DNA of 64,000 bases, taken from an uncultured delta proteobacterium (GTDB taxonomy: Bacteria; Desulfobacterota; Desulfovibrionia; Desulfovibrionales; Desulfovibrionaceae). The stretch covers positions 1,634,970-1,698,969 of the forward strand of contig LT599018.1 of assembly GCA_900079685.1 (NCBI GenBank). The letters are read 5' to 3'. The notes beneath the pieces are model-generated. The model was not told where the DNA came from. It made no database searches and worked only from the letters and a program-made list of their open reading frames with translations. The position numbers and the translations under genes were made by a program. This document shows, piece by piece, positions 1-64,000 of the stretch (the stretch's first letter is position 1; the number at the start of each line of letters is the position of its first letter).

Positions 1-304
1 AGCGCTGGAAGCAGGCCGCGGTCTTCTGGCCGAGCAGGCGCTGCATTTTGACCTTCTTGACCAGGTCTTCGGTGCTCTGGTGGATGTGGGTGAAACGGTT
101 GATTTTCTTCCCGGTAAGGTGCGATTTAGCCGTCATCAGATCTTCATATTCGGGATTCTGGGCCAGGTCGTAGGTGGCCTTCACCGAGTTCAGCGACGGG
201 CGCAGAATCGGGTTGGTCACGGCGCTTTCGACCTGCTCGCCGAACATGAAAATCTTCATGTTAATTTTTTTGATACTTTCGACATACTGGTCACCGGTCA
301 TCAT
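1..304 (-). CDS. 4-hydroxybutyryl-CoA dehydratase/vinylacetyl-CoA isomerase-like protein, N-terminal part
   Basis: The first 101 codons of a minus-strand gene that runs off the left edge. The protein starts MMTGDQYVESIKKIN and contains NPILRPSLNSVKATYDLAQ, HLTGKKINRFTHIHQST and QRLLGQKTAACFQR. These match the conserved N-terminus of the AbfD branch of the HpaB/flavin [4Fe-4S] family, which dehydrates 4-hydroxybutyryl-CoA to crotonyl-CoA or isomerises vinylacetyl-CoA in gamma-aminobutyrate/succinate fermentation. The start at 304 is preceded by AAGGGG. The cluster-binding cysteines and histidine lie further into the protein and cannot be checked here, so activity is inferred. A weak sigma-54 promoter about 330 bases upstream may join it to the neighbouring regulon. 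Confidence 0.85.
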   Translation of the reverse strand, partial: MMTGDQYVESIKKINMKIFMFGEQVESAVTNPILRPSLNSVKATYDLAQNPEYEDLMTAKSHLTGKKINRFTHIHQSTEDLVKKVKMQRLLGQKTAACFQR

Positions 305-644
305 GGCGGGTACCCCTTGGTTAATGAGTGTTTATAAAACGTGCCTGCTCGCAGGCAGTACTACCTTCATTCCGGGAACGGCGCCGCCCCGGCGGGATTG
401 GGGAAATTCCGTGAACGTTCCCGCTGCCGGGATCCGCGTAACGCACGCGGCGGCAACGGGAGCGGTGTCATATCGCAAGGCTAGTTCCAAAAAGCACCAA
501 ATAAAAAGGCTTGTCCTGCAATATTTTTCACTTGTTGCTGCGGATTGGGGCCACCAACCGGGCACAACGGGTATTTCCTCTCACCATGCCAAGGATAATC
601 ATTTGAAATAACTTGGCAACGTCTTTTTTTGAGAGATGTACTTT

Positions 645-660
645 TGCATCACACTTGCCC
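645..660 (-). promoter_or_regulatory. possible sigma-54 (-24/-12) promoter for the dehydratase-like gene
   Basis: On the minus strand the sequence reads GGGCAAGTGTGATGCA, with GG and GC dinucleotides in the correct sigma-54 spacing. It departs from the consensus at the first base, at AA instead of AC and at AT instead of TT. A palindromic candidate enhancer lies 76-109 bases upstream at 736-754. The implied leader is about 330 nt, which is long, so this is weaker than the three promoters near 4600-7756. Confidence 0.4.
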
Positions 661-1000
661 TGGACGGACTTTCTAACACGTCATCGGTAAATCTGCTGAA
701 TTAACCCGGCATTTCCGATACGATTTTGTTCTATCTTGCACAAGCCTGATGCAAAAAAACATCAAAAAAAATTATTGCCCGGCGCAAATTCTGTTTTTTC
801 CGGCTTTTTCCGCGGCGTGAAGCGGTATACCCGTACCAGAAAAAAAGCTCTGTGGCGAGCGTTCTTATCCTGGCGGCGGCTTTCTTGTAACCAGTTGTGT
901 TATAACATATTTAAGATATTCAGGCTGCTTTGCCTTGGGCCGGAACGGATTTTCCGTCCATCGCGGAGCCGCCGGCGGGCACGGAAGAGGACGGAGATAC
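661..1000. other. non-coding gap between two minus-strand transcription units
   Basis: Apart from the candidate enhancer at 736-754, I see no gene, RNA or repeat here. Short open frames in this gap have no ribosome-binding site and low-complexity translations. The stretch separates the promoter region of the dehydratase-like gene from the 3' end of the 2-oxoacid dehydrogenase operon. Confidence 0.6.
736..754. promoter_or_regulatory. candidate enhancer site for the sigma-54 regulator
   Basis: TTGCACAAGCCTGATGCAA has perfect 5-bp arms (TTGCA/TGCAA) around 9 bases. Its TTGCACA half resembles half-sites found upstream of the other sigma-54 promoters (4683-4691 and 7685-7692). It lies in the usual enhancer range upstream of the candidate promoter at 645-660. 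Assignment to the regulator at 5626-7554 is inference. Confidence 0.35.
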
Positions 1001-1029
1001 GCAAGGAGGGGCTATACACCCCTCCTTGC
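1001..1029 (-). terminator. strong hairpin after the 2-oxoacid dehydrogenase operon
   Basis: A perfect 11-bp stem (1001-1011 with 1019-1029) closes a 7-base loop, 18 bases past the E1-beta stop codon. There is no T tract on the minus-strand side, so it may terminate weakly or protect the mRNA 3' end. Confidence 0.6.
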
Positions 1030-1047
1030 GCTGCTGGAAAACCATGC

Positions 1048-2031
1048 TCAGGCGTAGGTTCTGCTGACCATGCGCTTCGCCTGGGCCACTATTTGGGAGG
1101 CCTGGGGCAGGAAGGCGTCTTCCAGGGTGCCGCTGAAAGGCACCGGGCAATCCGGCGCGGCCACCCGTTCGATGGGCGCATCCAGGCAGTCTATGATGTT
1201 TTCCGCCACCACGGCCGCGATTTCCCCGGCTATGCCCCCGGTTTTGCAGGCTTCGTGGGCGATGAGGAGCCGCGTGGTTTTTGCGACGGACGTCAAAATG
1301 GCGTCGTGATCGAGCGGCAGAATGGAGCGCAGGTCGATGACCTCGGCCTCGATGCCCTCTTTGGCAAGATCCGTGGCGGCCTGCATGGCTTTTGGCACCA
1401 TGGCCCCGCAGGAGACGATGGTCAGATCGCGGCCCTCGCGGCGGATGGCCGCCTTGCCGATGGGGGTGACGTACTCGCCTTCGGGCACGTCGCCGCGCAC
1501 GCCGTAGAGCATCTTGTGTTCAAGGTAGATGACCGGGTTGGGGTCGCGGATGGCGGCCAGCAGCAGCCCTTTGGCGTCCTCGGGTGTGGTGGGCATGACC
1601 ACCTTGATGCCCGGAATGTGGGCGAACATGGCTTCCAGGTTCTGGCAGTGGTGCATGCCGGACCGCATGCCCCCGCCGAAGGGCGCGCGCAGCACCATGG
1701 GCACGCACATTTCCCCGTCGTAGGAGTAGCACATCTTGGCCGCGTTGTTTAAAATCTGGTCAAGGGCCAGGGGGATGAAGTCCGCGAACATAATTTCCAG
1801 CACGGGCCGCATGCCCATCATGGCGGAGCCGATGGCCGCGCCGGTGATGGCCACTTCGGAAATGGGCGTGTCGATCACGCGCTCCGGGCCGAATTCCTCA
1901 AACAGGCCGAGCGTCACCTGCAAGGTGCCGCCATAGGCTCCGACGTCCTCGCCAAGCACAAACACGCGGGAATCGCGGCGCATTTCCTCGGCCAGAGCCA
2001 GCCGGACGGCTTCACGTACGGTAATTTTCAT
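1048..2031 (-). CDS. acoB: acetoin/2-oxoacid dehydrogenase E1 component, beta subunit
   Basis: A 327-residue transketolase-type E1-beta that pairs with the alpha subunit to form the thiamine-diphosphate decarboxylase of an acetoin, pyruvate or branched 2-oxoacid dehydrogenase complex. Visible family features are VFVLGEDVGAYGG near residue 23, DTPISEVAITGAAIGSAMMG and, at the C-terminal swivel domain, EVIDLRSILPLD. The separate alpha and beta subunits of about 327 residues each match the AcoA/AcoB size class better than fused E1 proteins. The start is the ATG at 2031, which overlaps the E1-alpha stop in a TAATG arrangement and implies translational coupling. A longer open frame upstream runs back inside E1-alpha and is not the gene. 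The substrate is uncertain; acetoin is favoured by nearby alcohol dehydrogenase genes. Confidence 0.85.
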   Translation of the reverse strand: MKITVREAVRLALAEEMRRDSRVFVLGEDVGAYGGTLQVTLGLFEEFGPERVIDTPISEVAITGAAIGSAMMGMRPVLEIMFADFIPLALDQILNNAAKMCYSYDGEMCVPMVLRAPFGGGMRSGMHHCQNLEAMFAHIPGIKVVMPTTPEDAKGLLLAAIRDPNPVIYLEHKMLYGVRGDVPEGEYVTPIGKAAIRREGRDLTIVSCGAMVPKAMQAATDLAKEGIEAEVIDLRSILPLDHDAILTSVAKTTRLLIAHEACKTGGIAGEIAAVVAENIIDCLDAPIERVAAPDCPVPFSGTLEDAFLPQASQIVAQAKRMVSRTYA

Positions 2032-3014
2032 TATTCGGTCCTCCCTTCGCAATAGACGTGCAGAGCGGCTTCCCCGGCAGGCGGCAACGCGCTGCTTTCC
2101 GCGAAGGCGATGGCGTCGTCGACTTCCGCGATAACGCCTTTTCTGATCTCGTCGAGCGCTTTTTTGTCGGCCGTCTTGGTTTCGAGCAGGTATTTCTCGA
2201 ACCGCAGGACCGGGCATTTTTTCTTCCAGGCTTCCACTTCCTTGGGCGGGCGCAAGTCGCGCGGGTCGCGCTCGGAATGGTTTTTCCAGCGGTAGGTCTT
2301 GCATTCGATGAAGGTCGGGCCGTCGCCCTTGCGGGCGCGCTCATACGCGGCCTGGGCGGCCTCGTAAACGGCCAGCACGTCGTTGCCGTCCACCACCACG
2401 CCGGGCATGCCGTACCCCGCCGCGCGGGAAGCCAGGTCCTTGACCGCCGAATGGTAGGTGAAGGGGGTGGAAATGGCGTACCCGTTGTTTTCACAGATAA
2501 AGACAACGGGCAGCTTCATGGCGGCGGCCATGTTCATGCTTTCGTGCACGTCGCCCCGGTTGGCGCCGCCGTCGCCGAAGTACGGCACGGCCACGTAGCC
2601 CTTTTTCTGAAGCTTGGAAGCGAGCGCGATGCCCACGGCCACGGGCAGGTGGTTGGCCACGACCCCGGACCCGGCCACAACCCCGCAGGACGGGTCGCCC
2701 ATGTGGTGCGAGGTGTTCTTGCCCCCGGCCGCGCCCGTCACCTTGGCAAAGGCCCCGGCCATCATGGTCCGGGACGGTATGCCCTTGAAGATGAAGGCGC
2801 CGCGCGTCCGCAGGGACGGCAGAATCTGGTCGTCTTTCCGGAGCCCGAACACGGTCCCGGCGGAAATGGCCTCCTGGCCGATGCCCGCGTGCGGCAGTTC
2901 CGGCAGGGGGGAATGCTTGTGGTATTCCGTCATGCGCTCTTCCGTCAGGCGGGAAAGCAGCATCCAGCGGTATAGTTTCAAGAGATCTTCTTTGTGCAAC
3001 TTCGGCTTTGCCAT
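2031..3014 (-). CDS. acoA: acetoin/2-oxoacid dehydrogenase E1 component, alpha subunit
   Basis: A 327-residue E1-alpha. The thiamine-diphosphate motif is GDGGANRGDVHESMNMAAA ending in ENN, and YAIST follows as in the family. The N-terminal GIGQEAISAG and the HHMGDPSCG segment are also typical. The ATG at 3014 has GAGAGGG upstream. It lies between E2 (44-base gap) and E1-beta (1-base overlap) in one minus-strand operon reading E2, E1-alpha, E1-beta. The operon starts at the sigma-54 promoter at 4608-4623, so expression should depend on an activator. No E3 (dihydrolipoamide dehydrogenase) gene is in the window, so the complex must borrow one encoded elsewhere. Confidence 0.87.
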   Translation of the reverse strand: MAKPKLHKEDLLKLYRWMLLSRLTEERMTEYHKHSPLPELPHAGIGQEAISAGTVFGLRKDDQILPSLRTRGAFIFKGIPSRTMMAGAFAKVTGAAGGKNTSHHMGDPSCGVVAGSGVVANHLPVAVGIALASKLQKKGYVAVPYFGDGGANRGDVHESMNMAAAMKLPVVFICENNGYAISTPFTYHSAVKDLASRAAGYGMPGVVVDGNDVLAVYEAAQAAYERARKGDGPTFIECKTYRWKNHSERDPRDLRPPKEVEAWKKKCPVLRFEKYLLETKTADKKALDEIRKGVIAEVDDAIAFAESSALPPAGEAALHVYCEGRTE

Positions 3015-3058
3015 GTGGCCCTCTCTTTCTGCGATTGCGGGAGTATTGCGAGCCGCTG

Positions 3059-4567
3059 TCAGGCGGGCTTCCTCAAGCCCAGCATTGCGGCGGGGTGTTC
3101 CAGGTAATGACGGATACGCTGCAGGAACGTCACGGCGGTTTCCCCGTCAATGGACCGGTGGTTGTAGCTCAGCGACATGTACATCATGAGCGCCGGGGCG
3201 ATGGTGTCATCTTCCCGCACCACCGGCACCTTGGCGATGCGGCCCAAGCCCAGAATGGCGCTCTGCGGGTTGTTGACGATGGGCGTGAAGATGATGGACC
3301 CATACACCCCGGAATTGCTCACCGTGAAGGTGCCGCCCTCGAAATCGCGGGCCGTGAGCTTGCCCTCGCGCCCCCGCGCGGCAAGATCCGCCAGATCGTC
3401 CGCGATGGTCAGGAGGTTTTTGTTGCCCGCGTCGCGGATGACCGGCGTAAGCAGCCCCACGTTGGTCGCGACCGCCACGCTGATGTTGATCTGCTTTTTC
3501 ATGATGATGCGGTCGTCTTCCACCAGGGCGTTGATGACCGGGAATTCCGCCAGCGCCCTGGCCGAGGCCAGAACGGCGAACGCGGTATAGGAAACGGGCA
3601 GGACCTTGCGGACATCCCTGACGGCACCCATGTCGGCGTCGGCCACGGTGGTGACGTCCGCCACCACCCGGCGGCTCTGCATGAGGTTGTCCGCGATGAC
3701 TTTGCGGATGCCCTCAAACGGGACGACGGTGTCACCGGCATCCGGGGAAAGGGGCGGCGCCGTGACGGGAGCGGTTGCGGCAGCTGCTGGGCGCGCGGGG
3801 GACGCGGGCGCGGCCTTGAGGGCCTCTTCCACGTCCGCCCTGACGATCATGCCGCCGAGGCCTGTGCCGCGTACCGAGGAAAGATCGACGCCCGCTTTGG
3901 CGGCGATTTTTTTGGCCAGGGGCGTGGCGCGGCGGCTTCTTTTCCGTTCCGCGGCCGGAGAGGCGGCAGGCACGGCGGCTGCGGGAGCGGCGGCGGGGGC
4001 GGCAACGGCAGCGGCCGGCGCAACGGTTTGCTGGCCTTTCTCGCCCACGGAACACAACAGGCCGCCCACGGGAATGGTCTCGCCCTCCCCGGCAACTATC
4101 CGCAACACCGTCCCGGCGGCGGCGGAACCCAAGGTTTCCACAACCTTGTCGGTCTGGATTTCGACCAGATCCTCGCCTTCGGCCACGGTGTCGCCTTCCT
4201 TTTTCAGCCATTTGACGATAGTGCCGTCAATCATGGTCATGCTGATCTGGGGCATGCGGATTTCCGCGGCGGCGCCAGCGGCGGCGGGGGCGGGGGCGGC
4301 TTCGGGACGGGCGGGGGATGCTTCCTCCCCTTCCCCGGCCACCAGGCACAAGACGCCGCCCACGGGAACGGTTTCCCCTTCCTTGGCGACGAGTTGCCCA
4401 AGCACCCCGGATGCGGCGGACCCCAGCGTTTCCACAACCTTGTCGGTCTGGATTTCAACCAGGTCCTCGCCTTCCGAGACGGGCTCGCCCTCTTTTTTCA
4501 GCCATTTGACGATGGTGCCGTCGATCATGGTCATGCTGATCTGGGGCATACGTATTTCTACAGGCAT
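3059..4567 (-). CDS. dihydrolipoamide acyltransferase (E2) with two lipoyl domains
   Basis: A 502-residue E2 core subunit. Residues 1-78 and about 103-180 are two lipoyl domains, each carrying the lipoyl-lysine motif IQTDKVVETLGSA. They are close to 75% identical to each other, so the duplication looks recent. Ala/Pro-rich linkers separate them. A peripheral-subunit-binding domain follows at about 210-255 (RRATPLAKKIAAKAG, RGTGLGGMIV), then the acyltransferase domain with the catalytic HRSIDG near the C-terminus. It moves the acyl group made by E1 to CoA. The ATG at 4567 is preceded by AGAGGTG. It is the first gene of the operon, 41 bases from the sigma-54 promoter. Confidence 0.9.
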   Translation of the reverse strand: MPVEIRMPQISMTMIDGTIVKWLKKEGEPVSEGEDLVEIQTDKVVETLGSAASGVLGQLVAKEGETVPVGGVLCLVAGEGEEASPARPEAAPAPAAAGAAAEIRMPQISMTMIDGTIVKWLKKEGDTVAEGEDLVEIQTDKVVETLGSAAAGTVLRIVAGEGETIPVGGLLCSVGEKGQQTVAPAAAVAAPAAAPAAAVPAASPAAERKRSRRATPLAKKIAAKAGVDLSSVRGTGLGGMIVRADVEEALKAAPASPARPAAAATAPVTAPPLSPDAGDTVVPFEGIRKVIADNLMQSRRVVADVTTVADADMGAVRDVRKVLPVSYTAFAVLASARALAEFPVINALVEDDRIIMKKQINISVAVATNVGLLTPVIRDAGNKNLLTIADDLADLAARGREGKLTARDFEGGTFTVSNSGVYGSIIFTPIVNNPQSAILGLGRIAKVPVVREDDTIAPALMMYMSLSYNHRSIDGETAVTFLQRIRHYLEHPAAMLGLRKPA

Positions 4568-4607
4568 GGCACACCTCTGTCAGAAAGGTTAAACGTAGCC
4601 CCGGTTA

Positions 4608-4623
4608 GGCAATAAGCATGCCA
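4608..4623 (-). promoter_or_regulatory. sigma-54 promoter of the 2-oxoacid dehydrogenase operon
   Basis: On the minus strand TGGCATGCTTATTGCC fits the sigma-54 consensus, with GG at -24 and GC at -12 and the conserved TT before GC. The predicted start of transcription is near 4597, giving a leader of about 30 bases to the E2 start at 4567. It stands back-to-back with the plus-strand promoter at 4785-4800. Confidence 0.85.
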
Positions 4624-4680
4624 ACAAAAAAATATTTTATTTCAGAATATTACAATTTCAATCACCTAAAATGCTCCTTC

Positions 4681-4730
4681 CGTGTGCGCAAAAATAGTGC
4701 ACTGCTCCAAATTGCTGCACACGTGCGCCA
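4681..4730. promoter_or_regulatory. candidate enhancer (activator-binding) cluster between two divergent sigma-54 promoters
   Basis: Contains TGTGCGCAA (4683-4691, reverse complement TTGCGCACA), AGTGCACT (4696-4703) and TGCACACGTGCGCCA (4716-4730). These are repeats of a TTGC(A/G)CACA-like half-site, spaced so that both the minus promoter (4608-4623) and the plus promoter (4785-4800) lie 55-120 bases away, the normal working distance of sigma-54 activators. Confidence 0.5.
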
Positions 4731-4784
4731 ATTCCGTGACGCGCGCGGCGGCTGCGCCGCAATGCTTTCCGTGAGGCGTTGTTT

Positions 4785-4800
4785 TGGTGGGGAATTTGCA
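4785..4800 (+). promoter_or_regulatory. sigma-54 promoter of the short-chain dehydrogenase gene
   Basis: TGGTGGGGAATTTGCA has GG and GC in exact sigma-54 spacing and a perfect TTTGCA -12 box. Transcription would start near 4812, downstream of the in-frame ATG at 4779, which therefore cannot be the start codon. Confidence 0.75.
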
Positions 4801-4856
4801 TGCGCTCAGAAAAAACGGGCTGTGGTCCCGGTCTAACCTTCGCGAGGAAACGAACC

Positions 4857-5615
4857 ATGAAACAGAGAACTGCCGTTGTTACAGGCGCCGGGGACGGATT
4901 GGGAAAGGGCATTGCCGCCCTGCTGCTGCAAAACGGCTACCGGGTGGCGGGGTTTGACAACCGGCAGGAACCGCTGGACGCCTGCGCGGCGGAGTTCGGG
5001 ACCGGCAGCTTTTTACCCTGCGTCGTCAACGTGCTGGATGAGGATTCCGTGAACGGGGCCGTTGCGCGCGTTGTGGCGCAATTCGGCGGCGTCGACGTGC
5101 TGGTCAACAACGTGGGCGGCTCCATGGGCATTGCCAAACCTGTGGAAGAGATCACCCTGGAAGAGTTCGAGAAGGTCCTGACCCTTAACCTGCGCAGCAC
5201 GTTCCTCTGCTGCAAGGCGGTCATCCCGGTGATGAAAAAGAACGGGCACGGCCGCATCATCAACATGTCCTCCATGGCGGGCCGCAGCCGGAGCGTTTTC
5301 GGCGGCACGCCCTACGCGGCGGCCAAGGCGGCCATTATCGGCTTCACCCGCCAATCTTCCAAAGATCTGGGCAAACACGGCATCACCATCAATGCCGTGG
5401 CGCCGGGCACCATCGTGGCCAGCGAGCGCATCCGCAAATACTGGGAAGTCAACCGCACGGCGGAAGAGCGCAAAATGATCGTGGACATGGCCCCGGTGGG
5501 CCGCATGGGCGACGCGGAGGACGTGGCCCGCTGCGTGCTGTTCCTGGCGGACGAAGGGGCATCCTATATAACCGGCTCGGTGCTGGACGTGAACGGCGGC
5601 GCCTGGGTCGGATAA
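4857..5615 (+). CDS. short-chain dehydrogenase/reductase (SDR)
   Basis: A 252-residue classical SDR that should oxidise or reduce a small hydroxy/keto compound with NAD(P). It shows TGAGDGLGKG (cofactor-binding TGxxxGxG) near residue 8, NNVGG for the usual NNAG, an active-site Ser in IINMSSMAG and the catalytic YAAAK. C-terminal DVNGGAW is typical of FabG-like members. The start at 4857 has GAGGA upstream and lies 45 bases after the predicted transcription start. It converges with the regulator gene (10-base gap). A role as acetoin/diacetyl or related carbonyl reductase would fit the context, but sequence alone does not define the substrate. Confidence 0.85.
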   Translation: MKQRTAVVTGAGDGLGKGIAALLLQNGYRVAGFDNRQEPLDACAAEFGTGSFLPCVVNVLDEDSVNGAVARVVAQFGGVDVLVNNVGGSMGIAKPVEEITLEEFEKVLTLNLRSTFLCCKAVIPVMKKNGHGRIINMSSMAGRSRSVFGGTPYAAAKAAIIGFTRQSSKDLGKHGITINAVAPGTIVASERIRKYWEVNRTAEERKMIVDMAPVGRMGDAEDVARCVLFLADEGASYITGSVLDVNGGAWVG

Positions 5616-5625
5616 GGCCGGCGCT

Positions 5626-7554
5626 TCAGACAGCGCCCTTCATCCGCAAGTGGATGGTGTTCCGGCTGATGTTCATCAGCAGCGCGGCCTTTGATTTGTT
5701 GCCCTCGCACCGGTCAACCACGGCCTTTATCAGGGCGCATTCCATATTTTCCAGGGTATCCAGCCTAACGGTCAGCGTATCCTCGCCGCTGGCCGCCTGG
5801 GCCGGCATGCCGGGAGCCCCCGGCACGGCTTCCTCCCGGTCGCCGTCCCGGAATTCGTGGAAGAAGTGTTTGTCCAACCGGCTGACCCTGCCGCTCAGGA
5901 TCATGTAGCGTTCCACAAAATTCTGCAGCTCGCGGATGTTCCCCGGCCAGCCGTACCCGGCCACCAGCCCGTGCATGGCCTGCGCGTGGCGGGCAAGCGC
6001 CTCCTTGTCCTGTTCCATCCTGGAGGCGAAAAGCCGCATGAGCAGCGGGATGTCTTCGCGCCGTTCCCGCAGGGGCGGCAGGAGAATGTTCAGCACGTTG
6101 ATGCGGTAATACAGGTCGCTCCGGAAGGCCTGGGCCGCGATCTTCTCTTTCAGGTTCTCGTTGGTGGCCGCGATGATCCGCACGTCCACCGGGATCACGG
6201 CATCGCCGCCCACATGCCGCACGGCCTTTTCCTGGATGACCCTGAGCAGCTTCGCCTGGAGCGGCGGGGAGAGCTGGTTGATCTCGTCAAGGAAAATCGT
6301 TCCCTGGTGGGCCTGCTCGAAAAGGCCCGTTTTGCCGCCTTTTCTGGCGCCGGTGAACGCGCCCTCGTCATACCCCATCAATTCACTTTCCAGCAGGGTT
6401 TCGGTCAGCGCCGCGCAGTTGATGGCCACGAACGGCCCCCGGCGGCGCGCGCTCGCATTATGGATGCTCTGGGCGAAGATTTCCTTGCCCGTGCCGGTTT
6501 CCCCCTCCAGCAGCACCGTCATGTCGCACTGGGTATAAATTTTGGCCCGCTCCACGATCTCCCGCATGAGGGCGCTTTCGGCCACGATATCGTCAAACGT
6601 GTGGGAGGCCACCCAGCCGCGCGTCTGCTGGGAGCGGTACTTACTTTCCATATCCTGGATCTTTGACGCCCGCTGCAATGTGCCCACGGACCCGATGACG
6701 CGCCCGCCTTCCATAATGGGCTGGCGGGTGGAAAAATACTTGCTTTTTTTATACGTGAAAATCATATCCGCCTGAGACGCGCCGGTTTTGTAGACGGCCT
6801 CCCAGCCGGGGTCCCCGAGAAGTTCCGCGACGTTCCGCCCCAGCACCTGATCGTGGGACATATGGAGCATTTCCAGAACCTTGCGGTTGCATGTTTCGAT
6901 AACGCCCTGCGCGTCGGTTTCAAGAATCCCGTCCGGGATGACGTCGATGATGGCTTTAAGCCGTTCATACTCGCGCAGTTCCTTATCCATAAGGAAAAGA
7001 ACCTCGCGCGTTTTTTCCAGCGCGTCCAGGAGCGCCTGTTCCCGGTACATCAGCTGCATGGCGTTGATGTTGAATTCACCGGCCATGGCCGCGGCGGTCG
7101 GGCCGCCGATGACCAGATCGTACCCGGCCTCGCTGATGCGCCGCATGATCTGCCGCATCCTGGCCCTGGAATCGTACATGTACAGGTCAACGGTGTTCTG
7201 GATGAAGTAATCCATCCGGTCGGCCTGGATCTTGTTTGTTTCGTGCAGGATGAGGGCTATCTTCCCGTTTTTCAAGGAGAGGTTGAGCTCCGCGTCCTTG
7301 ATGGTTTCCAGAATGTCTATGTAGGTGGGATAGGCAATGACCAGCGGGACGGGAATCAACTGCCTGATCTCCGCCGCGATGCCCGGCGCGCCGATCACCG
7401 CCCTGACCTTCCGGAAATCCAGAGAGCTGATGACGCCTTGCACGTCGTCCACGCCGATATTCTGGAATATCTGAATGTTATCACTATCCAGAATATTGCG
7501 GTACGTGATGGTCCCGGACCAGATAATAGCGATATGATAGTCTTTTTGCTGCAT
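5626..7554 (-). CDS. sigma-54-dependent enhancer-binding regulator with PrpR_N and PAS domains
   Basis: A 642-residue transcription activator. Residues 1-185 resemble the PrpR_N sensor domain ([16 protein letters not shown] at 143-158). Residues about 200-300 are a PAS domain ([16 protein letters not shown]). Residues 320-560 are the AAA+ domain with GETGTGKE (351-358), the sigma-54-contacting GAFTGA loop (398-403), FLDEI (421-425) and [17 protein letters not shown] Fis-type helix-turn-helix ends the protein ([19 protein letters not shown]). PrpR_N regulators sense small catabolic intermediates. It is flanked by three strong sigma-54 promoters, so it is almost certainly the activator of the surrounding genes. 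Its start at 7554 has AGAGGG upstream. Confidence 0.92.
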
Positions 7555-7672
7555 GCGGCCCTCTGCGGCAGGATATTTTTTTGGGAAAAATATGAATGAT
7601 TTTGGCCAATTCTACTCGCGCGGCAAGCGAAAGTAAAGATGATTGCAAAAAAACAGGACAACGCACTCTATA

Positions 7673-7692
7673 TGCGCACATCAAGTGTGCAA
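7673..7692. promoter_or_regulatory. candidate enhancer site upstream of the alcohol dehydrogenase/TRAP operon
   Basis: TGCGCACATCAAGTGTGCAA contains an inverted repeat GCACA-N5-TGTGC (7676-7690). Its reverse complement begins TTGCACAC, the same half-site as at 736 and, in variant form, at 4683 and 4716. It lies about 50-70 bases upstream of the sigma-54 promoter at 7741. Confidence 0.5.
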
Positions 7693-7740
7693 TATTTTTT
7701 TGCATTGTAAAAAAAGCCAGCGTTACCGTTATATTATAAT

Positions 7741-7756
7741 TGGCACGTCATTTGCT
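7741..7756 (+). promoter_or_regulatory. sigma-54 promoter of the zinc dehydrogenase/TRAP operon
   Basis: TGGCACGTCATTTGCT is a full match to the sigma-54 consensus TGGCACGnnnnTTGCw. The predicted start near 7768 leaves a leader of about 115 bases to the ATG at 7882. Confidence 0.9.
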
Positions 7757-7881
7757 CATCCACGGGAGCCGGAACCGGTTCCCCCGTTTTTGCATCCGGC
7801 ACGCGCGCGGCCTTGCCGCACGGCGCGGCTACGGAGCGAAGGCCCCGCACCCGCCGGCAGCGGGCACAACCAGGAGATCGC

Positions 7882-8928
7882 ATGAAAGCAGTCGTCAAGC
7901 AGGTCCCCGAGCATGGAGCGGTTCACGTCGTATCCGTGAGCCAGCCGTCGCCGCCCGCCGGGGACGAGGTTCTGGTCCGCATCCACAGCGCGGCCCTGTG
8001 CGGCAGCGATCTTCACGCGTTTGAATACATCCCTTCGTACCATTCGTTTCTCAAAATCCCGGTGGTTCTCGGGCATGAAGGCAGCGGCACGGTTGCCGCC
8101 GTCGGCCCGGAAGTGACGGCCTTCGCCCCGGGCGACCGGGTCATGAGCGAAGCGCACCTGTATTGCGGCACCTGCCCCATCTGCCGCCGGGGCAATACAA
8201 CCCTGTGCGAAAACAAGCTCGTCCTCGGCATTACGACGGACGGGGTCATGCGCGAATACGCTCTGATCCGGGAAAAATATCTGCACGCCGTCCCGGACGG
8301 CCTCTCCTTCGCCGAAGCCGCGGCGGCCCAGGCCGTGTCCGTCAGCGTTCACGGCGTGCTCGGCCGGGTGACCATCAAACCCGGCGACGTGGCGCTGGTT
8401 TCCGGGCCCGGCATTATCGGCCTTGCCGCCGCCCAGCTTGCCCGGCAATGCGGCGCGGCGGTCACCATTACCGGCACCGATGCGGACGAAGCCATCCGCA
8501 TGCCCGTTGCCAGGGCCATGGATTTTGACGCCGTCAACTGCGAGAGGGAAAACGTTATCGATTATTGCATGGCCCGCTATGGCCGCAAGGCCGATATCGT
8601 TCTGGAATGTTCCGGGTCGTCAAGCGCCCTCGTTTCGGCTGTCGATGCGGTCCGCCAGGGCGGGACCATCCTGCTGCTCGGCGTCCCGCAACGGGACGTC
8701 ACCTTCCCCCTGGCGCGGATGATCCGGGCCGAGGTCAACCTGATCTCCTCCTACGGGTCTTCCTGGGAAGACTACGAAAAAACGCTCGCCCTGCTTGCAA
8801 ACGGCTCTTTGAGCATTATGCCGCTGCTGGCGCCGTACCCCGTGAAGGACGCGGAAAAAGCCTTCCATGACGGCATTGAAAAAACCGTGGTCAAACCGGT
8901 TTTGCAGTTTGTTCCCGATGCCGGCTAG
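7882..8928 (+). CDS. zinc-dependent alcohol (polyol-type) dehydrogenase
   Basis: A 348-residue MDR-superfamily dehydrogenase of the sorbitol/threonine/butanediol dehydrogenase type. The catalytic zinc ligands lie in ALCGSDLHAFE and LGHEGSG. The structural zinc site is the four-cysteine stretch CGTCPICRRGNTTLC. The NAD-binding fold follows (SGPGIIGLAAAQLARQCGA). It should oxidise a secondary alcohol or polyol. The start at 7882 has CAGGAG upstream; longer frames begin before the sigma-54 leader and are not used. It is first in an operon with the TAXI binding protein and TRAP permease, so its substrate is probably the imported compound or a close derivative. Confidence 0.87.
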   Translation: MKAVVKQVPEHGAVHVVSVSQPSPPAGDEVLVRIHSAALCGSDLHAFEYIPSYHSFLKIPVVLGHEGSGTVAAVGPEVTAFAPGDRVMSEAHLYCGTCPICRRGNTTLCENKLVLGITTDGVMREYALIREKYLHAVPDGLSFAEAAAAQAVSVSVHGVLGRVTIKPGDVALVSGPGIIGLAAAQLARQCGAAVTITGTDADEAIRMPVARAMDFDAVNCERENVIDYCMARYGRKADIVLECSGSSSALVSAVDAVRQGGTILLLGVPQRDVTFPLARMIRAEVNLISSYGSSWEDYEKTLALLANGSLSIMPLLAPYPVKDAEKAFHDGIEKTVVKPVLQFVPDAG

Positions 8929-9006
8929 GCATCGGCCCCCTTATGTGAAACAGGCGGCGACCAGCCGCGACCCAAACGAGATGGCGCTGCCATCAGGAGG
9001 AACCGC

Positions 9007-9966
9007 ATGAAATGTTTGAGCAAGAAACTGGTATCCCTGGCGATCGCGTGCGCTCTGGCCGTCTCCCTCGCAGGAGCCGCCCAGGCGGCCACCCGGACTG
9101 CCTTCGGCACCGGCAACAGCGGCGGGGTGTTCTACATCCTCGGCGCGGGCATGGCGGACTTGATCAACAAAAACTCCAAGGAACTGGAACTGACCGCGCA
9201 GAGCACCTCCGGCACCACGGAAAACTTGAACCTCGTGAACGCCAATGAAATCGGCTTCGGGTTCACCGTGTATGACACTGCCTATTTCGCCTATACCGGC
9301 GGGCGGGAATATGAAGGAAAGCGCAAGCTTGAAAACCTGCGCCTGGTCATGATGGGCCACGTCGGCCACCATCAGACCGTGGTGTTCGCCGATTCCCCTT
9401 ACAAATCCATGGCGGATCTGAAAGGAGAAACCATCCCGACTTCTCCCGGCGTCGCGGCCTTTTTGCTGGACCAGGCATCCTGGAAGCCCTGGGGCATTGA
9501 CGTCGTCAAGGGCAAATCCCCCATCCTGTCATACAGCGAACAGACAACGGCCATGAAAGACGGCACCATCAAGGTGGCCAACTACAACATGGCGTATCCC
9601 GCCAGCACCATCATGGACCTTGCGACCACCAAACCCATCCGCATCCTCTCCCAGACCGAGGAAACCATGGCCGCCATCCTGAAGGAGCACCCGTACTGGC
9701 TGCGCAGCGTTGTCCCGGCGAACACCTATTCCGGCCAGACCGAAGACGCCGTCAACATCGGGTTCCCCTACGCCATCGTGTGCAGCAAGGACATGCCCGA
9801 CGCGGCCGTGCGTGACTTTTTGCGCGTCTGTTTTGCGAACGACCTCAGCGCCATCCATCCCGACGGCCGCTACTACAGCAAGGACAACAAGAACTACACG
9901 GCCAAGCCCCTCGTGCCGTACCATCCCGCGGCTGAAGCGTTCCTGAAGGAACAGGGACTGTTTTAG
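9007..9966 (+). CDS. TAXI-family TRAP transporter solute-binding protein
   Basis: A 319-residue periplasmic binding protein with a cleavable signal peptide (residues 1-27, ending AGAAQAA). Mature features are FGTGNSGGVFYILGAGMADLI and STSGTTENLNLV, characteristic of the TAXI class, which works with fused DctQM permeases rather than DctP partners. The ATG at 9007 follows an AGGAGG site. The next gene (88-base gap) encodes the matching fused permease. TAXI proteins bind glutamate, 2-oxo acids and other carboxylates, so the ligand cannot be named. Confidence 0.88.
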   Translation: MKCLSKKLVSLAIACALAVSLAGAAQAATRTAFGTGNSGGVFYILGAGMADLINKNSKELELTAQSTSGTTENLNLVNANEIGFGFTVYDTAYFAYTGGREYEGKRKLENLRLVMMGHVGHHQTVVFADSPYKSMADLKGETIPTSPGVAAFLLDQASWKPWGIDVVKGKSPILSYSEQTTAMKDGTIKVANYNMAYPASTIMDLATTKPIRILSQTEETMAAILKEHPYWLRSVVPANTYSGQTEDAVNIGFPYAIVCSKDMPDAAVRDFLRVCFANDLSAIHPDGRYYSKDNKNYTAKPLVPYHPAAEAFLKEQGLF

Positions 9967-10054
9967 GATCATGCCATAAGGGCGCCGCAACGCGCCGATT
10001 GCCCGCCCGGCGGCCGTGCATACCGGCCGCCGGGACCACCGGGAGGAGAGTATA

Positions 10055-11944
10055 ATGCAACCAAAAGATACCGCGCTGCAATGGACGGTCAAGGGCATCG
10101 CCATCATCTTTGCCTTGTTTTCCATAACCATCGCCCTTGTTCCCTATGACGCGCTTTCCGCAAGAAGCTCGCACCTCCTGTTTGCGCTGGTGCTCACCTT
10201 CCTCAGTGCGGGCATATTGAAAAACAAAAGCCGCAACCTCCTGGCGACGGTTTTCTATATAACCCTGGCCGTTCTCGCCGCCGCATGCTGCGCGTATATC
10301 ATCATGAACGCGTACGACCTCCAGCAGGAGCGGCTGGGCGTGTACACCATGGAGGACCGCTACGCGGGCGGGATCTTGATCCTGCTGATTATCATCGCCA
10401 CCTGGCGGACCTTCGGCCTGGTCATGACGCTCATCGTGTTCTCGTTCATGGCCTATCTTTTCTTCGGGCAGCATCTGCCCTCGGCCATCGGGCATCCGGG
10501 CATATCCCTTAACCGCATCATCGGCAACCTGGGCCTTTCCACGGAAGGGGTTTTCGGCTCCCCCATCGGGGCTTCCACCTCGGTCATCAGCGCCTTCATC
10601 ATTTTTGCCGCCTTCCTTGAGGTTTCCGGCGCGGCCAACCTCTTCATGAGCCTGTCCATGGCCCTTTTCGGCCGGTTTTCCGGCGGCGCGGCCAAAGTCG
10701 CGGTTGTGGCCAGCTCCCTTTTCGGCGCCATCTCCGGTTCCGCCGCGGCCAACGTGGCGGGAACCGGCATGATAACCATCCCGCTCATGAAAAAATCCGG
10801 TTTCTCTCCCCGCATGGCGGGCGCGGTTGAAGCCACCGCCTCCAGCGGCGGGCAGATCATGCCCCCCATCATGGGCGCGGCCGCCTTCATCATGGCGGAA
10901 GTGTTGAGCGTGCCGTACACCACGGTCATGGTGGCGGCCATTGTTCCGGCCATCATTTACTACGTGGCCATTTTCTTCGGCGTGGATCTCTACAGCCGCA
11001 AACACGGCATCAAGGGCGTCGCCTACGAGGGCCCCGGCGGCCGGGAAATGCTCCTCAAGCAGGGGCACATGCTCCTGCCCCTCGTCATCCTGATTGTCCT
11101 GATCGCGGCGTTCAGCACCTCCCCCCAGTATGCGGCGCTCTGGGGCACCCTTTCCATCGTGGTGGTCTCCTGGGTCCGCAAGGAAACCCGCTTCGGCTTC
11201 AAAAAACTTATCGACAGTCTGTACCAGGGGGCCATGGGCGTGTTGTCCATCTCGGTCATTTGCGCCGCCTCCGGCCTCATTATCGGCATTTTCACGGTCA
11301 CGGGCATCGGGCTGAAGCTGTCGAGCGCCATTATCAGCTTCGCGGGCGGCAGCCTTCTGGCGCTGCTGGTCCTGGCCATGATCGCCTCCCTCATTCTGGG
11401 CATGGGCGTGCCGACCGTCGCGGCCTACCTCATCCTGGCCATTCTGGTGGCTCCGGCCGTCACGGGCTTCGGCGTACTGCCCATCGCGGCGCACATGTTC
11501 GTGTTCTATTTCGGCATTATCTCGGCCATTACGCCGCCGGTAGCGCTTGCCGCCTACGTGGCCGCCGGAATAGCGGACGACAAGCCCATGCAGGTAGGGG
11601 TGGAAGCCTGCCTCCTGGCGCTGCCCGCCTTCCTGCTGCCGTATATTTTCGTCTACCACCCCGGCCTCCTGATGGTCGGCACCTGGACGGAAATAGTGCC
11701 CGTGGTCATCTCCAGCATCGTGGGTTCGTTCCTCTGCGCCGTGGCGGTGCAGGGCTATATGTTCACCCGCATCAGGCCCTGGGAACGGTTGCTGATCTTC
11801 GGCTGCTCCCTGTGCGCCCTGACCCCCGAACCCATTACGGACGTTATCGGCCTGGGCGGGGCGGGCGTCCTTCTTTTCATCTTCTACTCGCGGGCCAAGC
11901 GGGAAAAGGCGGCCATCGCCGACACAGCCGGAGCGGCGGCCTGA
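10055..11944 (+). CDS. TRAP transporter fused permease (4TM/12TM, DctQM type)
   Basis: A 629-residue integral membrane protein. The first part, to about residue 130, has four hydrophobic segments that correspond to DctQ. The remainder carries the DctM repeat signatures, including GAISGSAAANVAGTGMITIP and GMGVPTVAAYLILAILVAP, and ends with further membrane segments. It uses the sodium or proton gradient to import the ligand delivered by the TAXI protein. The ATG at 10055 has GGGAGGAG seven bases upstream; an in-frame earlier start at 10016 lacks a site. The operon ends at the hairpin at 11963-12008. Confidence 0.9.
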   Translation: MQPKDTALQWTVKGIAIIFALFSITIALVPYDALSARSSHLLFALVLTFLSAGILKNKSRNLLATVFYITLAVLAAACCAYIIMNAYDLQQERLGVYTMEDRYAGGILILLIIIATWRTFGLVMTLIVFSFMAYLFFGQHLPSAIGHPGISLNRIIGNLGLSTEGVFGSPIGASTSVISAFIIFAAFLEVSGAANLFMSLSMALFGRFSGGAAKVAVVASSLFGAISGSAAANVAGTGMITIPLMKKSGFSPRMAGAVEATASSGGQIMPPIMGAAAFIMAEVLSVPYTTVMVAAIVPAIIYYVAIFFGVDLYSRKHGIKGVAYEGPGGREMLLKQGHMLLPLVILIVLIAAFSTSPQYAALWGTLSIVVVSWVRKETRFGFKKLIDSLYQGAMGVLSISVICAASGLIIGIFTVTGIGLKLSSAIISFAGGSLLALLVLAMIASLILGMGVPTVAAYLILAILVAPAVTGFGVLPIAAHMFVFYFGIISAITPPVALAAYVAAGIADDKPMQVGVEACLLALPAFLLPYIFVYHPGLLMVGTWTEIVPVVISSIVGSFLCAVAVQGYMFTRIRPWERLLIFGCSLCALTPEPITDVIGLGGAGVLLFIFYSRAKREKAAIADTAGAAA

Positions 11945-11962
11945 CACACCCTTCCCCCGCCT

Positions 11963-12008
11963 GAAAACGAACAAACCCGGGTATTGGTATCCGGGTTTGT
12001 TCGTTTTC
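11963..12008 (+). terminator. rho-independent terminator after the TRAP operon
   Basis: A perfect 18-bp stem (11963-11980 with 11991-12008) closes a 10-base loop. The right arm contains a TTTT run but only CCC follows it. Confidence 0.8.
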
Positions 12009-12019
12009 CCCGCCGAAGC

Positions 12020-12048
12020 TTGACCTGGTTCTTTTCTCGCAGTAAAGC
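12020..12048 (+). promoter_or_regulatory. possible sigma-70 promoter of azlCD
   Basis: TTGACC (12020-12025), a 17-base spacer and TAAAGC (12043-12048) lie directly after the preceding terminator and 43 bases before the azlC start. The -10 box is a poor match. Confidence 0.35.
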
Positions 12049-12090
12049 GCAGGTGCGCCGCCCCACTGCGTGCGAAAAACGGAACATGCC

Positions 12091-12798
12091 ATGACCAATT
12101 TTTTACGCGGCGCGAAGCTCGCCATACCCATCGTTCTCGGTTATCTCCCCGTAGGCTTCGCCTTCGGGGTTCTGGCCGTGCAGGCGGGCATGGCGCCCCT
12201 GATCGCGGCCCTTATGTCCCTCGTCGTGTACGCCGGGTCCAGCCAACTCATCGCGGCCGGGCTGTTCGGGGCCGGAATCGGCCCGGCGGGCATCATTCTG
12301 ACGACCTTTATCGTCAATCTGCGCCACATGCTCATGTCCGCCGCCCTGACCCCGTTTTTGAAGCACTGGGGCAGGCCGCTCCAGGCCTGGTTCGCCTTTG
12401 AGTTGACGGACGAAAGTTTTGCCGCCAACCTGGGGCATTTTTACGCGTCCAAAACCGTGAATACCGGCGAGGCCCTCGGCCTCAACGCCTTCGCCCATGC
12501 CGGGTGGTTCGCGGGGAGCGTCGTGGGCGTATTGTTCGATTCCGCCATCGGCGACATCAAACCGCTGGGCCTGGATTTCGCCCTTCCGGCCATGTTCATC
12601 GCCCTGATCCTGCCGCACCTGGCCGTGCCGCGCCGCCTCCTGGCCGTTATTTCCGGCGCGTTTTTATCCCTGGCCTTCGCCCTGGCCGGGGCCGGGCAAT
12701 GGAACGTGGTGCTCGCCACCCTCTGCGCCGCCACCCTCGCCGCGTTCATGCCCGCCCCCGGGCGCGGCGCCGCAAAGGAGGATTCGCCCCGTGCATAA
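12091..12798 (+). CDS. azlC: AzlC-family branched-chain amino acid exporter, large subunit
   Basis: A 235-residue inner-membrane protein with about seven hydrophobic segments. YLPVGFAFGVLAVQAGM, VYAGSSQLIAAGLF and NLRHMLMSAALTPFL are AzlC hallmarks. With AzlD it forms the two-component LIV-E exporter for branched-chain amino acids and analogues. The ATG at 12091 is chosen; a GTG at 12070 is in frame but has no ribosome-binding site. Its 3' end overlaps azlD by 8 bases. Confidence 0.9.
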   Translation: MTNFLRGAKLAIPIVLGYLPVGFAFGVLAVQAGMAPLIAALMSLVVYAGSSQLIAAGLFGAGIGPAGIILTTFIVNLRHMLMSAALTPFLKHWGRPLQAWFAFELTDESFAANLGHFYASKTVNTGEALGLNAFAHAGWFAGSVVGVLFDSAIGDIKPLGLDFALPAMFIALILPHLAVPRRLLAVISGAFLSLAFALAGAGQWNVVLATLCAATLAAFMPAPGRGAAKEDSPRA

Positions 12799-13138
12799 CC
12801 TCCTGCCCATGGACCAGCTCCTGCTCATCCTCGGCATGGCCGCGGTGACGTATCTCCCCCGCGTGCTGCCGCTCTGGCTGCTTTCCTCCAAAAGCCTGCA
12901 CCCGGCCTTCATGCGCTGGCTGGAAATGGTGCCGCCGGCGGTGCTCGCAGCGCTCCTCGCGCCGGCGCTCTTCCTGCAAAAGGACGCCACCGGCGCGGAA
13001 AGCCTTTTTATCAGCCGGGACAACCTCTTTCTGCTCGCGGCCGTGCCCGCGTTTCTCGTGGCCTGGAAGACAAAGAGCTTTTTCGGCACCGTGGCCGCGG
13101 GCATGGCCGCGGTCGCGGCGTTGCGGTGGTTTATGTAG
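12791..13138 (+). CDS. azlD: AzlD-family branched-chain amino acid exporter, small subunit
   Basis: A 115-residue membrane protein with about four hydrophobic helices and the AzlD pattern AVTYLPRVLPLWLLS followed by FMRWLEMVPPAVLAALLAPALF. The start is a GTG at 12791, eight bases after GGAGG inside the end of azlC; ATG at 12809 is a less well placed alternative. Overlap with azlC implies coupled translation and equal expression of the two subunits. A long terminator follows. Confidence 0.88.
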   Translation: MHNLLPMDQLLLILGMAAVTYLPRVLPLWLLSSKSLHPAFMRWLEMVPPAVLAALLAPALFLQKDATGAESLFISRDNLFLLAAVPAFLVAWKTKSFFGTVAAGMAAVAALRWFM

Positions 13139-13153
13139 TGTGGGGAAATGATC

Positions 13154-13203
13154 CCGCCAGGTAAAGAGGCTCCCGCTTGCGCGGGAGCCTCTTTACCTGG
13201 CGG
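13154..13203. terminator. bidirectional hairpin terminator between azlD and cmk
   Basis: A perfect 23-bp stem (13154-13176 with 13181-13203) with a TTGC loop lies between two convergent genes and can serve both. Confidence 0.8.
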
Positions 13204-13217
13204 AAGAAGGATAGGCG

Positions 13218-13874
13218 CTATTTTTCAATCGTGTCGATGATCGCTTGAAACACCTGGTCGATATTGCGTTCCGAGGTATCAATAATCACCGCGTCATCAG
13301 CGGGCCGCAGGGGCGCGATAGGCCGGTTCCTGTCCTGCTCGTCGCGTTCCCTGATCTGCCGCGCGACCGTCGCAACGTCTTCGATGACGCCGTTCTCGGC
13401 CAGCTGCCCCACGCGGCGGCGCGCCCGGACCTCGGGCGACGCGTCCAGGAAAAACTTGTACGGCGCGCCGGGAAAAACGGCCGTGCCCATGTCCCGGCCC
13501 TCGGCCACCAGGGAATAGGCCTTGCCAAGCTCCTGCTGGGCCGTTTTCAGGTACGCGCGGACAGCGGGCAACACCGCGTAATCCGAAGCCAGCTTGCCCA
13601 CGGCTTCGGTCCGGATCTCCTGCCCGGCCACCACGCCGTTGCAGGCAAGGGTGGTCGCCGCGCCGGACCCGGCCAGGGAGAAAACGAGCGCGCCGAGCTT
13701 CTTTGCAAGGGCCTCTTCCGGCAAGGCCACATTTTCCGGGCCGAGGGTTTTGGCGATGATGCGGAACATGGCCCCGGTATCGAGGTAGGCGATGCCGCAA
13801 TGCTCGGCCACGCGCTTGGCGATGGTGGATTTGCCCACCCCCGCCGGGCCGTCCAGGGTTATGATGCGCCGCAC
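13218..13874 (-). CDS. cmk: cytidylate kinase
   Basis: A 218-residue kinase that phosphorylates CMP and dCMP. The P-loop is LDGPAGVGKSTIAKRVAE at residues 7-24, and AYLDTGAMFR and VAEGRDMGTAVFP are CMP-kinase signatures. RDEQDRNRPIAPL is the lid region. The start is a GTG at 13874, only 4 bases after the hisC stop and without a clear ribosome-binding site, so it is probably translated by coupling. Length matches the family (about 220-230). Confidence 0.93.
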   Translation of the reverse strand: MRRIITLDGPAGVGKSTIAKRVAEHCGIAYLDTGAMFRIIAKTLGPENVALPEEALAKKLGALVFSLAGSGAATTLACNGVVAGQEIRTEAVGKLASDYAVLPAVRAYLKTAQQELGKAYSLVAEGRDMGTAVFPGAPYKFFLDASPEVRARRRVGQLAENGVIEDVATVARQIRERDEQDRNRPIAPLRPADDAVIIDTSERNIDQVFQAIIDTIEK

Positions 13875-13878
13875 CGGC

Positions 13879-14994
13879 TTACACCAGCAGGCCCGCCAGA
13901 GCCGTGATGAAGAGTTTGTTTTCCCCGGGGTTGCCCACGTTCACCCGCAGGTATTCCGGCAAATTATAGCTTTTCAGCGGGCGGATGATGACCCCGCGCG
14001 TGAGCAGCGCTTCGAACACGTTGCGCGCGCTGTAGCCCCGGTTGGGCGGCAGGCTGAACATAAGAAAGTTGGATTGGGAGGGATGCACGCGGCAGCCCAG
14101 TTTTTCCAGCTCGTTCCGCAGCCAGGCACGGCCTTCGCGCACGACTTTCAACACCTCGGCGCGGAAGGCGGTATCGTCAATGGCGGCGATGGCGGCTTCT
14201 TCCGCCAGGATGTTCACGGAAAACGGCATGCGCACGCGGCGCATGTACCCGGCGATCTCGGCGGGCAAAATGCCGTACCCGACCCGGATGCCCGCAAGCC
14301 CGAAGCTTTTGGAAAACGTGCGCACTATGGCTATGTTGGCCGGGCGGTTTTCCATGAACAGGATGGAGGTCGCGGGTTCGTCATCCACAAAATCCATGTA
14401 GGCTTCATCCACCACCAGCAGCGTGTAGGGGGGGAGCTTGGCGGCAAAATCCAGCACGGCCCGGCGCGGCGCGCAATAGCCGGAAGGGTTGTCCGGCGTG
14501 GTCAGAAAAACGATGGCCGTTTTTTCGTCAACGGCGGCCAAAAGGCCGTCGAAGTCGAAGGAAAAATCTTCCTTCAGGGGCACCTGCCGCAATTCCACGC
14601 CCGCCAGGCGCGTCTGCAGCGGATAGATGCTGAAGCAGGGCTCGCAGGTTACGATATTGTGTTTCCCCGGCACGGCCTTGATGCGGATAAGAAGGTCAAT
14701 GGTCTCGTCCGAGCCGTTGCTGGGCACGATCTGCTCCACCGGGACCTTGTGGTGGCGGGCGATGGCCGCCGTCAGGCGCGGTTCCCCGGATTGCGGATAC
14801 CGGAAGGCGAAGCCCGCCGCCTTCTGGATGGCCTTGACGGCCATGGGCGAGGCTCCCAGGGGGTTTTCGTTGCTGGCCAGTTTGACGACCTGGGGCAGAC
14901 CGTACCGTTCCCGGATTTCATCAATGCTGAGGCCCGGAGAATAGGGAGTGAAGTCGTAAATCTCCGGCCGGACGTCGTTGGGGGAAAGCGTCAT
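13879..14994 (-). CDS. hisC: histidinol-phosphate aminotransferase
   Basis: A 371-residue fold-type I PLP aminotransferase. It contains KLASNENPLGASPMA near residue 40, DNPSGYCAPRRAV, VVDEAYMDF and the PLP-lysine segment TFSKSFGLAGIRVGYG. It converts imidazole-acetol phosphate and glutamate to histidinol phosphate in histidine synthesis; broader HisC enzymes also act on aromatic substrates. The ATG at 14994 has AAGGA upstream. It forms a two-gene operon with cmk. Confidence 0.92.
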   Translation of the reverse strand: MTLSPNDVRPEIYDFTPYSPGLSIDEIRERYGLPQVVKLASNENPLGASPMAVKAIQKAAGFAFRYPQSGEPRLTAAIARHHKVPVEQIVPSNGSDETIDLLIRIKAVPGKHNIVTCEPCFSIYPLQTRLAGVELRQVPLKEDFSFDFDGLLAAVDEKTAIVFLTTPDNPSGYCAPRRAVLDFAAKLPPYTLLVVDEAYMDFVDDEPATSILFMENRPANIAIVRTFSKSFGLAGIRVGYGILPAEIAGYMRRVRMPFSVNILAEEAAIAAIDDTAFRAEVLKVVREGRAWLRNELEKLGCRVHPSQSNFLMFSLPPNRGYSARNVFEALLTRGVIIRPLKSYNLPEYLRVNVGNPGENKLFITALAGLLV

Positions 14995-15102
14995 TGTGCA
15001 TCCTTGGGCTTGGGCGTTCTCAAAAAAGAGGAAAAAGCGTCTTTTATCAGAGTATGAACAGTATCACGGTGTTGCGCGCGCGGGCGCATCCTGCCGGGCG
15101 GG

Positions 15103-15141
15103 CAAAAAAGACGCCGCAATAAGCGGTAGCTCTTGCGGCGT
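15103..15141 (-). terminator. rho-independent terminator of the universal stress gene
   Basis: A 9-bp stem (15111-15119 with 15133-15141) is followed on the minus strand by CTTTTTT. It separates the stress-protein gene from hisC downstream. Confidence 0.8.
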
Positions 15142-15183
15142 GTATCTGTCCGGGCGCTCATTGTCAAGCGCCTAAAAAGCGCG

Positions 15184-15636
15184 CTATCCCTTGGGGCGGA
15201 TCGTCATAACCGGCATTGTGGCTGTTTTCACAACCTTTTCCGCCACGGAACCGAAGAGCATCCGGTCAATGCCCGTCCGGCCATGGGTGCCCATGATGAT
15301 GATGTCCATGCCGTTGGTGTTGGCGTACCCGATAATTTCCTGGGCGGCGTACCCGCTGAGGATCTTGCCTTCCACCTTGATCGAGGGATCCTTGAAGCAC
15401 TCGGCAATGAATTCGTCCATGGACTGCTCGGCGCCCGTGACGATTTCCCCCACGAAGTTTTCAATGGAACTCGGCGGCACGTGAAACCCCACGTACTGGC
15501 TCAGGGAGGGAGCCGTGTACAGGACGGTAATTTCCGCGTCAAACGCTTTGGCCATGGAAATGGCGTATTCAGCGACCATCTTGCTGTGTTCGGAAAGGTC
15601 CACTGCGCACAAAATCTTCTTGATATTATTCAGCAT
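15184..15636 (-). CDS. universal stress protein (UspA family)
   Basis: A 150-residue single-domain Usp. ILCAVDLSEHSKMVAEYAI opens the fold. IIIMGTHGRTGIDRMLFGSVAEKVV contains the GxxGx9GS nucleotide-binding pattern, so it is likely of the ATP-binding class. The ATG at 15636 follows AAGGAGG. It is monocistronic, with its own terminator. Its cellular partner cannot be read from sequence. Confidence 0.9.
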   Translation of the reverse strand: MLNNIKKILCAVDLSEHSKMVAEYAISMAKAFDAEITVLYTAPSLSQYVGFHVPPSSIENFVGEIVTGAEQSMDEFIAECFKDPSIKVEGKILSGYAAQEIIGYANTNGMDIIIMGTHGRTGIDRMLFGSVAEKVVKTATMPVMTIRPKG

Positions 15637-16033
15637 GGCGGCCTCCTTATGGCGAGAGATTCAAAACGGAGTGTATCCGCGCCAACCGTCTTTCCTGGAA
15701 CGCTTCCGGAAAAGACGGCACAGTCCTTTACGCAAGGATACAGTACCCCTTTTTCAGATGCAGCACAAGCGGGTGGCGCAAAAAATGCCGGTCTCCCGTC
15801 TCCGTCAGGAAACACAGGCCCCATAACCATGCCAGGGGGCCGCGTGGATGCCTATTATTTTGGGCATGTCTTTCAAAAAGATATCATATTATTTTGCAAC
15901 GTTAACGAGGATAGAAACCGACTGTTCCGCAAACCCGGCTGCCTTGCCGAGCCCCGGGGCGATAGGCAGATATTGCCGCCCGGAAAATATTATAGTTCAA
16001 TAAATTCAATATAGTATAATTTTCTAGACTTTT
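15637..16033. other. non-coding intergenic stretch upstream of two divergent genes
   Basis: No supported gene is visible. An 8-bp inverted repeat (15686-15693 with 15711-15718) may form a hairpin, and 15980-16025 is very AT-rich, as expected for promoter DNA. No clear sigma-70 promoter for the stress protein could be fixed. Confidence 0.5.
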
Positions 16034-16049
16034 TGGCAGGCTTATTGCT
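16034..16049 (+). promoter_or_regulatory. sigma-54 promoter of a small unknown gene
   Basis: TGGCAGGCTTATTGCT has TGGC at -24 and TTGCT at -12 in exact spacing. The predicted start near 16061 gives a leader of about 143 bases. Confidence 0.8.
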
Positions 16050-16203
16050 TCTGGTACAATCGAGTTGGAAATGGAGCGGTTTTTTCCGCTTCCATCCACG
16101 AAGGTCTTTGACCGGCATATACCCCTCGACAGGATGTCATGGGCGGTATATCAAAGACTTGGAAAGGAATGCGGATTTTTTCCCTTAACCCCTGGGGGGT
16201 GTT

Positions 16204-16698
16204 ATGAAAATACTGAATGAACAACTCCAAGCCCTGCAACAGCAAACCGAGGCGAAATCCAAAACGCAACGGGCGGACGGCACGTTCGACGCCCTGTTGT
16301 CCGAGGAACTCGGTGTAACTGCTGCGACAGGCCAGACAGTTCCCGGCCAGCCGGTTTCCACGGCTGCCGCGCTGTTCGGCCTGAACGGGATAAGCCCCGT
16401 CGGCTCCGTTGCGGCATCGCAGGATGATGCCGATGCCGCCCTCGCGGCCGTAGCCCAGTCCATTGACGCCATGCTCAGCGGCCTTGACGAGTACGCTGAG
16501 ACCCTGTCCTCCCCGCAAGGGGCAGACCTGCGCAAAGCCTACGGGATTTTGCAGGACATGGACAGCAACCTTGCCGCGCTGCGCGAACGTTCGCCGGACC
16601 TCGCCCAGCGCCACGGAGGCATGGCCGCCATGCTCGATGAGATAGCCGTCATCGCCAGAGCGGAAACCGTCAAGATGAACAGGGGCGACTACCTGTAA
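16204..16698 (+). CDS. unknown protein under sigma-54 control
   Basis: A 164-residue protein I do not recognise. It has no signal peptide or membrane segment. Residues 1-22 are Gln-rich and probably coiled-coil (LNEQLQALQQQTEAKSKTQ), followed by FDALLSEELG. The C-terminal half (LSGLDEYAETLSS to MDSNLAALRERSPDLAQ) is helical. The ATG at 16204 has a GGGGG stretch upstream. In Desulfovibrio-type bacteria sigma-54 drives many flagellar genes, so a motility or surface role is possible but unsupported by homology. It is monocistronic, ending at the hairpin at 16719. Confidence 0.75.
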   Translation: MKILNEQLQALQQQTEAKSKTQRADGTFDALLSEELGVTAATGQTVPGQPVSTAAALFGLNGISPVGSVAASQDDADAALAAVAQSIDAMLSGLDEYAETLSSPQGADLRKAYGILQDMDSNLAALRERSPDLAQRHGGMAAMLDEIAVIARAETVKMNRGDYL

Positions 16699-16718
16699 CG
16701 CAGGACAGCCTGAACACG

Positions 16719-16756
16719 ATGAATCCCGCCGCCGGGTGACCGGCGGCGGGATTCAT
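16719..16756. terminator. hairpin terminator between convergent genes
   Basis: A perfect 17-bp stem (16719-16735 with 16740-16756) and GTGA loop, followed by GTTT on the plus strand. Confidence 0.75.
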
Positions 16757-16819
16757 GTTTGGCGGCATCCCGGCGAAATTCACAAAGGCACGGACTCTTG
16801 AGGCCGCGTTGCGCCGCCA

Positions 16820-18571
16820 TCACACCTTTACGCCCCCTCCATCCAATTCCACCGGGCAGTTGCCGTCCGCGCAACGTTCCACGTCTTCCAGGACGAGTTT
16901 GGTGAGGCCGTCGGCGATTTCCGCCTCCTCAAAGGCGATGCCCGAGGCCCCGGCCTTGCGCAGGAGCGGTTCCTCCGCCAGGAACCGGGCCCGGACCAGG
17001 ATCCGGACATCCGGGTTGCACGCTCGCGCCATGGCGGCGGCGGAGACGGTGGTGTCGCTGTCCGGCACGGTGATGACGCAGTAAGCCGCCCGTTCGATAC
17101 CGGCGGCGTGCAGCACCTCGCGCTTGGCGGCGTCGCCGTAGATCACCCAGCGGTTCTTTTTGGCAAGGGCGTTAACCGTGTCCACGTTGGTGTCGATGAC
17201 CACGGGGTCCAGCCCGTTTTCCCGCAAGGCTTTCGCGACCATGCGGCCCGTGGGGCCGTACCCCACCACGATGGCGAACTTCGCGCCGGAATCCGGCACC
17301 TCCCCGTTCGGCACGGCGGGCTTCATGGCCTTGTCGTTGGCGCGCCGGTTCATGACGGCCCACAGCTTCGGGCAGCGGCGCCGCACCCACTCTTCCATCC
17401 GGGGAACGGCGCGGAACAGGCCGGGGTTGAGGGATATGGAAACCAGGGCGCAGACCACGAGCACCGTGTAGACTTCCTGGGGGATGATCTTCAGATCAAA
17501 GGCGGCCGCCGCCAGGATGAAGGAAAATTCCCCCACCTGGGCCAGCCCCACGGCCACGGTGAAAGCCGTGCGCGCGGAATAGCCGAGGACGGTGATGATG
17601 AGGGCCGCTGTCAGCGGCTTCACCACAATGACGATGACCATGCAGGAGAACACGAGCAGCGGCTCGCGGATCAGAAACACGGGGTCGAACAGCATGCCCA
17701 CGGAAAGAAAGAACAGCACGGCGAACGCGTCGCGCAGGGGCAGAATTTCCGCGCCCGCCGCGTGGCTGAGTTTGGTTTTGCCGATGACCATCCCGCCGAG
17801 AAACGCGCCGAGCGCCATGGAGGCCTGGAAAAACACCGCCGCGCCCATGGCCGTGGCAAAAGCCGCCACCAGAACGGTCAGAATGAACAGCTCCTGCGAG
17901 CGGGTGCGGGCGATGCGGGAGAGGAGCCAGGGCACCACGCGGCCCCCTACCACCAGCACCGCCACCCAGAGCGCGACCAGGCGGACAAGGGCCATGCCGA
18001 GCGCCCGGGCCATGTCCCAGGCCGTGACCGAGCCGGAAGCGCCGGGCGCCATGATGACGGCAAGGCTGGGCAGGAGCACGAGGGCGAGCACCGTCACGAT
18101 ATCTTCCACGACCAGCCAGCCGACGGCCACGTGGCCGTGGACGGTATCCACCACACCCGCGTCCGTCAGCACGCGCAGCAGCACCACGGTGCTTGCCACC
18201 GCGAGCCCCAGCCCCATGATGGCGCCCGCGCCGAGCGGCATGCCGAAAGCCGCCCCCACCAGGACGCCGAAGGCCGTGGCCGCGGTTATCTGGGCGACGG
18301 CCCCCGGCAGCGCCACCCCTTTGACCGCGAACAGGTCGTCCATGTTGAAATGCAGGCCCACGCCGAACATGAGCAGAATGACCCCGGCCTCGGCAAGCTG
18401 CCCGGCGAGTTCCGCATCCGCCACAAACCCCGGGGTATGCGGGCCGATAATAATACCCGCGACGAGGTAGCCCACAATGGGCGACAGTCTGCATTTATGG
18501 GCGATATACCCGAACGCGAGCGCCAGGGTGAACCCGGCGGCAAGTATTTCCAAAAGCGAGTAGTCGTGCAT
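16820..18571 (-). CDS. CPA2-family cation/proton antiporter with TrkA-N domain (YbaL/KefB type)
   Basis: A 583-residue protein. Residues 1-385 form about 12 membrane helices of a Na+/H+ exchanger fold (VGYLVAGIIIGPHTPG, LLMFGVGLHF, QASMALGAFLGGMVIG). Residues about 425-560 are a cytoplasmic Rossmann TrkA-N domain (IVVGYGPTGRMVAKALRENGLDPVVID) that senses nucleotides or redox state and gates the antiporter. The C-terminus ends shortly after. It probably exchanges K+ or Na+ for protons under stress. The ATG at 18571 has GAGGC upstream. The gene stands alone. Confidence 0.88.
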   Translation of the reverse strand: MHDYSLLEILAAGFTLALAFGYIAHKCRLSPIVGYLVAGIIIGPHTPGFVADAELAGQLAEAGVILLMFGVGLHFNMDDLFAVKGVALPGAVAQITAATAFGVLVGAAFGMPLGAGAIMGLGLAVASTVVLLRVLTDAGVVDTVHGHVAVGWLVVEDIVTVLALVLLPSLAVIMAPGASGSVTAWDMARALGMALVRLVALWVAVLVVGGRVVPWLLSRIARTRSQELFILTVLVAAFATAMGAAVFFQASMALGAFLGGMVIGKTKLSHAAGAEILPLRDAFAVLFFLSVGMLFDPVFLIREPLLVFSCMVIVIVVKPLTAALIITVLGYSARTAFTVAVGLAQVGEFSFILAAAAFDLKIIPQEVYTVLVVCALVSISLNPGLFRAVPRMEEWVRRRCPKLWAVMNRRANDKAMKPAVPNGEVPDSGAKFAIVVGYGPTGRMVAKALRENGLDPVVIDTNVDTVNALAKKNRWVIYGDAAKREVLHAAGIERAAYCVITVPDSDTTVSAAAMARACNPDVRILVRARFLAEEPLLRKAGASGIAFEEAEIADGLTKLVLEDVERCADGNCPVELDGGGVKV

Positions 18572-18748
18572 GGCAGCCTCGATTGCTTGGCGTCACAAGG
18601 AAAAGTTGCACGACCCTACACCGTTTTTCCGGCGGCATGCAATTATCTATCCTCAAGCAGCCAAACAAATCGGGGACGGCATGCGCACCGGAGTACCGCC
18701 GCCCTCTCCTGTCCCGGCACCATCAAAGGAACGCCCCCTGAACAAACA

Positions 18749-18772
18749 AAACCCCGGGGTCACCCGGGGTTT
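18749..18772 (-). terminator. rho-independent terminator after the tctC-like gene
   Basis: A 10-bp stem (18749-18758 with 18763-18772) is followed on the minus strand by TGTTTGTT. Confidence 0.7.
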
Positions 18773-18825
18773 CGTCCTGTGGCCCGGAACAGTAAAACGG
18801 TCCCGGTGTTACACGTCAAGAGGCG

Positions 18826-19779
18826 TTATTTCAGGTCGTCAAGAACGGCCTTGTACTCGACCATCAGCTTGTCCACCAATTTGGCCGAAGCCGCGGGGTC
18901 GAGGTTCTCAAGCAGGAAGCCCATATCCGCCATTTTCTTGGCGAATTCAGGGTCGGCGTTGGTCTTGGCGCACGCGTCGTACAAAATATTAATGATTTCC
19001 TTGGGGGTGCCGGGGGGCACGGCCAGGCCGCGATAGGCGCCTTCCACCAGGTCATAGCCCAGCTCCTTGAAGGTCGGCACGTCCGGCAGCACCGGGAAGC
19101 GCTTTTCCGTGGCCACGGCCAGGGCGCGCAGGTCGTTTTTATACTGCATGGCCATGGTGGTGTAGGTCATCAGGCCCGTGACGTGGCCGCCCAGGAAAGC
19201 GGGCATGGCATCGCCCGTGCCGGTGAAGGGCACGTAGGAAATCTTGACGTCCGCCAGTTTGTTCAGCCGCACCACGCCGAGATGGTTGGCAGTGGAACTG
19301 CCGCTGCCGCCCAGGGTCAGGGCGCCGGGCTTGGCTTTGGCGGCATCGATGAAGTCCTTCAAAGTCTTGTAGGGGCTGTCTTTGGGCACGGCCAGAATGT
19401 TGGGCGTGTTCATGAAGATCATGACCGGTTCAATTTCTTTGGTCTGATAGCCGGAAGTTTTACGCTGCAAGGGCTGCAGGATGATGTGCGGCAGGTTGAA
19501 GCCCGCGGTGCTGTAGCCGTCGGGTTTGGAGCGGAGCAGGTCGTTCCAGCCCACGGAACCGCCGCCGCCGGTCTTGTAGCTGATAAGCACGGACTGCCCC
19601 AGCGCTTTCTCAAGCAAGGGCTGCTGGGCGCGGGCGAAAATGTCGGATTCTCCGCCCGGATTGAAGGGAATGAGATAGTTTATCGGTTTTTCAGGAAATT
19701 TTGCAGCAGTGGCCGTTCCAAAGGAAAAAAGACACAGTGACAGGGCGCAGAGGACGGTGATGACGCGTTTTACACTCAC
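18826..19779 (-). CDS. tctC: tripartite tricarboxylate transporter binding protein (TctC/Bug family)
   Basis: A 317-residue periplasmic binding protein with a signal peptide (residues 1-26, ending GTATAA). PEKPINYLIPFNPGGESD, YKTGGGGSVGWN and the GSGSSTANHLGVV segment are Bug/TctC signatures for carboxylate ligands. The start is a GTG at 19779, six bases after AAGGAG. It is transcribed away from the GntR regulator and the tctAB-containing operon, and presumably delivers substrate to TctA/TctB. Ligand identity is unknown; Bug proteins bind citrate, tartrate-like acids, aromatic acids and more. Confidence 0.88.
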   Translation of the reverse strand: MSVKRVITVLCALSLCLFSFGTATAAKFPEKPINYLIPFNPGGESDIFARAQQPLLEKALGQSVLISYKTGGGGSVGWNDLLRSKPDGYSTAGFNLPHIILQPLQRKTSGYQTKEIEPVMIFMNTPNILAVPKDSPYKTLKDFIDAAKAKPGALTLGGSGSSTANHLGVVRLNKLADVKISYVPFTGTGDAMPAFLGGHVTGLMTYTTMAMQYKNDLRALAVATEKRFPVLPDVPTFKELGYDLVEGAYRGLAVPPGTPKEIINILYDACAKTNADPEFAKKMADMGFLLENLDPAASAKLVDKLMVEYKAVLDDLK

Positions 19780-19957
19780 AGCTATCTCCTTGGTAAAATG
19801 TGCGGTTCGCGCAACGGCAGCCGTTTTTTATATAGCAAAATACATTGCGCACCGATATTCCATACCACCATATCCATGTGACCACAAGGCGGCCGTAACT
19901 AGCATTTTGAAAACGGTTTTCCTGTTTTCCTTGCTTGATTATACGGAATGTGGTAAG

Positions 19958-19968
19958 TGGTCCTACCA
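19958..19968. promoter_or_regulatory. candidate FadR/GntR operator
   Basis: TGGTCCTACCA is a perfect palindrome of the TGGT-N3-ACCA type bound by FadR-subfamily GntR regulators. It lies 31 bases before the regulator start, so autoregulation and control of the downstream operon are likely. Confidence 0.6.
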
Positions 19969-19999
19969 CCTGTTTATTACCCTGAGCCGGCGGCACGGT

Positions 20000-20695
20000 A
20001 TGCACCCTTTACAGCAGATCAAAAAAATCATCGTCCACGACGCCATCATCGAAAGCGTCATGGAATATATCAAGGCCAACAATCTGGCTCTGGGAGACCG
20101 TATTCCCTCCGAGCGGTTTCTGGCCGAAGCCCTCAAGGTCAGCCGCGGGTCCGTGCGCGAAGCCATGAAAGCCCTTGAATCTTCGGGCGTTCTCGAAATC
20201 AGGCACGGCGGCGGGGCGTACCTGCGTTCTCTTTCGTCCGCCGTCTATTACCAGTACACCAGCGACCACAGAGAAAACCTGGAACTGTTGCAAAACCTTA
20301 TCCAGGCCCGTCAGGCTATTGAAGAATGGGCCATGGCGGAGGCTGCCCGCTTCATCACGCCCGCTCAAATCAAAGACCTGTACGCGCTGGAAAAAAAACA
20401 GACGAAAGCCGCGCAGCCCAACATGGACCTTGAAATCGCGGTCACCCGTCTGTTCGGCAACCCCGTGTTGCTGGAAATGCATGAAAAAATCGAGCAGCTC
20501 TGGAAGCAGAGCTATACGCGCCTGGGCATGGCGGCTTTTTCGCCCAGGGAGCGCCGCGAGCACCACCTGGCCATCATCAAAGGCCTGGAGAGCGGCGACG
20601 CCGCCGAGGCCCGCGCCGCCATCGGCCTGCACAACCGGTCCCTTGAAAAACATATTGCCGCGGCCATAGCCAAACTGGATGCGGTGAAGGAGTGA
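20000..20695 (+). CDS. GntR-family regulator, FadR/FCD subfamily
   Basis: A 231-residue repressor-type protein. The N-terminal winged helix covers residues 1-75 (LALGDRIPSERFLAEALKVSRGSVREAMKALESSGVLE, split over helix-turn-helix and wing). The C-terminal FCD domain has the histidine-bearing HHLAIIKGLESGD and AIGLHNRSL, likely metal/ligand-binding positions. It should respond to a carboxylate intermediate of the cluster. The ATG at 20000 is chosen because it starts the first GntR helix; the ribosome-binding site is weak. The stop codon lies 2 bases before the next gene's ATG. Confidence 0.87.
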   Translation: MHPLQQIKKIIVHDAIIESVMEYIKANNLALGDRIPSERFLAEALKVSRGSVREAMKALESSGVLEIRHGGGAYLRSLSSAVYYQYTSDHRENLELLQNLIQARQAIEEWAMAEAARFITPAQIKDLYALEKKQTKAAQPNMDLEIAVTRLFGNPVLLEMHEKIEQLWKQSYTRLGMAAFSPRERREHHLAIIKGLESGDAAEARAAIGLHNRSLEKHIAAAIAKLDAVKE

Positions 20696-20697
20696 GC

Positions 20698-21951
20698 ATG
20701 CACGCAGTGGAAAAAGTCCTGGCCTTTCACGCCGGGAAGGCGTCCGTCAGCACGGGGGAAATCGTCAACTGCGCCGTGGACGTCGCGGGGATCAACGATC
20801 TGTACCTGCAGACCGTCCGGTCCTTTTTCGAGGTCGGCGGCAAAAAGGTGGCCGTTCCGGAAAATGTGTTCATTTTCATGGACCATTACGCGCCCGCGTC
20901 CAGCATCATGCAGGCGGACAACCAGAAGCAGTTCCGGGAGTTCGCCCGCGAGCAGGGCATCGACGGGGTCATGGACATCGACCAGGGCGTCTGCCACCAG
21001 GTGGTCATTGACCATGGTCTTTCCCGGCCCGGCAAACTGGTGGTCATCACCGATTCGCACACCACCATACACGGCGCCCTGGGAGCCTTCGGCACCGGGG
21101 TGGGCGCGACGGACATGGCCACCATATTGCTGACGGGCAAGTTGTGGTTCCGCGTGCCGGAAGTTATCCGCATCAATCTTGAAGGAAAACTCCGCCCCGG
21201 CGTTTTCGCCAAGGACGTCATTTTGCACGTCATCGGCAAACTGAAGGCCGATTACGGCGTCTACCGGGCGGTGGAATTCACGGGGCCGGCCCTCGCCTCC
21301 ATCCCCATGTCCGAACGGTTCACGCTCTGCAACATGACCACGGAAATGGGCGCTAAAACGGCCTGGATCCAGCCCGACGCCGTCACCTTTGATTTTTTGA
21401 AAGCCAAGGGCGTCAGCGAATACACGGTGTACGACACAGACAAGGGCTTCGCCTATTTCGCCGAGCACAACTTCGACCTTTCCGGCCTGGAACCGCAGCT
21501 TGCCGCCCCGCACAGCGTGGACAACGTGGGTTCCATCTCGCAGTTCGCCGGCAAGCCCGTGCAGCAGGCCTATCTCGGCACCTGTACCGGCGGGCGGCTG
21601 GAAGATTTGACCGTGGCCGCCAGGATACTGGCCGGCAAACACATTGCCAAAGACACCCGCTTCATCGTGGTGCCCGCTTCCAAAAAAGTGCTGCTGGACG
21701 CCATGAAAACGGGCGTCATGCAGACCCTGGTGGAAGCCGGGGCCACCTTTGTCACCCCCGGCTGCGCCGCCTGCCTCGGCGTGCATGAAGGCATGCTGGC
21801 CTCGGGTGAGACCTGCATTTCCGCTTCCAGCCGGAACTTCCCCGGACGCATGGGCAGCGGCAAGGCGGAAATCTTTCTGGGTTCTCCGGCGAGCGTTGCC
21901 GCCGCGGCCCTGACGGGCAAACTTACCGACCCAGCGCCGTATCTGGCATAG
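20698..21951 (+). CDS. aconitase-family hydro-lyase large subunit (LeuC/DmdA/HacA-like)
   Basis: A 417-residue [4Fe-4S] hydro-lyase large subunit. Cluster cysteines are visible in LGTCTGGRLEDL and PGCAACLGVHEG. ITDSHTTIHGALGAFGTGVGATDMA is the family signature. With the small subunit that follows it isomerises or dehydrates a 2- or 3-hydroxy di/tricarboxylate. Its context with Tct transport and a racemase, not leucine genes, argues against isopropylmalate and for a catabolic substrate such as a dimethylmalate- or homocitrate-like acid. The ATG at 20698 follows AAGGAG. Confidence 0.88.
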   Translation: MHAVEKVLAFHAGKASVSTGEIVNCAVDVAGINDLYLQTVRSFFEVGGKKVAVPENVFIFMDHYAPASSIMQADNQKQFREFAREQGIDGVMDIDQGVCHQVVIDHGLSRPGKLVVITDSHTTIHGALGAFGTGVGATDMATILLTGKLWFRVPEVIRINLEGKLRPGVFAKDVILHVIGKLKADYGVYRAVEFTGPALASIPMSERFTLCNMTTEMGAKTAWIQPDAVTFDFLKAKGVSEYTVYDTDKGFAYFAEHNFDLSGLEPQLAAPHSVDNVGSISQFAGKPVQQAYLGTCTGGRLEDLTVAARILAGKHIAKDTRFIVVPASKKVLLDAMKTGVMQTLVEAGATFVTPGCAACLGVHEGMLASGETCISASSRNFPGRMGSGKAEIFLGSPASVAAAALTGKLTDPAPYLA

Positions 21952-21961
21952 GAGAAATGCG

Positions 21962-22468
21962 ATGAAAAAACAGTTACGCGGCAAAGCGTTCATTTTCGGC
22001 AAGAATATCGACACGGACCAGATTTATCCCGGCCGCTACCTTGACCTGACGGATGCGCCGGACGTTGCGAAACATGCCATGGAAGGCGCGTCCGACCCGA
22101 ACTTCGCCAGGGATTTCACAGCCGGGGACATCCTTGTGGCGGGCACGAACTTCGGCTGCGGCTCTTCCCGCGAGCATGCGGTTATCACCCTGGTCGCCGC
22201 CGGGGTCTCGGCGGTGCTGGCCGAATCCTTTGCCCGCATCTTTTACCGCAACGGCATCAACCTGGGGCTGCCGCTGCTGGTCTGCCCCGGCATTGACGGC
22301 CGGGTGGCGCGCGGGGACGAACTCGAAATCGACCTGGACGCGTCCCTTGTGCGCAACAAGACCAAAAACGAGACCTATCCGCTGGAACCGGTTTCCGACT
22401 ACGCCATGCACATTCTGGCCAGCGGCGGCATAAAGCCCCTGCTGCGAGCCGAATACGCCGGCAAGTGA
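21962..22468 (+). CDS. aconitase-family hydro-lyase small subunit (LeuD/DmdB-like)
   Basis: A 168-residue swivel-domain subunit. The signature NFGCGSSREHA is at about residues 61-71, and FGKNIDTDQIYPGRYL lies at the N-terminus. It completes the active site of the large subunit. The genes are 10 bases apart, with AGGAGAAA before the ATG. Length is standard for stand-alone LeuD-type subunits of the archaeal-like DmdB/HacB branch. A structured 181-base gap separates it from tctA. Confidence 0.88.
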   Translation: MKKQLRGKAFIFGKNIDTDQIYPGRYLDLTDAPDVAKHAMEGASDPNFARDFTAGDILVAGTNFGCGSSREHAVITLVAAGVSAVLAESFARIFYRNGINLGLPLLVCPGIDGRVARGDELEIDLDASLVRNKTKNETYPLEPVSDYAMHILASGGIKPLLRAEYAGK

Positions 22469-22481
22469 CGCCTTTTGCTTT

Positions 22482-22602
22482 AGAGCATTTTTACATTGAA
22501 ATTACTCTTTCAGGTAAAATGCTCTGGCCTTGCAAAACGGAGTGCAGCAAGGCCCGCGAGATTTCCGTAGGCGGGCTTTGCCCGCCGTTAAGCGGAAATC
22601 TC
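22482..22602 (+). repeat. structured intergenic element with two inverted repeats
   Basis: First hairpin: AGAGCATTTT (22482-22491) with AAAATGCTCT (22516-22525). Second: GAGATTTCCG (22558-22567) with CGGAAATCTC (22593-22602), which encloses a nested GGCGGGC-TTT-GCCCGCC stem (22570-22586). It lies inside an apparent operon between leuD-like and tctA genes. It could be an mRNA processing/stability element or a REP-like dispersed repeat. Confidence 0.6.
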
Positions 22603-22649
22603 AAGCGCAATATGCTGTGAGGTGCAATTTTTAGCCAAGGGGTATACAG

Positions 22650-24203
22650 ATGGATGTTTTGTTATCAGCGGCAGGAGAAGTCTTAACGTTACAGAACATG
22701 CTGTTCATGTCCATCGCCATGGTTCTGGGCATGCTTGCCGGCGCGCTGCCGGGTTTTTCCGCCACCATGGCCGTCGCCCTGATGGTGCCCTTCACCTTCA
22801 CCATGACGCCGGTCTCCGGCCTGGTGACCATCGGCGCTCTTTACTGCGCCAGCATTTTCGGCGGTTCCTTCTCGGCGATCCTCTTGAACACGCCGGGCAC
22901 GCCGTCCTCCATCGGCACGACCTTCGACGGCTACCCCATGGCGCGGCAGGGACGCGGCCTGGAAGCCCTGTATACGGCCACCTTCGCCTCCTGCGTGGGC
23001 GGGATTCTCGGCACGATCATGCTGATAGCCTTTGCCCTGCCGCTGGCCAGGGTGGCCCTGCGCTTCGGGCCGCCGGAATTCTTCTGGGTCGCCATTTTCG
23101 GCCTGACCATCATTTCCAGCCTGTCGGAAGAATCGCTCCTCAAGGGCATTGCCGGGGGCTTCCTGGGTTTGATGATTAGCATGATCGGCATCGCGCCCGT
23201 GGGCGGTGATGTGCGCTTCGACCTGGGCATACCCGATTTCCAGGGGGGGGTGGAACTTATCTCCGTGTTGATCGGCTTCTTCTGCATTCCGGAAATCCTG
23301 CGGATGGCCTTTGCGCCGGATATGGATTACGAGGTGACGGTCGATAAAGCGGACCGCGCCACGGTCAAGGACAACCCGCTCAAAGCCGCCTGGCATAACG
23401 TTATGGCCGTCAAGCACTGGGGGAACGTCTTGCGTTCGTCCATCATCGGGGGCTTTGTCGGCATCCTGCCCGGCGCGGGCGGCAACATAGCCAACCTGGT
23501 GGCCTACAACGAAACTAAACGGGTGGCCAAGGACCCGGAAACCTTTGGCAAGGGCAACCCCCAGGGCGTGGTGGCAACCGAATCATCCAACAACGCCGTG
23601 GTCGAAGGAGCCATGGTGCCGTTGCTGGCGCTCGGCGTGCCCGGCTCCCCTCCGGCGGCCATCATTTACGGAGCGCTGCTGCTGCAAGGCCTGGCGCCGG
23701 GGCCGGAACTGTTCACCACCCGAGGCGACATCACCTACGCTTTCCTCTTTTCCTTCTTCGTCGCCAACGTCATGCTGGTCATTTTCGGCATTCCCGCGGC
23801 CAAATGGACTTACAAAACCGTGGTCAGCATTCCTACCAGAGTACTGGTGCCCACCATCCTGCTCCTGACCATCGTGGGTTCCTACGCCATCCGCAGCAAC
23901 GAACTCGACGTTATTGTCATGGTCATCTGCGGCATTCTGGGCTATATTCTGCGCGAACTGGAGTTCAACGGCGCCCCCATCGTGCTGGGCCTGATTCTGG
24001 GGCCCATCGCCGAAAAAGGTTACGTACAGGGGCTTATTATGGGCAACGCCATATCCCCCGACATGCCCTGGCTGATCTTCTTCACCCGGAATTTGTGCCT
24101 CGTCCTGTTAGCCCTCTCGGTGCTTTCCGCCTGCTGGCCCCTGTTCCGCATGGTGCATGAAAAAAGAAAGGCCGCCAAGGCGGCGCAAGGAGGCGCGGCA
24201 TGA
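22650..24203 (+). CDS. tctA: tripartite tricarboxylate transporter permease, large subunit
   Basis: A 517-residue membrane protein with about 12 helices. GALPGFSATMAVALMVPFTF, NTPGTPSSIGTTFDGYPMA and the second-half repeat GILPGAGGNIANLVAY followed by GVPGSPPAAIIYGALLLQGLAPG are TctA signatures. With TctB and a TctC-type binding protein it imports carboxylates using a cation gradient. The ATG at 22650 is preceded by AAGGGG. The stop overlaps tctB by 4 bases (ATGA). Confidence 0.93.
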   Translation: MDVLLSAAGEVLTLQNMLFMSIAMVLGMLAGALPGFSATMAVALMVPFTFTMTPVSGLVTIGALYCASIFGGSFSAILLNTPGTPSSIGTTFDGYPMARQGRGLEALYTATFASCVGGILGTIMLIAFALPLARVALRFGPPEFFWVAIFGLTIISSLSEESLLKGIAGGFLGLMISMIGIAPVGGDVRFDLGIPDFQGGVELISVLIGFFCIPEILRMAFAPDMDYEVTVDKADRATVKDNPLKAAWHNVMAVKHWGNVLRSSIIGGFVGILPGAGGNIANLVAYNETKRVAKDPETFGKGNPQGVVATESSNNAVVEGAMVPLLALGVPGSPPAAIIYGALLLQGLAPGPELFTTRGDITYAFLFSFFVANVMLVIFGIPAAKWTYKTVVSIPTRVLVPTILLLTIVGSYAIRSNELDVIVMVICGILGYILRELEFNGAPIVLGLILGPIAEKGYVQGLIMGNAISPDMPWLIFFTRNLCLVLLALSVLSACWPLFRMVHEKRKAAKAAQGGAA

Positions 24204-24676
24204 GCACACCCACCCCTTCCCCCAAAAAACTGAACACGGACCTTTTCGGCGGCTTCATTCTGCTGGGCATGGCCGCATTCTTCCACTTCCAGATGGACCC
24301 GGATTTCTCGCCCCTGGCGGCCTATTTCCCCGAACACCTCATCATCGGCCTGGTTGTCCTGGGCGTGGCGCTGCTTATCAAAGCCTATGTGCGGCCCGTG
24401 TACATGGACAGCTTTGTCCACAAACTGAACGCCCCCGTTGTCTTCACCATCATTGTGGCGCTGGCCTGGGCGGTTCTGATGATATGGATAGGCTTCATCA
24501 TTACCAGCCTGGCGGCGATTTTCCTGATTCTGTGGCGGCTTGAGCCCAAAGCCGGGCGCACGCCGAAACGCCTCGCGATGTTCGCGGCCATCGCCGCCAT
24601 CGAAGTGGGCGTCATCCATGTCGTTTTCGTCATACTGCTGCAAGTAACCATGCCCGTCGGGCGCCTCTGGGGATAA
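24200..24676 (+). CDS. tctB: tripartite tricarboxylate transporter permease, small subunit
   Basis: A 158-residue protein with four hydrophobic segments, typical of the poorly conserved TctB family. DLFGGFILLGMAAFFHFQ and a PKAGRTPKRLAMFAAIAAIEVG stretch near the end fit the family pattern. AAGGAGG precedes the start, which overlaps the end of tctA by 4 bases. The racemase-like gene follows after 12 bases. Confidence 0.88.
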   Translation: MSTPTPSPKKLNTDLFGGFILLGMAAFFHFQMDPDFSPLAAYFPEHLIIGLVVLGVALLIKAYVRPVYMDSFVHKLNAPVVFTIIVALAWAVLMIWIGFIITSLAAIFLILWRLEPKAGRTPKRLAMFAAIAAIEVGVIHVVFVILLQVTMPVGRLWG

Positions 24677-24688
24677 AGGAGACCATTT

Positions 24689-25954
24689 ATGACCTATGAA
24701 CTCGCATACGGCAAAGGCAAACTGACCTTCACCCTGCCGGACGGAGTGAAACCCACAATCATCGTGCCCGGCGAAAAAACGGGCCTGGCCGACCCCCTGG
24801 CGGCCGCCTACGCCGCCGTGGCCAACCCCTCGGGCACAAAACCCCTGGTGGACATGCTGCGCGAGGCCAAGCCCAAGACCGTCGTGGTGGTGGTCAACGA
24901 CATCACGCGGCCCACCCCGTATACGATCATGCTGCCGCCGTTGCTCAAAGCGTTCGCCGACGCCGGCATCGAAGACGGGCAGGTGACCTTTCTCGTGGCC
25001 ACGGGCATTCACGACGTGCATACCGAGCAGGAAAACCGCGACATCTACGGTGACGACATCGTGGACCGGTTCCGCGTCATCAGCCACGACGCCTTTGCCA
25101 AGGATACCCACGTGTTCATGGGCAAATTCAAATCCGGCTACGATTTTTACGTCAACAAACTGGCCAAGGAAGCGGACTTCCTCATCACCCTCGGGGTGGT
25201 CATGCCGCACTATTTCGCGGGCTATTCCGGGGGCCGCAAGTCCATTCTGCCGGGCCTCGCGGGTAAAGACACCGTGGAAAAGAACCACGCCCGCATGGTG
25301 GAACTCATGGACAACCTGCCGCCCATCGACCAGAACCCGGTCAGCCTGGAAATGATCGAGGCCGCCCGCCAGGTGGGGGTCAAGTTCATCCTCAACGTGG
25401 TGGTCAACGACCGCCAGGAAGTGGTGAGCATCCACGCCGGAGACCTGGAAAAAGCCTGGCGGTCCGCGGTGGACGTCTCCTCCTCCATGTTCGAGGTTCC
25501 CTTCGACAAACAGGTGGACATCTGCGTGACCTGCGCTTCGGGCCACCCGCGCGACATCAACGCCTACCAGACGCAAAAGGCGCTGGACCACGCCGACCGC
25601 ATCACCAAGAAGGGCGGCACCATCATCCTGGCCGCCCAGTGCCCCACCGGGTACGGCGAGCACGTGTTCGAGGAATGGATGAACCGGGACTGGGCGCCCG
25701 TGAAAATCATGGACGAGGTCAAAAAGAACTTCGTCATGGGCGGGCATAAAGCCTACGGATTCGCCAAGGTCGCCGCGGAAAAGGAATACTGGCTGATTTC
25801 CGACTTCTGCGAAAAGGATACCAAAGCCCTTTTCGCCCTGAAAGCGAAAACCTTGCAGGAAGCCGTGGACGCGGCCGCCAAAAAGCACGGGCCGAACGCG
25901 ACCTGGGTGTATATGCCGGCGGGCAGCGTTTCGCTGCCGGTGCCGAGAAAATAG
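24689..25954 (+). CDS. LarA-family nickel-pincer racemase/epimerase
   Basis: A 421-residue homologue of nickel-dependent lactate racemase. Counting residues gives H108 (GIHDVHT), H174 (PHYFAGYS), K184 (GGRKSILPG) and H200 (KNH), the same numbers as the catalytic, cofactor-linking and nickel-binding residues of the Lactobacillus plantarum enzyme. The DITRPTP substrate-binding motif and a Q294-K297 pair are also present. It should invert the configuration of a 2-hydroxy acid. The operon, with an aconitase-type hydro-lyase and a Tct carrier, suggests a hydroxy di/tricarboxylate rather than lactate. larB is at 34156-34950. The operon ends at the terminator at 25977. Confidence 0.88.
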   Translation: MTYELAYGKGKLTFTLPDGVKPTIIVPGEKTGLADPLAAAYAAVANPSGTKPLVDMLREAKPKTVVVVVNDITRPTPYTIMLPPLLKAFADAGIEDGQVTFLVATGIHDVHTEQENRDIYGDDIVDRFRVISHDAFAKDTHVFMGKFKSGYDFYVNKLAKEADFLITLGVVMPHYFAGYSGGRKSILPGLAGKDTVEKNHARMVELMDNLPPIDQNPVSLEMIEAARQVGVKFILNVVVNDRQEVVSIHAGDLEKAWRSAVDVSSSMFEVPFDKQVDICVTCASGHPRDINAYQTQKALDHADRITKKGGTIILAAQCPTGYGEHVFEEWMNRDWAPVKIMDEVKKNFVMGGHKAYGFAKVAAEKEYWLISDFCEKDTKALFALKAKTLQEAVDAAAKKHGPNATWVYMPAGSVSLPVPRK

Positions 25955-25976
25955 GAATCGGAAAAACTGTATGAAA

Positions 25977-26010
25977 CGAAAGCCCCGGGATTTCCCGGGG
26001 CTTTCGTTTT
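25977..26010. terminator. rho-independent terminator between racemase and aldo/keto reductase genes
   Basis: A 13-bp stem (25977-25989 with 25994-26006), ATTT loop, followed by TTTT on the plus strand; it can also act for the convergent minus gene. Confidence 0.85.
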
Positions 26011-26021
26011 GGCCGTCGCGT

Positions 26022-26855
26022 TTACAGCATTTCCAGGTGCATCTTCCGGGTCGGCGCGCGGAAAACCGCGTCAAACTCGGCCAGGTCCTGGGGCGTCAGA
26101 ACGAGGTCGATTGCGGCCGCGTTTTCCCGCGCATGGGCCGGGTTTCCGGCCTTGGGGATGGCGATGACGGCGGGATTGCGCAAAACCCAGGCCAGCGCCG
26201 CCTGGGCCGGGGTGGCGTTATGCCGTTTGGCCACGGCAACGAGGGTCCTGTCGTTAAGGATACGGCTCTGCTCAATGGGCGAATAGGCCATGACCGGGAT
26301 CGAATGCTCCTTGCACCAGGGCAGGAGATCGTACTCAACGCCCCGGCGCGAGAGGTTGTACAAAATCTGGTTGGTGGCGCAGGTATTGCCCTTGGGGATG
26401 GAGACGATTTCCTCCATCTCTGCCACGTCCATGTTGGAGACGCCCCAATGGCGGATTTTGCCCTCCCGTTGCAGCTCCAGCATGCTCGCGATGGTGTCCT
26501 CGAAGGGATAACTCCCCTGCCAGTGCAGCAGGTACAGGTCGATGACATCCGTGCGCAGCCGTTTGAGGCTCCGCTCGCACGCCTTTTTGGTGCCCTGGCG
26601 GGACGCGTTGGACGGCAGCACCTTGCTGACCAGAAACACCTGGTCCCGCCGCCCGGCAAGGGCCTCGCCCACAAGTTCCTCGGACCGGCCGGAACCGTAC
26701 ATCTCCGCCGTGTCGATAAGGGTCATGCCAAGGTCGATGCCCGTTTGCAGCGCGGTTATCTCACCCGCCCGCTTCGATGCGGATTCGCCCATATACCAGG
26801 TGCCTTGGCCCAGCGCGGGAACCTTTGTCCCGCCGGGAAGGGTGACGGTACGCAT
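26022..26855 (-). CDS. aldo/keto reductase
   Basis: A 277-residue NAD(P)H-dependent (beta/alpha)8 reductase. The catalytic Asp and Tyr are in LIDTAEMYGSG, the Lys in LVSKVLPSNAS, and the His in YLLHWQG. The cofactor-binding end has IAIPKAGNPAH. It reduces aldehydes or ketones; the substrate is unknown. The ATG at 26855 follows a strong GAGGAGG site; a longer frame reaching 26906 begins within the preceding terminator. It stands alone, convergent to the LarA operon. Confidence 0.9.
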   Translation of the reverse strand: MRTVTLPGGTKVPALGQGTWYMGESASKRAGEITALQTGIDLGMTLIDTAEMYGSGRSEELVGEALAGRRDQVFLVSKVLPSNASRQGTKKACERSLKRLRTDVIDLYLLHWQGSYPFEDTIASMLELQREGKIRHWGVSNMDVAEMEEIVSIPKGNTCATNQILYNLSRRGVEYDLLPWCKEHSIPVMAYSPIEQSRILNDRTLVAVAKRHNATPAQAALAWVLRNPAVIAIPKAGNPAHARENAAAIDLVLTPQDLAEFDAVFRAPTRKMHLEML

Positions 26856-26872
26856 GAAAACCTCCTCATGAT

Positions 26873-26896
26873 AAAAAAACGCGCCCGAAGGCGCGT
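26873..26896 (-). terminator. rho-independent terminator of ihfA
   Basis: A 7-bp stem (26879-26885 with 26890-26896) with a tetraloop is followed on the minus strand by a run of seven T. Confidence 0.85.
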
Positions 26897-26954
26897 GGGA
26901 AAACAAAATCGCAATTATGTGCTCGCCTGGGTATTCGCCGGGCTATCCGCCCGG

Positions 26955-27251
26955 TTACTCGTCGGGGTTCAATTCCGAGCGGAACTTGCGGGACAGGCGG
27001 AACACCACAACCTTGCGCGGCGGCAGGGTAATGCTCTCGTCCGTGTGCGGGTTGCGCCCGCGCCGCGCTTTTTTGCCGTACGCCTCAAATTTGCCGAACC
27101 CGCTGACAAGGAGCGCTTCGTCTTTTTTGATGGCGTCTTTCATGATACGAAGCAGCGTTTCCACGATCTTTTTGACTTCCCCGCGGTTACGGTCGGTTTT
27201 TTCATAAATGGCGTCGACGATTTCAGCTTTGGTCAGGGTTTTATCAGACAT
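26955..27251 (-). CDS. ihfA: integration host factor alpha / HU-family DNA-binding protein
   Basis: A 98-residue HU/IHF protein. LTKAEIVDAIYEKTDRNRGE opens the dimerisation helices. SGFGKFEAYGKKARRGRNPHT is the beta-arm signature with the DNA-intercalating proline region, and the start of the next strand is VVVFRLSRKFR. It bends DNA and would help sigma-54 activators contact their promoters, of which this window has several. The ATG at 27251 follows GGAGGAG. IHF-alpha is preferred over HU because of the KKARRGRNPHT arm, though exact subtype is not certain. Confidence 0.88.
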   Translation of the reverse strand: MSDKTLTKAEIVDAIYEKTDRNRGEVKKIVETLLRIMKDAIKKDEALLVSGFGKFEAYGKKARRGRNPHTDESITLPPRKVVVFRLSRKFRSELNPDE

Positions 27252-27331
27252 TCTCTCCTCCGTAGCGGGCAGCGTGATGGGATCACATATTTTAGGCCGA
27301 CTATCGGCTGTTGCACTGTTTTGCGTAAACG

Positions 27332-27754
27332 TCAGAACGCCGCCCGGATGGCTTCCGCGACAGCCTGCAACGCCGCCGGGTCGGCGCTCGCCTTATGGGG
27401 CCAGTGCCGCAAGCCATCCCCCTCAAAACGCGGGATAATGTGCCAATGCGAGTGAAACACGATCTGGCCTGAAGCGGTAAAATTGTTCTGCAGGCAATTG
27501 AAGCCCTCCGCCTTAACCGTGGTCATGATGGCTCTGCCAATGCGCGACAAGGCGGGCACGATCTTTGCGCCGAGTTCGTCCGGCACGTCCAGGAGGGTCG
27601 CGTAATGCCCCTTGGGGATAACCAGCGTGTGCCCGGAAGAAACCGGATTGATATCAAGGAACGCCAGAATGTCGTTATCTTCGTAAATCCGCGTGCTGGG
27701 CAGTTCGCCCTTTACAATGCGGCAGAAAATACAGGAGTCGGATACAGGGTGCAT
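27332..27754 (-). CDS. HIT-family nucleotide hydrolase
   Basis: A 140-residue histidine-triad protein. The active site is HSHWHIIPRF near residue 98. CIFCRIVKGELP at residues 7-18 holds the zinc-type cysteines and FLDINPVSSGHTLVIPKGHY is typical of the Hint/HinT branch. It hydrolyses nucleoside phosphoramidates or similar compounds. The ATG at 27754 has GGAG ten bases upstream; a GTG further upstream is not needed. Confidence 0.9.
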   Translation of the reverse strand: MHPVSDSCIFCRIVKGELPSTRIYEDNDILAFLDINPVSSGHTLVIPKGHYATLLDVPDELGAKIVPALSRIGRAIMTTVKAEGFNCLQNNFTASGQIVFHSHWHIIPRFEGDGLRHWPHKASADPAALQAVAEAIRAAF

Positions 27755-27817
27755 AACCACGCGCTCCAATGCTCGTATATAAGCACACGCATACAATAGA
27801 TAAAGTAAGCGCCTTTC

Positions 27818-27844
27818 TTTACACTTCGTAAAGCACAGTATAAT
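27818..27844 (+). promoter_or_regulatory. possible sigma-70 promoter of the Elp3-like gene
   Basis: TTTACA (27818-27823) and a perfect TATAAT (27839-27844) are separated by a short 15-base spacer, 68 bases before the start codon. Confidence 0.45.
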
Positions 27845-27911
27845 AAACGATTCAATAGCGCAAGTAATTTTACGTATCTATAGGTTTTTGTAACACTTTT
27901 GACGAGCCACT

Positions 27912-28943
27912 ATGGACTCCCTCATTTTCCCCGCTCCCGAAGCGGACCGGGCGGCCATCCGGGTGCAGCCGGTCTTTATTCCCTTCCAGGGCTGCCCGGC
28001 ACGGTGCGTGTTCTGCGCCCAGACACTCCAGACGGGGGAAAAACCCCGCGCCGTCCGGGAGGTCCTCGCGGAGCTTGCCGCCGGGCTTGACCGCGCTTTG
28101 GCCGAAGGCCGCCCCGCCCGGGAACTGGCGTTTTACGGCGGCACCTTCACCGCGCTTCCGGAAGAGGATCAGTTTTCCTGTCTCGCGCTTGCCGCCGCGT
28201 ACCGGAAAAAAGGCATGATAACCAAGGTCCGCGCCTCCACCAGGCCGGATTTTCTTGACCCGGCGCTTCTCGCTGCGTTGCGCGACGCGGGCCTGGACAT
28301 GCTCGAACTGGGCGTGCAGAGTTTTTCCAGCGCGGCTCTTGCCGCCTCCAAACGCGGCTATGATGGAGAAACCGCCGCCATGGGCTGCGAAGCGGTCAGG
28401 CAAAGCGGGCTGCAACTGGGCATCCAGCTCATGCCCGGCATGCCCGGCATGCGGGAAACGGACTTCCGGAACGATCTTGCCCTGACCCTGCGGCAAAAAC
28501 CCGCCGCCGTGCGCCTTTACCCCTGCCTTGTGCTCGCCGGGACGGATCTTGCCGCCCTGTTCGAACGCGGCGCGTTCGCGCCCTGGCCGCTCGAAGCCGT
28601 CATTCCGCTCCTGGCGGACGCGCAGCTGGCTTTCTGGCGGGCGGATATCCCGGTCATCCGCATCGGCCTCGCCGCCCAGGACGGGCTCGACGACGGCGGC
28701 ATTCTCGCCGGTCCCGCCCATCCGGCGCTGGGGTCCGTGGTGCGATCCGCCGCTCTCTTCCGGTATATCGATGAAGAAACCGCCCGCCTGGGCCGCCCCT
28801 TGGCGGGTCTTGCCCTGCCCCGCCGGTTCCAGGGCGAATTCTGGGGACACAAGGGCGCGATGAAGGAACAGTACGCCGCGCTCGGCCTGACCGGTGCGAA
28901 CGTGGTATGGCATGAGGTGGCGTATTTCGAGGCGCGCGCATAG
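27912..28943 (+). CDS. Elp3-like radical SAM protein
   Basis: A 343-residue radical SAM enzyme. The cluster motif is CPARCVFC (Cx3Cx2C) at about residues 28-35, followed by ELAFYGGTFTALP (the GGT-type SAM-contact motif) and LDMLELGVQSFS. LRQKPAAVRLYPCLVLAGT matches Elp3/YhcC-like proteins. It lacks the acetyltransferase domain of true Elp3. Such proteins are usually linked to tRNA modification, which fits its convergent neighbour mtaB, but the reaction is not established. The ATG at 27912 has only a weak ribosome-binding site. Confidence 0.85.
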   Translation: MDSLIFPAPEADRAAIRVQPVFIPFQGCPARCVFCAQTLQTGEKPRAVREVLAELAAGLDRALAEGRPARELAFYGGTFTALPEEDQFSCLALAAAYRKKGMITKVRASTRPDFLDPALLAALRDAGLDMLELGVQSFSSAALAASKRGYDGETAAMGCEAVRQSGLQLGIQLMPGMPGMRETDFRNDLALTLRQKPAAVRLYPCLVLAGTDLAALFERGAFAPWPLEAVIPLLADAQLAFWRADIPVIRIGLAAQDGLDDGGILAGPAHPALGSVVRSAALFRYIDEETARLGRPLAGLALPRRFQGEFWGHKGAMKEQYAALGLTGANVVWHEVAYFEARA

Positions 28944-30335
28944 CTACTCGAGGCTTTTCACCCACAGCCAGCCGTCGCCGGCAGCCTCCGGCTTTGCGGC
29001 CACAAGGGAACGGGACCGGGATGCGTCCGGCTCATGGCCTTTCATGAAGCGGCACTCGACGTAGCATTCATCAACCCCGCTGAAGGTCCTGGCCGCGCCC
29101 TCCCCCGAGACCTCGCAGGCGACGCGCACCACGGGCAGCGCGAGGCTGTCTTCCAGAAAGCGTCGGCTCTTCGCGTCAAAAATGGCCCGCAGCCGCGCGG
29201 CCCGCTCTTTTTTCACCCCGCTGTCCACCTGGTCCCGCCAGGCCGCCGCCGGGGTGCCCGGACGGCGCGAATACGGGAACACATGGGCGTAGCTGAAAGG
29301 AAGCGCGGCGCAAAAGGCTTCGGTCGTTGCCGCGTCCTCTTCCGTCTCGCCGGGAAACCCGGTCAGGATGTCCGCCCCAAGCCCGAAGCGCGGCAGTTTT
29401 TCCCCCAGGGCCGCGCAAAAGCCGTGCAGGATATCCGGGTCGTAATGGCCGCGCCCCATGCGGCGGAGCACGTTTTTGGCGCCGCTTTGCAACGACAGGT
29501 GCAGATGCGGCGCCACCAGAAGGCTGCGCCCCAGGACATCCAGAGCCTTTGGCCCAAGCTGGCCCGGTTCCAGGGAACTCAGCCGGATGCGCGCGCATCC
29601 CGCCCATTCCGGGGCGAGTTCCGCTTCCAGAAACGCGACGAGATCCCAGAAATCATGCTCATGCGCGAAGTCACGGCCATACTGGGCCAGGTTGATGCCG
29701 TTGAGCACCAGTTCACGGAACCCGGCCTTGAGCAGGCGCTTCGCTTCATCCAGGGTCGCTTCCGGCAGGCGGCTGCGCGATGTGCCGCGCGTCAGCGGCA
29801 CGATGCAGTAGGTGCAGCGGTGCGAGCACCCGTCCTGAACCTTCACGATGGCGCGGGACCGGTCGTACTCCGTGATGGTGAACGGAGGGTACGGGGGCGT
29901 TTCGGTATCGCGTTGCGGCCCGCCGCCTTCGCTGCCTTGCACGCCACCGCTCGCGCCGCAAAATCCTTCACGCTCGCACGACGCGTCTTCCCCATAGCGC
30001 AGGAGCGTCATCTTGTTTTGCTGCGGCACCACCCGCGTCACACCGGGGAGTTTTTGGAATTCGCCGGGCATAACCTGGGCCGCGCACCCGGTGACGATGA
30101 TCGCCGCGTCCGGGTTTTCCCGGTGGACCCGGCGCACGGCGGCCCTGCCGTCCGCCACGGCGCCGGCCGTGACCGCGCAGGTGCTGATGCAGACCGTGGC
30201 CGCGTCCTTCGCGCTTTCCGCCGCTATCAGACCGCGCGCGGCCCATGCCTCCCGCAACGCCTGGCTTTCATACTGGTTGACCTTGCACCCCAGGGTGACA
30301 AGGAAAAAGGTATCGTCGTTCACGTCTCTCACCAC
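28944..30335 (-). CDS. mtaB: tRNA methylthiotransferase MtaB-like
   Basis: A 463-residue radical SAM methylthiotransferase. The UPF0004 domain cysteines are in LGCKVNQYES, CISTCAVT and VTGCAAQV. The radical SAM cluster is CSHRCTYC at about residue 172, followed by PLTRGTSRSRLP. GFPGETEEDAATTEAF and the HVFPYSRRPGTPAA block are typical of the MiaB/MtaB group; the length and CKVNQYES favour MtaB, which makes 2-methylthio-t6A37. Tandem GTG codons at 30335 are the likely start, 5 bases after the preceding stop; GTG at 30323 is possible. Confidence 0.88.
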   Translation of the reverse strand: MVRDVNDDTFFLVTLGCKVNQYESQALREAWAARGLIAAESAKDAATVCISTCAVTAGAVADGRAAVRRVHRENPDAAIIVTGCAAQVMPGEFQKLPGVTRVVPQQNKMTLLRYGEDASCEREGFCGASGGVQGSEGGGPQRDTETPPYPPFTITEYDRSRAIVKVQDGCSHRCTYCIVPLTRGTSRSRLPEATLDEAKRLLKAGFRELVLNGINLAQYGRDFAHEHDFWDLVAFLEAELAPEWAGCARIRLSSLEPGQLGPKALDVLGRSLLVAPHLHLSLQSGAKNVLRRMGRGHYDPDILHGFCAALGEKLPRFGLGADILTGFPGETEEDAATTEAFCAALPFSYAHVFPYSRRPGTPAAAWRDQVDSGVKKERAARLRAIFDAKSRRFLEDSLALPVVRVACEVSGEGAARTFSGVDECYVECRFMKGHEPDASRSRSLVAAKPEAAGDGWLWVKSLE

Positions 30336-30340
30336 TGTAC

Positions 30341-31804
30341 TCAGCGTCCGCCGCGTTCTCCCGGAAGCGGCTCGGGCAAAATCGCCAGCCCGCTTATCCG
30401 GTCAAGGATGCCCGCCGGGGACGAAATGCCCTCATGCTCCACGCCGGGCCTGAGGCTCGTCACCACGGCCTTGCCGATGACGGCGCGCCCTTCGCGCTTG
30501 TCCGCTCCCGAGCCGCTGTCGATGCGCAAACCCCAGACGTTGTGGAACATGACTGGCACGTCGCGCGTCTCCTTTTCCCCGGGTTTCGGGTACGCGCCGA
30601 GGTACAGCCCCACGTGCCCCGGCATGCTGACCAGGGAGAAGAACGGGGTACCCTCGCGCATAATCTTCTCTTCCTTCTGGTCCGGGGTCAGGCCCGCCAC
30701 GTCGAGGCGCGTGCCCATCTGTCCCTGGGGCCGGGAGTTGCGCGGCAGCCAGACGCCGAACGGCGCGAACAGATCATGCATGGCGGCCGAGCAATCCCGC
30801 TGCCCGAAAAGCCCGCCCCAGCCGTAAGGCTGACCCATCATGGCGTTGCCCACCAGGGCCACGTTCAGCGGGGTCAGGTGCAGGGGCTTTTTCCGGGTAC
30901 CATACATGGGCGCAAGGGCCGTGGCCATGATTGCCTTGCCGTCGGAGGCGCGGAGCGGCAAATTGACGTACACGTGGGGCGATTTCGGCACGCGCAAACT
31001 TCCCGCGTTCGCAAGCGGCAGTATGGTTCCGATATACCCCACGGCGGCCGGTTCGCTCCCGGTCACGGCGTCCGTTTTCTTATCCATGACGATCAGTTCG
31101 ACGTTGTCCTGCACCAGCACGGCCATGGGCCGCGAGCGCCACGCGGTGATAAAGGCCTTGTCCACGGCCGCGAGGTTCGCCGCCCGGGTCCAGCCGGAAA
31201 CGAGGCGGGTCTGCACGTAGGCCCAGACCCGGTCGCGGGAAACGTGGATCACGGCCACCGGCGTGCCCACCCAGAGCGCGGAGTTTTGCAGGTAGTCAAA
31301 GGGGAACCCTTCGCCGCCCTTGCCTGGGTCCAGGAAATACGGGGCGTCCGTAGGCATTCTGCGCAGCTGCGCCGTGCCCACGGTAATGGCGGGCCGGGCG
31401 GGGGTGCCGCCGTAGCTTTCCATAAAACAGTTGGACACCAGTTCCTGCCAGCGGTCCTTGCCCCACGGCCGCAAGTTCTCCGCAAACCCTTTGGCCGGGT
31501 CCACGTTCTTGACGGCCTCGAACACCTCGTCCTTGGGCAGGTGCGAAACCGTGCCGCCCCAGGCCGCGAAAAAGCTCTCGTCAAACCGGGTGTCTTCCCC
31601 GCCCTGCCGCTCGGGGTCCATCAGCGCGGTATCCTTGCCCGCGCGTTCGGCGTACACGGTCAGATCCTGGGGAAAGGTTCCCAGGTCCGCCGCGACAACC
31701 GCGTCTTCCAACCCGAACCGGGTGACGTCCACCCCCTTGGGGGCGCACGCGGCCAGGGAGACCAGTGCTGTAAGACAAATCAGAATGCGAAAAATGCGGT
31801 TCAT
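30341..31804 (-). CDS. NlpC/P60-family cell-wall hydrolase, lipoprotein
   Basis: A 487-residue exported protein. Residues 1-20 are a lipoprotein signal with lipobox LAAC. The middle (about 170-300) fits the bacterial SH3 domains that accompany this subfamily. The NlpC/P60 papain-like domain follows, with the catalytic Cys in GQRDCSAAMHDL and His in PGHVGLYLGAY. It probably cleaves peptide stems of peptidoglycan. The ATG at 31804 has GGAAAAAG upstream. It sits 5 bases before mtaB and may be co-transcribed with it. Confidence 0.85.
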   Translation of the reverse strand: MNRIFRILICLTALVSLAACAPKGVDVTRFGLEDAVVAADLGTFPQDLTVYAERAGKDTALMDPERQGGEDTRFDESFFAAWGGTVSHLPKDEVFEAVKNVDPAKGFAENLRPWGKDRWQELVSNCFMESYGGTPARPAITVGTAQLRRMPTDAPYFLDPGKGGEGFPFDYLQNSALWVGTPVAVIHVSRDRVWAYVQTRLVSGWTRAANLAAVDKAFITAWRSRPMAVLVQDNVELIVMDKKTDAVTGSEPAAVGYIGTILPLANAGSLRVPKSPHVYVNLPLRASDGKAIMATALAPMYGTRKKPLHLTPLNVALVGNAMMGQPYGWGGLFGQRDCSAAMHDLFAPFGVWLPRNSRPQGQMGTRLDVAGLTPDQKEEKIMREGTPFFSLVSMPGHVGLYLGAYPKPGEKETRDVPVMFHNVWGLRIDSGSGADKREGRAVIGKAVVTSLRPGVEHEGISSPAGILDRISGLAILPEPLPGERGGR

Positions 31805-31865
31805 ACTTTTTCCATTTTGTAATTTACTAAAACCTCAGGCCCTGTTGGTTTTCCCTTCCCCCGGT

Positions 31866-34148
31866 CTACACTCCCGCCGCCAGACGGTGCGCGAGCCAGG
31901 TGTGGCGCTTGCGCATCTGGTTGTTGGCGACGGCTATATGCACGGCTTTGGCCGACCCGACAAGCACGACCAGGCGCTTGCCGCGCGTGACCCCGGTATA
32001 GAGGAGATTGCGCTGCAACATGACGTAATGCTGGGTCAGGATGGGCAGCACAACCGCCGGGTACTCCGACCCCTGCGACTTGTGCACGGAAATGGCATAG
32101 GCGGGCACCAGCTCGTCCAGGTCGTCCCAGGGGTAGATGACGTTGGTCTCGTCGAACCGGACCGTAATCTCGCGGTCCTCGGGATGCACGTGGATGATGC
32201 GCCCGATATCGCCGTTGAACACGTCCTTGTCGTAGTTGTTCCGGATCTGCATGACCTTGTCGCCGAGCCGGAACTGGCGGTCGCCCCGCTGCAGCTTGAG
32301 GGTCTGCGGGTTGAGCGCGTCCTGGAGCAGCGCATTCAGGTTGGCGGCCCCGCAGGATCCCTTGTGCATGGGAGAGAGCACCTGGACGTCGTCAAAGGCA
32401 TTGAGATTGAACCGGCGCGGGATATGCTCCTTGACCAGATCCACCACCATGGCGGCGGCCTTTTCCGGGTCGTCCTGGCGGATGAAGTAAAAATCCCCGA
32501 GCCTGTCCGTGGGGTTGGCGAGGCTCGGCGCTTCCCCGTGGTTGATGCGGTGGGCGTTCAGGATGATCTCGCTCTCCGCGGCCTGGCGGAACACTTCCGT
32601 CAACTCCACCACCGGCACGGTGCCGGATGCGATGATGTCCCGCAGCACGTTCCCCGGCCCGACGGACGGCAGCTGGTTCACGTCGCCGACGAAAATGACC
32701 GTGGCGCCGAGCGGCACGGCCTTCAGCAAATGATACATGAGGAGCGTGTCCATCATGGAGGCTTCGTCGATCACGAGCAGCGTGCAGGCGAGCGGGTTGT
32801 CCTCGTTGCGGCAGAAGGAATCCTCGTGCGGGCTGTATTCCAGAAGGCGGTGAATGGTTTTGGCTTCCAGGGCGCTGGTCTCGGACAGCCGCTTGGCGGC
32901 CCTGCCCGTGGGCGCGGCCAGGAGGATGCGGGCCTTGACCTGGGAAAAAGCCTTGATGACCGCGTTGATGACCGTGGTCTTGCCCGTGCCCGGCCCGCCG
33001 GTGATGACCATGACCTTTTTGGCTATGGCGCTCCTGACGGCCTCCTCCTGCTCGGGAGCCAGTTCCGTTGGGCCGGTTCTGGCTTCCCGGAGAGAGGCCA
33101 GGGTCTTTTTCATGACCGCTTCCGGGTCGTCAAAGGTCGCGGCCTTGGGGGAACGGAGAATCCGCCGCAAATAATAGGCGATGCCCGCCTCGCAATGGTG
33201 GTACCGGCCGAGATACACGCCGATGTGGGTCAGCACCCGGTCGTCGTCCGGGTCGATATCGCCGGGAATCTGCCCCGGCTGCCCGCGCAACTCCTCCAGC
33301 ACGATCCGCTCTTCGGCGGCCAGCGGCGTGAGCGCGCGTTCCGCCAGGGCGGGTTCCACGTTCAACAGGGCTGCCGTTTCCCGCAGGAGATCCTCTTTGG
33401 GATAATACACGTGACCGTCCTCGCTCAGACGGACCAGGGTATAGAGCAGCCCGGCCTCGGCCCTGAGTGCGGATTCCGGCTCGAACCCCAGCTTCATGGC
33501 AATGGTGTCGGCGGTCAGAAACCCGATGCCGTGGATGTCCATGGCGAGGCGGTACGGATTCTCCCGCACCACGTCCAAGGCCTCGGCCCCATAGTGTTTA
33601 TAGATGCGCACGGCGTAGGCCGTGGAAACCCCGTGGGGCTGGAGGAACATGATAAGCTCGCGGATGCCCTGGTGTTCGGCCCAGGCCGCGCGCACGGCGT
33701 CCACGGTTTTCATGCCGATGCCGGAAACTTTCAGGAGCTGTTCCGGGTCTTCTTCCATGATGCGGAAGGTGTCCTCGCCGAACATGTCCACGATGCGCTT
33801 GGCCATGGCCTCGCGCACGCCCTTGATAAGGCCGGAGGCGAGATAATGGCGGATGCCCGCCTCGGTCGCCGGGAGCACGGTTTCGTACCGTTCCATCTGG
33901 AACTGCTCGCCGAACTTGGCGTGGCTGGTCCAGCGGCCGGAAACGTTCAGGGCGACGCCCGGCTGCGGCTCGTGCATGGCCCCGACCACGGTCACAAGGT
34001 CGGGTTTGCCTTTTACGTTCAGGCGCAGGACAGTGTACCCGTTGTCCGGGTTGTGGAAGACCACCCGCTCCAGCGTGCCGGAAAGCTCTTCCGGGGACTC
34101 GATCAGGGAGAGGGAGGTTTCTTTTTTGGAGCCGCGCCGCTGGGTCAT
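31866..34148 (-). CDS. recD2: RecD2/YrrC-family ATP-dependent DNA helicase
   Basis: A 760-residue SF1B 5'-3' helicase. Residues 1-90 form an OB-like N-terminal region (GTLERVVFHNPDNGYTVLRL). Helix-hairpin-helix repeats follow (KVSGIGMKTVDAVRAAW, DIHGIGFLTADTIAMKLGF). The ATPase core has ITGGPGTGKTTVINAVIKAF at about 380, LLVIDEASMMD (Walker B), GDVNQLPSVGPGNVLRD and VSVHKSQGSE-type motif VI (AISVHKSQGSEYP). It lacks RecB/C partners here, as expected for RecD2. The ATG at 34148 follows AAGGAA. It lies 7 bases from larB. Confidence 0.93.
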   Translation of the reverse strand: MTQRRGSKKETSLSLIESPEELSGTLERVVFHNPDNGYTVLRLNVKGKPDLVTVVGAMHEPQPGVALNVSGRWTSHAKFGEQFQMERYETVLPATEAGIRHYLASGLIKGVREAMAKRIVDMFGEDTFRIMEEDPEQLLKVSGIGMKTVDAVRAAWAEHQGIRELIMFLQPHGVSTAYAVRIYKHYGAEALDVVRENPYRLAMDIHGIGFLTADTIAMKLGFEPESALRAEAGLLYTLVRLSEDGHVYYPKEDLLRETAALLNVEPALAERALTPLAAEERIVLEELRGQPGQIPGDIDPDDDRVLTHIGVYLGRYHHCEAGIAYYLRRILRSPKAATFDDPEAVMKKTLASLREARTGPTELAPEQEEAVRSAIAKKVMVITGGPGTGKTTVINAVIKAFSQVKARILLAAPTGRAAKRLSETSALEAKTIHRLLEYSPHEDSFCRNEDNPLACTLLVIDEASMMDTLLMYHLLKAVPLGATVIFVGDVNQLPSVGPGNVLRDIIASGTVPVVELTEVFRQAAESEIILNAHRINHGEAPSLANPTDRLGDFYFIRQDDPEKAAAMVVDLVKEHIPRRFNLNAFDDVQVLSPMHKGSCGAANLNALLQDALNPQTLKLQRGDRQFRLGDKVMQIRNNYDKDVFNGDIGRIIHVHPEDREITVRFDETNVIYPWDDLDELVPAYAISVHKSQGSEYPAVVLPILTQHYVMLQRNLLYTGVTRGKRLVVLVGSAKAVHIAVANNQMRKRHTWLAHRLAAGV

Positions 34149-34155
34149 AAATTCC

Positions 34156-34950
34156 TTAAGGAAGCGTTGATGAATGATCTTTCATCTGCATGAGCCGCAG
34201 GGCGAACATAGCCGCGCCGTAGCCGTTGTCGATATTGACCACCGCGATGCCCGGAGAACAGGACGAAAGCATGCCCGCCAGCGCCGCGAACCCGCCGAGC
34301 GCCACTCCGTAGCCGACGGAGGTGGGGACCGCCACAACGGGCTTGCCGGTAAGACCGGCCATAACGCTGGGGAGCGCGCCTTCCATGCCCGCCACCACGA
34401 TAAGGGCCGAGGCTTTTTCGAACACGGGCAGCCAGGGGGTTACGCGGTGCAGGCCCGCCACGCCGATATCCGCGGCAAGCCCGGCGTTGATGCCGTGAAA
34501 AAGAAGCGTTGCCAGGGCTTCGAGAGCCACGGGCATGTCGGAGGTCCCGGCGGTCACGATCATGACGTCGCCCGCGTCCGGCCAGGGCGGCGTGTGCGGC
34601 AAGGGCTTGCCCCGGCTGAAGGTCGCGGCTTCCGGCCAGTACGTGCCGTCGGGAAAGGCCTTTTGCAGGGCCGCGCCCTGCTCCGGGGAAACGCGGCTCG
34701 CCAGCACGGGCTTGGCGCCGGTATCGCCGCTTAGGGCGGCAACCGCGGCAATGAGGCGCTCGGCGCTTTTGCCGCGCGCGAACACGGTTTCCGGCGCGCC
34801 GGTGCGTAAGTGCCGGTGCGTGTCCACGGTGACGCCGTCCAGCATCTGCCGGAACGGGGCGTATTTCAACTGCGCCGCCGCGTCTTCCGGGGACAGGCTC
34901 CCGGCGGCCACAAGGCTGAGGATGTCGGCAAGGGTATTGTGTTCTGGCAT
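34156..34950 (-). CDS. larB: nickel-pincer cofactor biosynthesis protein LarB
   Basis: A 264-residue protein of the AIR-carboxylase-like LarB family, which carboxylates nicotinic acid adenine dinucleotide and releases AMP as the first step of nickel-pincer nucleotide synthesis. VTAGTSDMPVALEALATLL, DIGVAGLHRV, VVAGMEGALPSVMAGL and VPTSVGYGVALGG are conserved segments. larC and larE are not in the window. It supports the LarA-like gene at 24689. The ATG at 34950 has no strong ribosome-binding site. recD2 follows after 7 bases. Confidence 0.92.
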   Translation of the reverse strand: MPEHNTLADILSLVAAGSLSPEDAAAQLKYAPFRQMLDGVTVDTHRHLRTGAPETVFARGKSAERLIAAVAALSGDTGAKPVLASRVSPEQGAALQKAFPDGTYWPEAATFSRGKPLPHTPPWPDAGDVMIVTAGTSDMPVALEALATLLFHGINAGLAADIGVAGLHRVTPWLPVFEKASALIVVAGMEGALPSVMAGLTGKPVVAVPTSVGYGVALGGFAALAGMLSSCSPGIAVVNIDNGYGAAMFALRLMQMKDHSSTLP

Positions 34951-35141
34951 GGCAATAGGGGTAAAATGGTTACCGAGGCCTCTGGATTAGCACAGACAGC
35001 CAAGGCGGACAAGACGCCCGGTTCCGGAAATCCGGCACCGCGTTCCGCAGGGGGCGGCCTTCTTGTGGAACGTCTTTTGCAAATATCCAACGAGGCGTCG
35101 GTTTTCCGGCGCTCAAAACGCTTTCAGAGAGACGGAACGGC

Positions 35142-36110
35142 ATGAAAACCTGCGGTTTTTTGCGCAACCAGATCAACTTTGAGCCCACGGGCATCCAGCC
35201 GTGCTGCGACGTGCGCGCGCTCGGCGTGCCCTCGTTCCCGTTCTCCGGCGGCCCGTTGCGGCTGGACGGCTATGTCGGCCACATCGCGGACGTTCTCACG
35301 CGGGTTCAAACCGGTTCGGACCATTGCGCCGGGTGCCCGGAACTGCGCGACGACGGCAAGCCGTTTGATCTTCCCACGGCGGAAACCTTCCGCATCGCGG
35401 CCGTTTCCGTCAACCATCACCGGTATTTCTGCAACTGCAAATGCTCCTATTGCGACCTGTGGGCGGCTTCCGGCAAAAAGCCGCCATACGCTATCCTGCC
35501 CGCGCTCGAAAGCCTGGCGGAACAGGGCGCGCTTTCCCCCCAATGCGTCATCAGCTGGGGCGGCGGCGAGCCGGGCCTTTTGCGGGAATTTCCGGCTGTC
35601 TGCCGCTGGGGCATGGAGAAAGGCATCGTCCAGTACGTGCACACCAACGCGCTTCTATGCTCCCCCGCGGTCACGGAACTGCTCGCCGCCGGGAAGGGCC
35701 TTGTCAATATCAGCCTTGATTCCGGCGACGCGGCGACCTACCGCAAGGTCAAGGGTGTGGACGGCTGGGACGCGGTCATGGCGTCGCTGCAAACGTATAC
35801 GGCGGCCTGCCGCGCCCCGGAACAGATCGACCTGAAATACATCATCTTTGACGACACGAACGATATCGCGCAGGTGGAAAAATTCTTCCAGGTCTGCCTG
35901 CGGTTCGGCATCAGGAAAATTCAATATTCCCTGAATTTCAAGGAGATCAACCGCCGCGCCGTCAGCCCCAAAACCCTGATCGCCGCCGCGTTTTTCAAGG
36001 CCAGGGCAACGGAACTCGGCCTGGACGCCGAAAGTTTTTATATCGATCCGCCCATGGCCGCCCGCATCAAGGCGTATGAGGCGGAACTGTTCACCCGCGA
36101 AACGCGGTAA
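35142..36110 (+). CDS. radical SAM protein with N-terminal SPASM-like cysteines
   Basis: A 322-residue radical SAM enzyme. The canonical Cx3Cx2C is C97, C101, C104 in CNCKCSYC, with SWGGGEP (GGE motif) and SLDSGDAATY following. Before the barrel, residues 4-65 contain C4, C21, C22, C62 and C65 in a pattern (CGFLRN, GIQPCCD, HCAGC) that resembles a SPASM auxiliary-cluster domain, which normally sits at the C-terminus. The ATG at 35142 has AGAGACGG upstream. It is followed after 12 bases by two glycosyltransferases, so its substrate may be a peptide or saccharide made with them. No function is assigned. Confidence 0.82.
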   Translation: MKTCGFLRNQINFEPTGIQPCCDVRALGVPSFPFSGGPLRLDGYVGHIADVLTRVQTGSDHCAGCPELRDDGKPFDLPTAETFRIAAVSVNHHRYFCNCKCSYCDLWAASGKKPPYAILPALESLAEQGALSPQCVISWGGGEPGLLREFPAVCRWGMEKGIVQYVHTNALLCSPAVTELLAAGKGLVNISLDSGDAATYRKVKGVDGWDAVMASLQTYTAACRAPEQIDLKYIIFDDTNDIAQVEKFFQVCLRFGIRKIQYSLNFKEINRRAVSPKTLIAAAFFKARATELGLDAESFYIDPPMAARIKAYEAELFTRETR

Positions 36111-36122
36111 CAAGGAAACGGG

Positions 36123-36923
36123 ATGCACTATCTCGGCATATGCGCCATCATCAAGGATGAGGACCCGTTCCTCGACGAATGGATGGCCTACTATCTGCAC
36201 CTCGGCGTAACGGCTTTTTATCTCTACGACAACGGCAGCAGAATCCCGCTCATGCATAGCCTGAAAAAATTCAGGCCGCTGCTCGGCGTGGAGAATCTGC
36301 GTATCCATGCCGCGCCCGGTGAAAAGGTGCAGATGGCCGCGTACGAGCATTGCGCGCAAACCTATGCGGCCGAATGCCGCTGGATCGCCTTTGTGGATAT
36401 GGACGAATTCATCGTGCCGAAGCAGCACGACTCCATCCCTGCCATGCTGGAAAATTTCACGGCGCACGCCGGGCTGGCGCTGCACTGGCGCATGTTCGGC
36501 ACGAACGGCCATGCTGTTCCGCCCGTCGGTTTGCAGATAGAAAACTACACCCGCGTGACCGGGCCGGACGACCCCTATAACCTGCACATCAAATCCATCG
36601 TCAAGCCGGGCACGGTCAAATTCTTTCCCAGTCCCCACGCCTGCGGCCTGAAAAACAAAAATGACGTCATCGTCACGGAGCGCGGAGAAAAGGTAACCTC
36701 CGGCCTGGTCAATTCTCCGTCATGGGAGGTCGGCCAGATCAACCACTATTATTACCGGTCCAAAAAAGACTATTACGCCAAGCTCCGCAAACCCAGGGCG
36801 GACAACAACGAACTGCGGTCCATACCCGGCGGCAAGGTGGCCGCGCCGCGCGGCGGGGAGGAAGACCTCTCGGCGCTGCGCTTCGCGGACGGGGTAAAGG
36901 CGATTCTCGCCCGGCTAGCATAA
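36123..36923 (+). CDS. GT92-like glycosyltransferase, copy 1
   Basis: A 266-residue protein of the glycosyltransferase family 92 / DUF23 type. It opens MHYLGICAIIKDEDPFLDEW. The metal-binding DxD is in WIAFVDMDEFIVP near residue 95, and SPSWEVGQINHYYYRSKKDY lies near the C-terminus. No signal or membrane segment is seen, so it acts in the cytoplasm on a nucleotide sugar. The ATG at 36123 follows AAGGAAA. It is about 60% identical to the next gene, a tandem duplicate. Confidence 0.83.
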   Translation: MHYLGICAIIKDEDPFLDEWMAYYLHLGVTAFYLYDNGSRIPLMHSLKKFRPLLGVENLRIHAAPGEKVQMAAYEHCAQTYAAECRWIAFVDMDEFIVPKQHDSIPAMLENFTAHAGLALHWRMFGTNGHAVPPVGLQIENYTRVTGPDDPYNLHIKSIVKPGTVKFFPSPHACGLKNKNDVIVTERGEKVTSGLVNSPSWEVGQINHYYYRSKKDYYAKLRKPRADNNELRSIPGGKVAAPRGGEEDLSALRFADGVKAILARLA

Positions 36924-36934
36924 CAGGAGGCGAT

Positions 36935-37762
36935 ATGCACTACCTCGGAATATGCGCCATCATCAAGGACGAGGACCTGTTCCTCGACGAATGGATCGCC
37001 TACTACATGCACCTCGGCGTTGACGCCTTTTACCTCTATGACAATGCAAGCCGGATACCCCTGCGCCAATCGCTGCGAAAATTCGGCGGGCTGCGGACGG
37101 CCGCCACGCTGGCCGTATACGACGCCCCCGGCAGGGCCATGCAGATGGTCACCTACAACCACTGCCTCAGGACCAATGCGGACCAGTGCCGCTGGATCGC
37201 GTTCATTGATGCTGACGAATTCATTGTTCCCAAAAACCACGAATCCCTGCCCCCCATGCTGGAGGAGTTCGAAGGACAGGCCGGGCTAGCCCTCAACTGG
37301 AAGGCCTTTGGCTCAAACGGGCACAAGCTCCGCCCCGCCGGGCTGCAGATCGAGAATTACACCAGGGCGCTGCATGACGCGCACAGTCTGCACACCCACG
37401 TGAAAAGCATCGTGGACCCGCGCCGCGCGCATGTGTTCTTCAACCCCCACATGTGCGTGCTGCGGGGCGACGGCGATCATATTGTCAGGGAAGACCATAC
37501 CCCGATAACCGAGGGGCGGTCCCAAAGCGCGTCCTGGGAAAAAGGGCAGATAAACCACTATCTGTACCGATCCAAACAGGACTTTCACGCCAAATCGCAA
37601 AAAGCGAGAGCGGACATTTTCACCGTCCGGAACGTCCCGAAGCGCATCGTCATCCCCGAGGGCGACGTTATGGATGCAAGCGCGGCGCGCTTCGCACCCG
37701 GGGTTAGAAAAATACTCGAGGCCGTCCCGGACGCCCCAGGCATCGAACAAACCTTGCGATAG
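36935..37762 (+). CDS. GT92-like glycosyltransferase, copy 2
   Basis: A 275-residue paralogue of the preceding gene. It keeps the opening MHYLGICAIIKDED, the IDADEFIVP DxD site and the SASWEKGQINHYLYRSKQDF block, but differs in the acceptor-side region (HDAHSLHTHVKSIVDPRRA). The ATG at 36935 follows AGGAGG, 11 bases after copy 1. Conserved catalytic residues in both copies suggest two active enzymes with different acceptors or sugars. A sigma-54 regulator follows after 27 bases. Confidence 0.83.
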   Translation: MHYLGICAIIKDEDLFLDEWIAYYMHLGVDAFYLYDNASRIPLRQSLRKFGGLRTAATLAVYDAPGRAMQMVTYNHCLRTNADQCRWIAFIDADEFIVPKNHESLPPMLEEFEGQAGLALNWKAFGSNGHKLRPAGLQIENYTRALHDAHSLHTHVKSIVDPRRAHVFFNPHMCVLRGDGDHIVREDHTPITEGRSQSASWEKGQINHYLYRSKQDFHAKSQKARADIFTVRNVPKRIVIPEGDVMDASAARFAPGVRKILEAVPDAPGIEQTLR

Positions 37763-37789
37763 CGGTTGCTTCCACGCGAATATCCGGGT

Positions 37790-39313
37790 ATGACCTTACC
37801 TATTATGTCACAACGCCGCATCCTCTTCATCGCGCCTGCCCAGTCGGTGACCAAGGTGTTTCCGCAATTGCGGGACGCCGGGTTTGAGGTCGGCATCGCC
37901 GAAAACCTCAAGGGCGCGTCGGCGTTCATCCGCAAAGCGGGCACCAGCGCCATCTTTTCCCGCCCGGCTCTCCCGGGCTACAGGGTGGACGACCTGATGC
38001 AGGTGGGGCAGGACGACCCCGAATTTCCCCCGGTCTATATTTTTACGGACAGGCCCAACCCGGACGAAACCGAGCGCCTCATGGAACTCGGCGCCACGGA
38101 TTACTGGGTCGAGCCCCTTTCCTATGAAAAAATCGCCACGGTCGTACCGGTGCGCAAAGACCCGGCGCCCGTGCCCGCCTCCAGCACGCTCGGCGGCTTA
38201 AAGCCCCTGCCGGGCGTACGCATCGTGGGCACCAACCCGACGGTCGCGCGCGTGCTGGCCCTTGCCCAGCGGGTCGCCAAATCAAAAGCCACGGTCCTCA
38301 TTTCCGGGGAATCCGGAACGGGTAAGGAAATGTTCGCCCGGTACCTGCACTCCATGTCCGACCGCGCGGAAAAGCCCTTTATCGCCGTCAACTGCGCGGC
38401 GCTCCCCGAACATTTGCTGGAAAGCGAGCTCTTCGGCCACGAAAAAGGCGCGTTCACCGGCGCGATTGCCAGAAAGCCCGGCAAGTTCGAACTGGCGGAC
38501 GGCGGCACTCTTTTGCTCGACGAAATTTCCGAAATGGACCTCGCGCTCCAGGCCAAACTCCTGCGCGTTTTGCAGGAGGGCGAAGTCGACCGCGTGGGCG
38601 GCACGGAGACGATCCCGGTGGACGTGCGCATCCTCGCCACCACCAACCGCAACCTCGAGGGCTGGGTGGAGGAAGGCAAATTCCGGCAGGACCTGTTCTT
38701 CCGCCTCAACGTCATCCCGCTCCGCCTGCCCGCCCTGCGCGAACGGGGCGAGGACATTATGGAACTGGCCCACTTTTTCATGGCCATGTACGCCAAAGAA
38801 TACGGCCTGCCCAAAGCGGAACTTTCGGAAAAAGCCGCCGCCTGGCTGCGGCAATACGAGTGGCCCGGCAACGTGCGCGAATTGCAGAACCTGATGGAAC
38901 GCGCCGTGCTGCTCAGCGGGAACGGGCCCATAGAGCCCGTGCATTTTCTGCTGGATCCGGACGCCTGGCCCCTGTTCGAGGAAGAAGCCGCCGTGCAGCA
39001 GCACGGGGGCGGGACGGAAAGCGGCGCCATGCCCGGCGCCGTACCGGGCGCGTCTTCCGGTATCCTGGGCGGTATCCTGGGCGGTATCGTGGGCGGTATC
39101 GCGGGCGGCACGGCTGGCGCGGCGGCCCCCTCTTCCTTCGGCGGGGCGGTTATCCCCCTGCATGAAATGGAACGCATCATGATCGCCAAGGGCCTTGAGC
39201 AGACGCTGGGCAACAGGACCCAGGCCGCCGAGCTGCTGGGCATATCCGTGCGCACGCTGCGGAACAAGCTCAACGAATACCGGGGCATGGGGCTCGATAT
39301 CGAGCAGCAGTGA
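37790..39313 (+). CDS. sigma-54-dependent regulator with degenerate receiver domain
   Basis: A 507-residue activator. Residues 8-120 have a receiver fold but lack the phospho-acceptor Asp (SAIFSRPALPG where a D is expected) and the conserved Lys (DYWVEPLS). The AAA+ domain holds GESGTGKE (173-180), GAFTGA (220-225), LLLDEI and WPGNVRELQNLMERA. After residue 385 comes a Gly/Ala-rich linker encoded by 12-bp repeats, then a Fis-type helix-turn-helix (NRTQAAELLGISVRTLRNKLNEY). This design resembles flagellar regulators such as FleQ/FlrA, controlled by protein or c-di-GMP binding. The ATG at 37790 has only a weak site; ATG at 37805 is possible. Confidence 0.87.
   Translation: MTLPIMSQRRILFIAPAQSVTKVFPQLRDAGFEVGIAENLKGASAFIRKAGTSAIFSRPALPGYRVDDLMQVGQDDPEFPPVYIFTDRPNPDETERLMELGATDYWVEPLSYEKIATVVPVRKDPAPVPASSTLGGLKPLPGVRIVGTNPTVARVLALAQRVAKSKATVLISGESGTGKEMFARYLHSMSDRAEKPFIAVNCAALPEHLLESELFGHEKGAFTGAIARKPGKFELADGGTLLLDEISEMDLALQAKLLRVLQEGEVDRVGGTETIPVDVRILATTNRNLEGWVEEGKFRQDLFFRLNVIPLRLPALRERGEDIMELAHFFMAMYAKEYGLPKAELSEKAAAWLRQYEWPGNVRELQNLMERAVLLSGNGPIEPVHFLLDPDAWPLFEEEAAVQQHGGGTESGAMPGAVPGASSGILGGILGGIVGGIAGGTAGAAAPSSFGGAVIPLHEMERIMIAKGLEQTLGNRTQAAELLGISVRTLRNKLNEYRGMGLDIEQQ
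39059..39118 (+). repeat. 12-bp tandem repeat inside the regulator gene
   Basis: Two copies of GGTATCCTGGGC, then GGTATCGTGGGC, GGTATCGCGGGC and a degenerate fifth unit. Each encodes four residues of a GILG/GIVG/GIAG linker between the AAA+ and DNA-binding domains. Slippage would change linker length without a frameshift. Confidence 0.85.
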
Positions 39314-39390
39314 TCCTGCCGTGAGTCCGCACGCCGAGGCCGTACTTTACTGCCGAAGGGTGCGGAAAGGGCGCGATAGCGCCCCGCGAA

Positions 39391-39475
39391 GCGGAGCAAG
39401 CGAGGGTTCCCCTCGCGTAGCGATTTGTTGAAGGGCGCGGAGCAAGCGAGGGTTCCCCTCGCGTAGCGATTTGTT
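39391..39475 (+). repeat. direct repeat, 39 bp twice with 46-bp period
   Basis: The 39 bases at 39391-39429 recur without mismatch at 39437-39475, separated by 7 bases. Each copy contains a small CGAGGG-TTC-CCCTCG hairpin. It occupies the otherwise empty 300-base gap between the regulator and ppiD; a GGGCGC-GATA-GCGCCC hairpin (39369-39384) and a CCCGCC-CATT-GGCGGG hairpin (39565-39580) flank it. No promoter was recognised in the gap. Confidence 0.8.
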
Positions 39476-39613
39476 AAGGAACGCGAATATTGACTAAGGC
39501 GTGACCTTCCTCTACAGTCCCCCCCGGCGGTATTGTACGCTGTTTTTGAACCACGACACACCGGCCCGCCCATTGGCGGGTCTGTTTTCCGGAACGCTTT
39601 ACACGGAGTATCC

Positions 39614-41482
39614 ATGCTCGATCTGATACGCCATCGCGCCCAATCCTGGGCCGTCAAGGTTATTTTCGGCATCATCATCCTCGTCTTCGTCGCCTGGGGC
39701 GTGGGCAGCAACAACCAGAGCGGCCCGGGCACGGCGGCCACGGTGAACGGCAAGCCCATCCTGATAGCGGATTTCCAACGGGAACTCCGCGCCGAGGAAG
39801 AACAGTTCCGCGGCATGGCCCCGGACGCCTCCGCCGAACTCATGAAAAACCTCCGCCTGCCGGAAAGGGTTCTGGAACGGCTGGTCGTCCGCTCCCTGAT
39901 CGAACAGGAAGCCAAACGCCTCGGCATTACCGTCACGCCCGTGGAATATGCCGCCTATCTGCGGGCCCAGGGCATTTTCAACGGGGACGACGGCAAGTTC
40001 AGCCAGAAGCGGTATGAACAGTTTGTGGCAAACCAGGGCAGAAACATCGCGGAATTCGAACAGAGCCAGATGCGCGCGCTCCTCGCCCAGAAAATGCAGG
40101 GGTACGTCACCTCCGCCGTTACCGTAACGCCCGAGGAAGCCCGCCGCCGGCTCGGCTTCGAGCTGGAAAAACGCGTTGTTTCTTACGTGCTGTTCGCGGC
40201 GGACGGCTACCGGAAAGACATCACCATTACGGACGACGCCATCGCATCGTATTACGACGCCAACCTGGCCCAATTCTCCCAGCCCGCGACTATCGCCGTT
40301 TCCTACCTTGACGTGACCCCGGCCGCTCTCGCCCCTTCCATGGACGTCGCCGAGGCCGAAGTGGACAAGGCCTATGCCGCCGGTCCTTTGCAGTACAATA
40401 TCCGCCAGGTCCAGCTTCCCGTCCCCGACGGCGCGGACGCCGCCACGGAAGACGCGATGAAGGCCAAACTCGAAATCGTCGCCACGGCCCTGCGCGCGGG
40501 CACGGACCTTGCCGAAGCGGCAAAGGACCTGGTGGCGGAATTCCCCGACGCCCGCATGGGCGAGACCGGCATGATGGAAGCGCGCCGCATCCCCGAGGAG
40601 ATCCTGGGCTCCCTTGCCGGCCTGCACAAGAACGACGTCGCCGCCGTCGTCAAAATGGAAAACATGCTGGTGCTCTCGCAGTTGCTTGCAACGGACCCCG
40701 ACTGGTCCCAGCCCGAGGAAACAGTCAGGGCGGCGCTCCGGCTGGCGCTGGGCGAGGAAAAAGCGTCTCTGGCCTTCCGGGACGTGCAGGCCCAGGCCGA
40801 GGACATGGTTGCCATCGGCAAGCCCCTGGCGGAAATCGCCAAGGAACTGAAGGTGGACATCAAAACCACCAACCCCGCCCCGCGCGAGGAATTGGGCTAC
40901 GCGCTGCAACTGCGCAGGCCCGAGCAGCTCTCCCTGTTCGAAGGGGCCAAAGGCTCCCTGGTCAACGGCGTGCTGGAAACTCAGGAAGGCTTCGTGGTGG
41001 CCGAAATAGGCGATACCGCCCCCGCGGGCGTCAAACCGCTGACCGAGGTGCGCGACCTCATCCTTGAAGTCCTTACCCAGCGCGAAGCGGAAAAGAAATC
41101 CGAGGAAGCCGCCCGCGCCGTTATAGCCGAGTTTGCCAACGGCATCCCGGCGGCTTACAAAGACAAGGTTATCACCTCCGAACCGTTCACCCGCCAGAAC
41201 AATATCCCCGGCCTCGGGTATGCCAAAGCGCTTTCCGACGCCATATTCGCGTCCCCGGTGGACGTCTGGATGAAAGAGCCCTTTGCCACATCCAAAGGCG
41301 CGGTCATTGCCATGCCCACGGAAGTCATTCCCCTGAACGACGAGGAATGGGCGAAAATCGAAGCCAGAGCCGTGGAGGTCGTCCTCAATTCCAAAAGAGG
41401 ACAGGCCATGAACGCCTATATCGCCGACCTGCACAAAAAGGCCGAAGTGCTCGTGCCCCACAAGGAACTCTTCGGGCAATAA
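39614..41482 (+). CDS. ppiD: PpiD-like periplasmic peptidyl-prolyl isomerase/chaperone
   Basis: A 622-residue membrane-anchored chaperone. Residues 1-35 hold a cytoplasmic start (MLDLIRHRAQSWAVK) and one membrane helix (VIFGIIILVFVAWGVGS). The SurA_N/PpiD chaperone region follows (ATVNGKPILIADFQREL, LERLVVRSLIEQEAKRLGI). A degenerate parvulin-like region at about 250-370 lacks a clear full set of catalytic residues. It assists folding of exported proteins. The ATG at 39614 has CGGAG upstream. It is monocistronic with a strong terminator. Confidence 0.87.
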   Translation: MLDLIRHRAQSWAVKVIFGIIILVFVAWGVGSNNQSGPGTAATVNGKPILIADFQRELRAEEEQFRGMAPDASAELMKNLRLPERVLERLVVRSLIEQEAKRLGITVTPVEYAAYLRAQGIFNGDDGKFSQKRYEQFVANQGRNIAEFEQSQMRALLAQKMQGYVTSAVTVTPEEARRRLGFELEKRVVSYVLFAADGYRKDITITDDAIASYYDANLAQFSQPATIAVSYLDVTPAALAPSMDVAEAEVDKAYAAGPLQYNIRQVQLPVPDGADAATEDAMKAKLEIVATALRAGTDLAEAAKDLVAEFPDARMGETGMMEARRIPEEILGSLAGLHKNDVAAVVKMENMLVLSQLLATDPDWSQPEETVRAALRLALGEEKASLAFRDVQAQAEDMVAIGKPLAEIAKELKVDIKTTNPAPREELGYALQLRRPEQLSLFEGAKGSLVNGVLETQEGFVVAEIGDTAPAGVKPLTEVRDLILEVLTQREAEKKSEEAARAVIAEFANGIPAAYKDKVITSEPFTRQNNIPGLGYAKALSDAIFASPVDVWMKEPFATSKGAVIAMPTEVIPLNDEEWAKIEARAVEVVLNSKRGQAMNAYIADLHKKAEVLVPHKELFGQ

Positions 41483-41504
41483 CGGCAGCCGGATATGCCG
41501 CATG

Positions 41505-41544
41505 CCGGGCAGCGCGCTTTTGTGCGCTGCCCGGTTGTTTTTTT
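41505..41544 (+). terminator. rho-independent terminator of ppiD
   Basis: An 11-bp GC-rich stem (41505-41515 with 41524-41534) is followed by TTGTTTTTTT. Confidence 0.9.
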
Positions 41545-41628
41545 ACAAAAAGTAATTATGGTTAAGCGAACAAAAATGCTTCGGCCAGGCTTGGCGCTCC
41601 CGAAGCGCATCAGGCTTGCGAGGTATGC

Positions 41629-42693
41629 ATGAGATCTTTTGCCGCCGCTCTGTTGGCAGCAGCCGTCTGCATTCTTTTTCCCGTCACGGCGCCCGCGGCT
41701 GAAAAACCCGTCACGGTCGGGTTTGTGTATATCTCGCCCGCGGGGGAAGTGGGCTGGTCCCATTCCCACGATCTGGCCCGGCGCGCCCTTGCCGCCATGC
41801 CCGGCGTGACCGCCGTATTCAAGGAAAACGTGCCCGAAGGCCGCGAAGCGGAACAGGCTATCCGCGAGATGGCGCAACAGGGCTGCGACATCATCTTCAC
41901 GACCAGCTTCGGGTACATGGACCCCACCCTCACGGTGGCCAAAGAGTTTCCCGCCGTCACCTTTCTGCACTGTTCCGGGTTTAAAACCGCCCCGAACGTC
42001 AGCACGTATTTCGGCCGCGTCTACCAAGTCCGTTTCCTGACGGGCATGGTGGCCGGGGCCATGACCAAATCAAATATCATCGGGTACGCGGCCGCGTACC
42101 CGATCCCCGAGGTCATCCGGGGCATCAACGCCTTTACCCTCGGCGCGCAGGCCGTGAACCCCAAGGTCGAGGTCCGCGTTGTCTGGACCAAGACCTGGTA
42201 CGATGAAGCGAAGGAAAGGGACGCGGCCATGAGCCTCATTACCGGCGGGGCGGACGTCGTCGCCCAGCATCAGGATTCTCCCGCCGCGCAGCAGGCCGCC
42301 GAGGCGCGCGGGGTCTACTCGGTCGGCTACCACACGGACATGAGCGCGTTTGCGCCGAAAGCGCACCTCGTCGCCGCTGTTTGGAACTGGGTTCCCTTTT
42401 ACAAGGACGTTCTCGCCAAGGTCCGCAAAGGCGAATGGCGGTCTTCCGACAGCTGGCCCGGCCTGGAAAGCGGCGTCGTGGGCCTTTCCCCCTTCGGCCC
42501 CATGGTGCCCCAGGCTGTGCGGGACAAGGTCCTCACATGCAGGGACGCCATCGCCCGCGGCGCCATGACGGTTTTTACCGGGCCGATCCTTGACCAGAAC
42601 GGTAAAATCCGCATCAAGGCGGGCGAAAAGGCCGACGACGCGACCCTGCTCAATATGAACTGGTTCGTTTTGGGGGTTACCGCGACGCTGTGA
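41629..42693 (+). CDS. BMP/PnrA-family substrate-binding protein
   Basis: A 354-residue periplasmic protein with a signal peptide (residues 1-24, ending TAPAAE). VGFVYISPAGEVGWSHSHDLARRA, IFTTSFGYMDPTLTVA and the AQHQDSPAAQQAAEARGVYSVGYHTDM block are typical of BMP-family nucleoside/lipoprotein-antigen binding proteins of ABC importers. No ATPase or permease gene is adjacent, so it is an orphan here. The ATG at 41629 has a GCGAGG site. A hairpin follows the stop. Confidence 0.87.
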   Translation: MRSFAAALLAAAVCILFPVTAPAAEKPVTVGFVYISPAGEVGWSHSHDLARRALAAMPGVTAVFKENVPEGREAEQAIREMAQQGCDIIFTTSFGYMDPTLTVAKEFPAVTFLHCSGFKTAPNVSTYFGRVYQVRFLTGMVAGAMTKSNIIGYAAAYPIPEVIRGINAFTLGAQAVNPKVEVRVVWTKTWYDEAKERDAAMSLITGGADVVAQHQDSPAAQQAAEARGVYSVGYHTDMSAFAPKAHLVAAVWNWVPFYKDVLAKVRKGEWRSSDSWPGLESGVVGLSPFGPMVPQAVRDKVLTCRDAIARGAMTVFTGPILDQNGKIRIKAGEKADDATLLNMNWFVLGVTATL

Positions 42694-42718
42694 CCCGCCC
42701 CCGCCGTTTACAAAAGCC

Positions 42719-42749
42719 GCGCGCGTTCCCCCTGGCGGGGAACGCGCGC
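42719..42749. terminator. hairpin between convergent genes
   Basis: A 13-bp stem (42719-42731 with 42737-42749) and a short loop; no T tract follows. Confidence 0.6.
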
Positions 42750-42791
42750 TGTTCATGCCGGGCCGTATCCGAATGAACGGATGCCCGATCG

Positions 42792-43019
42792 TTATTCCTT
42801 ACTGTGGCCGTAAACACCACCGAGAATGGCGCCGGCAGCGCCGCCGATAAGGGCGCCGATGGTGCCGGAGCCGCCAGCTATGGCGCTGATGCCCGCCCCG
42901 CCGGCCGCGCCGAGGGCCGCGCCGGAAAGGGTTCCCTGCTGGGTTTTCGACATATTCGTGCACGCGGGCGCGGCCATGAGGCAGGCCGCAAGTGCGAGAG
43001 CGGCAATACGTGTTTTCAT
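42792..43019 (-). CDS. small glycine-zipper lipoprotein
   Basis: A 75-residue exported protein. Residues 1-20 are a lipoprotein signal with Cys at the end of LMAAPAC. The rest is a glycine-zipper (GAALGAAGGAGISAI, GALIGGAAGAILGGVYG) that inserts in or associates with the outer membrane. It ends GHSKE, as many YMGG-like proteins do. The ATG at 43019 lies 21 bases after the preceding stop, so the two small envelope genes may be co-transcribed. Confidence 0.82.
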   Translation of the reverse strand: MKTRIAALALAACLMAAPACTNMSKTQQGTLSGAALGAAGGAGISAIAGGSGTIGALIGGAAGAILGGVYGHSKE

Positions 43020-43040
43020 GATGTCATCCTCCGACGTTGA

Positions 43041-43514
43041 TTACTGCGCGAAGCTGGCTTTAAGGACATCGTACCGCTTTGCCGCATCCTCACGCTCGTT
43101 TTTGGAAAGCTTCGGCCGCACATAGAGGCGCCCGAGAGTCTCAATGACGGTCATTTCCATGGCCTTGGGATTCGCCACGACATAGTCGTTCACGGCGTTG
43201 TCTATTTCAGGGATAGACACGCCGGAGAGGCCGCGAACCCATGTGGAAACCGTGCTCTGCGATATGGGCAGCTCATTTTTCCCCTGCCAGGCGTGCTCCA
43301 TTTCCAGCATGGCGACAAAGCCCATGAGGAAAGCCCGCCGTTCCTGGATTGTGGAGTTTTTCCAATGTTTCAATTGCACGGCCGGGACGGAAATCGCCGA
43401 AACCGTGCCGGGCGACGTCGCAATCGTGTCCTTCGCCGCCGACGCCGCCGGCGGAGCAAACGAGATCAACGCGGCTGCCGCGAGGCATACCATGAACGTG
43501 TAAGCTGAACGCAT
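43041..43514 (-). CDS. exported protein of unknown function
   Basis: A 157-residue protein I cannot name. Residues 1-26 are a signal peptide (MRSAYTFMVCLAAAALISF ending ASAA). The mature part has HWKNSTIQERRAFLMGFVAMLEMEH in two helices, then WVRGLSGVSIPEIDNAVNDYV and ETLGRLYVRPKL, the last two looking like conserved blocks. The ATG at 43514 has a strong AGGAGGA site; a longer frame upstream has none. It precedes the glycine-zipper gene, so an envelope role is likely. Confidence 0.78.
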   Translation of the reverse strand: MRSAYTFMVCLAAAALISFAPPAASAAKDTIATSPGTVSAISVPAVQLKHWKNSTIQERRAFLMGFVAMLEMEHAWQGKNELPISQSTVSTWVRGLSGVSIPEIDNAVNDYVVANPKAMEMTVIETLGRLYVRPKLSKNEREDAAKRYDVLKASFAQ

Positions 43515-43640
43515 ACTCTTCCTCCTGTCGTAATATGGAAAACCGGGGCCGTGCGCCTGGGTACAACAGGCACGGCAACACATACGTCTTCAATCTGAGT
43601 ATATACGCTACTCGTGGCGATATGGCTATTATTTGGCCGC

Positions 43641-43673
43641 AAAAAAAAGCTTCCCCGCCAAAACAGCGGGGAA
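43641..43673 (-). terminator. rho-independent terminator of the epimerase gene
   Basis: An 8-bp stem (43651-43658 with 43666-43673), followed on the minus strand by GC and a run of eight T. Confidence 0.8.
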
Positions 43674-43740
43674 ACCGGAAACAACGCAGCGCTACCGTGC
43701 GCCGCCATCCTATATGGTCGACGATACGGCGCGCAACGCC

Positions 43741-44766
43741 TCAAAGATTATGCGCGTACCAGTCCGCCGCGAGGCGGAGCCCGGCGCGGACACTGTATTC
43801 GGGATCATACCCGAGAAGGTTCCGGGCCTTGCCGATATCCGCCAGGGAGTGGCGCACGTCCCCGGCGCGGAAGTCCCGGTACGCGGCCTTTGCTTCGGCG
43901 GCCGCCGGGGTGAACCGCGCAACCTCGTCCCGGATGGCGGCGAAAAGTTCGTTCAGCGTCGTCCGCTCGCCGAAGGCCACGTTGTAGACCTGGCCGAAAG
44001 CCTCGTCATGCGCGGCTGTCGCGGCCAGAATATTGGCCTGCACGCAGTTGTCGATATAGCAGAAGTCCCGCGAGGTCTCGCCGTCCCCGTTGATATGAAC
44101 GGTATCGCCCTTGAGGAGCGACGCGAACCACAGGGGAATGACGGCGGCATAGGCGCCCTTGGGGTCCTGGCGTTTGCCGAACACGTTGAAGTACCGCAAC
44201 CCGATGCTGCGCAGCCCGTAGGCCGAGCCGAACACATCGGCATACAGCTCGTTCACATACTTGGTCACGGCATACGGAGAAAGGGGCTTGCCGATCCTGT
44301 CCTCGACCTTGGGAAGATTCGGCTCATCGCCATAGGTGGAGCTGGACGCGGCGTAGACAAACGCCGACACCTTCGCGTCGCGGGCCGCCACCAGCATGTT
44401 CAGAAAGCCGGTGATGTTGCACTCGTTTGTGAGCAGGGGGTTCTCCAGCGACCGGGGAACAGAACCAAGGGCGGCCTGGTGCAGCACATAGTCAACGCCC
44501 CGGCACGCCTCCATGCAGGTTCCGAGATCGCGGATATCCCCGGCGATGAACGAGAAGGACGCCCAGGCCTCTTCCCCCACGCTCCGGCGCACCATTTCCA
44601 GATTGGCCATGTGGCCCGTGATGCAGCTGTCCAGGCCGGAAACCCGCTGCCCGTTCGCCAACAACGCTTCCACCAGGTTTGATCCGATAAACCCGGCGGC
44701 GCCCGTCACCAGCCACACCTTCGGCGACTGCCGGAGCGTGGCGAAGGTTGTTTCATACTGCCGCAT
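43741..44766 (-). CDS. UDP-N-acetylglucosamine 4-epimerase-like (WbpP/Gne type)
   Basis: A 341-residue extended short-chain epimerase. [16 protein letters not shown] is the NAD-binding motif near residue 20, and the catalytic YxxxK is YAVTK in the segment [28 protein letters not shown] and [21 protein letters not shown] are typical of WbpP-type enzymes that act on UDP-GlcNAc/GalNAc for surface polysaccharide. The ATG at 44766 follows AAGGAGG; an upstream frame to 44823 is not needed. No partner gene adjoins it. Confidence 0.88.
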
Positions 44767-44922
44767 GGCATCCTCCTTGCGCATAGTCGTGCGCACAGTA
44801 CGCGTCTTTTTTTCTCTTGCCAAGGCGGCGGACGGGGAAAATTGACATGCACCGGGTTTTATGGTCTGCTCCCGAAGGTTTTAGTATGTATACCCCTGCT
44901 CTTCGCGCCACGAGGTAGCCGC

Positions 44923-46233
44923 ATGCCCCCCTCCTCCGGAAACCCGGTATTCTACGGGTGGAAACTCAGCGTTTTGATGTTGTTCGGCAACTGTATGTTC
45001 CAGGGCGGCGCCATCTACCTGATGAACGTCTTTATCCAGCCGTTCGGGGAACTGTACGGCTGGAACCGGGGAGAACTGGGCAGCGCCCAGGGGCTCGGCT
45101 CCTTTGTCGGCATGGCGGCAGCCCCGCTTCTGGCGTCCTTCGCCATGCGGATCGGCCTGCGCAAAACCATGCTCCTGGGTTCCCTGTGCGGGGGCTTTTC
45201 CCTCATTATGCTCGCCAGAATCCCGGATTTATGGCTGTTCACCCTGAACTTCTGCCTGCTCTGGGCGGCGAGCCAGGCCTGCGGCGGCGTGCTGGGCAAC
45301 GCGCTGATGAGCAACTGGTTCGTCCGCCACCGGGGCAAGGCCTTTGGCCTTGCCAACTTCGGCATGTCGTTCGGCGGCGTTATCCTGCCGTTCGCCGCCC
45401 TTTTCCTGACCAACACGGTCGGGGTGCAAACGGCCTGCGCCATTCTCGGCGCCATTGCCCTGCTGGTGCTTGTTCCCGGGGTATGGTTCCTGGTGCGCGA
45501 CACGCCCGAGGAACTGGGCATGCGGCCGGACGGCGATACCGCGCCGGACGCGGCGGGGGAAAAAACCGATATGGCGGCCCCGAACGCCGGAGAACCCAAC
45601 CCCACCGTCAGCGAATTGCTGCGCAACCTTCTGATCTACCGGGTAGGGTTCGCCTTTACCTTCGGCATCCTGGTCGGCGCCGGGGCCGTGGCGCAGCTCA
45701 AACCCCGCATCAGCGACCTCGGGTACAACGATGCCACGGCCATGGCGTTTCTCTGCCTGACGGCGCTGTGCGCGGCTTGCAGCAAATACGGCTGGGGCTG
45801 GCTGGCCGACAGGCTCTCCCCGATCCGGGCCGCGCGGATGCTGTTCGTAACCGGCGCGGTTGCCATGGCTCTCGCTTTTTTGCCGCAGAACATCGTCACC
45901 GTCGCCCTGTTCGCCGCGCTTTCGGGCCTGGCCATGGGGTCATGGACGCTTTTCCCGGCGGTGCTCGCGGACATTTTCGGCCGCGCCCACTTCATCGCGG
46001 TCTACCGGGTGGCCTCGGTTTTCGTTTTTTTCAAATCCTTCGGCTACATCATCATGGGTAAGTCGCATGAGCTGACCGGCACGTATGACGGCGCCTACCT
46101 CGTGTTCTGCGCCCTGTTCGCCGCCGCGTTTTTCCTTATCCCGCGCGAAGGCACGAAATACAGACGGTCCCCGGCCGCGCTTGCGGAAAGCGCCGTGGAA
46201 CCGCCGGCAGGGAAACCCGCCGCGTCAGCCTAA
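44923..46233 (+). CDS. MFS transporter of the oxalate:formate antiporter-like group
   Basis: A 436-residue carrier with 12 hydrophobic segments and a hydrophilic central loop near residue 200-225. YLMNVFIQPFGELYGWNRGELG near the N-terminus, the loop motif GLRKTMLLG and NWFVRHRGKAFGLANFG fit the OFA-like monocarboxylate group. The substrate is unknown. The ATG at 44923 has CGAGG upstream. Its stop overlaps the end of the convergent amidohydrolase gene by 9 bases. Confidence 0.85.
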   Translation: MPPSSGNPVFYGWKLSVLMLFGNCMFQGGAIYLMNVFIQPFGELYGWNRGELGSAQGLGSFVGMAAAPLLASFAMRIGLRKTMLLGSLCGGFSLIMLARIPDLWLFTLNFCLLWAASQACGGVLGNALMSNWFVRHRGKAFGLANFGMSFGGVILPFAALFLTNTVGVQTACAILGAIALLVLVPGVWFLVRDTPEELGMRPDGDTAPDAAGEKTDMAAPNAGEPNPTVSELLRNLLIYRVGFAFTFGILVGAGAVAQLKPRISDLGYNDATAMAFLCLTALCAACSKYGWGWLADRLSPIRAARMLFVTGAVAMALAFLPQNIVTVALFAALSGLAMGSWTLFPAVLADIFGRAHFIAVYRVASVFVFFKSFGYIIMGKSHELTGTYDGAYLVFCALFAAAFFLIPREGTKYRRSPAALAESAVEPPAGKPAASA

Positions 46234-47022
46234 TAACGCATCCGCGTTCCGCATGAGCGCTTCCATTTGCGCGTCGGAAAAGGCAAAGCGCTGTTGCTGT
46301 TTGGGGATTTCCTCGCCGGGGTCGAACAAGGGGTAATCCGAGCCGAAAAGCAGCCGTTCAAAGGGATGCCGCGCGATAACGGCTCTCGCTGCCGCCTCCC
46401 CGGTCCGCGCCGTGTTCGACGTATCAAGCCAGATATCTTTGCCCGCCAGGGCGTCCAGGGCCACCACGCCGTCCGCGTACCCGCCGAGGTGGGCCGCGAT
46501 GATCCGCGCTTTCGGGAACAGGGCGATGAGCTTCGCCAGCTTGTACGGGCTTGCCGGGTTGGCTTCCAGCGGCTTTTCGCAGCCCACGTGGCACATGAGG
46601 ATGAACCGCTCCCCCACAGCCTCCATGACCGGGAACAGACGCGGGTCGTCAAAGGCCAGGTTCTGGAAATTGGGGTGGATCTTGATCCCCGGCACCCCGG
46701 CTTTTTCCAGCCGGTCAAGCTCTTCGGTCCAGCGGGCGAAATCCGGATGTACCGAGCCGAAACAAACCACCGCCGGTCCGGTATCCCGGGCGCTTTCCCG
46801 GCGGGCCAGACCGACGGCGAAGTTGTTGGCCGGGATGACCTGGTCAGCGGTCAGGGCCGTCGTGTGGCAGACCACGCGTCCGATACCCGCGCGTTCCGCC
46901 CGCGCGAGCAGGTCCTCAAGCGTCCCGGTTCCCGGAGGGGTGAACCCGAGGGCGGCCAGCCGCGCAACGGCCTTGGCCGCCACGGCGGGGTGAAAAACAT
47001 GGGTGTGGATGTCTGTAAACAT
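46225..47022 (-). CDS. amidohydrolase-family metal-dependent hydrolase
   Basis: A 265-residue TIM-barrel protein of the amidohydrolase-2 group. The N-terminal HxH metal ligand is in MFTDIHTHVFHP. GIKIHPNFQNLAFDDPRLFP, MCHVGCEKP (His), IIAAHLGGYADG (His) and LLFGSDYPLFDP (Asp) supply the remaining barrel ligands. It may hydrolyse or decarboxylate a cyclic or carboxylated compound; the substrate is not clear. The ATG at 47022 has a poor ribosome-binding site, perhaps because it is coupled to the upstream thioesterase (23-base gap). Confidence 0.85.
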   Translation of the reverse strand: MFTDIHTHVFHPAVAAKAVARLAALGFTPPGTGTLEDLLARAERAGIGRVVCHTTALTADQVIPANNFAVGLARRESARDTGPAVVCFGSVHPDFARWTEELDRLEKAGVPGIKIHPNFQNLAFDDPRLFPVMEAVGERFILMCHVGCEKPLEANPASPYKLAKLIALFPKARIIAAHLGGYADGVVALDALAGKDIWLDTSNTARTGEAAARAVIARHPFERLLFGSDYPLFDPGEEIPKQQQRFAFSDAQMEALMRNADALLG

Positions 47023-47045
47023 GCGGGTGCGCCTGTGAGCGGGAG

Positions 47046-47480
47046 CTATCCCCGCAATATTTCCTTGAGCCAGTCCGGCGCGGGAACGGGGCGGCCCGTC
47101 TTGTCCACGCAGGCGTGCTGGGTCATGCCGGTCGCAAGCAGGGTTGCCTTGTCCCCGGCGAAAAATTCGTAGGAGAAGGTCACGGAAGCCCTGCCCCATG
47201 CGCTGATCCAGACGCGTACATAGGTGAGGTCGTCGTAGCGGGCCGGGGCGCGGTACCGGCACGAGGCTTCCCGGACGGGCAGGTAGATGCCGCGCTCCTC
47301 CACGGCGCTGTAGGACATGCCGTGGGAGCGGATCAGGGCGCTGCGCGCCCGCTCGAAAATATGCAGATATTCCGCGTAATAGAGGACGCCCATGGCGTCC
47401 GTTTCACCGTAGGACACCCGGTGCTCGTGCCAAATGCCGCCCGCTTCCGGGCAGGCGGCGTGCTTTTGCCCATCCGTCAT
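47046..47480 (-). CDS. YbgC-type 4HBT acyl-CoA thioesterase
   Basis: A 144-residue hotdog-fold enzyme. YGETDAMGVLYYAEYLHIFERAR carries the catalytic Asp of the 4-hydroxybenzoyl-CoA thioesterase family. It hydrolyses short- or medium-chain acyl-CoA. The usual tol-pal genes are not adjacent. The ATG at 47480 follows AAGGA; a longer frame to 47522 lacks a site. Confidence 0.88.
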   Translation of the reverse strand: MTDGQKHAACPEAGGIWHEHRVSYGETDAMGVLYYAEYLHIFERARSALIRSHGMSYSAVEERGIYLPVREASCRYRAPARYDDLTYVRVWISAWGRASVTFSYEFFAGDKATLLATGMTQHACVDKTGRPVPAPDWLKEILRG

Positions 47481-47583
47481 AATAATATCCTTGTATTCCG
47501 ATTGCAAAAATACTATTCGCATATCACGTTCGCTGAACGCAGCACTCTATGCCATCCCAACGCAAAAGCCAAGACGGACACCC

Positions 47584-48798
47584 ATGAAGCAGAGTTCCCT
47601 CGCGCGCGCCGCGCTCTATCTTTTTCTCGCCGCCTCCCTCGCCGCCCCGCTCGCCGGATGCGGCAAAACCGTCCTGCCCTCGGCCAACGGGCAAGGCGCC
47701 AACGGGCAAATTGCCAACGGACAAGGCGCCGCCCGGGGGCCCGTGGCGGCAATGCCGTCCCTGTTCACGCCCCTGGAAACACACGCGGCGGTAACGCTTG
47801 CCGATGCCGAGGCCCTGCGCCTCGTCCGGCAGCTTTCCCCCCGCCAGCAGGGCCTCTCGTCCTGGCGGGACATGGACGCGGCGGTTGCCCGCAGCCTGTC
47901 CTTCGCCCGGAACAAACCCGCGAACGGCGCGGCCCTGTCCTTTCCGGGGCTCACGGCGACGTGGGGGGACATCGCCCGCAGCGCGGAGTTGCTCCAGCGC
48001 CTTCTGCCGTCCCTTGACGCCAAGCCGGAACTGCTCGCCTCGTCGTTCCGCTGGGTGCGGCTGGGGCCGGACTTTTCCTTCACCGGGTATTACGAACCCA
48101 CGCTCGCGGCATCGCGTAAACCCACGGGCAAGTTATCCCATCCTCTCTACAAACGGCCGCCGGACCTGCGGAACGGCGTCCCCTACTTCACGCGGAACCA
48201 GATCGACCGGGGCGGCGCGTTGCGCGGCAAGGGGCTGGAAATCGCCTACGTGGACGAAACCGACGCTTTTTTCCTGCACGTCCAGGGTTCGGGCCGCCTG
48301 CGCTTCCAGGACGGGTCCGTCATCCACGTGCTGTACGCGGCCAAGAACAACAGGTCCTATGTTTCCCTCGGCAGGGTCATGAAAGAACGCGGCCTGCTGC
48401 CCGAGGACGGGGTCAACATGAAGGCCATCCGCGAGTACCTCGCCAAAAACCCCGGTCAGCGGGCCGAGCTGTTCGACGAGAACCCCAGTTACGTCTTTTT
48501 CCGGGCGGAGACTTACGGCCCCATCGGCAGCATGGGCGCGGTGATAACCCCCTGGGTCAGCCTGGCGGTGGACAGGCGCAGCGTGCCGCAAGGGAGCGTC
48601 GCCATGATCCTTACCCCGCTGCCCGGACCGGACGGAAGGCACACCCGGCCCTTCCCGGCCCTGACGCTCCCCCAGGATTCCGGCGGCGCCATCAAGGGCC
48701 ACCGCATGGATTTGTTCTGCGGCGCCGGGGACGAGGCCGAGCACGTCGCCGGGCACCTGGACGTCAAGGGGGCCGTGTACATCCTACTCCCAAAATAG
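47584..48798 (+). CDS. mltA: membrane-bound lytic murein transglycosylase A
   Basis: A 404-residue outer-membrane lipoprotein that cleaves peptidoglycan to 1,6-anhydro ends. Residues 1-23 are the signal with lipobox LAGC. Just after it is a short repeat (NGQGANGQIANGQGA). The MltA domain shows FTGYYEPTLAASRKP and FFLHVQGSGRLRF, followed by the C-terminal 3D domain with LPQDSGGAIKGHRMDLFCGAG, whose aspartates are catalytic. The ATG at 47584 lies close to the window's divergent thioesterase start. Confidence 0.92.
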   Translation: MKQSSLARAALYLFLAASLAAPLAGCGKTVLPSANGQGANGQIANGQGAARGPVAAMPSLFTPLETHAAVTLADAEALRLVRQLSPRQQGLSSWRDMDAAVARSLSFARNKPANGAALSFPGLTATWGDIARSAELLQRLLPSLDAKPELLASSFRWVRLGPDFSFTGYYEPTLAASRKPTGKLSHPLYKRPPDLRNGVPYFTRNQIDRGGALRGKGLEIAYVDETDAFFLHVQGSGRLRFQDGSVIHVLYAAKNNRSYVSLGRVMKERGLLPEDGVNMKAIREYLAKNPGQRAELFDENPSYVFFRAETYGPIGSMGAVITPWVSLAVDRRSVPQGSVAMILTPLPGPDGRHTRPFPALTLPQDSGGAIKGHRMDLFCGAGDEAEHVAGHLDVKGAVYILLPK

Positions 48799-48878
48799 TA
48801 GTATCCGCGCACAGCGATACCCTATTCCATAACCACACCCTCCCCCAATTGCAGTTTTTTGAAAAAGGGGTTGGGGGT

Positions 48879-48931
48879 CCGGGGGAAGGGGGAAAAACTT
48901 TTTCCCAAAAAGTTTTTCCCCCTTCCCCCGG
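48879..48931. repeat. 25-bp perfect inverted repeat (REP-like hairpin)
   Basis: Positions 48879-48903 pair without mismatch with 48907-48931 around a CCC loop. The ribosome-binding site of the next gene (AGGAG, 48933-48937) begins two bases after it. The arms alternate G/A and C/T blocks, and similar G-rich sequence precedes it (48865-48878). It could be a dispersed REP-type element, a terminator for mltA, or a translational attenuator. Confidence 0.75.
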
Positions 48932-48942
48932 CAGGAGCACCC

Positions 48943-50331
48943 ATGGGCAATTCTTTCGACGTTATCATCGTGGGCGCCGGGCCGGCGGGCCTGTTCGCCG
49001 CCTTTTGGCTGGCCGAGTATTCGGATCTTTCCGTGGCCCTGATCGACAAGGGGCAGCTCGTCAAACAACGCGACTGCCCCATCCCGCGCACAGGCAAATG
49101 CGTGCATTGCAAACCATCCTGCCACATCTTGTCCGGTTTCGGCGGGGCCGGCCTTTTTTCCGACGGGAAGCTCAACCTCATCCATAAACTCGGCAAAACG
49201 GACCTGACCCAATTCATGGCCGGGCACGCCGCCGAAAAGCTCATTGTGGAAACAGAGGCCGTGTTCAACCGCTTCGGCATGGACGCGCCGGTGTATCCCT
49301 CGGACATGGTCACGGCGCGGAACTTTCGCAAAGAGGCGAAAAAGCACGGCATAGACCTTTTGCTCATCCGGCAGAAACACCTGGGTAGCGACTGCCTGCC
49401 CCGGCATATAGACGGCATGTGCGCGTATTTAAAGGACAAGGGCGTGGCGCTCATGCCCGGGGAAACAGTGACCGACGTTGTGGCCGCGAAAGGCCGCGTT
49501 ACGGGAATCGTCACGAACAAGGGCGAGTATGCGGCGAGAGCCGTCATTCTCGCGCCGGGCCGGGTCGGGGCGGACTGGGTGGGTGAAATCGCCCGCAAAT
49601 TCTCCATGCCCGTCAGCCAGCGCGGCATCGAGGTGGGCGTGCGGGTAGAGGTGCATAACGACATCATGTCCGACGTGACGGACGTTATCTACGACCCCAC
49701 CTTTTTCGTGCAGACGACCCGCTACGACGACTCCACGCGCACGTTCTGCACCAACCCCGGCGGGTTTGTGGCCCTGGAAAACTACCAGGACTTCGTGTGC
49801 GTCAACGGGCACGCCTACCAGAACAAAAAGTCGTCCAACACCAACTTTGCCTTTTTATCCAAGGCCGTCCTCACGGACCCGGTTTCCGACAACCAGGGGT
49901 ACGGGGTCGCCATCGGGAAGCTGGCCACCCTTATCGGCGGCGGCAAACCCATCCTGCAACGCTACGGCGACCTCAAACGCGGCCGCCGCTCGACCTGGAA
50001 CCGCCTGAGCAAGGGATACATTGAGCCCACCATGACCAACGTCACGCCGGGCGATCTTTCCGTGGCGTTGCCCGAGCGTATCCTCAACAACCTCTGCGAC
50101 GGGCTGGAACAGCTGAACAACGTCCTGCCGGGCGTGGCGAACGAGGAAACCCTGCTCTACGCGCCGGAAATCAAATTCTTCGCGACGCAGGTCGAAACGC
50201 GGGAAGGGCTGGAAACGGCAATCAACGGGCTGTTCGTCGCGGGGGACGGGCCGGGCGTTTCCGGCAACATTGTCGCCGCCGCCGCCACGGGCATCATCCC
50301 TGCCCGGCATATTATTGAAAAGGGACTGTGA
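48943..50331 (+). CDS. FAD-dependent dehydrogenase (COG2509-like)
   Basis: A 462-residue flavoprotein. The FAD-binding motif VIIVGAGPAGLFAAFWLAE is at residues 7-25, and a second FAD contact is NGLFVAGDGPGVSGNIVAAAATG near the end. KCVHCKPSCHILSGFGGAGLFSDGKLN matches uncharacterised FAD-dependent dehydrogenases of COG2509. The electron partner and substrate are unknown. The start is the ATG at 48943 with AGGAG; a TTG further upstream would place codons inside the hairpin and is rejected. Confidence 0.87.
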   Translation: MGNSFDVIIVGAGPAGLFAAFWLAEYSDLSVALIDKGQLVKQRDCPIPRTGKCVHCKPSCHILSGFGGAGLFSDGKLNLIHKLGKTDLTQFMAGHAAEKLIVETEAVFNRFGMDAPVYPSDMVTARNFRKEAKKHGIDLLLIRQKHLGSDCLPRHIDGMCAYLKDKGVALMPGETVTDVVAAKGRVTGIVTNKGEYAARAVILAPGRVGADWVGEIARKFSMPVSQRGIEVGVRVEVHNDIMSDVTDVIYDPTFFVQTTRYDDSTRTFCTNPGGFVALENYQDFVCVNGHAYQNKKSSNTNFAFLSKAVLTDPVSDNQGYGVAIGKLATLIGGGKPILQRYGDLKRGRRSTWNRLSKGYIEPTMTNVTPGDLSVALPERILNNLCDGLEQLNNVLPGVANEETLLYAPEIKFFATQVETREGLETAINGLFVAGDGPGVSGNIVAAAATGIIPARHIIEKGL

Positions 50332-50448
50332 GCGGAGGGCACCTCTTGCAACACCCGGCCCACACCACGCGCACGGCGCCGGGATGCCGCTGCTGTCCGG
50401 TATCGTCTGTGGAGCGCGCACGGCGCAGGCCGGGAGAAGAGATGTTGT

Positions 50449-50646
50449 CTACAGGGGCTCCTTTTTAGCCGCCTCTCTGGCAGCTATATCAAGCGCTTGC
50501 ACGACGGCGGGGATATCGGTGTGGTGGATGTTCACCACGCTCTGCACGCCTTGGTCGGCAAGGTCTTCCTGCGTTATAGCTACATACCCATCTTCAGAAA
50601 CATACACTTTTGTTTCATGCCGATGAGGCAAGGTCAGCACGGGCAT
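50449..50646 (-). CDS. small conserved-looking protein of unknown function
   Basis: A 65-residue protein with MPVLTLPHRHETKVYVSEDG at the start and VNIHHTDIPAVVQALDIAAR at the end. It has no signal or membrane segment and is mildly acidic. The best evidence for reality is a GAAGGAG site seven bases before the ATG at 50646 and a sensible amino-acid composition. No function is assigned. Confidence 0.6.
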   Translation of the reverse strand: MPVLTLPHRHETKVYVSEDGYVAITQEDLADQGVQSVVNIHHTDIPAVVQALDIAAREAAKKEPL

Positions 50647-50912
50647 GGACTAACTCCTTCAGGCAGATTGAAAACCGCCTTTTCATCAGTGTTGAAGATG
50701 CAACGCAACGGCATATATCATTATATAATATTTTTTCAGGCTGGCAAGTAAACAAACCCCACCTTTCTGTGCAGGAAAGTAAACAGTATAACAGTCATAC
50801 AAAAGACACTCACAGGGCACTATGAAAACCGGCTATATTTTTATTTACGGATAAAAAGCAACCGGATATATTCAAAACCCAATTTGTACAACCCTCAGTC
50901 GGAGACCAGACC

Positions 50913-51914
50913 ATGCGCAGCACGTTTTCCTTTAAAGTTCTGGCTGCGGCGCTTCTTGCCGGAAGCTTCTGCCTTTTCGCTTCCGCATCGCAGGCCGCCA
51001 TGGAATTCAAACTGTCCAACCAGTTCCCGCCCAACCACCACGTTTCCGCCGGCATGCGCATTTTCGCGGAAAAGGTGGAGGAGTACTCCAAGGGCGCGAT
51101 GACGGCAAAAATTTACGATTCCGGCTCCCTGTACCGCGATGCGGAAATCGTCAAGGCGATCCGCGGCGGCAGCGTGGAAGTCGGGCTGGTTCCCGTCAAC
51201 AAGTGGTCCGGCATGATCCCGGCCGTGGATATCTTTGACGTGCCGTTCGCCTTCCCCACTCTGGAATCGCTGGAAAAATTCCTGCAGAAGTCCGGCCCCA
51301 TCTTTGACGAGGCGTTTTCCAAATACAACGCCAAGGTGCTTTTCTGGGTGGATTACGGCTATGTGCAGTTTTTCAACTCCAAGCGCCCCCTGAAAATGCC
51401 GGAAGATTTCAAAGGCCTGACCATGCGCGCCTATTCCGCCGGGGATGCGGAAACCCTGAAGGCTCTCGGCGCGGCCCCCACCATCATCAGCTCGTCCGAA
51501 ATGTACCTCGCGCTCCAGCGCGGCACCATTGACGGAGCGGATACCGGCATGCCCGCCGCGGTTTCCCGCAAGGTCATCGAAGTGCAGAAATACATGACGC
51601 TGGCCAACTACGCGGCCGCGGAATTTCTGGTCCAGGCCAACCTTAAGTGGTGGCAAGGCCTGAAAAAGGAAGAACAGGAAATCATCGCCAAGGCCTCTGC
51701 CGACGCTGAAAAGTATATCCGCGACAAGGTGGCTGAAGCCGAAGCCCAGGCCCAGGAAACCGTGGTCAAGGCCGGGGTGGAAGTCCACGTCCCGAACGCC
51801 GCGGAACTCGCCGCTTTCGTCAAGGCGACGGCGCCCATCCGCGACTCCTACCTGAAGCAGGGCGGCGACCTGGCCGCGAAACTCCTGCCCATTGCCGACG
51901 CGGCTGCCAAATAA
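50913..51914 (+). CDS. TRAP transporter solute-binding protein (DctP family), orphan
   Basis: A 333-residue periplasmic protein with a signal peptide (residues 1-28, ending SASQAA). FKLSNQFPPNHHVSAGMRIFAEKVEEYS, GSVEVGLVPVNKWSGMIP and ALQRGTIDGADTGMPA are DctP signatures, including the arginine region that binds carboxylates. No DctQ or DctM gene is near; a terminator follows. It probably serves a permease encoded elsewhere. The ATG at 50913 has GGAGA upstream. Confidence 0.88.
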   Translation: MRSTFSFKVLAAALLAGSFCLFASASQAAMEFKLSNQFPPNHHVSAGMRIFAEKVEEYSKGAMTAKIYDSGSLYRDAEIVKAIRGGSVEVGLVPVNKWSGMIPAVDIFDVPFAFPTLESLEKFLQKSGPIFDEAFSKYNAKVLFWVDYGYVQFFNSKRPLKMPEDFKGLTMRAYSAGDAETLKALGAAPTIISSSEMYLALQRGTIDGADTGMPAAVSRKVIEVQKYMTLANYAAAEFLVQANLKWWQGLKKEEQEIIAKASADAEKYIRDKVAEAEAQAQETVVKAGVEVHVPNAAELAAFVKATAPIRDSYLKQGGDLAAKLLPIADAAAK

Positions 51915-51936
51915 GGCTCGCGGACAGCGCTCCCTC

Positions 51937-51970
51937 GAACTCCCCGCCGTGGCGGGGAGTTCTTTTTTTT
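51937..51970 (+). terminator. rho-independent terminator of the dctP-like gene
   Basis: A 12-bp GC-rich stem (51937-51948 with 51951-51962) is followed by a run of eight T. Confidence 0.92.
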
Positions 51971-52111
51971 GCGCCCGGTCCCCGCCGGGGGTTTGGGTAA
52001 TGATGGACAACGCCAAGCTCGCCGGGTAGTAAAGAAAAATTCCCGCCCGTACCGGGCGGCGCGCTCAACCACCCGGCACGGGTCTGCCCCGTGTTTTCCA
52101 AGGAGAACTCG

Positions 52112-53281
52112 ATGCACAACTTTACGTATTATTCGCCGACCAAGGTCATCTTTGGGCAGGGCATGGTTCCCAAAATCGTGCCGGAGTTGCAAAAAGCCGG
52201 TATTTCCAAAGTGCTGCTGCTTACCGGCGGCAAATCCGTTTTCGCCTCCGGCCTGTACGACACCATCACCGCGCTGCTCCGGGACGCGGGCATTGCCTTT
52301 GAAACCGTCAGCGGCGTGCAGCCCAACCCCCGCCTGTCAAAGGCCCGCGAAGCGGTGGCCGTGGCTGAAAAAATACAGGCCCAGGCCGTCATCCCCGTGG
52401 GCGGCGGCAGCGTGTTCGACTCCGCCAAAGCCATTGCCGCGTCCGCCGGGTCACACCACGACGTCTGGGACATCATCACCAGAAAGCAGAAAATCACCGC
52501 CGCCCTGCCCATTTACGGCATCCTGACCCTCTCGGGCACCTCGAGCGAGATCAACGACACGGCGGTCATCAACAACGAGGAAACCAACGACAAGATGCCG
52601 GTGGCCCACCCCCTGCTCTACCCCACGGTCTCCATCGTGGACCCCTCGCTCCAGTACACGGTCCCCTTGCAGCAGGTGCGCTACGGCGGGTTCGATACCA
52701 TCGTCCACGTGCTGGAAGCCTATCTTGCCGGAAACGACACGGGCGAAGTCATCACGGAACACTGCGAAGCCTATCTGCGCGCCGCGATGCGCTGCCTGCG
52801 GGCCCTGCCCGAAAAACTCCACGACTATGAAGTCCGCTCCGAACTGACCTTCTGCGCGACCTACGCCTTCAGCGGCTGGTGCGGGCTCGGCCGGTCCGGG
52901 CGCGGCGACTTTGCCACCCACCGCATCGGGCACGCGCTCAGCGCCATTTTTGACTTGCCCCACGCCGTCACCTTGAGCGTCATCATGCCCAACTGGATGG
53001 AATACGTTCTGGATAAAGGCCTGAACCGCGACGTTTTCGCCCGGTTCGGCACCAAGGTCCTGGGCGTGCCGGAAAACGCCGCCGACCCGGCCCGCGCCGC
53101 GATCGACGCCTTCCGCGACGTTATCCACTCCCTGGACATGCCCTCCCGCCTGCGCGATGCGAACGTGCCGGCGAAGGACATCCCCGCCCTCGCGGAGAAC
53201 GCGGCCCGTACCCTGCCCTTCGGCTCGGTTGTGCCCATGGATCTCGCCACCGTCACGGCGGTTCTTGAACGCTCGTTATAA
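52112..53281 (+). CDS. iron-containing alcohol dehydrogenase (butanol dehydrogenase-like)
   Basis: A 389-residue group III alcohol dehydrogenase. VIPVGGGSVFDSAKAIAA binds NAD(P). The metal ligands are in GGFDTIVHVLEAYL (Asp, His), HRIGHALSAIFDLPHAVTL (two His). TLSGTSSEIND is also typical. It would reduce aldehydes or oxidise alcohols. The ATG at 52112 follows AAGGAGAA. It sits alone between two strong terminators. Confidence 0.9.
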   Translation: MHNFTYYSPTKVIFGQGMVPKIVPELQKAGISKVLLLTGGKSVFASGLYDTITALLRDAGIAFETVSGVQPNPRLSKAREAVAVAEKIQAQAVIPVGGGSVFDSAKAIAASAGSHHDVWDIITRKQKITAALPIYGILTLSGTSSEINDTAVINNEETNDKMPVAHPLLYPTVSIVDPSLQYTVPLQQVRYGGFDTIVHVLEAYLAGNDTGEVITEHCEAYLRAAMRCLRALPEKLHDYEVRSELTFCATYAFSGWCGLGRSGRGDFATHRIGHALSAIFDLPHAVTLSVIMPNWMEYVLDKGLNRDVFARFGTKVLGVPENAADPARAAIDAFRDVIHSLDMPSRLRDANVPAKDIPALAENAARTLPFGSVVPMDLATVTAVLERSL

Positions 53282-53298
53282 GCGCCCTTCACCACTTC

Positions 53299-53338
53299 GA
53301 ATATAAAAAGCCACGGTTTTCCGTGGCTTTTTATATTC
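53299..53338. terminator. hairpin terminator after the iron alcohol dehydrogenase
   Basis: A perfect 18-bp stem (53299-53316 with 53321-53338) and TTTT loop, with CTTTTT in the right arm. Confidence 0.88.
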
Positions 53339-53449
53339 TATTGGCGCGATGTTATAAAAGAATAATAAATGGAAGGCACCCTCAAGGCGATTCAGTGCAG
53401 ACATTTTTGGTCTTCACGTGTATATATTTGGTACGTTGGGGGATTGTAT

Positions 53450-55960
53450 ATGAAAAAAGAAAACAAAAAATTCGTGAAGGCTGATGCGGACGGGGTACGC
53501 AACTCAATTATCAAAAAATCAAAGAGCAGATCCACATCCGCGGTTGCGCGCACTGACGCGTCTGATTCTCTAAGGGTGATGCTTGATTCGACGCCGCTCA
53601 TCTGCGCGGTATGCGACGAGTGCGGGCGGTTGATCGATTGCAACCTGGAAATGCTTCGCGTGCTGAAGGTCAAAAGCAAACCGGATGCGACGAAACATTT
53701 TTTCAATTTTTCTCCGAAGTATCAATACGACGGCATGGCATCCGAAGAAAAGGGCATGCGGTCGGTCGAACTGGCGTTGCAAACAGGCTTCCATTCGTTT
53801 GAATGGGAATATCTGGCCACGGACAACGAACGGGTGCCCACGGAAACTTCTTTGGTACGCGTCACATGGAACGGCGGATACCGCATCCTTGTCTATTCGC
53901 GTGATGTGCGCGAGTTGCAAAAACAGAAAAAGCTGACGGAAGAGCGCACGGCGATGATGCTGAAGACGCTGCCGCTGGCAACGTTTATGATTTCAGAAAA
54001 ATGCGAGGTAATCGACTGCAATGAAGCGGCAATCCATTTGTTCGGGGCAAATGACAAACACCATGTGCTGAATTTATTCCTTGAAGATTTTTCTCCGCAG
54101 TATCAGCCGAATGGCGAACTGAGCAGCGATAAAGCGCGAAATTATATGCAGCAGGCATTCAAAGAAGGGTGTGTTACCTTTGAATGGATGCATAAGATGG
54201 CAAACGGCGGAATGATTCCGGCACAAGTTACGCTGATACGTCTTCAGTGGAATGAGAATGAATTTGTATTGAGCGCTTATGCGCAAGACTTACGTGACAT
54301 TAAAGAAGCCGAACAAGAAATGATCCATCGCTCTAACTATTTAAAAACTGTTACCATAATTGCTGAATGGCTATTGTCATCCGACAAAAAAAACGGAGAA
54401 GATACCGTAGAAAAATCGTTGGAATTTATTGCCCTAAACATGAATCTTAACGGTGCAAAAATATGGATGAACACAGAGCAAAACGGCGACATGTATTACG
54501 CCCTCTATAAAAGCTGGCCTGCCGAAGACGCGGTCAAATGGCCCGGCAGCTATGCATACAACAATCTTCCTTTCTGGAAGGATTCAATGCTTGATAATCG
54601 CGTTATCAACAGCTTTGTTTCCGACTTGCCGCGAGCTGAACAGGCTTCGCTTGATAAAGATAAAATCAAATCAATTCTGGCGGTCCCGCTTCTTGTCGCG
54701 GACAATCTGTGGGGCTTTATCTGCTTTGAAGACACCCAAAAAGAACGTGTATTCACGGGCCTTGAAGAGCAAATGCTCCGCTCCGCGAGCTCGCTCATTG
54801 TCTCCACCATAGTGCGCAACCGGGCTGTCAGCCAGATGCTGAAAAACAACCGGGAGTTGCGCAAAAAAAGTTACCTGATGTCTTCAGTCAACAGGGTGGC
54901 CGAATTGATTTTGGGCAGCGAAAAAAGCGATTTCCCGCCTGTGATCCAACGGACCATGAAGTTGCTCGGCGAAAGCGTCGGCGCCAATCAGGCCTCATTG
55001 TGGACCGTGCATTACGGGACCGACGCAGCCTTGTACGCCAAGCGGCTGACCGCATGGCAGCACGGCAAGGGCTTTATTGAAACAACACACCGCCCTGAAT
55101 TGAAAGTATACGATTACATTCCGGAATGGGATGTGCCCGTTGCCGGACTGCGGGATATAGAAAACTCGCTCGGCGGTATGAATGCGCATTTGAGGCAGTT
55201 GAGCCTGTTGAACGGCAACGAAACCTTGCTCCTGCTCCCCCTGGTGTTGCGGAACACATTCTGGGGCTTTGTCGCGTTCACCTATGAAAAAAACAACCAC
55301 CACACCACGGAAGAGGAACGGAGCATTCTGCGCTCGGGCAGCATGATGATCGCCGAGGCGATTACCCGGCAGGAAGTTACCGCAATCCTTAAAATAGTGG
55401 AGGAAAAAGCCGCAACGGACAATTTGACCGGTTTGCTGACGCGCACCGCCTTTATGCAGGCAGCCCGGGCGCTCTTCGCCGAGAGCCAGCGTAATAAAAA
55501 GCCTTTTTCAGTGCTCTTTATGGATTTGGACCATTTCAAAAACGTCAACGATCAGCACGGGCATGCGTTTGGCGATGCAGTGCTCGTCCGTTTTGCCGAA
55601 ATAATTAAGGCCAGTACACGGAACAATGATCTATGCTGCCGGTACGGCGGCGAGGAAGTGGTGGTGGTTTTGGCTGACAGCGACAGCAACGCCGCTGAAA
55701 ATGTGGCGCGCCGCATTGTGCAGGATGTTCGCGAGGCGGCGTTTGAAAGCGACAAAAATTTTCGCTTCACCGTCAGCGTAGGGATGATTTCCGCAATACC
55801 GGCGATGGGCGAGCAGGTGCATACATACATTGAAAAAGCGGATCTTGCCTTATATGAGGCCAAGAACAACGGCAGAAACAGGATTGAAAAACATGCCGCG
55901 ATTCATGATGCGCATGCATACCATTCCGTTGGGGCATCAGATAGGGTGAGTTCGATTTGA
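53450..55960 (+). CDS. PAS-PAS-GAF-GAF-GGDEF sensor, probable diguanylate cyclase
   Basis: An 836-residue sensor protein. Two PAS-like domains (about 40-155 and 165-290) precede two GAF-like domains (about 310-465 and 485-660), then a GGDEF domain to about 815. DNLTGLLTR and LFMDLDHFKNVNDQHGHAFGD open it, and the signature is RYGGEEVVVVL (GGEEV instead of GGDEF). FRFTVSVGMI, ADLALYEAKNNGRNRI end it. The key catalytic positions remain, so c-di-GMP synthesis is likely. The gene is visibly AT-richer, with A/T-ending codons, than its neighbours. The ATG at 53450 is preceded by a GGGGG stretch. Confidence 0.88.
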   Translation: MKKENKKFVKADADGVRNSIIKKSKSRSTSAVARTDASDSLRVMLDSTPLICAVCDECGRLIDCNLEMLRVLKVKSKPDATKHFFNFSPKYQYDGMASEEKGMRSVELALQTGFHSFEWEYLATDNERVPTETSLVRVTWNGGYRILVYSRDVRELQKQKKLTEERTAMMLKTLPLATFMISEKCEVIDCNEAAIHLFGANDKHHVLNLFLEDFSPQYQPNGELSSDKARNYMQQAFKEGCVTFEWMHKMANGGMIPAQVTLIRLQWNENEFVLSAYAQDLRDIKEAEQEMIHRSNYLKTVTIIAEWLLSSDKKNGEDTVEKSLEFIALNMNLNGAKIWMNTEQNGDMYYALYKSWPAEDAVKWPGSYAYNNLPFWKDSMLDNRVINSFVSDLPRAEQASLDKDKIKSILAVPLLVADNLWGFICFEDTQKERVFTGLEEQMLRSASSLIVSTIVRNRAVSQMLKNNRELRKKSYLMSSVNRVAELILGSEKSDFPPVIQRTMKLLGESVGANQASLWTVHYGTDAALYAKRLTAWQHGKGFIETTHRPELKVYDYIPEWDVPVAGLRDIENSLGGMNAHLRQLSLLNGNETLLLLPLVLRNTFWGFVAFTYEKNNHHTTEEERSILRSGSMMIAEAITRQEVTAILKIVEEKAATDNLTGLLTRTAFMQAARALFAESQRNKKPFSVLFMDLDHFKNVNDQHGHAFGDAVLVRFAEIIKASTRNNDLCCRYGGEEVVVVLADSDSNAAENVARRIVQDVREAAFESDKNFRFTVSVGMISAIPAMGEQVHTYIEKADLALYEAKNNGRNRIEKHAAIHDAHAYHSVGASDRVSSI

Positions 55961-56028
55961 TCCGACAGGCAGCCTTTGAAAAAAGGCTTCCCGACGCAGG
56001 GGGGAGGAGGACAAAAGAGCCGTCCGGG

Positions 56029-56463
56029 TCACGCCAGGATCTGCCCATACAGCCGCTTGTGTTCAAGCACCATGGGCCGGGTGGCGTATTTGGCGAGGGA
56101 CGCGCGGCCTCCGGCAACCAGATGCTCGCAGGTCTTTCCGTCCCGCGCGAGGCGGGCCATCTGGCTGGCGAGGTTTGCCGCGTCGCCGGGCTGCACCAAA
56201 AGGCAATTGGTCTCGTCTTGCAAATTTTCCGCGTGGTCCAGGCGGTTGATGGCGACGACGGGCAGGCGCGCGGCCCAGCCTTGCAGGATAAGGGGCATAT
56301 GGCTTTCCCCCTCCCCGGCGGGCAACACGAGGATATCGCAATCGCAGAGCTGGTTGCCCGCGTCCGCGCTGCCGAGAAAGGCCAGGCGCCCGATGACGTT
56401 TTTCGTCCGCGCCTCTTCCAGCAAGGGCTGAAAAGACGGCCCGTCGCCGAGGATGCGCACTTC
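56029..56463 (-). pseudogene. glycosyltransferase, C-terminal fragment split by an IS element
   Basis: Encodes 144 residues from EVRILGDGPSFQPLLEEAR to KRLYGQILA, including the group-1 glycosyltransferase region SADAGNQLCDCDILVLPAGEGESHMPLILQG (E-x7-E type region). It directly continues the N-terminal fragment at 57736-58530: the 9-bp target duplication encodes EVR, and removing the element restores one frame of about 409 residues. It has no start or promoter of its own that I can support. Confidence 0.9.
56455..56463 (+). repeat. target-site duplication, left copy
   Basis: GCGCACTTC here and at 57727-57735 flanks the insertion element directly. Confidence 0.9.
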
Positions 56464-56494
56464 CAATGCTGTCCGGCTAAGGTGCGTTAAATAT

Positions 56495-56564
56495 GTTCAA
56501 AATCTCCGAGGTTTATGCTACAAAACAGTTGCATAACCCATTGCAGCCCAAGGAGATTTTGAAC
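56495..56564 (+). promoter_or_regulatory. fold-back inverted repeat over the transposase ribosome-binding site
   Basis: GTTCAAAATCTCC (56495-56507) and GGAGATTTTGAAC (56552-56564) are perfect 13-bp complements. The right arm contains the transposase Shine-Dalgarno and abuts its ATG. A transcript entering from outside would fold and hide the site, as known for IS10 and IS50. Confidence 0.8.
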
Positions 56565-57713
56565 ATGAGCCATCATAATACACTCTTTTCTCAAATGCTA
56601 TCATTGATTCCCAGACATGTTTTTCAGAAACTGGAAGCCCGGCATAAAACAGGTCGTTCTTCTCGACAATTCGGCTTTAAGGAACAGTTTACGGTCATGG
56701 CTTTTATCCAGCTTGCAGCAAGGCGCTCCATGCGTGACGGATTGCGCTGTTTGGCCGCCTGCGGCAAGAGGCTGTATCATTTTGGCCTTTTTCCCGTTGC
56801 ACGTTCCACTTTCTCCGATGCCAACAACTCCCGGCCTGTGGGCTTTTTCAAAGATCTATTTGCCGACATGTACAGCCTGTGTGTTCCCAAGGCCTCCAAA
56901 CACAAATTTCATTTCAAATGCAAACTTTACAGCATGGACGCCACCACCATCAGCCTGTGTTTGTCGCTGTTTCCCTGGGCCACGTTCCGCCAAAACAAGG
57001 GCGGCGTCAAAATGAACACAGTGCTTGACCACGATGGTCATATCCCGGCATTTGTCACCGTTGATGTGGCCAAAACGCACGAAAGCCGTATGGCGAAAAG
57101 TCTTTCTCTGCCCAAAGGCTCCATCGTGACCTTCGACAAAGGCTATGTCAGTTACCCCTGGTTTCAGACCCTGCTCGAAAATGGCATCTTTTTCGTCACC
57201 CGCCTGAAGGACAACGCTGTTTACAAACTGCTGGAGCGCCGCCCGGTGAACCGCACAAGCGGGGTTACTTCCGACCACATTATCGAAGTGAAGCACAGCC
57301 GGGGAAAAGTCTTGCGCCTGCGTCGCATCGGCTACCGGGACGCCGAAACAGGCAAGCGTTACGAATTTCTGACAAATCACTTTCGCCTGTCCGCCCGCAC
57401 CATCGCCGATATTTACAAAGAACGCTGGAAAATCGAACTCTTTTTTCGCGAAATCAAACAGAATCTACGCATCAAAAGCTTTGTCGGGAACACGGAAAAT
57501 GCTGTATTGATTCAGATTTATACCGCGCTGACCGTCTACCTGCTCCTGGCCTACCAGAAATTCCTGAGTAAAACAGGGCTGTCCGTGCAGCAACTTTTCC
57601 AAATCGCCTCACTGAACATCCTCGGAACAGACTCGCTGGAAGAACTCCTGAAGCCCCGACGACGAAAAAATGAAAACCTCTATAACCTCAGTCTGTTATC
57701 CTTGGCAGCTTAA
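56565..57713 (+). CDS. IS4-family transposase
   Basis: A 382-residue DDE transposase. The catalytic acids are in YSMDATTISL, VTFDKGYVSYP and the IS4 signature YKERWKIELFFREIKQ (Y-2-R-3-E-6-K). Residues 1-75 resemble the DUF4372 N-terminal domain of the ISPepr1-like group (FSQMLSLIPRHVFQKLEAR). The ATG at 56565 follows AAGGAG; a longer frame from 56493 would cross the fold-back repeat. All motifs are intact, so it is probably active. Confidence 0.92.
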   Translation: MSHHNTLFSQMLSLIPRHVFQKLEARHKTGRSSRQFGFKEQFTVMAFIQLAARRSMRDGLRCLAACGKRLYHFGLFPVARSTFSDANNSRPVGFFKDLFADMYSLCVPKASKHKFHFKCKLYSMDATTISLCLSLFPWATFRQNKGGVKMNTVLDHDGHIPAFVTVDVAKTHESRMAKSLSLPKGSIVTFDKGYVSYPWFQTLLENGIFFVTRLKDNAVYKLLERRPVNRTSGVTSDHIIEVKHSRGKVLRLRRIGYRDAETGKRYEFLTNHFRLSARTIADIYKERWKIELFFREIKQNLRIKSFVGNTENAVLIQIYTALTVYLLLAYQKFLSKTGLSVQQLFQIASLNILGTDSLEELLKPRRRKNENLYNLSLLSLAA

Positions 57714-57726
57714 CCGGACAGCATTG

Positions 57727-57735
57727 GCGCACTTC
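57727..57735 (+). repeat. target-site duplication, right copy
   Basis: GCGCACTTC, identical to 56455-56463. Confidence 0.9.
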
Positions 57736-58530
57736 CCACGGGGGCAGATCCGGAATTTTTCCCAGAACGGCCAGGGCGTCGAACAGCAGGGAATGCCCGC
57801 AGAGCGGCATAAGTTCCCCTGTCACGGCAAAGACGATCCGCCCGTCTCCGCGCTCGCGCCGCACGGGCTGCTCGGAGGGGTCGATGCCGCAGGCGATGGT
57901 GTGCAACAGGTGCGCCTCCAGCCCGGAAAGGCGCAAGGCTATTTTCCCGGCCAGGGAATCCGTGATGATTTTCGCAGGAGGCACCTGATAGCAACGGATG
58001 GCCTTGGCGTTCGTCTCCATGATGGGCATGCGCCGCGAATGCACGATCCTTAGTTTTTTATCCATGCGCCAGGTCCGGGAAACGACGTGCGAAGCCGTGG
58101 GGTCGCAGGCGTGCAACAGGCCGAGTTTCCGCTTCTTCACCCCCTGCTTGCGCACGATGCGGAGCAGCCGCCAGGCGGTGAAAAATCCTCTGCCCGTATC
58201 CGGCAGGACATGCACCGGCAAAGACCGCTCGCGGGCGGCCGCTGCCAGGCGGCACGAGGCCCGGCAGACGATATGCACGTCCCAATCTTCCGCCCGGAGA
58301 GCCTCGGCCAGCGTCAGGGTCTGGCTCTGGTTGGCGGAATGCGGCTCAAGATGCACGAAGAAAACCTTGGGGCCACTTCGCTCCTTTTCCTCCTCCGGCT
58401 CGCCGTCGGCGGACGCGCCCGTTGCGGCACCGGGGGAAACATCGGGAGATACGCCGGCGCCCGCATCGGGCTGTTCCGGCGTTATGGCGCCGTCCTTCGC
58501 GCCTGTCACGTCTTTTTCAGGAAGCAGCAT
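57736..58530 (-). pseudogene. glycosyltransferase, N-terminal fragment split by an IS element
   Basis: Encodes 265 residues starting MLLPEKDVTGAKDG. A Ser/Pro/Gly-rich stretch to about residue 50 is followed by a group-1 glycosyltransferase N-domain (VFFVHLEPHSANQSQTLTLAEALR, LGLLHACDPTASHVVSR, IVFAVTGELMPLCGHSLLFDAL). Translation reads 14 codons into the element before stopping. The ATG at 58530 overlaps the preceding gene by 14 bases. The intact protein would probably have added a sugar to lipopolysaccharide or another glycan; the break likely abolishes this. Confidence 0.9.
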
Positions 58531-59671
58531 GGGCGCCTTCCGGCCAGAGCAGCGCATACAGATCGTCCATGCGCTTTTCCAGATCATAGGTTGCGCGGCA
58601 GTGCGCCCGGCCCTTCGCGGCAAGCGCGGCGGCCCGCGCCGGGTCGGCTGCAAGCTCCCGCACGGCGGCCGCCAGGCGTTCCCCCACGGCGGCGGGGCTT
58701 TCCCCCCGTTCCGGCAGGGGCAGCAGCAGGCCGGTTTCCCCGTGACTGACGACCTCGGGCATGCTGTTGCCGTCAAAGGCCAACACCGGCTTTGCAGCGA
58801 GTTGGGCCTCGGCCAGCACGAACCCGAACCCTTCCCACAGGGACGAAAGCGCAAACATATCGATGCTGCGCCAGAAGGGAGCCATGTCGGCGAGAAATCC
58901 CGTGAAATGGACCGCGTCGCCGAGATGCAGTTCCGCCGCAAGGCGGGCGAGGTCATCCTTCTTTTCGCCGTCTCCGGCGATGATGAGCCTGTGGCGGACG
59001 CCCGCGTCCAGCAGCGCCCGGCTCATGTGGAGCAGAAAATGCTGCCCTTTTTGTTCCGTCAACCGGCCCGCGTTGCCGATGACCAGCGTATCGCCGTCGT
59101 GCCGGAACACCGGGGCGGCGGCAGCGTATGCCGCGTCAAAGGCCGGAATGTCCAGCCCGTTGGGCATGACGTGGACCTTGCGTTTGTCCATGATGGCGTC
59201 GTTGTCGGCGAAAACCAGGCGGGCCGTCTCCTTGGAGTTGACGATAAGGCCGGTCAGAAAATTGCCGTACGCGATACGGTTCAGAAAGGTGTTTTTGACC
59301 GGCACGGCGATGCCCCGGCGGTAATAGATGCCCGGAACCTTTGCCCGGCGCGCGGCGAGGCCGGCGGCTTTGAGGTCCGAGGGCAGGCCCAGCACGACCC
59401 GCGATATGCGGTTCCGCATGAAATACACGGCGCAGGCCTGGATGAGGAGCGGGTTCAAAAAACTCAGGTTGGAAAACCGGGCCGGGCAGAGCGTGATTTC
59501 CGGATGCTGCCGCACCCGCTCGAAAAGCGGCGTATCCTTGCCCGCCATCACGAAAACACGACAGCCGCGCTTGGCCAGGCCAAGCGCGGCGTTAAGATGC
59601 CACTGTTCACCGCCGCCCCAGGCGCGGTTGCTGTTGCAAAAACAGACGGATCGATCCGGTTCCCGATTCAT
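58517..59671 (-). CDS. group-1 (GT4-like) glycosyltransferase
   Basis: A 384-residue glycosyltransferase, intact. NRAWGGGEQWHLNAALGLAKRG lies in the N-domain, and the C-domain has LVIGNAGRLTEQKGQHFLL, HFTGFLADMAPFWRSIDMFALSSLWEGFGFVLAEAQLAAKP with the E-x7-E motif (split here for reading). It fits the lipopolysaccharide-core type. The ATG at 59671 has AGGAG 13 bases upstream. It sits between the aminotransferase (17-base gap) and the interrupted glycosyltransferase in one minus-strand operon. Confidence 0.88.
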   Translation of the reverse strand: MNREPDRSVCFCNSNRAWGGGEQWHLNAALGLAKRGCRVFVMAGKDTPLFERVRQHPEITLCPARFSNLSFLNPLLIQACAVYFMRNRISRVVLGLPSDLKAAGLAARRAKVPGIYYRRGIAVPVKNTFLNRIAYGNFLTGLIVNSKETARLVFADNDAIMDKRKVHVMPNGLDIPAFDAAYAAAAPVFRHDGDTLVIGNAGRLTEQKGQHFLLHMSRALLDAGVRHRLIIAGDGEKKDDLARLAAELHLGDAVHFTGFLADMAPFWRSIDMFALSSLWEGFGFVLAEAQLAAKPVLAFDGNSMPEVVSHGETGLLLPLPERGESPAAVGERLAAAVRELAADPARAAALAAKGRAHCRATYDLEKRMDDLYALLWPEGAHAAS

Positions 59672-59688
59672 GGCGGTGCGCGGGGCTC

Positions 59689-60645
59689 CTAGGCGAGGCC
59701 GGGGATGGGCGTGCCGGTCGCGCGGATATCCTCGACAATGAGCTTGCGGGCTTTTTCTGCGATGGGACCGGCCTTGCCGTTGCCGATCTGCTTGCCTTCG
59801 TAGGAGGTGATCGCCACGCAATCCGGCCCGGTGCCGAACAGGATGACTTCCTTCGCCGAGGTTATCTCGCCTTCGGAAATGCGGCGGAAGGTAATGGGCA
59901 GCGTGCCCTTGAGCAGTTCCAGCGCGCGCAGCAGCGTGGTCCCCGGCAGCGAGGAGGTGAACTCCGGCACGGACAGCGTGCCCGTGGCATCCACGATGCA
60001 GAGGTTGGCGATGGCGCTTTCCGCAAGGTAGCCCAGCTCGTCGAAGCAGAACGGCGTGTCCGCGCCCTTTTCGCGCGCTTCGCGGATCATGAGCATGTTG
60101 GGCACGTAGTTCGTGTTTTTCAATTTGGCCATGTAGGACTGCTTGGCCGGGATGGACGTGCGGAACCCCTTGAGGCCGTTGATGAACCAGGATTCCGGCT
60201 TCACATGGAAGCGGTAGGCCACAAGGTACAGGCTCGGTTCCGGGCATTCGGCGGGATCAATGCCGAAGCCGCCCGGCCCGCGCCCGAGAAGGATGCGCAT
60301 CTGGCCCACGCGTTCCTTGCCCGCGGCCGCCACCTCAAGAACCATTTCGCGGATCTTTTCCAGGGAGCAGGGAGCCTTGAGAAAAAGCCCGGCGGCCGAG
60401 CGCTCCAGCCGCTCCAGGTGGGGGTCAAGCTGGTACAGCCTGCCCTCGGTGTACTTCACCGTTTCAAAGACCCCGTCGCCGCGATGGGCGATATGGTCGT
60501 CGAGCGGGGCGAACATGAGTTTGGGGTCGGTGCAGATGCCGCCCACGCGGTGCTCGTAAAAAGCCAGAATGTCCTTGGCGCACACTCTGGGAACAGCCAG
60601 CATTTTCTGCAGGTATTCTTCGGAAGAATAGATGGGAAGCGCCAT
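59689..60645 (-). CDS. ilvE: branched-chain aminotransferase-like class IV enzyme
   Basis: A 318-residue fold-type IV PLP enzyme. HRGDGVFETVKY is near residue 50, the PLP-lysine lies in AKLKNTNYV, and ESAIANLCIVDA with SSLPGTTLLRALEL forms the cofactor-phosphate site. It should interconvert branched-chain amino acids and 2-oxo acids, though D-amino-acid transaminase or related activities of this fold remain possible. The ATG at 60645 follows GAGAGG. It begins an operon with two glycosyltransferases. Confidence 0.85.
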   Translation of the reverse strand: MALPIYSSEEYLQKMLAVPRVCAKDILAFYEHRVGGICTDPKLMFAPLDDHIAHRGDGVFETVKYTEGRLYQLDPHLERLERSAAGLFLKAPCSLEKIREMVLEVAAAGKERVGQMRILLGRGPGGFGIDPAECPEPSLYLVAYRFHVKPESWFINGLKGFRTSIPAKQSYMAKLKNTNYVPNMLMIREAREKGADTPFCFDELGYLAESAIANLCIVDATGTLSVPEFTSSLPGTTLLRALELLKGTLPITFRRISEGEITSAKEVILFGTGPDCVAITSYEGKQIGNGKAGPIAEKARKLIVEDIRATGTPIPGLA

Positions 60646-60763
60646 AACGACCTCTCATGGATTGTATTTACGCGGCCGGAAAATCCCGGCCGTATGCCGC
60701 AAGATAGTAGCACCAGCACCGTGAGTTAGCAATATTCATAACACGTTACGTCCGCGCGGGAAA

Positions 60764-60795
60764 ACAGAAAAGCCCGCACGGGCGGGCTTTTCTGT
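60764..60795 (-). terminator. rho-independent terminator of asd
   Basis: A 14-bp stem (60764-60777 with 60782-60795) and ACGG loop, with TTTT following on the minus strand. Confidence 0.85.
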
Positions 60796-60809
60796 AAACT
60801 TCCGTCGCT

Positions 60810-61856
60810 CTAAAGGAACAGGTTCCGGTCTTTCACGGTCAGCAGGTTTTTCTGCACGAGCACCTCGGCGATCTGCACGGCGTTGAGCGCCGCGCCCTTG
60901 CGGATGTTGTCCGCGACCACCCACATGTTGAGGCCGTTGGCGATGGATTCATCCTCGCGGATGCGGCCCACGAAAACCTCGTCTTCCCCGGCGGCATCGA
61001 GCGCCAGGGGGTAGATCTTTTCCTTGGGGTTGTCGAGCACCTTCACGCCGGGCGCGCGGGCCAGGATCACGCGGGCTTCCTTGGCCGTGAGCTTCTTTTC
61101 CGTCTCGATGTTCACCGATTCGGAATGCCCGTAAAACACGGGCACGCGCACGGTGGTCGCCGTGACCTTGATATTGGGGTCGCCCATGATCTTCACGGTC
61201 TCGTGCACCATCTTCATTTCTTCCTTGGTGTAGTCGTTGTCAAGGAACACGTCGATGTGCGGCAGGCAGTTGAACGCTATCTGATAGGGGTAGACGGAAA
61301 CTTCCGGGTCCTGCATGTTGAAGAGTTGGCGCACCTGCTTTTCCAGTTCCTCAATGCCCTTCTGGCCCGTACCGGAAACGGCCTGGTACGTGGAAACGAC
61401 CACGCGCTTGATTGTCGCGGCTTCGTGGATGGGCTGCAGGGCCACCACCATCTGGATGGTGGAGCAGTTGGGGTTGGCAATGATGCCGTTGTGCTTTTCA
61501 AGGGCCTGGGGATTCACTTCCGGCACCACCAGGGGGCAGCGGTCGTCCATGCGCCAGGCGGAGGAGTTATCCACCACCACGCAGCCGGATTTCACCGCAT
61601 GCGGGGCAAACGTCTGGGAAGTGCCGCCGCCGGCGGAAAAAATCGCGATATCAACCCCTTCGAAAGAATTTTCCGTCAGTTCCTGCACCACAAGCTCGTC
61701 GCCCTTGAACGGCACGCGCTTGCCGGCGGACCGGCTCGACGCCAGGGGAATGACCTTGGAAGCCGGAAAATCCCGCTGTTCCAGTGTCTTCAGCATTTCA
61801 CGGCCCACGGCGCCCGTGGCGCCGGCAACGGCAACTACAACGTCTCTCGCGCTCAT
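60810..61856 (-). CDS. asd: aspartate-semialdehyde dehydrogenase
   Basis: A 348-residue enzyme of lysine, threonine and methionine synthesis. GATGAVGREMLKTLEQR binds NADP, the catalytic Cys is in NPNCSTIQMV near residue 130, and the His lies in FYGHSESV. The start at 61856 (MSARD) is eight bases after GAGGAG; the ATG at 61862 would sit too close to that site. It is monocistronic. Confidence 0.94.
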   Translation of the reverse strand: MSARDVVVAVAGATGAVGREMLKTLEQRDFPASKVIPLASSRSAGKRVPFKGDELVVQELTENSFEGVDIAIFSAGGGTSQTFAPHAVKSGCVVVDNSSAWRMDDRCPLVVPEVNPQALEKHNGIIANPNCSTIQMVVALQPIHEAATIKRVVVSTYQAVSGTGQKGIEELEKQVRQLFNMQDPEVSVYPYQIAFNCLPHIDVFLDNDYTKEEMKMVHETVKIMGDPNIKVTATTVRVPVFYGHSESVNIETEKKLTAKEARVILARAPGVKVLDNPKEKIYPLALDAAGEDEVFVGRIREDESIANGLNMWVVADNIRKGAALNAVQIAEVLVQKNLLTVKDRNLFL

Positions 61857-61988
61857 TTCCATACTCCTCGTGGGGATTCAGATCCCTCCAGCGGGCGGGG
61901 CACTTCCCGTGCGAACCCAAAAGAAGGTCTCCAGTTAGATGTTTTGCTAAAAATGCATATTCAGACAAAAACTTTTTAATAACAACGT

Positions 61989-62022
61989 AAAAAAACGGGC
62001 CGCCCTTTTTGGGGGCGGCCCG
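61989..62022 (-). terminator. rho-independent terminator of rpsA
   Basis: A 10-bp GC stem (61996-62005 with 62013-62022) is followed on the minus strand by seven T. Confidence 0.9.
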
Positions 62023-62031
62023 CGGAATCCC

Positions 62032-63762
62032 TTATTCCGCCTGATCTGCGGCGGACTCTTCCTCAAGCTTCTGCTTGATTAGGTCGCCGAGACTCTGGCC
62101 GCCCGCCGAGTCGCCGCTAGTGCGGAACTCTTTAGGTTTCTTTTTCTCTTCGTCTTCTTTCAACTGACGGATGGAAAGGCCCAGCCGCCGCTCTTCCGCG
62201 GAGACATGGATGACCTTGGCCTGGATGGTCACGCCTTCCTTGAACATTTCCGCCGGGGTCTTGATCTTTTTACTGCTGATTTCGGAGACGTGGATCAGGC
62301 CTTCAATGCCCTCTTCCACTTCCACGAACAGGCCGAAATCGGTGATGTTGGTCACTAGGCCGTCGATGAGAGCGCCCACCGGGTATTTGGAGGGAACGTA
62401 GGACCAGGGGTCTTCGGCCAGCTGCTTGACGCCCAGGGTGAACTTTTCGTTCTCCTGATCGACCACGAGCACTTTGGCCTGCACGATGTCGCCCACCTGA
62501 TAGGCTTCGGACGGATGGCGGATTTTCTTGGTCCAGCTGATGTCGGACACGTGGATAAGGCCGTCGATGCCGTCTTCAATGCCGATGAACATGCCGAATT
62601 CGGTGATGTTCTTGATGGCGCCTTCCAGGATGGTGCCTTCGGGGTAGCGCTCGGCCACGATCACCCAGGGATTGGGCTTGACCTGCTTCATGCCGAGGGA
62701 AATGCGCTTTTTATCCTGATCGACGGCCAGCACGACCACGTCGACCTCGTCACCCACGTGCACCATCTGGGAGGGGTGGCGGAGTTTGCGGGTCCAGGAC
62801 ATTTCGGAAATGTGCACAAGGCCTTCCACGCCGGACTTCAGTTCCACGAAGGCGCCGTAATCCACGAGGTTGGTGATCTTGCCGGAGAAACGGGCGCCCA
62901 CCGGGAAGTTGTCCGTGATGTCCTGCCAGGGGTCGGAAACGAGCTGCTTGAGGCCGAGGGAAACTTTGTGGTTTTCGCGGTCAAAGGAAAGGACCTTGAG
63001 TTCCAGTTCCTGGCCCATGGAAACGAGTTCCTTGGGATGGCGGATGCGCTTCCAGGACATGTCCGTGATATGCAAAAGGCCGTCCAGCCCGCCGAGGTCC
63101 ACGAACACGCCGTATTCGGTGATGTTCTTGACGCGGCCGGTGACGACCTGTTCTTCGCCGAGGGTATCGAGGAGACCGGCGCGCTTGGAGTCGCGCTCTT
63201 CCTCGAGCAGAACGCGGCGGGAGACGATGACATTGCTCCGCCGGCGGTTGGTCTTGAGAACCCGGAATTCAAACTCCTGGTTCACCAGGGCGTCCATATC
63301 GGGCACGGGCCGCAGATCCACGTGGGAACCGGGCAAAAACGCCTCGACCCCGCCGAGATCAACCGTGTAGCCGCCCTTGATACGGCGCAAAATTCTGCCC
63401 TTGCAAGTGCTGTTTTTGTCCTGAATGTCTTCCAGTTGATCAAAAAGCTGCATGCGCTTGGCTTTTTCATAGGAAAGGACAATGGACCCTTCCATCTCGT
63501 TTTTGCTGACGACGAACACATCCACCTGGTCCCCTTCCTTGACCGCGATTTTCCCGGAGGGGTCGCGGAATTCGGCAGCGGGGATCTGCCCTTCGGACTT
63601 GAAGTTCACGTCAACCAGAATGTGGTCGTCGTCCACGCGGACGATTTCGCCCTTGACTATGGAGCCTTCTTCCAGATCGCCAAAATCCGAGCTCAGATAG
63701 TTTTCAAGCGCGCTTGCAAAGTTGAGGTCTCCCTCATGTTCCATACTTGTTGCCATACCCAT
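62032..63762 (-). CDS. rpsA: 30S ribosomal protein S1
   Basis: A 576-residue protein with six S1 RNA-binding repeats from about residue 30 to 530 (for example GRVKNITEYGVFVDLGGLDGLLHITDMSW, split by homologous repeats). A lysine/glutamate-rich tail ends it. It binds mRNA on the small ribosomal subunit. GGAG precedes the ATG at 63762 by four bases and a second in-frame ATG at 63756 by ten; either may be used. Confidence 0.96.
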   Translation of the reverse strand: MGMATSMEHEGDLNFASALENYLSSDFGDLEEGSIVKGEIVRVDDDHILVDVNFKSEGQIPAAEFRDPSGKIAVKEGDQVDVFVVSKNEMEGSIVLSYEKAKRMQLFDQLEDIQDKNSTCKGRILRRIKGGYTVDLGGVEAFLPGSHVDLRPVPDMDALVNQEFEFRVLKTNRRRSNVIVSRRVLLEEERDSKRAGLLDTLGEEQVVTGRVKNITEYGVFVDLGGLDGLLHITDMSWKRIRHPKELVSMGQELELKVLSFDRENHKVSLGLKQLVSDPWQDITDNFPVGARFSGKITNLVDYGAFVELKSGVEGLVHISEMSWTRKLRHPSQMVHVGDEVDVVVLAVDQDKKRISLGMKQVKPNPWVIVAERYPEGTILEGAIKNITEFGMFIGIEDGIDGLIHVSDISWTKKIRHPSEAYQVGDIVQAKVLVVDQENEKFTLGVKQLAEDPWSYVPSKYPVGALIDGLVTNITDFGLFVEVEEGIEGLIHVSEISSKKIKTPAEMFKEGVTIQAKVIHVSAEERRLGLSIRQLKEDEEKKKPKEFRTSGDSAGGQSLGDLIKQKLEEESAADQAE

Positions 63763-63791
63763 ATTTCTCCAACCGACAAAATTTCCTGTTA

Positions 63792-63819
63792 TTTATAACA
63801 AGAGGGAGTTCTGTAGCAA
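63792..63819 (-). promoter_or_regulatory. putative sigma-70 promoter of rpsA
   Basis: On the minus strand TTGCTA, a 16-base spacer and TATAAA lie about 30 bases upstream of the rpsA start. The 180 bases beyond (to 64000) show no gene I can support. Confidence 0.55.
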
Positions 63820-64000
63820 AGAAACACCAGAAAAACAAGAAAAAAGACCAAAAAAAAACGATCATCTCTTTTACCCGGGGTGCGGTCCCGGCGCATTTTC
63901 TGTATACGGTTTACGCGATGTGTGGTATGACCGGTGAAGCCAAGGTTGCGGCCATTATCCCGCACCGCAGGCACTGCATTCCGCCGGCCGGAATTTGAAA

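Follow-up and report, generated by a model that had tools for sequence, protein, structure and literature searches.

A tripartite transporter, a LeuCD-type hydro-lyase and a nickel-pincer racemase clustered in Desulfovibrionaceae: a proposed route from maleate to L-malate

Gene content and organization of the locus

The window analysed is a 64,000-nt stretch of the forward strand of contig LT599018.1 (positions 1,634,970-1,698,969; assembly GCA_900079685.1) from an uncultured delta proteobacterium of the Desulfovibrionaceae. The host genome is a relative of gut Desulfovibrio. Between positions 18826 and 25954 every named part is an intact ORF above its own Pfam cut-off, with the domains TctC, GntR and FCD, Aconitase, Aconitase_C, TctA, TctB, and Lar_N and LarA_C (Table 1). 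This confirms the initial annotation of a cluster joining tctABC, a FadR-type regulator, a two-subunit [4Fe-4S] hydro-lyase and a LarA racemase.

Table 1. Features of the cluster, with positions in the 64,000-nt window
Feature	Description	Position	Strand	Evidence
tctC	Periplasmic substrate-binding protein of tripartite tricarboxylate transporter, 317 aa	18826..19779	-	PF03401, 164 bits
Inverted repeat	Operator-like GTGGTAAGTGGTCCTACCAC, candidate GntR/FadR site between tctC and gntR	19950..19969		Sole TGGT-N3-ACCA of the window
gntR	GntR-family (FCD) regulator, 231 aa	20000..20695	+	PF00392 and PF07729 above cut-off
leuC	LeuC-like large subunit, proposed maleate hydratase large subunit, 417 aa	20698..21951	+	PF00330, 323 bits
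leuD	LeuD-like small subunit, 168 aa, specificity loop YLDL	21962..22468	+	TIGR02087 LeuD/DmdB, 180 bits (cut-off 109)
Spacer	Structured, 181 nt, strong hairpins	22469..22649		Folding and blastn
tctA	Large membrane subunit of transporter, 517 aa	22650..24203	+	PF01970, 483 bits
tctB	Small membrane subunit, 158 aa	24200..24676	+	PF07331, 41 bits (cut-off 29)
larA	NPN-dependent racemase, malate-racemase type, 421 aa	24689..25954	+	PF09861, 199 bits
Hairpin	17 bp with T run at end, probable terminator	25973..26010		Folding of 25955-26025, -34.0 kcal/mol

The tctC gene is divergent from gntR-leuC-leuD-tctA-tctB-larA, the end of which is closed by a hairpin. The gaps are 2 nt between gntR and leuC, 10 nt between leuC and leuD and 12 nt between tctB and larA, and the tctA and tctB ORFs overlap by 4 nt. 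The 181-nt gap between leuD and tctA is structured, and a portion of it was found again by blastn at one other site in the compared genome stretches. The 3' hairpin sits between larA and a convergent aldo/keto reductase gene; a pattern scan for promoters and terminators did not list it, nor did it pick up anything promoter-like between tctC and gntR. The leuC ORF is open from GTG 20692, with ATG 20698 as its likely start, and comparison with the sister genome G001 points to ATG 20000 as the start of gntR. The inverted repeat contains TGGTCCTACCA (19958-19968), the sole TGGT-N3-ACCA in the 64-kb window, and this motif is also found 5' of gntR in G001 (L117:2456). The cluster is presumably co-transcribed and regulated by the GntR-type protein. 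The transporter is complete, as TctA, TctB and TctC are all found at the locus, and the closest PDB chains of TctC are TctC/Bug-type binding proteins.

The racemase

LarA has the features of its superfamily, namely the Lar_N and LarA_C domains, the catalytic Asp, His, His and Lys, and the Arg, Lys and His that contact the nickel-pincer nucleotide (NPN). Its best NCBIfam model is the LarAH6 malate racemase, with 488.1 bits just under the cut-off of 500; no match above this cut-off was found in the six genomes searched. Its top PDB match is the malate racemase Mar2 (6d6z). According to excerpts of PMC11770544, malate racemases have His or Gln, plus Lys, at the positions equivalent to W358 and T359 of LarA1. 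The His-Lys signature is present in all 32 distinct LarA sequences that cover this site, from 31 of the 32 family genomes with this LarA type and one source outside the family (L031). The 34-row residue table adds the partial second copies L083 (G138) and L082 (G140), and G159 is missing from it. Catalytic and NPN residues are kept, except for one K184N substitution and gaps in partial sequences; in G001 the NPN Lys is Asn. The protein shares with Mar1/LarAH5, Mar2/LarAH6 and LarAH62 the catalytic and NPN-contact residues, the His-Lys pair and the Gln before the catalytic Lys. It differs from the LarAH6 group in its sub-threshold score and in that Tyr-Phe, rather than the Tyr-Lys of Mar2, follows the second catalytic His, which puts Phe in the place of Mar2 Lys173. 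Among the NPN cofactor genes of the host, LarC1 scores above its cut-off, and a LarC2-like part with an in-frame TGA lies on another contig.

Judging by its residues, LarA is a malate-racemase-type enzyme. We provisionally assign it to malate because LarAH6 is the nearest model, Mar2 the nearest structure, the His-Lys signature is present and its neighbours in relatives are C4 enzymes. On mechanistic grounds we do not consider citramalate, dimethylmalate or citrate to be racemase substrates. Catalysis by LarA transfers the alpha-hydrogen as hydride, an atom absent from these tertiary alcohols, and the malate-racemase signature of the enzyme also speaks against them. The alpha-hydrogen argument does not apply against tartrate and isocitrate. 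A malic-enzyme neighbour of LarAH group 6 was already mentioned in a portion of PMC7583248; a LeuCD neighbour goes unmentioned in the consulted portions of PMC7583248 and PMC11770544, and the word 'dehydratase' does not occur in either main text.

The hydro-lyase

The three [4Fe-4S] cysteines of LeuC are kept in 39 of 39 sequences. In a tree computed without the partial repeats L055 and L049, the cluster type forms a clade separate from LeuC proteins of 39-44% identity; both the tree and the co-occurrence analysis omitted rows with more than 99.5% identity to the window. Both subunits score below the equivalog models of leucine biosynthesis, LeuC with 420 of 611 bits for LEU2 and LeuD with 170 of 246 bits for leud. 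The YLDL loop of LeuD is not exclusive to the cluster, as three of 16 non-cluster LeuD proteins have an acidic residue at the same position. Four of six loops were read in LeuD proteins of other families, with L167 added afterwards, and the L168 match spans 37 residues only. Our searches found no literature pairing homoaconitase with YLRT.

By comparison with the PDB, the closest solved structures of both subunits are isopropylmalate/citramalate isomerase entries, which we take from their names to be those of the M. jannaschii enzyme. HbzIJ is the LeuCD-type maleate hydratase of the gentisate pathway. Maleate hydratase activity has also been reported for M. jannaschii LeuCD (excerpt of PMC8307300). 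The LeuCD proteins described here resemble these maleate hydratases in their two-subunit aconitase-family make-up and three cluster cysteines, HbzIJ being likened by description only; they differ in being joined to a racemase here and to fumarate reductase in relatives. With 3-isopropylmalate dehydratase they share the fold family and subunit make-up, but they form a separate clade, score under the LEU2 and leud cut-offs and have no adjoining leuA or leuB. LeuC is the sole Aconitase-family protein found in the host genome, and leuB is present there (493 bits, cut-off 353). However, no leuA was found among the HMGL-like proteins examined (best 149 of 599 bits for leuA_bact), and all 12 other genomes with the cluster-type LeuC carry additional Aconitase-family genes. 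A role in leucine biosynthesis was rejected on the sub-threshold scores, the separate clade, the lack of a leuA-model match among the HMGL-like proteins examined and the additional Aconitase-family genes of the 12 other genomes.

Co-occurrence of the two enzyme types

We searched 288 genomes of the family for the cluster types of LeuC (at least 64% identity) and LarA (E-values up to 1e-100). LeuC was found in 13 genomes, LarA in 32 and both in 12 (Fisher p = 5e-12, with shared ancestry ignored). Among the 205 high-quality genomes, LarA occurs in 18 and accompanies LeuC in four of five (p = 2e-4). The association is more than chance. The neighbourhood search that had been proposed bore out the pairing: LarA occurs in 12 of 13 LeuC genomes, and in seven of these 12 both genes lie on one stretch. 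In four (G308, G310, G064 and G012) LeuCD and LarA are unlinked in the assembled contigs, LarA of G012 being at a contig edge with one side unseen. Twenty of the 32 LarA genomes do not have the cluster LeuC type. The plasmid collection yielded nothing close: among the matches listed (15 of 605 rows; 17 records), the best reached ~46% for LeuC and ~34% for LarA.

Gene neighbourhoods in relatives

Neighbourhoods were mapped for 26 of the 32 LarA loci, that is, all but those of G114, G143, G156, G159, G175 and G176. Fumarase and/or fumarate reductase genes are in the stretch at ten of the 26, TRAP carrier genes at four and Tct genes at four, one of which also has malic enzyme; at one further locus malic enzyme immediately precedes LarA, and none of these genes was recognised at the other seven. 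Carriers near LarA in relatives include DASS or TRAP in place of Tct, and in the window tctC is set apart by its divergence from tctAB.

The order in G134 is LeuC-LeuD-LarA-fumAB-frdABCD, that of the reactions proposed below. In G140 it is fumAB-DASS-LeuCD-LarA-frd, G136 shows this order as far as LarA, within which its contig ends, and G214 has LeuCD-TctCAB-LarA. We read these arrangements as tying the hydro-lyase to malate. The fumA products of G134 and G140 score as fumarases (392 and 326 bits, cut-off 276) and fail the tartrate dehydratase TtdA model (175 and 144 of 365 bits). The beta subunit of G134 matches TIGR00723 (168 bits, cut-off 145), a model that cannot separate fumarase from tartrate dehydratase. 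In the host genome, fumAB lies beside an FrdA-like gene (37%).

Other loci are arranged differently. G133, G139 and G162 have LarA loci that include fumarase, fumarate reductase and a carrier but lack LeuCD. G297 has LeuCD-DASS-MDH, and D-malate would have no obvious user there because a close LarA is absent. An MDH gene is also near LeuCD in G135, G138, G308 and G310; none was found in the stretches examined of G134 and G140, or in G136 up to the contig end. In another Desulfobacterota family, the genes next to orthologous LeuCD are TctCAB and one for a dehydrogenase of the tartrate/D-malate type; LarA is not among them, but we count this arrangement in favour of the malate link. A tartrate dehydrogenase-type gene (566 bits, cut-off 470) is near LeuCD of G469. 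In two other families the neighbours are an enolase-superfamily enzyme, a tartrate-type dehydrogenase and a TtdAB-like pair, and three f25 genomes have LeuCD without adjoining transporter or racemase.

Proposed pathway and alternatives

We favour, with some confidence, the view that the cluster is an operon for uptake and conversion of maleate, and possibly also of D-malate, under a GntR-type regulator. TctCAB would import the C4 dicarboxylate, LeuCD would hydrate maleate to D-(R)-malate, and LarA with its NPN cofactor would convert the latter to L-(S)-malate. A class I fumarase could then form fumarate, and fumarate reductase succinate; their genes are elsewhere in the host genome and within the same cluster in relatives. 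The net result would be an oxygen-free hydrate/racemise/dehydrate route from the cis (maleate) to the trans isomer (fumarate), leading into fumarate respiration. Whether Fe-S maleate hydratase, NPN malate racemase and fumarase acting in series, with fumarate reductase using the product, make up a dedicated anaerobic maleate-respiration module is in our view evenly balanced. We read the substrates and reaction directions of this scheme from the genes present, their order and conservation, the co-occurrence, the active-site residues and the neighbours in relatives. The initial annotation had proposed import, inversion and then dehydration or isomerisation; C4 uptake, a LeuCD-type hydro-lyase and an NPN racemase in one pathway are retained, but hydration likely comes first. 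Several observations count against maleate: the sub-threshold LarAH6 score and the Phe of LarA, G297, the four unlinked genomes, the 20 LarA genomes without the LeuC type, the f25 loci, the tartrate-compatible neighbours in two other families and the non-exclusive LeuD loop.

Tartrate is the main rival to maleate as the LeuCD substrate, although we regard it as unlikely. A tartrate isomer would be imported, LarA would interconvert D- or L- and meso-tartrate, and LeuCD would form oxaloacetate for MDH, fumarase and fumarate reductase. The MDH genes near LeuCD in five genomes would suit this pathway, G297, with MDH and no LarA, fits it better than maleate, and the neighbours of G469 and of the two other families are compatible with it. 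However, the MDH-less stretches, the LarA-fumarase-fumarate reductase loci devoid of LeuCD and the fumarase-type fumA of G134 and G140 do not fit, and we know of no aconitase-family tartrate dehydratase. Malate racemases of the LarA superfamily do epimerise tartrate as a side activity, but kcat/KM of LarAH62 is roughly 60- to 180-fold lower on tartrate than on malate (excerpts of PMC11770544), and DmlA-type dehydrogenases accept D-malate too (excerpt of PMC11353897).

A substituted diacid is a less probable substrate again: LeuCD would act on citraconate or a different alkyl-maleate, and the 3-alkylmalate formed by hydration, which retains its alpha-hydrogen, could be epimerised at C2 by LarA. 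The nearest solved structures agree with this, but the fumarase, MDH, malic enzyme and fumarate reductase genes of relatives encode enzymes of unsubstituted C4 acids, and no downstream methylated-acid enzyme was recognised. We give little credence to a cluster for D-malate only, for instance from gut carnitine breakdown, with import by TctCAB, conversion to L-malate by LarA, and LeuCD as a side branch or acting towards maleate. Bacterial carnitine degradation proceeds through D-malate (excerpt of PMC11353897) and the LarA-only loci are in line with this idea, which nevertheless does not account for the retention of LeuCD on the same stretch as LarA in seven genomes. That LeuCD is an ordinary isopropylmalate isomerase, beside larA and the tct genes by chance, is highly improbable: the single Aconitase-family protein and leuB of the host speak for it, whereas the model scores, the lack of a leuA match among the HMGL-like proteins examined, the further Aconitase-family genes of the 12 other genomes and a separate LeuC clade that travels with LarA argue against it.

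Relation to known systems and significance

The statement that no characterised pathway has this composition holds for the combination, which seems new; the single steps are known, as LeuCD-type maleate hydratase activity and NPN malate racemases. Rhodobacter capsulatus, as cited in parts of PMC8307300 and PMC12294151, likewise converts D- to L-malate by racemisation; there the reaction is Mn-dependent (PMC12294151) and its gene unknown (PMC8307300), and these parts report no maleate step. We found no literature uniting lactate racemase, isopropylmalate dehydratase and tripartite tricarboxylate, or maleate, fumarate respiration and sulfate-reducing.

When the LarA superfamily was described in 2020, the in vivo roles of its enzymes were named as an important remaining question (excerpt of PMC7583248). 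With a conserved cluster and substrate-defining neighbours, the in vivo role of LarA becomes directly testable. The cluster hints at how gut bacteria may process maleate and D-malate, and it offers an annotation for a LeuCD clade otherwise named after leucine synthesis. If the maleate pathway is correct, an NPN malate racemase would gain a defined physiological pathway.

Organization of the cluster

The initial annotation had proposed that a Tct importer, a FadR-type regulator, a two-subunit hydro-lyase and a LarA racemase are encoded together, and a Pfam scan of the ORFs in the window confirmed every one of these parts. Seven intact genes lie within 18826-25954, and their products all score over the curated Pfam cut-offs. 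TctC is encoded on the minus strand; the other six products are a GntR/FCD regulator, LeuC and LeuD (the Aconitase-family large and Aconitase_C small subunits), TctA, TctB and a LarA with both LarA domains. The plus-strand genes, closely spaced except for 181 nt between leuD and tctA, are likely to be co-transcribed, and a 17-bp hairpin is found 3' of larA. The divergent tctC-gntR gap harbours the sole TGGT-N3-ACCA palindrome of the window, for which we estimated a chance expectation of ~1 per 64 kb. Since the palindrome is likewise present upstream of gntR in the genus sister G001, it is a fair operator candidate.

Seventy-two nt of the leuD-tctA spacer recur elsewhere in the same genome (L025:865-936, 86% identity) and are REP-like. 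A conserved ORF of ~163 aa without any Pfam match has a counterpart in G001 (L117:1818-2306). In the window it is followed by a cation antiporter gene and tctC, both absent at that place in G001.

Positions of features in and next to the cluster
Feature	Position	Remark
ORF of ~163 aa	16204-16698	upstream of the cluster
GntR/FCD regulator	20000	likely start, ATG
leuC	20698	likely start, ATG
leuD-tctA spacer	22469-22649	structured, strong hairpins

The racemase

The top NCBIfam model for LarA is the nickel-dependent malate racemase LarAH6 (488.1 bits, below the cut-off of 500), and its top solved-structure match is the malate racemase Mar2 (6d6z). Malate racemases are described as usually having His or Gln and Lys at the positions of W358 and T359 of LarA1, the first two loop positions being more variable (PMC11770544). 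The window LarA has H353-K354 at these positions, as do all 32 distinct sequences with coverage there, which come from locus L031 and from 31 of the 32 family genomes with this LarA type, and the Gln preceding the catalytic lysine is retained in all LarA sequences compared. In contrast with the second loop residue of Mar2, a Lys (PMC7583248), that of the window LarA and its relatives is Phe throughout. The LarA mechanism is described as moving the alpha-hydrogen of the substrate (PMC11851776), which rules out any substrate that has a tertiary alcohol at C2. Altogether, the racemase very probably acts on malate.

Two LarA sequences call for comment. In that of G001 (L014/L028), Asn replaces the conserved lysine that binds the nickel-pincer nucleotide (NPN; GGRN for GGRK). 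The LarA of L031, 75% identical to that of the window, is on a MAG contig labelled Methylobacteriaceae (JAISTL010000057.1), which suggests transfer or misbinning.

The hydro-lyase

All 39 LeuC-type sequences compared keep the three cluster cysteines, and both LeuC and LeuD score below the cut-offs of the leucine equivalog models. Besides the window, six of the 395 genomes of the phylum have orthologues of the cluster LeuC, in other families of Desulfobacterota (62-71% identity). In a maximum-likelihood tree these orthologues form one group with the cluster LeuC (support 100/99), apart from the LeuC proteins of 39-44% identity. A long-branched sequence (L169 of G606, 52%) falls within this group, the placement of L169 and of L170 being unsure.

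Specificity in these enzymes is determined by a loop of the small subunit. Within the family, the cluster type has YLDL, FLDL, FVEL, FVEI or LLTI at this loop, and its counterparts from other families have YLEL or YLDL. The solved isopropylmalate/citramalate isomerase has YLVY instead, and homoaconitase YLRT. The signature is soft, as an acidic residue is found there in 3/16 non-cluster LeuD as well (YMEL).

Three of the six other-family genomes have LeuCD with Tct genes. An enolase-superfamily enzyme is also encoded at the locus in both G681 and G469, together with a TtdAB/FumAB-like pair in G681 and with a tartrate dehydrogenase-type protein (566 over 470) in G469. In G493, where the LeuD match is short, the locus has a fragment resembling the tartrate dehydrogenase-type protein. 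DmlA-type enzymes are reported to accept D-malate besides tartrate (PMC11353897). In the remaining three genomes, of family f25, LeuCD has no Tct, enolase-superfamily, TtdAB/FumAB-like or dehydrogenase neighbours. Another LeuC of G001 (42%; L123, G001:C317) is encoded beside an NADH:flavin oxidoreductase-type protein, possibly in a different hydro-lyase pathway.

Co-occurrence and genetic environments

With the LarA type set at E up to 1e-100 and the LeuC type at 64% identity or more, 32 of 288 family genomes have LarA, 13 have LeuC and 12 have both (Fisher p = 5e-12, in a test that ignores shared ancestry). Restricting the set to the 205 high-quality genomes left LarA in 4/5 LeuC genomes (p = 2e-4). 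The two genes are on one stretch in 7/12 genomes (G000, G134, G135, G136, G138, G140 and G214), counting G136, whose LarA is cut by the contig end. In G001 they are on two contigs, each ending inside tctA, and they are apart in the assemblies of G308, G310, G064 and G012.

We mapped 26 LarA loci from the 32 genomes. Fumarase and/or fumarate reductase genes are present at ten (G133, G134, G135, G136, G138, G139, G140, G162, G308, G310), Tct genes at four (G000, G001, G214, G223) and TRAP carrier genes at four (G123, G113, G146, G111). Malic enzyme is encoded in G223, split across two overlapping ORFs, and immediately upstream of LarA at one further locus (G246), a link already noted for LarAH group 6 (PMC7583248). 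Seven loci have no recognised neighbour (G177, G168, G097, G169, G172, G064, G012). Several relatives harbour L-malate dehydrogenase (MDH)-type and DASS carrier genes within the cluster. In two of the relatives an alpha/beta hydrolase gene adjoins LeuCD and MDH genes (L107:7372-8250, L114:10939-11814), and the L107 product weakly matches models of haloalkane dehalogenases.

Genomic background

At E up to 0.001, Lar_N is matched at eight places in the 4.0-Mb genome (three contigs), L019 and L020 among them, and seven of these matches exceed the cut-off, seemingly many NPN-type racemase homologues. LarC1, with a His-rich N-terminus, scores over the cut-off (L021:6677-7543), and the C-terminal LarC part, with an in-frame TGA, is on a different contig (L012, C1:1851270-1851743). 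The cluster LeuC is the only Aconitase-family protein. A leuB gene is present (L121:7332-8432, C1:1711k), and no leuA was recognised among six HMGL-like matches, two scored against models and four judged from ORF lists. leuB without a canonical leuA or second leuC might be a leucine pathway remnant or reflect an assembly gap. Fumarase adjoins an FrdA-like gene, whose product is 37% identical to FrdA of the relatives.

Among the relatives that also have a close LarA are MAGs carrying the names Desulfovibrio, Mailhella, Avidesulfovibrio and uncultured Desulfovibrionaceae. Goat colon is the source of one, going by its title, and several appear to come from termite guts, as read from isolate codes.

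A proposed pathway from maleate to succinate

LeuCD-type enzymes act on cis-dicarboxylate alkenes, and D-malate is used neither by fumarase nor by L-malate dehydrogenase. A specific maleate hydratase of LeuCD-like make-up is reportedly known from a study of the gentisate pathway. In the pathway we propose, LeuCD would hydrate maleate to D-malate, and LarA would racemise the latter to L-malate, closing the gap to fumarase or L-malate dehydrogenase, for which D-malate is no substrate; L-malate would then yield fumarate and succinate. The gene order of G134, leuC-leuD-larA-fumA-fumB-frdA-frdB-frdC-frdD, is that of the proposed reactions, its fumarase and quinol:fumarate reductase being backed by family models, and FrdC and FrdD by Pfam.

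The main rival to maleate as pathway substrate is tartrate. It is favoured by G297, the single LeuC genome of 13 without LarA, which has a LeuCD-DASS-MDH arrangement and whose best match to the LarAH6 model reaches 124 bits only. However, no MDH was seen in some clusters, and there are LarA-fumarase-fumarate reductase loci without LeuCD. On balance, we regard maleate as the probable substrate of the hydro-lyase, with less assurance than malate for the racemase.

Maleate hydratase activity has been reported for LeuC of M. jannaschii (PMC8307300). The scheme described there goes from R-malate to maleate and fumarate, with the hydratase in the opposite direction and a maleate isomerase; conversion of R- to S-malate by a racemase in Rhodobacter capsulatus cultures is also mentioned, its gene being called unknown. 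In the open-licence literature, we found no gene-supported series from maleate through D-malate, L-malate and fumarate to succinate. Each step is already known; the cluster combines known kinds of enzymes in an apparently new arrangement, as a coherent and testable pathway.
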